This document shows positions 1-34,661 of a DNA stretch of 34,661 bases, piece by piece. The DNA is from Phycisphaerales bacterium (GTDB taxonomy: Bacteria; Planctomycetota; Phycisphaerae; Tepidisphaerales; Tepidisphaeraceae): contig JADYZN010000043.1 of NCBI GenBank assembly GCA_020853095.1, positions 1 to 34,661 of the forward strand, written 5' to 3'. Under the pieces are notes generated by a model, which saw nothing but the letters and a program-made list of their open reading frames with translations, was not told where the DNA came from and made no database searches. The translations under genes and the position numbers were made by a program. Every line of letters starts with the position of its first letter. Position 1 is the first letter of the stretch.

Positions 1-1861
1 CCGCCGCGGCGCTCGGGTCGCACTCCTGCGGAGCCCTATCCTCCGAGGCGGCGCGAGAAGTATAACGCGCGGACGGTTTTGTATTGGGAAAAAATCGGTC
101 TTGACAACGAAATGCCTTTCATGGATATGGAGCAGCCAGGCCCAGGGCAGCCGCGCGGCCGAGCTGTTCATGCCGCAACAGACGCTCGCTCCCGGACAGC
201 AGTGGCAGGTAACGGTGCATTACCGGGCATTTGCTCCATCCGACCCGGACACGGGGGATGCATCGCTGGATCGACTTCTGGCGCGTCCTGCGGTGGAGGA
301 TACGTTACATCGTCAATCCTCGCCGTCGATGCGTCCATTGCCGTACGAGTCGCGGCTGGTGATTCCGATTGGGAATTTGCCTGCCACGCTTGTACCGGTC
401 GGCGCAACCGATGAAACGGACCTCTATCAGACATCGACCCACGATGCCGCTCAGATGACGTTGCAGCACATTTCCCTGGCCGGGACGCCGGGCGAAATGA
501 CCCCGTTCGCCTTTCGTTTGCGGGCAATCCAACCGGTCCGCAACGGAACGGTGTCGCTGGCGGCATTGAGCGGCGACGCGGGCGTTATCGATGCGGGGGC
601 GTTCGATCCGCGCTATCTGAGTTCCAGGGGCAACTATCTGGTTCACGACTGGAATATCGCACGGGAAACGCCCGAAGCGATGGCCGCGATCGGCAATCAG
701 CTTCGCGGGTCTGACCAGTTGACGCCGTTTTCATTGCCCGCCGGCGGCAGCGGGTTGGTTTGGGTCTATCTTCGCGTGCCCGACAGCGCCAAACCCGGTC
801 TTTATCATGGGCGATGCACGGTCAATATGGATGGCGTTGCGACGGCGTTCGACATCGAATTGACGGTTCGGCCATTCACGCTGCAGCGTCCGATCAATAA
901 GAATTACGGCTCCTTCTTTCGCTATTACCTTCCAGGTGATGTCAATGCCAACGCCGCAGAACCCCAGGCGGGTTTGACCTCGCGCGAGGCTTATCGGGCC
1001 GCGTTGGAGACGCTGGATGAAGCGGGCTATGACAGTCTGGTTATTTACGTCAGCGCCCGCGATGACATTCTATGGGTGCTGGATCAGTGTGTTGATCTGG
1101 GATGGACCCACGGCACGTTCGTTCTGATCAGCCCGTGGTCCGTCAAACCCGAAGAATTGCAACAGCGGTACGGACAGTATGACATGAAGTTTCTCGCCTG
1201 GGGCGTGGATGAGCCATCCCTGGAGCGGCAGATTCCACAAGTGCTCTCCAGCTATGATCGAATAATAGAAGCGGGTTATACGCCCACCTTTACACCCAAT
1301 GTGCCTCTGGGGCTTCTGATGGCCGACTCACTGAAGCAGATTGTGCCGATCATCGCCATCAGCGGCAACGCGCCATACCTTTTTGATGCGACTCGACGTT
1401 ACCATGACGAAGGGCGCAAAGTGTACTGGTATCGTCCAGGCATGGGACAGCCGTCACTGGACAAGCGGCTGACCCGCGGGATTTATTTCTGGATGGAACC
1501 GGTGGACGGCGTGATCGACTGGGGTGAAGACGCGGCCTACACGCAAATCAGTGTTGATCAAACGGTCGGCTTCATCGGCGAACAAACCGTGCCGACCGTC
1601 GGCCGGGAAAATGTCCGCCAGGGGCTGTACGACATGTATTATCTGTACACGCTCCAGCAACATCTCAAGACATCCAAGAATCCCGATGCCGTGCGCAAGG
1701 GCGAGGCGCTGCTCCAGTGGGTCCGGCGATATTTCGCGCCCGACTGGCACGAGGTCGCCAGACGGATCGGCGGGCCGCAATATCTGGCGTCGCTCCGTGA
1801 ACAAATTTCCAATTGCATCGTTGAGCTGGATCAAACTTCCAACCCGGAGAATTCAAGGTGA
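1..1861 (+). CDS. GH123/DUF4091-like glycosidase, 5'-incomplete, apparent frameshift
   Basis: Predicted secreted or surface glycoside hydrolase of the DUF4091/GH123-like group; GH123 members are beta-N-acetylgalactosaminidases. A beta-sandwich region is followed by a TIM-barrel-like region that carries the motif WGVDEPS. The adjacent Asp-Glu (about residues 370-371 counted from the TTG at 101) fits the GH123 catalytic pair. The frame of the main body stays open to the window edge, and TTG 101 is its only obvious late start. However, the first ~145 bases read better in frame 1 (protein-like text YNARTVLYWEKIG then PFMDMEQPGPG), and the body resumes in frame 2 as SRAAELFMPQQ. One extra base near 145-149 would explain this, so the gene probably begins outside the window and is frameshifted or carries a sequencing error. 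Its TGA overlaps the GTG start of the next gene by 4 bp (GTGA), indicating coupling. The enzyme class is fairly certain; the substrate is not. Confidence 0.75.
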   Translation, partial: RRGARVALLRSPILRGGARSITRGRFCIGKKSVLTTKCLSWIWSSQAQGSRAAELFMPQQTLAPGQQWQVTVHYRAFAPSDPDTGDASLDRLLARPAVEDTLHRQSSPSMRPLPYESRLVIPIGNLPATLVPVGATDETDLYQTSTHDAAQMTLQHISLAGTPGEMTPFAFRLRAIQPVRNGTVSLAALSGDAGVIDAGAFDPRYLSSRGNYLVHDWNIARETPEAMAAIGNQLRGSDQLTPFSLPAGGSGLVWVYLRVPDSAKPGLYHGRCTVNMDGVATAFDIELTVRPFTLQRPINKNYGSFFRYYLPGDVNANAAEPQAGLTSREAYRAALETLDEAGYDSLVIYVSARDDILWVLDQCVDLGWTHGTFVLISPWSVKPEELQQRYGQYDMKFLAWGVDEPSLERQIPQVLSSYDRIIEAGYTPTFTPNVPLGLLMADSLKQIVPIIAISGNAPYLFDATRRYHDEGRKVYWYRPGMGQPSLDKRLTRGIYFWMEPVDGVIDWGEDAAYTQISVDQTVGFIGEQTVPTVGRENVRQGLYDMYYLYTLQQHLKTSKNPDAVRKGEALLQWVRRYFAPDWHEVARRIGGPQYLASLREQISNCIVELDQTSNPENSR

Positions 1862-3909
1862 AATATATCTTCCTGGTCGTTGCTTGCCTTTTGTGTCTAG
1901 GCGCTGCACCACCCGACTCCTCAACGACCGTTCCCAGCGGAACCCAGTGGGTTCAAGCCGATAGCTTGGGCGGCGCCTGGGGTTTGTATCCAATTGGCAA
2001 CCATTACGGCGGCACCGAACCGTTGGGCCCGTTCGTCGCTTTTGGCACCGGCCATCTGGTCTGGATCGCCGATATCGCCAATACAGCGCCATACCACGTC
2101 TGGGTGCGTCGATACGGAGGTTATGGCGAGGTGAACGTCCGTGTCGATGACAAACCCATCACTGGCGGGCGAGGCGGCCCCGGCGGCGGTAAATACGTCT
2201 GGAGGGAGCTTGGAACCGTCAACATCTCCGCCGGTTCGCACCATGTCGATATCGACATCACCAACTGCATGTTTGACGCGGTGCTGTTCACTCCCGACGC
2301 CGATTACGACCCCGCCAAAGCAACGCTGCCTGCGCCGGTCGGCGATCCGGTGATTCGCGCGCCGCGGCACTACCGCGATGACAGCGATCTGGCCAAGGCC
2401 GCCGGTGCGGCGGGAATCGTGGCCGGCAAGATCAGTCCTTATCCAATGGATCTCAATGACTGGCTGCCCTCGGCGCAACAAGTGGGCGACCATCTCGAAT
2501 TCACCGGCGCGATCAATCAATACATCCCGGTTGACTTCGCCATTCGGGCTTTGAAAGACACCGGCGACCTACCCGTGTCGCTCACCCGCTTGCAAGGCCC
2601 CGACGGAACGGTGCTGGATCAAAATCAAATCGACCTGCGTATCGTGCGGCTTCACACGCGACTGATCATGCTTTATCAAGGAAAGGAAGTTCATGCGCTG
2701 ACGCCGGATTTCCTGGTGCGCGATGACCGCCACGGGGAAGCAATGCCCGGCCATCAGGGCGGCTTTGGCGGCGGAACCTGTATCACCTGCATTCCAGCCC
2801 ATCAGAGTCGGCAATTTCATCTGGTCGTCCATGTGCCCCCGCATTCGCCTCCTGGGAGCTACGTTGGTCAGATCGTCATCGGCCCGCAAGACAAGCCGCT
2901 GCTGCGGCTGCCCGTCGAATTGAAGGTGCTGCCGCTGACGCTGCCGCCGATCAAGGGCTGGTACTCTGCCTTTTTCCGCGCCCAGCCGATGGACAAGGAT
3001 CAAAAAGATTTCATGACGCCGCAAGCGTATCTGAATGCGCTGAAGGATCAGGTTCGCCATGGATTGAACACTGCGGTTCTCTATGGCGGCTTTGAGTCGC
3101 TCGAATATGTTGTCAAGGCGGGTATGACCGAATCGCCCTGTATTATTCGTTGGCCGGACGATCAGGCATTGGAACAGGTCGCCCAGGCGAAGAAAATGGG
3201 CTTGCCCGGGCTGCTCTATTACGGCGTCGATGAGCCGCATACCGCCAAACAGATTGAGCAGACGCGCAACGAGGCACAGCGGCGTCAAAAGCTCGGCCTG
3301 CCGATGATGATGGCGATCAACGATCGCGAGGCGCAGAAGGAACTGGCGGGCCTCATCAGCAATCCGATCTACAATCTGAAGGTCTTTGATGGACGAAACA
3401 ATCCGGTCATCGAGGCGGCCTGCAACGCCGGTCATCCGCCGGTCTCCTATCTGGGCACGCAGTCATCATTCCCCCTGTACATGCGGGCCATGGTGGGTCT
3501 GTATAATACCGCCTGCGGTTATGTCGGATCGGCGCCCTGGGATTATTACGATGCGCAGTATACCGGCGTGGCGGAACACGGCGATTACGAGGTGGTCCGA
3601 TTCGATTCCTACGGCGAGCCAATTCCAACCCTGCGATGGGAGGCATGGCGGGATGGAATCGACGATGTCCGGTATCTCCAGGCGCTGGATCGGGCCATTG
3701 CCGCGGCCCAGTCGCGGATGCAACAGCCCGGTGCTTCAGCCGCGCTCAAGCAGGCGTTGGAGCATGGGCTGACGATCCGAAAAACATACTCTGATGCGAT
3801 TGATGACACATGGTTCCGGTATCTGCAGTCGCTGACCGCGGAGCAACTGGAAACAGGGTGTCAGGCGATGGCTCGTGCAACCATCGCGCTTCAGGATCAA
3901 CTCAAGTAA
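1858..3909 (+). CDS. Secreted GH123/DUF4091-like glycosidase with N-terminal beta-sandwich
   Basis: A 683-residue paralogue of the preceding gene. The N-terminus is a signal peptide (MKYIFLVVACLLCLGAAPP); VVAC could act as a weak lipobox, so a lipoprotein is possible. Residues ~30-150 look like a carbohydrate-binding beta-sandwich (HVWVRRYGGYGEVNVRVDD, then VDIDITNCMFDAVLFTPD). A second sandwich and a TIM-barrel-like region follow, with YYGVDEPH around residues 456-461; D458-E459 is the candidate catalytic pair. The C-terminal LRWEAWRDGIDDVRYLQAL is the characteristic DUF4091 ending. The start is GTG 1858, overlapping the upstream stop, with GGAG at about 1847 as the ribosome site. GH123 enzymes act on beta-linked GalNAc, but this family is broad, so substrate assignment is inference. 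Confidence 0.85.
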   Translation: MKYIFLVVACLLCLGAAPPDSSTTVPSGTQWVQADSLGGAWGLYPIGNHYGGTEPLGPFVAFGTGHLVWIADIANTAPYHVWVRRYGGYGEVNVRVDDKPITGGRGGPGGGKYVWRELGTVNISAGSHHVDIDITNCMFDAVLFTPDADYDPAKATLPAPVGDPVIRAPRHYRDDSDLAKAAGAAGIVAGKISPYPMDLNDWLPSAQQVGDHLEFTGAINQYIPVDFAIRALKDTGDLPVSLTRLQGPDGTVLDQNQIDLRIVRLHTRLIMLYQGKEVHALTPDFLVRDDRHGEAMPGHQGGFGGGTCITCIPAHQSRQFHLVVHVPPHSPPGSYVGQIVIGPQDKPLLRLPVELKVLPLTLPPIKGWYSAFFRAQPMDKDQKDFMTPQAYLNALKDQVRHGLNTAVLYGGFESLEYVVKAGMTESPCIIRWPDDQALEQVAQAKKMGLPGLLYYGVDEPHTAKQIEQTRNEAQRRQKLGLPMMMAINDREAQKELAGLISNPIYNLKVFDGRNNPVIEAACNAGHPPVSYLGTQSSFPLYMRAMVGLYNTACGYVGSAPWDYYDAQYTGVAEHGDYEVVRFDSYGEPIPTLRWEAWRDGIDDVRYLQALDRAIAAAQSRMQQPGASAALKQALEHGLTIRKTYSDAIDDTWFRYLQSLTAEQLETGCQAMARATIALQDQLK

Positions 3910-3926
3910 AGCGAAAGGAATGCCGT

Positions 3927-4697
3927 ATGACTCCTTTATTGACACCACCGCCGCCGGAGAACGGAAATCACCGTCGCAAGGGCGTACATGGTTTCACCCT
4001 GGTGGAGTTGCTGGTCGTCATAGGCATCATAGCCATTATGATCTCGATGCTGATGCCCGCTCTGAACAAGGTGCGCGAATCTGCCAACAAGGTGCAGTGT
4101 GCGAGCAATCTCAGGCAGATCGGCATGGGAATGCATACCTACGCCGCCGACAATCGCGGCATTATTCCCAATTTCGGTTATACCAATCTGATCACCGGCG
4201 CCTGGACCTGGTGGCCGGGGCTTATCAATCCATACATCACGGGCAAGAGCCTGGACACCACCATTGGCCTGAGCGGCGTGTTCATCTGCCCCTCGGACCC
4301 GATGTCTCCCGGCTTGAACGCGGTCAGCAATCCCACGTCGGTGAGCTATGGAATCAACATCAATCTCTACACCGGCCCCGGCTTTCTGTCGACGGGCAAA
4401 CACGGCGTGCGACTGGCTTCGGTGCGCGGACCCGCGGAGGTGATGTACGTCTCGGAGCATCGCAAGCTGTTCGAGTCGGGAACCGTTGAACTGAACGCCG
4501 TCAACGGCCAGTACCCGGTGGTTTATCCCTGGACCACCGGCAATTATGGGATGCTGGGAAGCCATCATGGAAAGCGGGTCAACACGTTGTTCCTGGATGG
4601 CCACGTTCAAAGTTACATCGACACCGAACTGGCCGGCATGGACAATCTCAATCCTCCGTGGGGTTACGACCGATACCAGGTGGCGCTCGTGCCATGA
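3927..4697 (+). CDS. Type II/IV pseudopilin-like protein with H-X9-DG domain
   Basis: A 256-residue pseudopilin. The chosen start is ATG 3927, because a GAAAGGA ribosome site lies 8 bp upstream. A short basic leader ends in HG, followed by [17 protein letters not shown], the class III prepilin signal: cleavage after Gly, Glu at mature position 5, and a hydrophobic helix for membrane anchoring and assembly. The helix continues as LMPALNKVRESANKVQC. The globular part ends with HGKRVNTLFLDGH, a clear H-X9-DG motif typical of the expanded planctomycete/Lentisphaerae pseudopilins. It lies 17 bp after one glycosidase gene and 141 bp before another, so it is probably co-transcribed with them. A role in surface filaments or glycan capture is inference. 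It is not a major pilin by any visible criterion, and no assembly ATPase is nearby. Confidence 0.9.
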   Translation: MTPLLTPPPPENGNHRRKGVHGFTLVELLVVIGIIAIMISMLMPALNKVRESANKVQCASNLRQIGMGMHTYAADNRGIIPNFGYTNLITGAWTWWPGLINPYITGKSLDTTIGLSGVFICPSDPMSPGLNAVSNPTSVSYGININLYTGPGFLSTGKHGVRLASVRGPAEVMYVSEHRKLFESGTVELNAVNGQYPVVYPWTTGNYGMLGSHHGKRVNTLFLDGHVQSYIDTELAGMDNLNPPWGYDRYQVALVP

Positions 4698-4838
4698 GGG
4701 CTGGTTGGATGGATCGGCGGGTTGGAAAGATCCAATTGGCGAAATCGTCGAGCCGGGCGTCATTGGATGATGGTGGCTTCTCCCGGCGGAGTTGTTGAAC
4801 AACCAATGAATAGGTCCGCAAGTCGGACGCGATGGAGT

Positions 4839-7800
4839 ATGATGAATTACAATCGAGTGGGCGGTCGGATGCTCGGCATTGTTCTGGGGGTGTTGGCTCT
4901 AAGCGGCATGGCATGGGCCGCCAAGCCCAAATTGACGCTCTATCTTCCGTTTAACGATTCGCTTGACGCTCAAATCGCCGCCGGCAATCCGAAGGCGACA
5001 TTCGAGGGAAAGTCGGACCAGATCCATTTCACCAACGGCATCAATGGCAAGGGATGGCTCACGGGCCAGTTGCATCAGGCGATCTCTTTTGAAGCCAAGG
5101 GCAATCTCTCGCCGGACCAGTGGACGATCACGTTCTGGGTCAAGGGACTCGAAGGCGCTGACTGGCACACCCCTCATTTGCAAGAGAGCACCCACCAGGA
5201 ATTCTGGCAGTTGTATGGGGATGATGGAGAATCAACCCGCTTTTACAAATACAACAGCACGGCGGCGATCTGGCTGCTCTATCTTCCCAGGCAGGGGAGC
5301 GGAGTGAAGGATCGGATGATCCTGGCGCCCAACGTTCCGGAGCAGCAATGGCATCACTGGGCCGTCGCGTGGCGCAAAGGGGCGGGCGCGACGCTTTACC
5401 TGGACGGGCATCTTGTCGGGCAGGATGCATCATTCCCGGTTGCCGACCCCATCCGCAGCATCGCGATCGGCCAGCAATTCGGCCTCGACAAAGAGGACAA
5501 GATCATCGACGAATTCAAGATATACGATGCCGCGCTGGATCCGGCGGAAATAGCCGAACGCTATTACGAGGAGGGGAATTTCGCGTTTCAGCCGGTGCTG
5601 ACCGTCGGGCCGGCCCGCCACAAACCCACCATCGACGGGAAGATCGATCCCGCCGAATGGGAGGGGACGGCCGGGTTCACCGGTCTGATTGATGACAAAA
5701 CCTGGAGCATCCAGCCGCCGCCCACCTGGGGACGGATGGCGTATGATGACCGTAACCTGTACCTCGCGTTTCATTCGGATCAACCGGCGGAGGTGAAACA
5801 ATCGCCCCAGACGACCGTGCTGCATGGATTTCTCAGAAGTCAGGTCACGCAGCACGATGCATCGGTTTCGGATGACGACTGTTACTACTTCAGCGCGATG
5901 CCCCAGTTTCCCGGCGGCACGCTCCATCATTTCTACGTCAACGGCATCGATACGACCTATGACTACAGTCTGCCCGGGGCTGGCGGCGTCGATCTGGCGT
6001 GGGAGAGCCATGCGATGGTCAAATCCATCGTCGACCTGAACGGCTGGTCGCTGGAAATGTCGATCCCCCTGTCTTCCCTTGGCATTGATCGCATTTCCAC
6101 CGGCATGGAATGGCGCATGGACATGGGGCGAATCTGGAAGCTCCTGCGCCAGCGTAAGGATGCGTGGGCGCCCGGCGAGCGGGTGGATGACCAACCGCCC
6201 GTCAGAGGCTCGAACCTGGGAACGGTGAAATTTGTCGACGCCGCATCGCCGGTGGTGGATCTCCGTTCGTTCACCATCACCTCCGGGGGCGAGGCGATGG
6301 CGGTGTTGGGCATCCGCGGCAACGGCCCGTTGACGGCCACCCTTTCCAGTGGTGATAAGACCCTTGATTCCCGGCAGATCAGCGGTCCCGGCGAGGTGAA
6401 ACTGCAAGCCTCCGTTCGAAATGAGGCCGGGCAGATGGTGGATTTGACCCTCAAAAATGGCGACACGGTTATCCTCCGCCAGTCGGCCCCATACATTCCA
6501 CAGGAGGTCGGGCAACTGACGCTGTGGAAATATCCCAGCATCGGCAAGCTGCGCGTGGGCTGGGTGATCCAGAGCGCTGATCCATCGGCACTCTCTCTGG
6601 ATGCCGAGTTGAAAGACGCCGCCGACAAGGTGGTCGCCCAATCGCGGACGGATCATCTGCCGGGACCCAGGGACTCGATCCTGATGGATGTGCAGTCCCT
6701 GCCGCCGGGAAAATACACGCTGGCGGTGAAAATCGCCGGCGCCCAGGGCATCGTGCAGCAGCAATCATTCCCCTATGAAAAGATGCCCCAGCCTGAATGG
6801 TTGGGAAACACGCTGGGCATAAGCAATGTCCCGCCGCCGCCATGGACGGATGTCAAGACCGATCAACACGCCGACACGATCGGAATCTGTGATCGCAGCT
6901 ACCAGTACGACGGCCTGCTGCTGCCGCGACAGATCATCAACCGCGGAAAATCGATGCTGGCCGGGCCGATGCGGTTGAGTGTCAAGGCGGGCGAAAAGTC
7001 ATGGGACAGCTCCGCGGGCAAAGCGGACGTGAAATGGACGGAATCCTCCGCCACAAAGGCCGGATCGCAGCGGCGGCAATCGCTTGGTCCGGTGCGATTG
7101 AGCGTTGACTCCTACACGGAGTTCGACGGGATGAACTGGATGAAAGTGTCCGCCGATCCCACGCAATCCGGCACGACGATCCAGTCGCTGACCTTCGAGA
7201 TTCCGATGGAGGGGCGGTGGGCGGAGTTGATCAACACCTACGATTACTCCGTGCGGACCACGGGCGCGTTACCGAAAAATGGATGGAGCGAGCCGGTCAG
7301 CCCGGTCTGGCTCGGCAACGGCGACGGCGGAATTCAATTCTTTTACGAGTCCACCGCCACGTGGATCGGTTCCAAACGTCTGGATGTCCAACGCCGCGAG
7401 GATGGGTCCGTCGTAATGATCGTCCACCTGGTCGATCAGCCGGTGACACTGAATCAGCCGCTGCAGGTCGCCTTCGGCTGGATCGTTTCACCCACCAAGC
7501 CGGCCCCGAAGCACTACCGCGATTGGCGTGTCATGAGCGGGACCGGCGGCCTGGTCACCGGCACCGGTGAACGCGGCGGCCCATACCTCGCGCAGGCGGT
7601 GAAGGTCCATCCGGAGATCCAGCCCTTCTCGATGTGGTGGCAGGGGTGGTGGTGGCTGCCTTCCTCGGACTACCGCGGCGACTGGGACAGCTCCGGGGTC
7701 CTGCCGGTTCCCAACGGCAGTGATAACTGCGATGCGATCCATCCAACCAAGTATGGTGGAAACCCCGTCCTGGGCGCCCCCTACGGACGAATGTCGGTGA

Positions 7801-8816
7801 TCGGCTCGGCCAATCCGTGGTTCGCGCAGTTTGGCGATGAATGGCTGGCGGACGTGAATGAAATCCACCGTCCCGATCCATCCATACCGCTGACCGATCA
7901 GTCCGCGACCGTCAGTCAGGCCTCCCGGTCCCTGCGTGACTTCTTCGCCTGGGGATACGACCAACTGCTGGCAACCGGCAAGGTGAAAGCCCTCTATTTC
8001 GACGTCTCCATGCCGGTCCATGACAACAACGTCTATCATGGCGCCGGCGTTCAGCGCCCCGGCGAACCGCCGGCCGCGCAATACGACATCCTTGGCATGC
8101 GTAAGTCGTTTCAACGCATCTATACGATGATGAAGGCGAAGCATCCCGATGGGTTGATTTTCTACCACATGTCCGGCGAAGTGATGCTCCCGATCGACTC
8201 GTTTTGCGATGGAATGATCGACGGCGAAAATTTCACCGGGATGCTCAACCGCAAAAACAACCGCGGATACGAAAATGTCCTGCGCATGGACCAGTTCAGG
8301 GCCGAGTATTCCGCCCAGAACAACTTCGGGCCGGCCTCGATCTTCCTGCCGGAATTCAGCCGCTCCGGCGCGATCATGGACGATGAATGGGAAACCCTGG
8401 GCTACGCCCACGCCGAGTATCTGCTGGGGTTGGTCCTCATGCACGATTCCAATTTCTGGTGGGCGATCTTTCCAATCAACGTGCTGCATGACGCCTATCT
8501 GGCACTGGACAAAGCCGGCTTGAACAGCCAGTGGACGTTCGTGCCCTATTGGAATCAGACGTACTTCAAATTGCCCGAGGGCGTGAATGCGAGTCTCTAT
8601 CTATCACCGGACAAGTCGCGCGCCATCGTGGTGGTGATGAATGTCTCAGGAAACGATCAGTCGGTGGATCTGCCGCTGACCAATGGCGACATCAAGACGT
8701 TCGGGTTTACCCAGGCCACCGCCATCTATCCGAATCAACCCGTGAAGGTTGACGGAGGCGCGATCCATGATCTTCTGGTTAAACAGCACAATTTCCTGGC
8801 GATTCTGGTAAAGTAA
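4839..8816 (+). CDS. Giant secreted LamG + CBM9-like + DUF6067-like glycosidase
   Basis: About 1325 residues. The reading frame is open from 4722, with possible starts at 4806, 4839, 4842 and 4869. ATG 4839/4842 gives a normal signal peptide (MMNYNRVGGRMLGIVLG...SGMAWA) just before the mature KPKLTLYLPF. Domains in order: a LamG/concanavalin-like sandwich (~30-245; WTITFWVKG, QQWHHWAVAW, IIDEFKIYDAAL); a CBM9-like module (~260-470; TIDGKIDPAEWEG, MAYDDRNLYLAF); a beta-rich middle; then from ~650 a long region like the DUF6067/GH123-related TIM-barrel family (WLGNTLGISNVPPPPW, KALYFDVSMPV, CDGMIDGENFTG). A small C-terminal sandwich ends at NFLAILVK. Acidic residues in YFDVS and MIDGEN are plausible active-site candidates but unproven. 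It is followed 28 bp later by the heparinase-like gene, consistent with one operon. Confidence 0.85.
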   Translation: MMNYNRVGGRMLGIVLGVLALSGMAWAAKPKLTLYLPFNDSLDAQIAAGNPKATFEGKSDQIHFTNGINGKGWLTGQLHQAISFEAKGNLSPDQWTITFWVKGLEGADWHTPHLQESTHQEFWQLYGDDGESTRFYKYNSTAAIWLLYLPRQGSGVKDRMILAPNVPEQQWHHWAVAWRKGAGATLYLDGHLVGQDASFPVADPIRSIAIGQQFGLDKEDKIIDEFKIYDAALDPAEIAERYYEEGNFAFQPVLTVGPARHKPTIDGKIDPAEWEGTAGFTGLIDDKTWSIQPPPTWGRMAYDDRNLYLAFHSDQPAEVKQSPQTTVLHGFLRSQVTQHDASVSDDDCYYFSAMPQFPGGTLHHFYVNGIDTTYDYSLPGAGGVDLAWESHAMVKSIVDLNGWSLEMSIPLSSLGIDRISTGMEWRMDMGRIWKLLRQRKDAWAPGERVDDQPPVRGSNLGTVKFVDAASPVVDLRSFTITSGGEAMAVLGIRGNGPLTATLSSGDKTLDSRQISGPGEVKLQASVRNEAGQMVDLTLKNGDTVILRQSAPYIPQEVGQLTLWKYPSIGKLRVGWVIQSADPSALSLDAELKDAADKVVAQSRTDHLPGPRDSILMDVQSLPPGKYTLAVKIAGAQGIVQQQSFPYEKMPQPEWLGNTLGISNVPPPPWTDVKTDQHADTIGICDRSYQYDGLLLPRQIINRGKSMLAGPMRLSVKAGEKSWDSSAGKADVKWTESSATKAGSQRRQSLGPVRLSVDSYTEFDGMNWMKVSADPTQSGTTIQSLTFEIPMEGRWAELINTYDYSVRTTGALPKNGWSEPVSPVWLGNGDGGIQFFYESTATWIGSKRLDVQRREDGSVVMIVHLVDQPVTLNQPLQVAFGWIVSPTKPAPKHYRDWRVMSGTGGLVTGTGERGGPYLAQAVKVHPEIQPFSMWWQGWWWLPSSDYRGDWDSSGVLPVPNGSDNCDAIHPTKYGGNPVLGAPYGRMSVIGSANPWFAQFGDEWLADVNEIHRPDPSIPLTDQSATVSQASRSLRDFFAWGYDQLLATGKVKALYFDVSMPVHDNNVYHGAGVQRPGEPPAAQYDILGMRKSFQRIYTMMKAKHPDGLIFYHMSGEVMLPIDSFCDGMIDGENFTGMLNRKNNRGYENVLRMDQFRAEYSAQNNFGPASIFLPEFSRSGAIMDDEWETLGYAHAEYLLGLVLMHDSNFWWAIFPINVLHDAYLALDKAGLNSQWTFVPYWNQTYFKLPEGVNASLYLSPDKSRAIVVVMNVSGNDQSVDLPLTNGDIKTFGFTQATAIYPNQPVKVDGGAIHDLLVKQHNFLAILVK

Positions 8817-8844
8817 CGGGCAAAAAAGTATTGCAGGCAATTCC

Positions 8845-11127
8845 ATGACGTATTGTTCAGTAACCTCCACCGTCGGCCCGACGCTCCAATCACTGCCGGT
8901 CCAGACAACCGGCGTCGATGGCGGCGCCTCGTTTCGTTTCAATGCTCCGCAGGGCCTCTATCAACTGTCGGTGATCATCGACGCGGCGCGGTTCGACTGG
9001 GAACGGCTCTATTTCCCGCTCCACCTGTACGGCAACACCGGCCAGCGCACCGGCCCGTGGGATTTTGACCTGCGCCATGAAAACAAGCCGCTGGTTCCTT
9101 CCTACCGCGTCTCCATTGACGGGCGATATGTCGGCATCTGGTTCTTCCAGCGCGTCTCCCTGGAAGACCTGGCCGCCAGGCGATTCCGCGGCCACATGGC
9201 GTGCTGGCTGCAAACCGGCGGCGAACACCAGGTCTCTCTGGTTCCGTTCCAGCCGATGGAGATCGACTGGCTTCATGCCCGGCTCGAGCCGGACCCGGAA
9301 GATGAATTGCGACCCCCGCCCCCTGAAATCAAACAGGCCGAACACAACACGCCGGTTGCGAAATGGAGCCAGGAAGACTTCTGGGAAAGACAACGACTTC
9401 GATTGCAATCATCCCATGCGATGTTCCAGCGGCCGCTCCGCAAGGCGTTTGACGGCGCGATGGCGGCCGAACAACCCGATGTGACTCTCCTGCCCCTGCT
9501 TGTCGCAGCGCATTGGCTCGATCATCGCGATGGAGCGTTGCGGCGTGCACTGGACATCATCGATCACACCGTCGCCCTTCGGGCCTGGGGCAACCCCAAC
9601 CCCGATTCCTACGGCCACAACGGCGACATGAATGCGGCCTATGCACTTCAATACATGGCCTGGTCGCTGCACATGATTTCACCGAACGTCATGGGCGAAC
9701 CCCGCCGCAGACGGCTGCTCGATAAACTGGCGATGCAGGGAGACGTTTTCGTCGATCTCGCCTTGCTCAACCGTGATTACTGGGGCGGCTCCCTGCTTCA
9801 GGATCATGGCCGCAAATCCTTCAACGCCTTCACCATCGCGGCGCTGAACCTGTACGGAATGATTCCGCAGGCCGAACGTTGGCTTCACTATGCGCTGCCG
9901 CGCATGCGGCGGGGGCTGGATGCCGCCCCGCGCGACGGCGTGATCCCGGCCAGCAGCTACTTCGCGCCGCGGTTGTATCTCGACGACACCACATGGCTGC
10001 GCGATACATTGCTGACGCTGAGCGGCGAAGACCTATTCGATACACATCCGGAATTGTGCCGGGTCGTCGATTACGTTTACAACGTCCTGAACGAGCGCGA
10101 TGGCGAGATGCTGCTCCCCTCGAACCTCCGCGACCGCGTCCCGCTGGATGCGGGCGGCACGTTCTTTGCTCGCATGGCCACGAAGTTTCACGACAGCCGC
10201 GCCCAATGGCTCGTCCTGCGGACGCTGGAGGGGCCTGTTCATCCGCAGGAGCAGTCCCAGTCAGCAATTCGGTCCAATGCGCTCTGGAGTTTCCTCGCCT
10301 ATGAGCCGGGCGAGCTGGCTCCGGCACCTCCGCCGGACAATCGCCGTCAACTGCTTCATTTCCAGGACAGCGGCCTTGTCCATTATCGCGACGACGCGGC
10401 CGGCATCACGCTGTCCCTGCAATGCGGCCCGTGGCTTGGCTACCACGCCTACCATGCGGCCAAAGGCCCCATGGACCGGATGGCCAGCGCCCCCGGCGAG
10501 GGGCATTTTCTGCTTGCCATCGACGGCGTGCCTTTACTGATGACCCCTGAGAACGGATATCGGCTCCGTTCCTTCCTGCGCACCTGCCTGCTGATCGATG
10601 ACCAGGGCCAAAATGGCGATGTCGGCTATCCGATGTCGATTCCATCCATGACCTACCGCGGCCAGGAAATCCAGCACTTCAACTGGAACCCCAACGACGG
10701 CACGGGCCTTGTTCGACTGAACCTCAAGCCGGCTTATCCCGACTACTTGGATGTGATTCACTACACACGAGACCTGATCTTCTCCCCCGGACGCCAAATC
10801 TTCTGCCGCGATGATGTTCTGCTTGGCCGGCCGCGCCGGCTGTCATGGCTGTTTCAGAGTCAGCGGGACCAGGGGATGGAACTGGAAAGCCCGCTGCGCT
10901 GCCGGATCGGGGCAAAACCGCGACTGTGGATCGAACCAACCGAGGGATCGCCTCGCCTCCATGCCGACATCTGCCCGACCGACGTTGTCTGGAGTTATTC
11001 CGGCCACAACGGCTACAAACCTTTCAGCCACGTTCGCTATGACTCTATCGACTCCATCACCGCGGCATGCGCCACGTTTCGCATCACCTGGCCGGAGACC
11101 GGCCAAACGGCCGGACAAGACGGTTGA
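8845..11127 (+). CDS. Heparinase II/III-like protein (putative polysaccharide lyase)
   Basis: 760 residues from ATG 8845; no strong Shine-Dalgarno is visible and there is no signal peptide. Residues 1-190 form a beta-rich N-terminal domain. About 200-480 is helical with repeated hairpins (WGNPNPDSYGHNGDMNAAYA, LLNRDYWGGSLLQDHGRKSF), as in an alpha/alpha toroid. From ~500 a beta-sandwich begins with LLHFQDSGLVHYRDDAAGI, then GPWLGYHAYHAAKGPMD and GHFLLAIDGVPLL. This is the layout and local style of heparinase II/III C-terminal domains, where the polymer-facing His and the substrate pocket lie. Family members cleave uronic-acid-containing polymers by beta-elimination. The assignment is by overall pattern, so an alternative toroidal glycosidase is possible. 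It is the last gene of the left-hand block and converges on the AraC-type gene. Confidence 0.65.
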   Translation: MTYCSVTSTVGPTLQSLPVQTTGVDGGASFRFNAPQGLYQLSVIIDAARFDWERLYFPLHLYGNTGQRTGPWDFDLRHENKPLVPSYRVSIDGRYVGIWFFQRVSLEDLAARRFRGHMACWLQTGGEHQVSLVPFQPMEIDWLHARLEPDPEDELRPPPPEIKQAEHNTPVAKWSQEDFWERQRLRLQSSHAMFQRPLRKAFDGAMAAEQPDVTLLPLLVAAHWLDHRDGALRRALDIIDHTVALRAWGNPNPDSYGHNGDMNAAYALQYMAWSLHMISPNVMGEPRRRRLLDKLAMQGDVFVDLALLNRDYWGGSLLQDHGRKSFNAFTIAALNLYGMIPQAERWLHYALPRMRRGLDAAPRDGVIPASSYFAPRLYLDDTTWLRDTLLTLSGEDLFDTHPELCRVVDYVYNVLNERDGEMLLPSNLRDRVPLDAGGTFFARMATKFHDSRAQWLVLRTLEGPVHPQEQSQSAIRSNALWSFLAYEPGELAPAPPPDNRRQLLHFQDSGLVHYRDDAAGITLSLQCGPWLGYHAYHAAKGPMDRMASAPGEGHFLLAIDGVPLLMTPENGYRLRSFLRTCLLIDDQGQNGDVGYPMSIPSMTYRGQEIQHFNWNPNDGTGLVRLNLKPAYPDYLDVIHYTRDLIFSPGRQIFCRDDVLLGRPRRLSWLFQSQRDQGMELESPLRCRIGAKPRLWIEPTEGSPRLHADICPTDVVWSYSGHNGYKPFSHVRYDSIDSITAACATFRITWPETGQTAGQDG

Positions 11128-11238
11128 TCGTCCAGTGAGTGATCCACGAACCCTTCGATGCATCGGAGAGGTTTGACCTTCCCCACGAATTGCGTTGATG
11201 GTCAAGGATGGGGGATGGGGATCGCGTAAATGCGTGAA

Positions 11239-12084
11239 TTATCGCGAGGTTCTACGAGTCATGGTTCGGCAGGCGCCAGGTGGCTGGCTGTAGGCCTGGC
11301 CGAAGGCTTCGTAAAAACGGCTGGCGGAGCTGAATCCGCATTCGTAAATGATCTCCAGGATGGGCCGTTGGGTGCTGACCAGGAGCCTTCTGGCCGCGAA
11401 GCAGCGTTGCATCGTAATAAGATGGGACAGCGTTGTGCCGCAACGCGAGCGGATCAGGGAGGCCGCGTAGTTGGCGTTGAGATCAACGGCCGCCGTGACA
11501 TCCCGTGCGGAGATCGGCCTGGCGTAATTTTCCATGATGAAGGCCAACATGGCGGCCACCGCATCGTGCTTGCCGGTCACGATGTTCGTCCGACGGTCGC
11601 GCGGCGATTCGTTGAACCGGGCGGACTTAGCCATTCGCCGCAGACGCGCCTGAATTTCCAGGAGCGCGATGTCCAGGGCGCCATCGTCGTTGGCGGCAAA
11701 GTCATCGCTCCATCGTTTCATCAACATCTCATCCGCCGGGTTGGATTGATCCTTGGCGAATCGTCCGTTGAGAACGTTGGTGATGAAATAATCGGACAAC
11801 GACCATCCCAGCACCCACTGCAAGGGGAGCGTGAACCAGAAAAACCGCGGGCAGTTTTCGATCTGAATGACTCGATGCGGCGTGGCCGCCCAGAAAGCCG
11901 TCAGGCTGCGGGCAGAAACTCGTACGGTTCCCCTGACGGTTTCATAGGTCATCGTTCCGGCGGGCAGGTAATTCAGCTCGATCTCGTGGTGCATGTGAGG
12001 CCGTCGCATGCAACCCGGCCGGGTCGCTCCTCCGGCGAACCCCAGGAGTGGCGCTTCGGCGGGTTTCTGACGATTGGCGGGCAT
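11239..12084 (-). CDS. AraC-family transcriptional regulator
   Basis: A 281-residue regulator read from ATG 12084 (MPANRQKPAEAPLLGF). The frame stays open far upstream, but a plausible promoter lies at 12144-12173 and AGG precedes 12084, so the longer versions are unlikely. The N-terminal ~130 residues look like a cupin effector-binding domain (RRPHMHHEIELNYLPAGTM). The C-terminal ~100 residues contain two helix-turn-helix units (ISARDVTAAVDLNANYAASL and ILEIIYECGFSSASRFYEAF), the classic AraC/XylS DNA-binding domain. It is divergent from the Gfo/Idh/MocA gene across 216 bp, so that gene is the most likely target. The effector is unknown; a sugar or sugar acid is the usual case. Confidence 0.88.
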   Translation of the reverse strand: MPANRQKPAEAPLLGFAGGATRPGCMRRPHMHHEIELNYLPAGTMTYETVRGTVRVSARSLTAFWAATPHRVIQIENCPRFFWFTLPLQWVLGWSLSDYFITNVLNGRFAKDQSNPADEMLMKRWSDDFAANDDGALDIALLEIQARLRRMAKSARFNESPRDRRTNIVTGKHDAVAAMLAFIMENYARPISARDVTAAVDLNANYAASLIRSRCGTTLSHLITMQRCFAARRLLVSTQRPILEIIYECGFSSASRFYEAFGQAYSQPPGACRTMTRRTSR

Positions 12085-12300
12085 GCGATACCTGAGAATA
12101 CCGGAATATTTGCACCATAAAGAGGAAGATTCTCTTGTTTCCCATGATACCCTTTGTCGCATGATGCAGGCAACCCCTTTGGTTGGGATGGCCCAGGCAT
12201 CGATGCATCCGCAACGAGCCGCCGTTGAACCGGTGGAATCGTACTGGATGCGGATCATGTGTGAACCGGGCCACGATTGGGCCTCCCAGGGAATCAAACC
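12085..12300. promoter_or_regulatory. Divergent intergenic region between araC-type and Gfo/Idh/MocA genes
   Basis: 216 bp that must hold both start signals. A minus-strand promoter candidate lies at 12144-12173. An inverted repeat AAGAG/CTCTT with a 7-base loop occupies 12120-12136, at or just after the expected transcription start of the regulator. A perfect 10-bp palindrome GCATCGATGC lies at 12197-12206. No convincing sigma-70 pair was found for the plus-strand gene; TTGAAC near 12223 is the best weak -35. The plus-strand gene has AGGGA about 9 bp before ATG 12301. Confidence 0.4.
12144..12173 (-). promoter_or_regulatory. Candidate promoter of the AraC-type gene
   Basis: On the minus strand TTGCCT (12173-12168) is followed after 18 bases by TATCAT (12149-12144), which matches the sigma-70 -10 in 5 of 6 positions. 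The expected start near 12137 leaves a leader of about 50 bases before ATG 12084, with an AAGAG/CTCTT hairpin at its 5' end. Confidence 0.4.
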
Positions 12301-13512
12301 ATGAAACCGATCAAGCTGTGCATCGTCGGCGCGGGGCAGTTCGCGCAGAACTTCGCTCATCTTTTCAAGGCCCACCCCATGGTGTCCGAGGTCTCGATCG
12401 CCGAGGTGATCGCCGAGCGTCGGGCGGCCGAGTCGAAACGGCTGGGGATTCCTCGCACGTTCGACTCGCTTGAGTCGGCGCTGGCCGCACCGGACATCGA
12501 CGCCGTTGCGCTTTTTACGCAACGCTGGATGCACGCTCCGATGGCGATCGCCGCGATGCGAACCGGCAAGCATGTGTACAGCGCCGTGCCGGCCGCGACG
12601 AGCCTTGATGAACTGTCGGAGCTGATCGACACGGTGAAACAAACCGGCATGACCTACATGATGGGTGAAACCAGTTATTACTATGGAGCGACCGTCTATT
12701 GTCGCCAACGCTGGCAACAGGGCGATTTCGGCCGGTTTGTCTATGGTGAAGGGGAATATCTGCACGACATGTCACACGGATTTTACGAAGCGTTCCAATA
12801 CAGTGGCGGCGATCGCTGGAAACGCACGGCCGGCTTTCCGCCGATGCTCTACCCGACGCATTCGGTGGCGATGATCCTGTCGGTGACCGGCGCGCGGATG
12901 ACACAGGTCAGTTGCATCGGGCAGATCGACGAGCACGAGGATGGCATCTTCCGCCAGGGGGCCAACGACTGGAACAACGTCTTTTCCAACCAGAGCGCGC
13001 TCTTTCGCACCAGCGACGGCGGCATGGCGCGCATGAATGAATTTCGCCGCGTCGGCTGTGGCGGGGGTCGATCCGTGCGCATGAGCCTGTTCGGCACGAA
13101 GGGCACTTTCGAGGAGATGACCGGCGGCGCCTCATGGAGCGATCTCCAGTGTCACACGGAAGACGTGGAGCCGCTCATCAAGTGCGAAGGCGTCTACAGC
13201 CATGAGCAGTGGGAACGCATCAAGGTGGACGTGCAGCTCAAGGGGGACTTTGTCAGCGGTTTCGCGCAGGTTCATCAGCCGTTGCGCGATCGGTTGCCAG
13301 CGGCCTATCGCACGCAGCCCAACGGCCATGAAGGGTCGCACCAGTTTCTGGCCGACGACTTCGTCACCGCCTGCACCCGGCAAACCACGCCGACCGTCAG
13401 CGTATGGGATGCCGCCCGATACAATGCGCCGGGCATCGTCGCTCACCAGTCGGCCCTCAAGGGTGGTGAACTGCTGAACATCCCCGATTATCCGAAGCCG
13501 GCGACGGCTTAA
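12301..13512 (+). CDS. Gfo/Idh/MocA-family protein with altered EKP motif
   Basis: 403 residues from ATG 12301 (MKPIKLCIVGAGQFAQNF). An AGGGA ribosome site lies about 9 bp upstream, and the frame upstream of it is not needed. The N-terminus is a dinucleotide-binding Rossmann fold (VGAGQFA, then the acidic end of strand 2 in IAEVIAE). The family signature GKHV-x-EKP appears here as GKHVYSAVPAA, so the Lys that normally assists hydride transfer is Val. The C-terminal half has the alpha/beta oligomerisation domain (GDFGRFVYGEGEYLHDMSH, FPPMLYPTHSVAMIL). Family members are NAD(P)-dependent sugar or inositol dehydrogenases or NAD-dependent glycosidases. The loss of Lys suggests a non-standard reaction or a binding role. 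The divergent AraC-type gene probably controls it. Confidence 0.88.
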   Translation: MKPIKLCIVGAGQFAQNFAHLFKAHPMVSEVSIAEVIAERRAAESKRLGIPRTFDSLESALAAPDIDAVALFTQRWMHAPMAIAAMRTGKHVYSAVPAATSLDELSELIDTVKQTGMTYMMGETSYYYGATVYCRQRWQQGDFGRFVYGEGEYLHDMSHGFYEAFQYSGGDRWKRTAGFPPMLYPTHSVAMILSVTGARMTQVSCIGQIDEHEDGIFRQGANDWNNVFSNQSALFRTSDGGMARMNEFRRVGCGGGRSVRMSLFGTKGTFEEMTGGASWSDLQCHTEDVEPLIKCEGVYSHEQWERIKVDVQLKGDFVSGFAQVHQPLRDRLPAAYRTQPNGHEGSHQFLADDFVTACTRQTTPTVSVWDAARYNAPGIVAHQSALKGGELLNIPDYPKPATA

Positions 13513-13605
13513 TTTTCACGATCCATGAGCGAACAGGGCCTTTCCCACTCGTCCGCCGGCCGTTCATTCACAACACCGCGCGATTCCAGATGAACATCAT
13601 GTGGA

Positions 13606-16600
13606 TCAGTGAGGCATCCATGCAACCCATTGAGGCCAGGCGCTCATTGTCGAATCGAAGCGGCGGGGTTCGCGATCGGCGCCGACCTTGCCGTCGATGG
13701 GAATGGTGTAAACATAATATGCTCCGCTCCTGGCGAGATCCGATGAAAATGCCAGCGTGGTACCGTCGGGCGACCACGCAAGTGACGTGAAGACCTTGAG
13801 TGGCCGGCGAGGCTCGGCACTGCCGTGGGAATACCACGAGTGGACCGGCCCGTAATACTTGACCTCCGACAGGCGCGGGCCTTGCGGGGAGACATCGATG
13901 AGGTTTCGACCCAGCAGGAACGAACCATTTGGAGCCTTTTCGCCTTCACCCGTGCCGTCGGCGTTCATCACGATAATGCCGGAATGGTCGGTGCAATAAG
14001 GCGCGTCGCGCCAACCGGCCGCAAGTTGTTTGCCATCGGGCGACCAGCACACGTTGCTGGCATACGGCAGCCAGCGCAGTTGCAGCAGGCGCGAACCATC
14101 CGCATCCAGCACGACGACCGTCCCGCCCATCAGCGTGGCCGCGATGTGTCGGCCATCGGGAGACCATGCGGGATTCCGCAGGTACATAGTGTTATCTGAA
14201 AACGTCGGCTTGATCGGTTTGGACTCCCGCGGTCCGACGATTTCCTCCATCACCAGCGGCTTGTCGGGCGAGATTAACGGATGTGCATCCTTCCCATCGG
14301 CGCCAACGATCCAGATGTTCGGCATGCCCGATCGGTGACTTTCCCACGCGATCCGCCCGCCATCGGGTGACCAGGCCGGCGCGCGATCCAAACCGTTGTC
14401 GCCCGCGACCCGACGCTGGCCGTGACCATCGGCATTCATGGTCCAGATGTCCCAGTCGCCGTCGCGATCGGAAACGAACGCGATGCGTTGGCCGTCGGGG
14501 CTCCATACTGGAAAACGGTCACAAAACGCGTTGTTGCTGATGTTCGTCGCAGCCGAACCGTCGGCGTTCATGATGCAGATTTGCCCTCGTCCACCGGCAT
14601 CGTGAACGAAGGCAATGCGCTTGCCATCGGGCGAGTAACTCGGCGTCCACAGGTGTCCCTTAACCTGTCGGACACGAGTCTCCTCGCCTTTTCCGGTCAT
14701 GGTTCGGATGGCGTTGCCGAGGGTGGACGGCCCCTCGGCGCCGACGTAGCCCATCGGTTCGGTCGCCGTGTAGAGCAGCCCCGATGGCAATTCTGCGCCG
14801 TCGACAGGGCCGAGCAGCACGTTGACGGGCTTCCAGATTCCGCCGGCCTTCGCGGAGTTGTAGACTCGCATCACGAAATTCCGCCGGCCGGGCTTAAGTT
14901 GCTCGGTCAGGTCGATCGCGAAGGGCTTGTCCCAACCTTCAGGACCCTGATTGTATTCGCAGATGAGACGCCCATCGATCCAGAGTTGAAGTTGCTCGTC
15001 CACACCGCCGAAATGAAGGTAAATGCGCCGGCCCGCGGGCAGTTTGGGTATGTCCACGTCTCGCCGATACCAACCCGCGCCGGTTCCGCCCTGATCGCCC
15101 CAGAACCTGCCGATTTCAATGGTTGCCCAGCCTTGTCGCGCGGATGCGGGCATCGAAAACCATTTTTCGCCGATGCCGACGTCGTTTGGGTCCATGCGGA
15201 ATTGCCAGCCGCCGGCAGGCAGTTTCAACAACTCATCAGCCATGAGGGCCAGTGATTTGAGGTCGTTTCCTTCGATGAGGGCACGCACGATTTTGTGATT
15301 CACTGGCCCTGCGTGCGCGGCCGCGTCGGCGTGGTCGGGCATCGTGTCAAACTCGCGCGAGAAGATGAGTTGCCTGTCGCCGGTGACCTCGTCAGGATTG
15401 TCCGTCGCGGGTTCAATCAACAGAAAGGCGTCGCTGCGCGGCTCCAGCGCGACCACCACGCCCGCGCCCGCAAGATCGTCGCTGCTCCATCGGATGGATT
15501 TGCCGTCGCCACGCACGTAATACGAATCGCTGATCGGATCGCGAACGGTCCATTCGCGATTTGGTTCGATGTGCGGGAATCGGACGCGCGCACGCAGCGG
15601 CCACTCGGTATGTACGTTGCTTACGTGCGTCAAATGTGCCCCTTCCATGTGGAAGGTGCCGTGAACGACCGCCGTTTCCAGGTCAGGCCGGCCGCTCCAT
15701 TCGACGACGTTGACGAAGTTGGAATCGCGCGATCCCCGCAGGATGAAACGACCGACGGCACGCTCGACGGTCTTGATCTGCCGGTCAGCCGACGCATAGG
15801 CGCGGAGGATTTCGTCATCAAGCTGACGTTCAAACCAGAGCCAGACCCCATCCTCGTTGACCGCCGCATCGTAGATCCAGCGGGAGGCGCTGACCTGCGA
15901 TGCCTGGGCGCCGAACAGAGACTGCGTCCAACTGCCGGCGATGTACAGGTACCCTTCCTTGCGCCAGCGGGCCGCTTCCGATTCCCACCAGGGCTTAAAA
16001 TCGTGATCGGTGTAATGCTGGCTGCTGACGTAGATGAATGGAACCTCCGGCGTATGCACGCCACGGGCAAAATCAAGAGCGCGTCCGTAGTTAAGACCAT
16101 AGGATGAGAACAGCAGATCCGCCTTGGCCGCGTGCAACTCATCGCGCAGTCTGGCGAACATCTCGACCCGCCGTCGCGTAAACGTATCGATATAGGAAGA
16201 CTGAAGCTTCCGGTCTTTGAGGAACAAGGCGCGGGCATTCCTACCGGGCGTGCCGTCCTTGATGCCCTGTGATTTCAGAAATTGGCCAAAACAATCATCA
16301 CAGTAGCAGATCTCCGGTTCGCCTTGTTCGTTGTATGGTTCCCAGTCAACGTGAATTCCGTCGATCAGGCCCTGGCGGATGCCGTCAATGTACGGATCGA
16401 CCAGCCATTTTCGATACAGTATCTCATCCAGTGGGCAGTATGGCCGCTTGGCGTCCGCGGTTTCGCCTGCGGCCGTGATCGCCGGGCGGCCACCGGGGAC
16501 GATGCCTGGAATCATGGCGGCCTCGGCATAGGCGAAATACCTCATGCCGAATTCCTTCGCCAGGCGTGCATTGGACTGGCTGTAACAGCCCCTGAACTCG

Positions 16601-16833
16601 ACGTAAACCGTTCCCCCGGCTTGCGCTACGTTGCGGAAGTGCTCGCGCGAAAGCCGAACGCCGTTGTCATCACCGGGATCGACCCGGTTGAGATTCCATT
16701 GCCCCCACATGAACCGGATATTCTGCTGTTTCCACCAGGGAACCTCGTCCGCGCCTTTCGCCTGCACGGGCAGTATCGAAAGAAATACCGTTATCAGAGC
16801 CAGTCCCATTGTTGGGGCGTGTCGACAGTCCAT
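13606..16833 (-). CDS. Secreted glycosidase-like protein fused to PD40 beta-propeller
   Basis: 1075 residues from ATG 16833, chosen because GAGGAG lies 6 bp upstream and because it opens a good signal peptide (MDCRHAPTMGLALITVFLSILPVQAKG). Residues ~35-400 look like a TIM-barrel glycosidase: FAYAEAAMIPG, then HVDWEPYNEQGEPEICYCDDC, where the Asp/Glu of VDWEPY are active-site candidates. A beta-sandwich follows. About 565-670 is a GH2-type sugar-binding fold (WYRRDVDIPKLPAG, LHFGGVDEQLQLWIDG). About 730-1075 carries six PD40/TolB-like repeats (YSPDGKRIAF, WSPDGQRIAF, WSPDGGRIAW, WSPDGRHIAA, WSPDGKQLAA, WSPDGTTLAF). It lies 82 bp downstream of the GntR-type regulator on the same strand, so it is probably co-transcribed with it. 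Substrate unknown. Confidence 0.82.
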   Translation of the reverse strand: MDCRHAPTMGLALITVFLSILPVQAKGADEVPWWKQQNIRFMWGQWNLNRVDPGDDNGVRLSREHFRNVAQAGGTVYVEFRGCYSQSNARLAKEFGMRYFAYAEAAMIPGIVPGGRPAITAAGETADAKRPYCPLDEILYRKWLVDPYIDGIRQGLIDGIHVDWEPYNEQGEPEICYCDDCFGQFLKSQGIKDGTPGRNARALFLKDRKLQSSYIDTFTRRRVEMFARLRDELHAAKADLLFSSYGLNYGRALDFARGVHTPEVPFIYVSSQHYTDHDFKPWWESEAARWRKEGYLYIAGSWTQSLFGAQASQVSASRWIYDAAVNEDGVWLWFERQLDDEILRAYASADRQIKTVERAVGRFILRGSRDSNFVNVVEWSGRPDLETAVVHGTFHMEGAHLTHVSNVHTEWPLRARVRFPHIEPNREWTVRDPISDSYYVRGDGKSIRWSSDDLAGAGVVVALEPRSDAFLLIEPATDNPDEVTGDRQLIFSREFDTMPDHADAAAHAGPVNHKIVRALIEGNDLKSLALMADELLKLPAGGWQFRMDPNDVGIGEKWFSMPASARQGWATIEIGRFWGDQGGTGAGWYRRDVDIPKLPAGRRIYLHFGGVDEQLQLWIDGRLICEYNQGPEGWDKPFAIDLTEQLKPGRRNFVMRVYNSAKAGGIWKPVNVLLGPVDGAELPSGLLYTATEPMGYVGAEGPSTLGNAIRTMTGKGEETRVRQVKGHLWTPSYSPDGKRIAFVHDAGGRGQICIMNADGSAATNISNNAFCDRFPVWSPDGQRIAFVSDRDGDWDIWTMNADGHGQRRVAGDNGLDRAPAWSPDGGRIAWESHRSGMPNIWIVGADGKDAHPLISPDKPLVMEEIVGPRESKPIKPTFSDNTMYLRNPAWSPDGRHIAATLMGGTVVVLDADGSRLLQLRWLPYASNVCWSPDGKQLAAGWRDAPYCTDHSGIIVMNADGTGEGEKAPNGSFLLGRNLIDVSPQGPRLSEVKYYGPVHSWYSHGSAEPRRPLKVFTSLAWSPDGTTLAFSSDLARSGAYYVYTIPIDGKVGADREPRRFDSTMSAWPQWVAWMPH

Positions 16834-16915
16834 GTCAATCTCCTCGCGGGAACCGAATGGTATCAGGCAACGCAGCGTCCCCCTGCATGAGCGAAAGCCC
16901 CTGCCTGCGAAACTA

Positions 16916-18208
16916 TCATGTGGACGGAGAGGATGCTGAATCAACCTGAGCGTCTTTCAGATGAATCGTCGCCTCCACCGCATCGACGGCGACGGCGCGT
17001 AGCTGCTGGACGGTTTCCTGAAATTCACGCTCTTCCTCTTCACGCAGATTCGCAGGAATCTCGATGGAGTCGCGGAAGACAAGCGGGCCGGGCACGCGCC
17101 TGCCGACCAGTCGGCGGACACCCTCGCGGATCATGAATGTCAGCATCTCGGCGGCCTGCTGGCCGATCTCGTGCATTGGCTGGGTCAATGTGGTCAGCGC
17201 GGGATCGCAGGTGGCCGCGAGGTTCAGTCCGGTCGCGCCGATCACGCCGACGTCCCGCGGCACGCGAACGTGCGATTCACGCAGGGCACGGATCGCGCCA
17301 ATCGCCAGAGAATCGGAAATTGCGAAAATCGCCTGGGGCGCCCGCCCGCCGGATTCAGCGAGATATGCCTTGGTTTCCGAATAGCCGCTTGCTTCCAGCG
17401 GATCCTTGACCGTGCGCGTCACGATCCGATCGACCGGAACGCCCTTTTCCATGTACCCCTGAAACAATCCAAGGGTTTTTTCCACGTCGGTTCGGAATGA
17501 TCCCATCGAGCGGCACAGAACCAGCACATCACGCAATCCCATCTCCGCCAGGCATCGCCCGACCCGTTTGCCGCCGTGCAGATTGTCCGCCGCGACGAAA
17601 TTATAAACGCTGTGCTGGGTCAGGGGGTTGATGGTGACCCACGGGATGTCGCGGATGTCGAGTTCCTTGACCAGCGAGCGGGTGAAATCAAACGCGGTGA
17701 ACATCACGCCGGCCAGTGGTGTGCCCAGACGCTCAATTCGCTGCGTGACCGCCGCCGCGAAATCACCCTGGTCCAGCGGTACGGGGATCGCCATCAGATC
17801 AAGATGATGCGACTTGAGCGTTTTCAGGAACGATCGATTGATGTGCGATGACCATTCGTCGGTATCAAACGAGAACGCCATCTGCCGCCGAAGCAGCTCG
17901 CGATCCTGTTCGCTCATGTCCAGTTCAAGATAAGGCGCAAGCAGGCCGACATAGGTTGATTTCACCGATTGATATCGAGGTCGATTGATAAACACCCCCG
18001 AGCGGTCGCGCATTTCGACAATCCCCTTGTCCTGCAGGATCTGCAGAGCCGATTGGACGGTGGCCGCGCTGACGTTGAACTCGCCGGCCAGTTTCCGCAT
18101 GGGTGGAACCTTGCCATCGGCCAGCCACCGCCCGCCGCGGATCATCTGCTGGAGCTGATCGGCGATCTGCCGGGTGACGGTTGGGAATGTGAGTGATGGT
18201 TTTGACAT
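16916..18208 (-). CDS. GntR-LacI hybrid transcriptional regulator
   Basis: 430 residues from ATG 18208. Residues ~8-75 are a GntR-type winged helix (IADQLQQMIRGGRWLADGKVPP, then FNVSAATVQSALQILQDKGI with the wing at RSGVFINRPRY). About 85-395 is a LacI-type periplasmic-binding-protein-like sensor domain (YVGLLAPY, VTINPLTQHSVYNFVAADN, AIFAISDSLAIGAIRAL, VGVIGATGLNLAATCDPALTTL). This architecture is that of AraR-like sugar-responsive repressors. A charged tail (~400-430) is extra. A near-consensus promoter lies at 18259-18287, and operator-like TTTGTAC repeats lie in the shared upstream region, suggesting control of itself, the downstream propeller protein and the divergent PEP-CTERM gene. The effector is unknown. 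Confidence 0.92.
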   Translation of the reverse strand: MSKPSLTFPTVTRQIADQLQQMIRGGRWLADGKVPPMRKLAGEFNVSAATVQSALQILQDKGIVEMRDRSGVFINRPRYQSVKSTYVGLLAPYLELDMSEQDRELLRRQMAFSFDTDEWSSHINRSFLKTLKSHHLDLMAIPVPLDQGDFAAAVTQRIERLGTPLAGVMFTAFDFTRSLVKELDIRDIPWVTINPLTQHSVYNFVAADNLHGGKRVGRCLAEMGLRDVLVLCRSMGSFRTDVEKTLGLFQGYMEKGVPVDRIVTRTVKDPLEASGYSETKAYLAESGGRAPQAIFAISDSLAIGAIRALRESHVRVPRDVGVIGATGLNLAATCDPALTTLTQPMHEIGQQAAEMLTFMIREGVRRLVGRRVPGPLVFRDSIEIPANLREEEEREFQETVQQLRAVAVDAVEATIHLKDAQVDSASSPST

Positions 18209-18258
18209 GGGTTCTTAATCTTATACGGCATCGTCCACAAGCGAACGATCCTGATCCT

Positions 18259-18287
18259 ATTATGCTTCGACAAAATGCAATTGTCAA
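18259..18287 (-). promoter_or_regulatory. Sigma-70-type promoter of the GntR-type regulator
   Basis: On the minus strand a perfect -35 TTGACA (18287-18282) is followed by exactly 17 bases and CATAAT (18264-18259), 5 of 6 matches to the -10 consensus. The expected start is near 18252, giving a leader of about 45 bases to ATG 18208. Confidence 0.7.
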
Positions 18288-18300
18288 TCCGTGTATTATT

Positions 18301-18358
18301 TTTGTACAGTACTTGACAATGCCCGTCATGTGAGGTAGTTTGTACCTGTGGTTACAAA
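18301..18358. promoter_or_regulatory. Operator-like TTTGTAC repeats for the GntR-type regulator
   Basis: TTTGTAC occurs at 18301-18307 (extending into GTACAGTAC, a 9-bp palindrome around a central base) and again at 18339-18345. The second copy faces TACAAA at 18353-18358, giving arms TTTGTA/TACAAA 8 bases apart, with 14 of 20 positions symmetric. TTTGTAC resembles the half-site known for AraR, a GntR-LacI hybrid. The second copy covers the presumed -10 and start of the PEP-CTERM promoter; the first lies between the two -35 boxes. Function is inferred from position and symmetry. Confidence 0.5.
18313..18341 (+). promoter_or_regulatory. Candidate promoter of the PEP-CTERM gene
   Basis: TTGACA at 18313-18318, then 17 bases, then TAGTTT at 18336-18341, a weak -10. 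The -35 and its flank (TTGACAAT) form an exact inverted repeat with the -35 of the opposing promoter at 18280-18287. A weak -10 behind a perfect -35 fits a regulated promoter. Confidence 0.5.
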
Positions 18359-18386
18359 TCTTTTACCCTATTTTTGGAGGATTCGT

Positions 18387-19148
18387 ATGAGTCGCAGCAT
18401 TTCACGTTCGTTGTTTCTGGCAACCGGCGCCATCGCCGCGACCTTGGCCTTTTCGCAGGCCGGACAGGCCAGCGTGGTGGTGGGTGGATATACGTGGGAC
18501 TCAGCCTATACCGGCGATGGCGATGTCCTGCCGACCGCTTCCACGCCGGCTTGGGCAACCGGTGGTTCAGGCAGCGCCACCGTCACCGGCGGAGAACTGA
18601 CCATCGATACCACGACCAACGATGGCAAATATTTTGAAATTGCCTCCGGCGGCGCATGAGACCCCGACTCGGGAAATGTCGCCTATGTGCAATTCCGCAC
18701 GAAGGTGAATTCTCAAAATGGACTGTTTGCAAGCCATATTGTCATCGGCAGCAATTTGAGCAACTACCTGGCGCTTCAGTTCGGGACTTACAATGGCGTG
18801 GAAACCGGATGGGTTGACAAGACCGGTGTGTTCCTCAAATCACGAACCAATGTCGCGGAGTTGGACTTGTCGCAATACCATACCTACCGCGTTGCGACGG
18901 ATGGTGGTACGTACTCCCTCTGGATCGACGACATGAACACCCCCGTCGTTTCGAATGCGACACTAGACCCCAACACCGGCAATCCATCGATGTATTTCGG
19001 CGATGGAGGTGGCGACCCCCAAGGCAGTACATCCTGGGACTACATCGCTTGGAACGTGAACGGCGCACCGGTGGCCGTGCCCGAACCGGCCACCCTGTCG
19101 ATTCTGGCGCTGGGGACGCTGGCGTTGGTGAATCGTAGAAAACGATAG
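18387..19148 (+). pseudogene. PEP-CTERM lectin-like surface protein with in-frame TGA
   Basis: The start is ATG 18387, with GGAGG 6 bp upstream. The first part is a signal peptide (MSRSISRSLFLATGAIAATLAFSQ) and a beta-rich region that stops at TGA 18657-18659. The same frame then continues to 19148 without further stops, and its text is protein-like directly after the stop (DPDSGNVAYVQFRTKVNS). The full frame would be ~253 residues: a concanavalin-like sandwich (YHTYRVATDGGTYSLWIDD), then the PEP-CTERM sorting tail (VPEPATLSILALG, hydrophobic stretch, NRRKR). Other genes here end in TGA, so recoding of TGA is unlikely; TGG to TGA mutation or a base-calling error is simplest. PEP-CTERM proteins are exported and anchored by an exosortase system. 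Promoter, operator and position suggest it belongs to the GntR regulon. Confidence 0.75.
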
Positions 19149-19153
19149 TCGGA

Positions 19154-19232
19154 ACCGCGGATGACACGGATGACACGGAAGAGATTGGATGGTTCATCGT
19201 TCCGATCCGTGTTTGTCCGTGTCCTCCGCGGT
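19154..19232. repeat. Long imperfect inverted repeat (stem-loop)
   Basis: The left arm (19154-19179) contains ACCGCGGATGACACGGA and a further ACACGGA. The right arm (19206-19232) is nearly its reverse complement, with TCCGTG repeats ending in CCTCCGCGGT. Arms of 26-27 bases surround a loop of about 26 bases, and GGAA/TTCC extend the stem outward. The units CACGGA recur about every 9 bases. It sits between the PEP-CTERM gene and the second pseudopilin, so it may end or attenuate the transcript or protect its 3' end. It may also be one copy of an interspersed repeat family; no T-run follows. Confidence 0.7.
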
Positions 19233-19255
19233 GTTCCTCGCACAATGGAGTCCCC

Positions 19256-19969
19256 ATGAAATCCTCGCGTCATGGTTTCACGCTGGTCGAGCTTCTGGTC
19301 GTCGTCGGAATCATCGCTCTTCTTATTTCCATGCTCCTGCCGGCCTTGAACAAGGCCAGGAGGGCGGCGATGAAAACGCAGTGCCTCAGCAACCTCCGCC
19401 AGATCAGCACCGCCGTCTATCTGTACCTCAACGACAACAAGGGCATCTTCCCTGGTGGCGAGATTTACAAGGCCGACGGCTCGGTCTTCAAGAGGACTCA
19501 GATGGGCTGGGTTGGGAAGCGCGGACTTGCGGCACTCGGGTATGACCATCTGGCCGCCAACGACCGCCCTCTGAACCGTTACCTCGGCGGACATTTTGCC
19601 CCGGATGATCCAGTCGAAATCGCCCATTGCCCGGAGGATAATGCAAACACTTTCGGCGGGACCTCATTATACGACTCAGCCGGGACATCATACGGTGCCA
19701 ACGTCGTCTTTGAAGGCACGATTTCCGGAGCCGATGACCCATGGCGCGGAGTCAATCAGAATAAGGTGCGCCAGCCGTCCCGAATGGTGATGATCGCTGA
19801 CGAAGGTGCGTTCTACCCCGGCTGGTCCGGCGACCTCACTCAGCGGCAGTTTTACTGGCACTCAAGGGATCCCATGTGGAATGTCGCCTTCGTCGACGGC
19901 CACGCCGCAACGGTTCGCATCGACCGGATATTCTCCGACAGCGATTACACCTTCATCCTTGGCCTGTAA
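19256..19969 (+). CDS. Pseudopilin-like protein
   Basis: 237 residues from ATG 19256, with GGAG 6-7 bp upstream. A short leader KSSRHG is followed by [17 protein letters not shown], a canonical prepilin cleavage site and helix, then [17 protein letters not shown]. The globular domain ends with [17 protein letters not shown]. The His to DG spacing is 11 rather than 9, a variant of the H-X9-DG tail. It lies downstream of the PEP-CTERM gene, separated by the stem-loop repeat, and 40 bp upstream of a truncated secreted-protein gene, so it may belong to the same unit. A role in surface filaments, or in glycan binding or transfer, is inferred only from family and context. Confidence 0.9.
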
Positions 19970-20009
19970 CAGGCCCGGTTGTCTCACCATAGATGAAACG
20001 AGTATTCTC

Positions 20010-20561
20010 ATGTCACGAATCATCGATTCGAGGGCGTGGTACGTTCTCCTGGCCCTGATGTGGGTGTGCGTCACAGTGCTGCCCGCGCGGGCGGATTTTG
20101 AAAATCGCGATGCGAGGATTATCAATTTTGAATGGAGCTATCAGGTTATACCGCAGAACATTCCCTACAACATCGCCGCGATGCAGGATGCGCCGTTCGG
20201 CGGGCTGGTGACTGACCTGGTGAAAAATTTACCCAACGACCTCAACAAGTCAGACATCCTCAGTTGGAACGCCTGGGGCCCGCAGTTGGTCAACCCCGCG
20301 GATTACGCCCAATCGGTCAACGCTCTATCCACCATGTCATGGGGAAAATATGACGGCGTGTACCTTCGCATGAACGTCACGCCCGGCGGGCTGGACATGT
20401 TCGACGACCACAGTGTGGCGATGGCCAACTCGCAGTGGCTTTCCAGCGTCACCCGGCAGGCCAATCTCCACGGCATCCTGTTTGACCCCGAATTCTATTC
20501 GCAGGAAAGCAAGGTGTTTCATTACGCATCGTGGGAACGCATATCCCCCCATGGGGGCTGA
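20010..20561 (+). pseudogene. Truncated secreted protein, possible glycosidase fragment
   Basis: 183 residues from ATG 20010. It has a clear signal peptide (MSRIIDSRAWYVLLALMWVCVTVLPARA) and a mature part with FEWSYQVIPQNIPYNIAAMQ, WGKYDGVYLRMNV and ANLHGILFDPEFY. This reads like the first half of a TIM-barrel glycosidase: alternating strands and helices, with acidic FDPEFY at a strand end. The frame ends abruptly just after HYASWERI, where a 12-bp palindrome CCCCCATGGGGG (20546-20557) occurs. The sequence beyond has no matching continuation in any frame that I can see. It is therefore probably the remnant of a longer gene cut by a rearrangement. The family is not recognised. Confidence 0.55.
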
Positions 20562-20803
20562 AGGTGCTGTCGGGGGAGTCGGGGCGAAGGCTGGTTGAGG
20601 AACTGCGGTTATTGGGCAGGCGAGCCTTCCGTGGCCTCGATCCGCATCTGGGCCGCTGTCTGGAAGGTTCGTTGATTGAAGCCCCCGGCAGGTCGCGGGG
20701 CCATTGGTCATCAGGATAGGCTCTTAACCATTCACGACCGAAGTATTGGCAGACCCGCTGGGATGGTTCGACAAGTCCGGGGGCTTGTCAGAGGTTCCTT
20801 GGG
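20562..20803. other. Non-coding island at a probable breakpoint
   Basis: Between the truncated secreted-protein gene and the stop of the aldehyde dehydrogenase there is no credible gene; short open frames look random. It holds a 10-bp inverted repeat AAGCCCCCGG (20679-20688) / CCGGGGGCTT (20777-20786), and a nested hairpin GACAAG/CTTGTC (20770-20775, 20784-20789). The latter could serve as a terminator for the dehydrogenase, but it lacks a clear T-run. Confidence 0.45.
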
Positions 20804-22291
20804 TTATATCTGTATCGTTACGGTCTTGACTTCGGTGTAGTTGCGCAGTGCGTACTCGCCCAATTCACGGCCAATGCCGGACATTTTGTATCCGCCAAAA
20901 GGCGCTGCCGCGTCAAATACATCGTAGCAGTTGACCCAAACCGTGCCGGCTTTTAGTTCGGCGGCCAGGCGATGGGCCTTGGAGATGTCCCGTGTCCACA
21001 CGGCGGCGGCCAGGCCGTACATGGTGCGGTTGCCACGTTGGATGACTTCATCGACATCCTTGAAAGGAATGATGCTCATCACCGGGCCAAAGATTTCCTC
21101 CCGGGCGATTTTCATTTCGTCTTTGACGTCGGTAAATACGGTTGGTTCGATGAAATAACCCTGCCTGCCAACGCGGCTCCCGCCGGTCAACATGCTGGCG
21201 CCTTCGTTTTGGCCGGCTTTGATGTAGCTCATAACCTTGTCGAATTGTTCCTGGCTGATTTGCGGGCCTTGGGTGGTCTTGGGATCGAATGGATCTCCAA
21301 CTTTGGTATTTTTGACTTTTTTCATCATCCTGTCGACGAATTCATCATGTACCTTCCGTTCGACGAACAACCGGCTGCCGGCGCAACAGCACTGGCCCTG
21401 GTTGAGAAACAACCCCAGATGCGATCCATCAACCGCTTGATCGAGATCGCTGTCGGCGAAGATGATATTGGGGCTTTTGCCGCCCAGTTCCAGTGAGATG
21501 CGTTTGAGATTGGAGCGGCCGGCGGCCTGCATGATCAACTTGCCGACCTCGGTCGATCCGGTGAAAGCGACTTTATCGATGTCCATGTGTTCGGCGATGG
21601 CGGCGCCGGCCGTCTCACCGAAACCAGGGACAATGTTGATGACGCCTTGGGGGATTCCCGCCTCCATCGCCAGTTCTCCGACGCGCAACGCGCTCAACGG
21701 CGTTTGCTCGGCGGGCTTGAGGACGACCGTGCATCCAGCCGCCAGTGCCGGGCCCCATTTCCATGCCTGCATCAGCAATGGAAAATTCCAGGGAATGATC
21801 TGGCCGACGACTCCGATCGGTTCGTGGCGGGTATAGCAGAAATATGGGCCGGTGATGGGTATGGTCTTTCCTTCGATCTTGTCAGCCCAGCCGCCGTAAT
21901 AGCGATAGCAATCGATGGCCAGCGGCAGATCGGCGGACAGGGAATCGGCGAGCGGTTTCCCGTTGTCCAGCGTTTCAAGCGCGGCCAGTTCATCCTTGTT
22001 CTCTTCGATGAGATCGGCGAGTTTGTAGAGAAGGCGGCCTCGCTCACGGGCGCTCATCTTACGCCAGGGGCCGGCCTCAAATGCCTTGCGCGCCGCCTTG
22101 ACGGCTTTGTCGACATCGACGGACTCGCCTTCAGCGACGTTGGCAATGACCTGCCCCGTGGCGGGGTTTATTGTTTCAAACGTCCGGCCACTGGTGGAAT
22201 TGATCCATTTCCCGTCGATCAGCATACGGGTCTGGCGAATTTTGACCGGCGACTTGGATTTTCCGGTCAACGGAGCGAGAGTCGTTGACAT
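20804..22291 (-). CDS. NAD-dependent aldehyde dehydrogenase, ALDH1/2 type
   Basis: 495 residues from ATG 22291, chosen because AGGAG lies 8 bp upstream; the frame extends slightly further. It oxidises an aldehyde to a carboxylate with NAD(P). Visible motifs in order: PWNFPLLM, the cofactor loop [26 protein letters not shown] with the general-base Glu, the catalytic [11 protein letters not shown] (middle Cys, about residue 300), EEIFGPV and [13 protein letters not shown]. The triple Cys and the length match the ALDH1/2 class of tetrameric enzymes rather than semialdehyde or methylmalonate types. It is downstream of the third pseudopilin on the same strand (gap 38 bp), so it may be co-transcribed with it under the LacI-type regulator. 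The substrate cannot be read from sequence; a sugar-derived or lactaldehyde-type aldehyde is possible. Confidence 0.95.
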
Positions 22292-22329
22292 AGGCGAACT
22301 CCTGTGATTGAGCTGGTTCCGCAAGCAAA

Positions 22330-23097
22330 TTATTTATTCATGTTGATCGCGTAGCAGTCTTTGACAGCCCCCATGCCCTCTTCACGGTATTGATAAAACC
22401 GAACGATCGACGTGCCCGGATCGCAGGCCTCGGCATGAAAATCCATGAACAGAATATTGGCTTTTCGGGCATGTCGAAAATTCACCTGTTCGTAGGCACT
22501 GAGGCGATGTTTCCGGACGATCAGGATCTGGACCGGCCCCGGGACGTGCAAATCCGGCTCGACCCAGACCGGTGGATAAGTGTTGATGCTGTCCAGAACA
22601 ATTTCAGATTGGGCGGGGTTCCACGTCTTGGTAATCCGCATCGGCTCAAAAAGATTGTAATCTCCCGCCATGCCATATGTCAGATAGGTCAGCAGGTACT
22701 CCTTGTCGAGAGAGATGGAGTCAAGCACCTCGGCCGGCGGCGCGGAAGGACAAATCATGGCTTTGACGGTGATGTACTTGCGAGAGACCAGGATATCCGT
22801 CCAATACCCGGCATACGGCAGGCCATAGTAACTGGGCGCGAACGGGATGGGGAGATAGCCCTGCTTGGAGTCGGCCGCATATCCCGACAGCGCGATACCC
22901 ACCTGGCGGAGATTGCTTAGACATGCCGTCGCCTTGGCCGCTTCTCTGGCCTTGTTCAGTGCCGGCAGGAGCATTGAGATCAGAATGGCTATGATTCCGA
23001 TCACGACAAGCAATTCCACAAGCGTAAACGCTCTGTGAACCGACAGGGCGGGGTGCGATCCATTCGCATCGGATGTCCTGTGAATTGTGATGCTCAT
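22330..23097 (-). CDS. Pseudopilin-like protein divergent from LacI regulator
   Basis: 255 residues from ATG 23097, with AAAGGAG about 5 bp upstream; the longer open frame has no ribosome site. A basic leader of ~30 residues ends in HRA before [17 protein letters not shown], so the residue before the cleavage site is Ala instead of Gly. The anchor helix continues with [17 protein letters not shown]. The tail has [17 protein letters not shown], an H-X9-D motif with Phe in place of Gly. The promoter region is shared with the LacI-type gene and contains matching palindromes, so expression is probably sugar-controlled. Ala at -1 is tolerated by some prepilin peptidases, so processing is still likely. 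A function in glycan capture is inference. Confidence 0.9.
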
Positions 23098-23158
23098 AGG
23101 TCTCCTTTGTTTCCATAGAATGAATGACGAAAAACAGGTGAAAACGGCATTCTGACCA

Positions 23159-23187
23159 AGGTTAAGCAAATCACGTTTGCCTGTCAA
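23159..23187 (-). promoter_or_regulatory. Candidate promoter of the third pseudopilin gene
   Basis: On the minus strand a perfect TTGACA (23187-23182) is followed by 17 bases and TAACCT (23164-23159), a weak -10. The expected start near 23152 leaves a leader of about 55 bases. Operator palindromes touch the -35 on its upstream side and fill the spacer. Confidence 0.45.
23166..23180. promoter_or_regulatory. Secondary operator-like inverted repeat in the spacer
   Basis: GCAAA and TTTGC arms separated by 5 bases (TCACG). The arms are identical to those of the two 11-bp palindromes at 23188 and 23303, and the centre is 20 bp (about two turns) from the first of them. It lies inside the -35/-10 spacer of the pseudopilin promoter. 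Confidence 0.4.
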
Positions 23188-23198
23188 GCAAAATTTGC
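23188..23198. promoter_or_regulatory. Operator-like palindrome, pseudopilin side
   Basis: GCAAAATTTGC is a palindrome around a central base and is typical in form for LacI/GalR-family operators. It abuts the -35 of the minus-strand promoter (23182-23187). With its flanks CAA...GTC it forms an inverted copy of the second site at 23303. Confidence 0.6.
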
Positions 23199-23302
23199 GT
23201 CTGTAACCACCCTGTTGTTTCAAATCGAATATCGGAGATATCAGACTGTTCAGCCGCATTCAACAGTCGGGAACGGGAGATGTCAGGAAAATTCGGTTGG
23301 AC

Positions 23303-23313
23303 GCAAAATTTGC
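23303..23313. promoter_or_regulatory. Operator-like palindrome, LacI gene side
   Basis: The same 11 bases, GCAAAATTTGC, 115 bp centre to centre from the first copy. That is close to 11 helical turns, so two bound dimers would sit on the same face of the DNA. It overlaps or touches the -35 region of the regulator promoter, as expected for autoregulation. Confidence 0.6.
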
Positions 23314-23343
23314 CTTGTTTTGCTTTGTCAAATACGATATTAT
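23310..23343 (+). promoter_or_regulatory. Candidate promoter of the LacI-type gene
   Basis: Two registers are possible: TTGCCT (23310-23315) with TACGAT (23333-23338), or TTGTTT (23315-23320) with TATTAT (23338-23343). Both have a 17-base spacer. The leader to ATG 23375 would be 25-30 bases. Confidence 0.4.
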
Positions 23344-23374
23344 GCTTTCGGTTCAATGTGGAGTGATCAATTGT

Positions 23375-24460
23375 ATGGCCAGAGAAGCACCAACGATGCA
23401 GAAGGTCGCGGATTCGGTTGGCGTATCGGTTTCAACCGTATCTCGGATTTTGAATTCACCTGATTTTGCCAAGCCGGAGACCCGTGACAACGTCATTGCG
23501 GCCGCGCACAAGCTGGGGTATCGGGGATTGAGTCGGCGGGAGGGATCGTTACACAGGGATGGCGTTTCGGGTTCACTCAAGTCCAAAAGAACGCGTAAGC
23601 AGATTGTCCTGCTGGCGCCGGATCAACTGTTTGGAGGGGTCAAGTCACCGGATTGGATTTTCCGCGACGTGATACCGACATTGCAGCGGTTGGGACGAGA
23701 GAAAGGATTTCAGTTGCTGCTGTCCTCGTACAGCCACGATGATTTTCCTGACATTGCCGCATTGTCTTCTGACAAGGTTTTCGGGGTGCTGTGTCTGGCC
23801 AACGGCCAGGAACAGGCTTTTATGGAACGGATCGCGCAGTCGGTGCCGTTCGTCTTTATCAATGATGATGCCTCCTGGCCACCGCGTGCCAGTGTGATGA
23901 GCAACAACCGCATGGTGATGTTCAAGGCCGTTGAACACCTGGCCAGGCTGGGCCACCGCAGGATTGGATATTTCGACGCAGATGAAAGTCCGAGAAAAAT
24001 CAGCGTGCATTCACGCGAACGCCTTGGCGCATACCGCGAGGCACTGGCCTATTTCGATCTTGACACGGAAACCGATTTATTCATCCAGGAGCGGTTTGGT
24101 TTTAATGAACATCCCCAGGCGGTTTGCAGGGCGATGGACCGGATTGAGGGCCTTTCTTCCAGGCTCACTGCCCTGATCGCACCACTGGGTTATTCCATCC
24201 AGTTTCTCAAGGAAACGCGAAAGAGGAGTATTCGCATTCCAGAAGACATGAGCCTGTTGGCGATTGACAACGCTCCGGTGGCGGAGATGGTGGATCCATC
24301 ATTGACGGTTGTCGACTGCTGTTTCGCCGAGTGTACGGAGGCGGCTCTTGATTTGTTGATGGATCAGGCCCAACAGGGCCGGATGAACGCCAAAACAATC
24401 CTTTTTGAGCCGAAACTGGTCGTTCGGAATTCCACCGCAGCCATTTCCAAGACATCGTAA
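23375..24460 (+). CDS. LacI-family transcriptional regulator
   Basis: 361 residues from ATG 23375 (MAREAPTMQKVADSVGV), with GGAG about 11 bp upstream. The upstream in-frame stretch is discarded because it overlaps the promoter and is not protein-like. Residues ~6-55 are the LacI helix-turn-helix and hinge (MQKVADSVGVSVSTVSRIL, RDNVIAAAHKLGYR). A basic linker follows. About 75-355 is the periplasmic-binding-like ligand domain (QIVLLAPDQLF, GVLCLANGQE, VPFVFINDDA, HRRIGYFDADES, ALIAPLGYSIQFL, MSLLAIDNAP). It starts the right-hand plus-strand glycosidase run and is divergent from the third pseudopilin gene. The paired GCAAAATTTGC palindromes are its likely operators. The ligand is unknown, probably a sugar released by the neighbouring enzymes. 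Confidence 0.93.
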   Translation: MAREAPTMQKVADSVGVSVSTVSRILNSPDFAKPETRDNVIAAAHKLGYRGLSRREGSLHRDGVSGSLKSKRTRKQIVLLAPDQLFGGVKSPDWIFRDVIPTLQRLGREKGFQLLLSSYSHDDFPDIAALSSDKVFGVLCLANGQEQAFMERIAQSVPFVFINDDASWPPRASVMSNNRMVMFKAVEHLARLGHRRIGYFDADESPRKISVHSRERLGAYREALAYFDLDTETDLFIQERFGFNEHPQAVCRAMDRIEGLSSRLTALIAPLGYSIQFLKETRKRSIRIPEDMSLLAIDNAPVAEMVDPSLTVVDCCFAECTEAALDLLMDQAQQGRMNAKTILFEPKLVVRNSTAAISKTS

Positions 24461-24499
24461 TTTTAGGAATATCCCGCCTTTGAGCGAGAGTATGAAATT

Positions 24500-25558
24500 A
24501 TGCTGACACCTTCGCAATACAAACCGATCACCGGAACGTTCGTCAGTTGCGTGGCAGGCGATACGGGCATCAACAACTGGGGGTTGGCCGAATGGGAATA
24601 TGAATTCAGGCTGTATAAGGCGATCGGCATTGACACCGTCATCATCATCCGCTGCGAAGTGGAATCGGATGGCCTGTATCAATCCGGGTTCGATCCAAGG
24701 TCGACCAGTTGGCCGGAAGATCCCGATCTCGTATCGATGTTTTTCCGCTTGTCTGAAGAACATGGAATGAAGTTATACCTCGGCGGCACGGAAAGCCTGG
24801 ACAACCTGTACAAGGGGTATTGGAAACAGGAGATCGAAAACAACCGGATTTTTTATGAACGCGCTTTGGACAAATTCGGTGACTACAAATGTTTTCACGG
24901 ACTGTATTACACGGTTGAAGCGCTGCCCTGGCATTTTAATTTCTGTGACATCGTCATCGGCACCGCCGAAGCGGCCCACAAGTTGGCTCCGGGCATGAAA
25001 AAGTTGTTTTCTCCCACGCTCTATGGCTTGACGGGATATCCGAACCGACACTATACGCTGGATGATTTCAAAAAGATTTACGGCCAGTTGCTGCAAACGA
25101 TCTCCGGGAAGCTGGATTACTGCGCATGGCAGGACAAATATTTTCTACCCAATTGCAGGATGGGGCAGGTTTTGGAAACAAGCCTGGATGACTGGTATCG
25201 CGCCGCCAAACAGATCACGGAGGCCGCGGGTGCGGAATTCTGGTCGAATATCGAGACGTTTCAGCGTTCCACCACGACGGCGGAACATCGTGATTTTCGA
25301 CAAATCGACTATCGCAGCCTCGCCTTCAAACTTCAAACCGCGGCAAGGTATGCGGCCAAGAACATCACCTACGAATTTTCGACCTGTCTGAGTCCCAACG
25401 CGGAGTGGGGATCGTCCGCGCGGTTGTTGGCACGCTATCTGGAGATGGCCGGCCTCGATCCGGATATCCCGCGCCAATTGCTCGAACGACCCGTGTCAAA
25501 GGCGCCAACCCTTCCACTCCATCCAATTCGGAAGCGTTCTCTTGTCGCCAATTCCTGA
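24500..25558 (+). CDS. DUF4434-like TIM-barrel protein, putative glycosidase
   Basis: 352 residues from ATG 24500; the ribosome site is weak (GAGAG upstream). There is no signal peptide. The N-terminus ITGTFVSCVAGDTGINNWG, then WEYEFRLYKAIGIDTVIII, is the DUF4434 pattern at the first strands of a TIM barrel. Conserved-looking acids sit at predicted strand ends: YYTVEALPW (middle) and FWSNIETF (late). They are spaced as in retaining glycosidases of the clan A type, which makes a hydrolase likely but unproven. It lies 40 bp behind the LacI-type gene and 31 bp before the propeller protein, so it is probably part of one operon acting inside the cell on imported oligosaccharide. Confidence 0.8.
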   Translation: MLTPSQYKPITGTFVSCVAGDTGINNWGLAEWEYEFRLYKAIGIDTVIIIRCEVESDGLYQSGFDPRSTSWPEDPDLVSMFFRLSEEHGMKLYLGGTESLDNLYKGYWKQEIENNRIFYERALDKFGDYKCFHGLYYTVEALPWHFNFCDIVIGTAEAAHKLAPGMKKLFSPTLYGLTGYPNRHYTLDDFKKIYGQLLQTISGKLDYCAWQDKYFLPNCRMGQVLETSLDDWYRAAKQITEAAGAEFWSNIETFQRSTTTAEHRDFRQIDYRSLAFKLQTAARYAAKNITYEFSTCLSPNAEWGSSARLLARYLEMAGLDPDIPRQLLERPVSKAPTLPLHPIRKRSLVANS

Positions 25559-25589
25559 ATCCTGAATCGCGGACACGACATCCATTGAC

Positions 25590-27215
25590 ATGATTGCATC
25601 TACGTCATCCGGCTTGATTGGTGATTGGCCGCTTCGAAAAAACGCCAGGAACGCTGCCTCCGATACGATGCATGCGATTCCGGACGGTAACGTCGTCCAT
25701 GATGCGCAAGGAGCGATATTTGACGGCCGTAATGCGAAACTGGTTGTCCATGGCGCCGATCTCATTTTTGGGAAAAGGGATTTCACCCTGTCGGCCAGGA
25801 TAAGGATCGAGGCGGATGAAGCCGAATGCATCGGAAACATCGCCGGCAAGTTTGACCTCGATACACGGACCGGGTTCAACTGGTCTGTTGTCGATCATGG
25901 CGGGGTTACCAGCTCATCATCCAATTATCGCAATCTGAACTTCTCAATGGATGCGGGAACCCTTCCGCAATGGATGGATTGCGGCCGTCCAGGAAACGCA
26001 CGGCACATCTGCGCTTTGACGGTCAACCGTGGCGATCTTTATGCCGGCACGTTTGAACATGATGATGGGGAAATCGGCCGTGTGTATCGACATACGGGAA
26101 ACTCCGGATGGGAGGACACCGGCCTGCCCTGTCGGTCCAATAGCGTGTTCGGATTGGCGGCGATCAACGGGGTACTTTATGCGTCCTCGGGGCGGTACGA
26201 CCCTCGCAATTCCGCATTACCAGACACCGGCAACATGGATGAGGAAACCCGCATCTGGCGAATGGAGCCCGGTGGCGGCTGGAAGGATTGTGGAAATCCT
26301 CACGTTGGCACAAACGATTTATACAATCTCGGCGTTTATCGCGGCCGGCTTTACGCAACACCGAGTTTCGCCAGGGGATTGTACGGATACGATGGTGACA
26401 AGGATTGGAAAACGTGCCGCGAGCCATACCCACGATTCCTGAGCCTGTGCCAATGGCGTGGTCATCTGTATGGCGCCAGCAACAAAGGGCTTCGCCATCT
26501 TGGTCCGCCTCCGGATAGAGAAATTAGTTTTGAAATGTTGCCCGATGCGGATGGCGTCTATAGATACGATGATCGGAACGATGCATGGACCGGTTGCGGC
26601 GCCATTCCCACCGAGACCCAGATGTATTCATTTGCCGTGCATCGTGGCGCCCTCTTTACAGGTACGTGGCCGAACGCGAAAGTGTTTCGCTCCACAAGCG
26701 GCATGGGGTGGGATGATTGCGGGAATCTCCATCCGGAAGAAAAAGAAGTCATGGCCATGTGCGTCTACAACGGCATGATGTACGCGGGCACGCTCCCCGC
26801 CGCGGATATTTACCGGCTGGACGGAGATCACCATTGGACGCGGGTGGGAAACGTTGATTCGACTCCCGACGTGAAATATCGCAGGGCGTGGAGCATGGCG
26901 GTTCATGAGGGCGGACTGTTTGTTGGCGCGTTGCCAAGCGGGCACGTCTGGATGATGCGAACCGGGGCCGTCGCTTCCGACAGCCATCAGTTGACCACGG
27001 GCTGGCATCACGTTCTGGCCGTCCGGAAGGGTTCTGCCGCGATGATCTACGTGGATGGGGTGCTGCGCGGCCGAAGTTCATCCGATATTCAACTTGATTT
27101 GACCAATCGCCAGCCATTGACGATCGGATTCGGCGGGCATGATTATTTTCGTGGCAGGATCGCTGATTTTCGATTGTACGACCGCGCGCTTTCAGGATCG
27201 GACATCCAGCCATGA
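25590..27215 (+). CDS. LamG domain interrupted by a beta-propeller
   Basis: 541 residues from ATG 25590; no signal peptide and a weak ribosome site. Residues 1-135 look like the first half of a LamG/concanavalin fold (LIGDWPLRKNA, FTLSARIRIEADE). About 140-453 is a propeller of ~45-60-residue repeats, each with a strand pair of the type G-x-LY-AGTF and a following W-x-D-C-G turn (GDLYAGTF, GVLYASSG, GRLYATPS, GHLYGASN, GALFTGTW, GMMYAGTL, GGLFVGAL). Residues ~455-541 finish the LamG fold (TTGWHHVLAVRKGSAAMIYVDG, GRIADFRLYDRAL). The likely job is glycan recognition or a scaffold for the neighbouring enzymes. A sialidase-like or lyase activity cannot be excluded, but no catalytic motif is recognised. 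Confidence 0.8.
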   Translation: MIASTSSGLIGDWPLRKNARNAASDTMHAIPDGNVVHDAQGAIFDGRNAKLVVHGADLIFGKRDFTLSARIRIEADEAECIGNIAGKFDLDTRTGFNWSVVDHGGVTSSSSNYRNLNFSMDAGTLPQWMDCGRPGNARHICALTVNRGDLYAGTFEHDDGEIGRVYRHTGNSGWEDTGLPCRSNSVFGLAAINGVLYASSGRYDPRNSALPDTGNMDEETRIWRMEPGGGWKDCGNPHVGTNDLYNLGVYRGRLYATPSFARGLYGYDGDKDWKTCREPYPRFLSLCQWRGHLYGASNKGLRHLGPPPDREISFEMLPDADGVYRYDDRNDAWTGCGAIPTETQMYSFAVHRGALFTGTWPNAKVFRSTSGMGWDDCGNLHPEEKEVMAMCVYNGMMYAGTLPAADIYRLDGDHHWTRVGNVDSTPDVKYRRAWSMAVHEGGLFVGALPSGHVWMMRTGAVASDSHQLTTGWHHVLAVRKGSAAMIYVDGVLRGRSSSDIQLDLTNRQPLTIGFGGHDYFRGRIADFRLYDRALSGSDIQP

Positions 27216-27246
27216 TCACATACCGGGCCAGCGCAGGAGACGAATC

Positions 27247-28830
27247 ATGAGAGGCTTTCACATCGACATGAACATTGCGCAGTTTAAGCGTCCTTACCTG
27301 GAGCAATGGCTGCGAAAGATCGCCGAACTTGGATACGATACGGTCATCTGGGAAGTTGAGAACAACGTACGCTGGCGCACCGTACCCGAGTGCGCCGCCC
27401 CCGATGCTTTTCCACCGGAAGAGTTCAGACAAATCGTTGACCTGGCGCGGTCGCTTGGGCTGGAGTCGATCCCAATACTCCAGACATTGGCCCACTGCGA
27501 GTACGTACTGAAACATCCGCGGTACAAGCATCTTTCCGAACATGGGGATGAGGTTGTCCAGTATTGTCCCCTCCACCCCGGTTTGCGGCCATTTCTACAG
27601 GGATGGATGGACGAATATCTGGATGTCTTCGGTGCAATCAATGTCTTTCACGTTGGCGGAGATGAATCGTGGTGGCTGGGATCGTGCCCGCGTTGCAAGG
27701 AGTACGCCCGGCAACACTCCCTGGGTGAATTGTACGTTCAACACGTCAACGCGATCCTGCAATATCTGATCGACAGGAAGATCCGCCCCGCATTGTGGGC
27801 GGACATGGTTCTCAGTCATCCTCATATCGCCGATCTGATCCCGCGACAAACCATCATGTTTGACTGGATGTACGACATCTATCGGGGAAGCGGTAAAGTC
27901 TGGGTATGGGGCGATCTGAAGATGTGCGACCGGCATCAGATTCCGCCAAACCGTTATCACTTCTATCGTCGCCATCTGTTCCCTGATGGTGATGAACCGG
28001 GGCGTGAGCCGGAAACTTTTTACACCGCGGATTTTTTGAATGACAAAGGATTCGCCGTTGTCACGTGCCCCGGCGCCAGTCATTTTGGTGACAACGTGTT
28101 CATGGGCCGCACTCATCTGCACATGGTCAACACCTACGACTCGTGGCGTAAAGGCATGGAGCTGGATGGGTCGGTGCTTACGAGTTGGAGCGTCCATCTG
28201 CACCCATGGGAATTGCAGTTGCCGACGATCGAACTGGGACCATGGATGGAACGTCATCCGGATGGGACACTGATTGAATATCAGCGTGAGTTCACGATCA
28301 ATCATTTCGGGTTGGAAGACAACCGTTTCTGGCGAGCCTTGGGATTGCTGTCCAAATCGATTCTCTTCAGCACCATGTTGACGCTCGGCCACGACAAGAC
28401 GGCGAGGGATGTTCCGCCTGCGTTCGCCATTGAACTTCTCAACAAGCTCCATGCCGAAGGCCGCTTGACCGCGGAGCTTGAAAACGCGCGTGGTCGGCTG
28501 GTCGAATACCAGGCCGCGCTTGGCCTGTTGAGTCAAATCACCGCCTCCGCAACGCGCGGCGGAGAGATGCTGAAGCATTACGTGCTCGCGGCACGAAATC
28601 TGATTCATCGCGCCGAAGTTGCGATCCATCTGATCGCCCGTTTTCAAGGAAATACGGAAGGGGATGCGAAGGAACTTCTGGACCGGCTTGCCGACCTCCG
28701 CAGCGAGACGGAATCAATGTATGAGCCGTCACAAAGGTCCGCCCGGCGTGCTCGGATCATCACGTGGCTGTATGCGCCATTCGAGCATGCATTGAAAGAC
28801 CTGGCCTCATCGACGAATCCACCTTGTTGA
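27247..28830 (+). CDS. GH20-like beta-N-acetylhexosaminidase-related protein
   Basis: 527 residues from ATG 27247, chosen because AGGAGA lies about 7 bp upstream; the open frame starts earlier but without a site. A TIM barrel begins at once (MRGFHIDMN, YLEQWLRKIAELGYDTVIWE). It contains NVFHVGGDESWW, the GH20 H-x-G-G-D-E motif; D139-E140 are the substrate-assisting Asp and the acid/base Glu. There is no signal peptide and no N-terminal GH20b domain. A mostly helical C-terminal region (~370-527) replaces the usual ending. GH20 enzymes release terminal beta-GlcNAc or GalNAc. The cytoplasmic prediction fits hydrolysis of imported oligosaccharides. It is the last gene of the LacI-led run and nearly touches the convergent gene (9 bp). 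Confidence 0.85.
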   Translation: MRGFHIDMNIAQFKRPYLEQWLRKIAELGYDTVIWEVENNVRWRTVPECAAPDAFPPEEFRQIVDLARSLGLESIPILQTLAHCEYVLKHPRYKHLSEHGDEVVQYCPLHPGLRPFLQGWMDEYLDVFGAINVFHVGGDESWWLGSCPRCKEYARQHSLGELYVQHVNAILQYLIDRKIRPALWADMVLSHPHIADLIPRQTIMFDWMYDIYRGSGKVWVWGDLKMCDRHQIPPNRYHFYRRHLFPDGDEPGREPETFYTADFLNDKGFAVVTCPGASHFGDNVFMGRTHLHMVNTYDSWRKGMELDGSVLTSWSVHLHPWELQLPTIELGPWMERHPDGTLIEYQREFTINHFGLEDNRFWRALGLLSKSILFSTMLTLGHDKTARDVPPAFAIELLNKLHAEGRLTAELENARGRLVEYQAALGLLSQITASATRGGEMLKHYVLAARNLIHRAEVAIHLIARFQGNTEGDAKELLDRLADLRSETESMYEPSQRSARRARIITWLYAPFEHALKDLASSTNPPC

Positions 28831-28839
28831 CCCGCCCGG

Positions 28840-30741
28840 TTATTGGGGAGCGCCTGGCGGTTCATCAGCCTGGAGGGAATGGCAAACACCCTGAAAGTCG
28901 CAAATAACTTCCCGGCAGCCCCGTATCGGCAAATCAAAGACAACGTATTCGGACTGTTCCACCATTTGGTGGTCGAATGAAACCGGCTTGCCATCCACGT
29001 TAACGCCCGTGCAGGTTCGACCCGATGGGAGCAGGATGCGAAAGGAGGCGTGAACGCCCGTTCCGGTGAATGACAGGGTGATCCGGCGATCGGACAACAC
29101 GTAACGATAGGAGAAATAGGAGTCGGATGCGGGAAAATGCGCCGTCGCATCAGCATTATGACAAGACATCGCGGGCCAGCGCGGGGCGCATGAGACCTGC
29201 TCAAAGCACTTGCCTGCCGAGCGGATGCCTGCAAGTTCTTCAATGACCGCCTGCGTCCATGGGGACAAACCCCACGCATCATGGTTGGTTTGATTGTGTG
29301 GGGCGTTAATTGCGGCGTTGCCCTGCCGGTCGTACCAGGTGAACAGCGCGCCACGGTCGCGTTTAAAGACAAAGTGCAGATCGGCAAGGAGCGTCACGGC
29401 CACTTCCTCCATCCCATGCTGGAACGCGCCGCGGCACAACTCGCCGCCCACCAGCGGGAAAAGGCCACCATTGGCGTAATAACCCTGGGTTGACCGCCAA
29501 GGCTCAACCGGTTCGAAATATTTCAACTCATCGGGATATCCGGGCTGAAGACTCCACCATGGGAATCGGTCGCCGGTTTCATTCCATCGCCTTAGATATT
29601 CCTTGAGAATTGAAACCGACTGTTTGTGGTCGGCGAAACCGCGTGTAATGGCCCATGCGCTGCTGAGGGTCAATTGATCTTCTTCGTTGAAATCCCCGTG
29701 ATCAAACGGATCGAGATGGATGTGATGGCGGTATTTGATGCCATCCCAGAACAGTTCATTGCCGATCCGGCGAAAATGATCCCGCATCCGCAGCCAATGG
29801 TTGGCGCGGCGGTCGTTATGCAATTGCTGATATGCCTGGGCCAACGAACGGCACGCATCATACATGCAAGCCGTGTCGCCCTGCATGATGACGTAGAGCG
29901 ACTTGTCGTTGATCATGTTTCCCTGCTGCCCCTGGGGAGTGAAGTGAATGTCCCATTCATCCAGCGTGTGCGGCCTCTTGATGACGCCATGCTTAAGATC
30001 AAAAGTCACGGGGTCCGTGATGACGTATTCCATGGACTTTTCCACCTTGGGTAGCATCGAATCCATCCATTGACCGTCTCCGTGGGCCTGCCATCCGCTG
30101 CACAAGGTAACGGCGGCGCCGATTTCCAGGTCGGCCATGCAGCTGCGCAGCCGGCGGCTGGTGCGCGGGCAGGGATAATCGTCGCTGTAGATGTGATCGG
30201 GAAGGCTTCCATCCGGATATTGGTAGGAGAACAATGCCTCGAACATCGACTTCACGTCGCGGATAAAATAGCGCAATGCTCCTATTGCATAGACGGGGTA
30301 GGCCATGTTCTGGCGGGTATTGTCGGCGGCTTTGTAATGGGTGATGGGTTTGCCATCGACGATTGAGATGTCGAGGGTCTGCGACAACCCGTCGCGCAGG
30401 TAACCAAACAGTTCGTTGGTCACGGCATGATCGGTTCGGATAGACGTCTGCACGTCCATCCGGAAACATCCATGCCGGCGGTATTCCCTGCCATCAGGCC
30501 CCACGGTCCAAAGCTGTACGTGATGCACTCCGGCCGCACCACCGGCGCGAAAAGTGGTTTGAGCTTTCCCATTTTGTGAAGTGAATGTTCCTGTCAGATA
30601 GGGATGATGAGCGGCGTCCGAGACCTCCAGATGCACCGGCTGTCCATGCAGCCCCCGCCATTCATATTCGACGGTTATCTCATCGAGTGGTGAGCATCTC
30701 GACGGGCTTGTCCACACCACGCCGGCTTCGATCAGGTTCAT
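28840..30741 (-). CDS. Six-hairpin (alpha/alpha)6 glycosidase, GH78/GH63-like
   Basis: 633 residues from ATG 30741, which overlaps the upstream stop by 4 bp (ATGA). Residues ~1-95 form an Ig-like sandwich (DEITVEYEWRGLHGQPVHLEV). About 110-530 is a helical toroid with the style of rhamnosidase/GH63-like enzymes (SYQYPDGSLPDHIYSDDYPC, CMADLEIGAAVTLCSGW, HTLDEWDIHF, FNEEDQLTLSSAWAI, GYYANGGLFPLVGGEL). A C-terminal sandwich follows (YRYVLSDRRITLSFTG). Candidate acids are Glu/Asp in DEWD and NEED. No signal peptide, so probably cytoplasmic. The exact GH family and linkage cannot be settled here. It is the last gene of the minus-strand operon. Confidence 0.75.
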   Translation of the reverse strand: MNLIEAGVVWTSPSRCSPLDEITVEYEWRGLHGQPVHLEVSDAAHHPYLTGTFTSQNGKAQTTFRAGGAAGVHHVQLWTVGPDGREYRRHGCFRMDVQTSIRTDHAVTNELFGYLRDGLSQTLDISIVDGKPITHYKAADNTRQNMAYPVYAIGALRYFIRDVKSMFEALFSYQYPDGSLPDHIYSDDYPCPRTSRRLRSCMADLEIGAAVTLCSGWQAHGDGQWMDSMLPKVEKSMEYVITDPVTFDLKHGVIKRPHTLDEWDIHFTPQGQQGNMINDKSLYVIMQGDTACMYDACRSLAQAYQQLHNDRRANHWLRMRDHFRRIGNELFWDGIKYRHHIHLDPFDHGDFNEEDQLTLSSAWAITRGFADHKQSVSILKEYLRRWNETGDRFPWWSLQPGYPDELKYFEPVEPWRSTQGYYANGGLFPLVGGELCRGAFQHGMEEVAVTLLADLHFVFKRDRGALFTWYDRQGNAAINAPHNQTNHDAWGLSPWTQAVIEELAGIRSAGKCFEQVSCAPRWPAMSCHNADATAHFPASDSYFSYRYVLSDRRITLSFTGTGVHASFRILLPSGRTCTGVNVDGKPVSFDHQMVEQSEYVVFDLPIRGCREVICDFQGVCHSLQADEPPGAPQ

Positions 30742-32237
30742 TTCAGGCTCCCGGTACGGGATAACATTACATCATTGATGATATCGAAAGGAAACATCGG
30801 CCGAGGGATGCGCTTGAACGGCAGCTTGGTCAGGTCCGCTCTGCAGCATCCAGGCGAATCAACCGACATGACCGCCTTGGAAATCGGCTCATAGTCCATG
30901 CGAAAACTGAGCGGGGATTTGCACAACACCAGTTTCATTTCCAGTGGTTCGATGCCGTGGCTTCGGTACATCTCCGGATCGGTGGTCGGCATGGGTCGTT
31001 CGGCGATCAGAAGATTGATTGCATTGATTTTCAAAACGGCGGAGCGGCCCATCTGGACGCGACGACCCTTATAGCAGCTTCCCTTATAGAAGAATTCGCC
31101 GTCAGAAATCAGCTTGACCCGGCCGGTCACAGCAATGAGCCGCGCGTACTCAGGATTTAATGCGCCCCCCACGGAGAGCGTTATCGTTTGTCCGACGCCG
31201 GCGTCAATGGCCCGCGCCACGGCCGGTGGATCGACCACGACCGCGGCGGTGGGCAGGTGAGACAGGCCCTTGCGCAGGATTCCCTCCAGAATATAGGCAC
31301 TGTCTCCAGGCGAACCGCCCATGGTGCCATCAGCCCCTTCACCAAGGGTGATCGGGCCTCCTTCGATCTTCAACGCCTGTTCCAACGCTTCATCCACGGT
31401 CGGCAGGCTGATTACAAATTCTTGTCTTCGGGACCACATTGCCTGGGCAAGCTCATCGGCATATCGGCCGGCCAGCATCGGATCATTGTCCGTCACGACC
31501 ACCGAACACCAGCCCAGTTCCTCGACATCCAACCACGGCTGACAGGGAAACAATGAGGTACTCAACACGCCAGGTCGACGTTCGACATCTCGTGCCAAAT
31601 CAAGCAACTGCCTGAAGACCCCGCGATCGCTGATCATCTGTTCCGCTTGTGTGACCAGTGGCAGCTTGCGAACCGCCATGGTCGGACGTTTCGCGCCGGT
31701 GATGGTCGAAGCCATCAATTCCGCGGCTCTCCGACCCGTGTCGGCGGTGTCCACGTGCGGGCATGTCTGATATCCAACCAGTGCATTGGCCGAGGAGGCC
31801 ATGGCGTTGCCGATTGAGGCGTGTAAATCCAGGCTGGCAATTACGGGTATGTCGGCGCCGACCAATCGACGAACCTGCTCAAGGACGTATCCATCTGCGC
31901 TGTCGATTCCCTCCGCGGCCCAGGCGCCATGCAGGGCAAGCAACACCCCGTCAATCGGCCCAGCGTTGCGAAGAGAATCGAGAAGCTGGTCGACCAGGGG
32001 GATGAAGTCCTTTTGGAGCATCCTGCCGGAGCTGACGGCCCACCCCCCAATCAGTGGGATGATTTGAACACCCCGTTTTCGCGAAAGCACATCCACGAAA
32101 CCATACACTTCGGTTTGTTCGACCCTGGCCGATTCCAAAAGTGCGTTTCCCGCGTGAATCTGAAAATCTTCCCGCCGGGTCAGCTTTGCGGAGAAGGTGT
32201 TGGTCTCTTGAAGCAGAGAGCCGATTGCAATGCGCAT
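30738..32237 (-). CDS. MlrC-family metalloprotein (microcystinase C-like)
   Basis: 499 residues from ATG 32237, with AGAGGA about 7 bp upstream, immediately after the previous stop. The N-terminus MRIAIGSLLQETNTFSAK is diagnostic for the MlrC/DUF1485 family. Likely zinc ligands are in LLALHGAWAAEGIDS, SLDLHASI and YQTCPHVDTADTG. A C-terminal MlrC domain follows (LGEGADGTMGGSPGDS, YKGSCYKGRRVQMGRSAVL). Known members hydrolyse a peptide bond of linearised microcystin, but most family members are uncharacterised hydrolases found with catabolic genes. Placed between a lactonase and a glycosidase, it may remove an amide or act on a sugar-derived acid. That is inference. Confidence 0.9.
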   Translation of the reverse strand: MRIAIGSLLQETNTFSAKLTRREDFQIHAGNALLESARVEQTEVYGFVDVLSRKRGVQIIPLIGGWAVSSGRMLQKDFIPLVDQLLDSLRNAGPIDGVLLALHGAWAAEGIDSADGYVLEQVRRLVGADIPVIASLDLHASIGNAMASSANALVGYQTCPHVDTADTGRRAAELMASTITGAKRPTMAVRKLPLVTQAEQMISDRGVFRQLLDLARDVERRPGVLSTSLFPCQPWLDVEELGWCSVVVTDNDPMLAGRYADELAQAMWSRRQEFVISLPTVDEALEQALKIEGGPITLGEGADGTMGGSPGDSAYILEGILRKGLSHLPTAAVVVDPPAVARAIDAGVGQTITLSVGGALNPEYARLIAVTGRVKLISDGEFFYKGSCYKGRRVQMGRSAVLKINAINLLIAERPMPTTDPEMYRSHGIEPLEMKLVLCKSPLSFRMDYEPISKAVMSVDSPGCCRADLTKLPFKRIPRPMFPFDIINDVMLSRTGSLK

Positions 32238-33131
32238 TTATAATCCTCTCTTAAGATGCGAGTGAGAATACAGCGGCATGCCGGGCGCAACCGGCTCAAG
32301 CACGGCCAGGCAACGCGCGCCCAGACACGCCACATAAAGCCGGTCCATCTGTTTGCCGCCAAAGGCGAGGTTGGTCGGCGTAGGCAGCCTGTAATTTTCC
32401 AGGTCCTGGCAATACAGGGCAACCTGCCCGGAAGGATCCACCCGATAAAGATGGTTAAGCCCGTAACAGGCGACCAGGAGGTTTCCTGCCGCATCAAATG
32501 CCATGCCATCCGGAACATGGGCAAGTCCCGAGCAATAAATCGATCTGTCGCCGGCGGTACCATCCGATTTGATTTCTATGCGGCAAACGCGATCCAGGTT
32601 GCTCTCGATGACGAATAACGCATCTTCATTCGCATTGATTGCCAGGCCGTTGGGAAATGCGAACGGGCCGGCATCGAACAGCTCGATACGACCATCCTGA
32701 CGGATGCGATGGATCATGCCATCGCATCCCTTGAATTGTCCCGAATCGGTCAGGTACAGGTTCCCGTCGGCATCGAAGACCGAGTAATTCGGTTGTCTCA
32801 ACCGGCTTCCATCCGGCGCGCGGTCCGCGATGCTGGTGAGCTGTCCACAGGGGTCGATGCGAATCAATTCACGTCTTGTCTTGTCGCATACGTAGAGGTT
32901 TCCCCTCTGATCCAGCGTGATGCCAAGAATGAATCCACCCGTGCAGGCGAACTGTTCGGTTCGCATGCCGTCATCGCTGATGCGATATATCTGCCCCATC
33001 TCCCCACCGGCATAAACGGTTCCATCCGGGGCGACGGCGACGCCTTCGGAATGGTCGATTCCATCGCCGAATGCCCGGATGCGTTCGATCGGAAACCGGC
33101 CTGGCTCATCATGGGTGCATCTTCGGCTCAT
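32238..33131 (-). CDS. SMP-30/gluconolactonase-like protein
   Basis: 297 residues from ATG 33131, 9 bp after the upstream stop; the ribosome site is weak. It is a six-bladed propeller with the family markers HSEGVAVAPDGTVYAGGE (metal Glu), NYSVFDADGNLYLTDSG, FPNGLAINANEDALFVIES and HVPDGMAFDAAGNLLVACYG; the Asn and Asp of these motifs bind the metal. Family enzymes open aldonolactones to aldonic acids. There is no signal peptide. It is tightly packed between the aminotransferase and the MlrC gene, so it probably takes part in a sugar-acid step of the same pathway. Confidence 0.9.
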   Translation of the reverse strand: MSRRCTHDEPGRFPIERIRAFGDGIDHSEGVAVAPDGTVYAGGEMGQIYRISDDGMRTEQFACTGGFILGITLDQRGNLYVCDKTRRELIRIDPCGQLTSIADRAPDGSRLRQPNYSVFDADGNLYLTDSGQFKGCDGMIHRIRQDGRIELFDAGPFAFPNGLAINANEDALFVIESNLDRVCRIEIKSDGTAGDRSIYCSGLAHVPDGMAFDAAGNLLVACYGLNHLYRVDPSGQVALYCQDLENYRLPTPTNLAFGGKQMDRLYVACLGARCLAVLEPVAPGMPLYSHSHLKRGL

Positions 33132-33140
33132 AAGCGAAGC

Positions 33141-34511
33141 TCATCTGGTGGATTGATACACGGCCTGCGCGCTGATTCGGCAGGCGGTGACGAGTTGCTC
33201 GATGTGTTCTTCTCCATGCGCGGTGCTGAGAAAACCCGCAATTCTGCCGGCGGGCCAGAGAATCCCCTGCGCCATCATCGCCATCGCAAAATCAAGTCGA
33301 CGATTGTCCCTTCGAACATCCCGTGAACTGCGTGGCGACGCGTCGGAAAAGTGAACGCCGAAAATCGAATGCTTGCCGGTGACGTACATGGGCACGCCAA
33401 GGTTGGCCGCCAAATCACGCAGCGCGGAACGCGTATGATCGCCAAGAGCATTCAATCTGGCGTTGACCGATCCATCCTCAACGGCTTCAAGGACGGCCAG
33501 GCATGCGCTCATGACGGTGGGGTTGCCCGAGAAAGTTCCGCTGCTCAAGGCTTTGTTGGACCGGTCATAAGGCGGCGAGAGGAGCGGCTCCAGGATGTCA
33601 CGCCGCCCTCCGTACATACCAATGGGCAGTCCGCCGGCCAGCGCCTTGCCGGTGATAAAGAGGTCGGGTCTGACGTCATAATGCGAGATCGCGCCTCCCT
33701 TGCCGATGCGAATGCCAGCGGGCACTTCATCGACAACCAGGAGGATTCCATGCCGGGAAGTGGTGCGGCGGAGGGCGTGGACGAAATCCGGCTCCGCGGG
33801 AATGGCGCCGCCAAAGATGGTCATTGGCTCGAGAAAGACGGCGGCGAGACGGTCGGCGTACCGTTCGATCAATTGGGCGGCGACGGCGGCGTCGTTGAAG
33901 GGCAGCATCAATACGTTGTGATCTTCGCCCGGCGACATGCCCAGGGAATCACGGATCGTTGCCGGCGCAGAGTCATCACCGGCTGGAGGACCATAATGGC
34001 TGAACAGCAGCGTATCGAGCTGTCCGTGATGATGGCCTTCGCACATCGCAATCATCGGACGGCCGGTGTGGGCACGACAGATGCGGGCGGCGATCGCGCA
34101 GGCTTCCGATCCGGAATTGACAAAACGCAGCATCTCAACGCAGTCGATCATCCGGCATACGCGCTCCGCGACCTCGACCTCCAGCGGGGAGGCGATGGAT
34201 TGCACCTCGGAGATCCGCAGTTGTTCCCGCACGCGATCCATGACAATCGGGCTGCAATGCCCAAAGAGGCAACTACCCCCTTCCAGGTTGAAATCCACGT
34301 AGTCGTTGCCATCGATGTCCGTGAGTAATGCGCCGTTCGCACGGCTGCCATACAGGGGATGGGGGTTGAACGCGGTGGCGCCGCGTGCTGCGCCGCCCGG
34401 CAATACCTGCCGCGCACGCTCATACATGGCGCGGGATCCGGTCGTTCGTTGATGATACAGGGCTTTGAGTTGATCCAGTGTTCGCATGGTTCTCATTTCA
34501 TTGGTGATCAT
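33141..34511 (-). CDS. Class III aminotransferase, glutamate-1-semialdehyde aminomutase-like
   Basis: 456 residues if it starts at ATG 34511, which overlaps the upstream stop as ATGA; ATGs at 34496 and 34487 are alternatives, and 34529 is less likely. It is a fold-type I PLP enzyme: [69 protein letters not shown], and the Schiff-base Lys in [14 protein letters not shown] (about K289). The context is catabolic rather than tetrapyrrole synthesis, and the motif DEVPAG differs from the usual DEV-x-TGFR of true GSA aminomutases. It therefore probably transaminates another substrate, for example an amino-sugar-derived compound. This is not hemL by context. Confidence 0.9.
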
Positions 34512-34661
34512 GTCAGCGGCAGCCGGCACATCATGCCGCCATCGACTGAAATCGTCTGACCGGTGATGTACGATGACAACGGGCTGACAAGGAACAGGAC
34601 AAGATTGGCATAATCGACCGGCTGCCCGACCCGCCTCAGAGGCACCACCGAGACGAGAGTT
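34508..34661 (-). CDS. Short-chain dehydrogenase/reductase, C-terminal 50 residues only
   Basis: Only the 3' end is in the window; the gene runs off the right edge. It reads [19 protein letters not shown], then [16 protein letters not shown], the standard C-terminus of FabG-like SDR proteins. The stop TGA (34510-34508) overlaps the start of the aminotransferase by 4 bp. It is presumably a sugar or polyol oxidoreductase and the upstream gene of the operon. Confidence 0.9.

Follow-up and report, generated by a model that had tools for sequence, protein, structure and literature searches.

The window, that is, the whole 34,661-nt stretch of DNA analysed here, carries a tightly packed glycan gene cluster (Table 1), whose three units were deduced from gene spacing and direction. 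The pseudopilin-like gene and an aldehyde dehydrogenase (ALDH) gene form a minus-strand unit, lacI leads a plus-strand unit with DUF4434, LamG and GH20 genes, and a minus-strand operon of seven genes converges with the lacI-led unit at 28830/28840. In this arrangement, lacI diverges from one candidate target unit and heads another. The frame of the GH20-like gene overlaps the preceding gene at its 5' end, and its true start is probably internal. The seven-gene unit encodes, in order, a CBM9 protein, a cupin, an SDR, a class-III aminotransferase, an SMP-30 protein, an MlrC-like protein and the product of a last gene, for which no match was found in Pfam or NCBIfam. It runs on past the window with the SDR, cupin and 1569-aa CBM9 genes, followed by its promoter. 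Modules that combine a GntR- or LacI-type regulator with a pseudopilin-like gene recur in the genome (16916-18208 with 19256-19969; L004:15637-17680; L097 near 4018 on C36), which suggests that pseudopilins are part of several glycan modules. A literature search on pseudopilin/LacI glycan loci returned nothing relevant.

Table 1. Genes, promoters and palindromic elements of the cluster inside the window.
Feature	Position (strand)	Description	Reading
Aldehyde dehydrogenase	20804..22324 (-)	PF00171; downstream of pseudopilin, same direction	
Pseudopilin-like protein, 255 aa	22330..23097 (-)	N_methyl PF07963 and start of DUF1559 PF07596	
Pseudopilin promoter	23159..23187 (-)	-35 TTGACA 23187-23182, spacer 17 bp, -10 TAACCT 23164-23159	sequence reading
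Loose copy	23166..23180	GCAAA-TCACG-TTTGC, between the -35 and -10 boxes of the pseudopilin promoter	background-frequency pattern, role doubtful
Palindrome 1	23188..23198	GCAAAATTTGC, centre about -41 from inferred start	candidate operator, pseudopilin-ALDH unit
Palindrome 2	23303..23313	GCAAAATTTGC	candidate autoregulatory operator, lacI-led unit
lacI promoter	23315..23343 (+)	-35 TTGTTT 23315-23320, spacer 17 bp, -10 TATTAT 23338-23343	sequence reading
LacI-family regulator, 361 aa	23375..24460 (+)	HTH of TVSR group and Peripla_BP_3	no hinge helix predicted in linker
DUF4434 protein	24500..25558 (+)	PF14488	
Laminin_G_3 (ConA-like lectin) protein	25590..27215 (+)	PF13385	
Glycoside hydrolase family 20-like protein	27139..28830 (+)	PF00728	
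Last gene of third unit	28840..30741 (-)		six-hairpin-glycosidase-like by eye only
M81 family metallopeptidase / MlrC-like	30738..32237 (-)	third unit	
SMP-30/gluconolactonase-like	32238..33131 (-)	third unit	
Class-III aminotransferase	33141..34529 (-)	third unit	

An earlier note on this DNA had described twin GCAAAATTTGC palindromes, 115 bp apart and each touching the -35 box of one of two divergent promoters, and both their positions and their spacing were confirmed. The window contains these two copies only; the first adjoins the TTGACA of the minus strand with no gap, and the second is separated from TTGTTT by one base. Their flanks are indeed related in inverted orientation, with 14-nt arms at 93%, of which one side is explained by the TTG that each -35 box brings, as the promoters face apart. 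If transcription starts about 7 bases past each -10 box, both palindromes would be centred near -41.

In the whole genome (3,609,737 bases), GCAAAATTTGC has exactly three copies, all within 17.7 kb. The genome scan for GCAAAWTTTGC that the earlier note had proposed thus yields one further copy, located 17.6 kb away and beyond the window (C43:40915-40925, equal to L004:7916-7926), where it abuts with no gap the TTGACA of the CBM9 gene that heads the third operon. This palindrome 3 and palindrome 1 have 19 identical bases in common (TGTCAAGCAAAATTTGCGT). Each of the three apparent transcription units starts with one copy, at gaps of 0, 0 and 1 base from the -35 box and with all three centres near -41, and all three genome copies lie at promoters of the regulator gene and its neighbouring units. 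As the motif was chosen from palindromes 1 and 2, palindrome 3 is the sole independent test, and it was passed. Random frequency, which the earlier note had set as a test of the motif, gives a divided answer. The raw count is ordinary, with three copies here, 0-5 in 25 relatives and about one per genome expected by chance, but the clustering and the promoter placement stand out, and the chance of such three-copy clustering is roughly estimated at 1e-4. In the relatives, the copies are scattered; at the loci fetched, they lie mostly within open frames, and neither GCAAAWTTTGC against a -35 box nor the same arrangement was seen at these loci.

The core of the palindrome and its position are a generic promoter feature, which had been overlooked earlier, and the GC caps alone are specific to the cluster. 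A/T tracts that stop one or two bases short of TTGAC recur, both in a 444-kb sample and in the whole genome. The genome has 22 matches to AWWTTTNNTTGAC and 0 to the reversed control; the promoters that carry it include those of LacI, GntR, pseudopilin and PEP-CTERM genes, and the AAAAWTTTT/TTGAC element has about 20 occurrences elsewhere in the genome. Because this element recurs next to the -35 box at unrelated promoters, core and position are not specific. Several of these elements are dyads of an A-tract and a T-tract centred six bases ahead of the -35 box, such as GAAAATTTTC-TTGACA at another pseudopilin gene, which is palindromic by itself, and GAAAAATTTTC-TTGACA at the PEP-CTERM gene that diverges from palindrome 3 (L004:8071-8200, C43:41070). 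The dyad of this PEP-CTERM promoter lies 158 bp from palindrome 3. The caps behave differently from the core, since, counted from the -35 box, C at position -10 and G at position -2 each occur in only 1 of 20 generic elements, and the joint expectation for all four cap bases (G-C...G-C) is about 4e-4 per promoter, as calculated from 20 other such promoters. They are present at both TTGACA-type unit promoters, and the lacI promoter also has the exact 11-mer. As a caution, a palindrome that adjoins a -35 box may, in this genome, be an A/T promoter element. The earlier note had also proposed a third, looser copy (GCAAATCACGTTTGC at 23166-23180) that fills the spacer of the pseudopilin promoter. 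This candidate for a third operator was rejected, as the genome has 38 matches to GCAAA-N0..12-TTTGC, six of them with N5, and 41 to the control pattern, and the one-base spacing is the sole spacing between GCAAA and TTTGC confined to the cluster.

The protein encoded by the lacI gene has an N-terminal LacI HTH (PF00356, 2.8e-13, above the cut-off) with a TVSR recognition helix and a sensor domain of the periplasmic-binding type (PF13377, 1.9e-25), and its PDB relatives are PurR, CcpA and LacI. A hinge helix, whose conserved Ala and Leu would insert at the central CpG, was not found, and structure prediction gave no helix in the linker GYRGLSRREGSLHRDG... (mean pLDDT about 47), whereas the canonical relative L109, taken from the same set of sequences and modelled likewise, forms a hinge helix at 69-76. 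In one alignment, a degenerate hinge (RDGVSGSL) follows an insertion of 10 residues, so that the hinge may have been shifted and not lost. The alignment of the protein with LacI stops at residue 331 of 360, and the LacI tetramerisation helix is missing. No orthologue with which the sites could be compared was found in the genus, the order, a 397-genome sample of the class or a contig scan (best identity 33%).

Operators of the LacI family follow a well-described rule, from which the palindrome departs. Of 1303 regulators surveyed, 1251 have motifs of even length, and most motifs carry a CG at the centre (PMC4052901). A leucine of the hinge inserts there, and the Arg in a TVSR helix predicts G at NT-6 together with a CG centre (PMC2978694). 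In contrast, GCAAA-A-TTTGC is odd, A/T-centred and without CpG, and its G fits NT-6 only when the central A is counted into the half-site. No convincing CG-centred operator was found upstream of lacI, and the intergenic region has no strong match to TGNNANCGNTNNCA; at C43:41039, TGGCATCGATACCG agrees with the backbone at 7 of its 8 positions. The rule is followed by most of the genome's other LacI genes, whose repeats stand at the -10 box or further downstream and not upstream of the -35 box. Upstream of a canonical LacI gene of the same genome (C42:5308-5460), four tandem AATGA[AC]CGNTCATT sites stand at intervals of about 21-22 bp. An odd, CpG-less palindrome would fit a protein in which no hinge helix is predicted.

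This fit was followed through 139 LacI genes of the order, 93 with a canonical and 46 with a deficient linker, where a CG-centred palindrome was counted from 6 of 8 pairs upwards. Such palindromes lie upstream of 42/93 canonical genes (45%; shuffles 12%) and of 9/46 deficient genes (20%; shuffles 11%; Fisher p=0.005), while odd A/T-centred palindromes lie upstream of 9/46 deficient genes (20%) and 7/93 canonical genes (8%; p=0.048). Both p values are correlations in which related sequences are not discounted, and they depend somewhat on curation, as the linker classes were corrected by hand (eight canonical proteins refiled, L173 and L174 set as deficient). A linker-deficient LacI gene of the same genome (L075, C36:33358-33486) and its sister-species relative (L155) have in common the odd A-centred palindrome AMCTGAAAATTTCAGGT, which exactly fills the -35/-10 spacer, while the flanks have drifted between the two species. 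Basic, AT-hook-like linkers (RRPGPKP, PGRRPR, RRGRKP, RPGRPKG) take the place of the hinge in several LacI proteins of related genomes (L116, L119-L122, L134, L141, L164, L192, L196, L197, L200, L218 and L243). A literature search combining LacI, AT-hook and hinge found no paper. A tentative generalisation, which we consider possible rather than probable, is that the 46 of 139 regulators lost the hinge helix, often for basic or AT-hook-like linkers, and read odd A/T-centred operators without CpG, some of them over UP elements, with the regulator of the window and GCAAAATTTGC as one such pair. If this relation is true, a search rule based on a CG centre would miss the sites of a large LacI-family group.

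For the cluster itself, GCAAAATTTGC is probably the operator of a small local regulon, with the LacI-type protein as the candidate binder and repression as its most likely action. The protein would bind as a dimer to GCAAAATTTGC at three promoters and thereby control the lacI-DUF4434-LamG-GH20 unit led by its own gene, together with the pseudopilin-ALDH unit that diverges from this unit and the seven-gene unit that converges with it and starts at C43:40.8 kb. Since the site overlies an A/T-rich UP-like element abutting the -35 box, the bound dimer would most likely exclude RNA polymerase (sigma region 4 and the alpha C-terminal domain) from this element and the -35 edge, until a glycan-derived sugar occupies the periplasmic-binding-type domain. 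The layout around lacI is usual for local LacI regulators under autoregulation (share autoregulated 72%; PMC4052901). The earlier note had predicted that the LacI-type protein controls itself, the glycosidase genes and the pseudopilin together. Common control of these genes by one palindrome is supported, because all genome copies lie at promoters of the cluster, and is extended to the third operon. Its attribution to the LacI-type protein is what we infer from sequence, as are the repression and the class of inducer, and the site breaks the CG-centred rule. Against a local operator stand also the A/T core and the position at -41, which are common to unrelated promoters, the more downstream location of the repeats at most other LacI genes of the genome, a hinge that may be displaced, and the absence of the CG centre that the Arg of TVSR predicts. 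Such a regulon would be a concrete three-unit example in an uncultured-type lineage, with a pseudopilin tied to a glycan regulon.

A rival view is that the palindromes are only strong UP elements, which bind the alpha subunit of RNA polymerase, their symmetry being a by-product and the regulator binding elsewhere or not here. The 22 to 0 count and the self-palindromic GAAAATTTTC-TTGACA and GAAAAATTTTC-TTGACA are in its favour, as are the separate CG-centred operators that lie downstream at those LacI genes where such an element is present; yet no alternative CG-centred operator stands out upstream of lacI, and caps that are rare at the element are at all three unit promoters and in exact form nowhere else, which makes this view rather unlikely. 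The main alternative for the same geometry is an activator site, in which a protein near -41 contacts sigma or alpha in a class II-like manner, the binder being the LacI-type protein or another regulator, e.g., one of the GntR/LacI hybrids (16916-18208; L004:16523-17680). Activating LacI-family proteins such as Cra/FruR are known (PMC4052901), two -10 boxes are weak (TAACCT, TAAATA), and the gap to the -35 box is more rigid than a repressor needs. This gap is equally accounted for by the generic A/T element, however, while two of the promoters combine a perfect TTGACA with a 17-bp spacer and would seldom need an activator, and the GntR hybrids lead modules of their own with no GCAAAATTTGC nearby, so that we regard activation as unlikely.

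The repression loop that the earlier note had proposed for the 115-bp spacing, in which the two palindromes cooperate as the GalR sites do at gal, is a doubtful reading and is not supported. The distance corresponds to 10.95 turns at 10.5 bp, near the 113 bp or about 11 turns between OE and OI of gal (PMC4693257), which would place both sites on the same helical face, although a single spacing has little weight and cannot show selection for phase, and with promoters that face apart it may simply be the spacing of the promoters. The protein ends where the LacI tetramerisation helix would begin, and the third promoter has one exact site, which presumably works without a second; a loop is therefore at best an option. 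A likeness that arose by chance among A/T-rich promoter sequences would agree with about one expected copy per genome and the 0-5 copies in relatives, but is very improbable when all three copies are clustered and at promoters.

The PurR consensus is ACGCAAACGTTTGCGT. The half-site GCAAA/TTTGC is identical to that of the PurR boxes, while here one A/T base replaces the CG step between the halves, and the recognition residues are V-S..R in this regulator but T-T..H in PurR. UP elements, the sites of the alpha subunit (PMC4390567), are similar in having A/T tracts right upstream of the -35 box at many promoters, which the A/T element of this genome resembles, but differ in that the GC caps completing the perfect dyad are confined to the glycan cluster. 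As for GalR at gal of E. coli (PMC4693257), both regions hold two promoters and a pair of dimer sites separated by about 11 turns (113 and 115 bp); the gal sites are even and CG-centred, whereas in the window the two promoters diverge and a -35 box adjoins each site, and a loop, an HU role or dimer stacking would be hypothetical here. The local autoregulated LacI regulators of sugar utilisation in the RegPrecise survey (PMC4052901) differ from the present case in the odd 11-bp core with its A/T centre and no CpG, and in the location of the site upstream of the -35 box over a UP-like element. They nevertheless resemble it in a regulator gene divergent from, and in an operon with, its targets, in a Peripla_BP_3 sensor and in a two-fold symmetric site at every promoter of the cluster.
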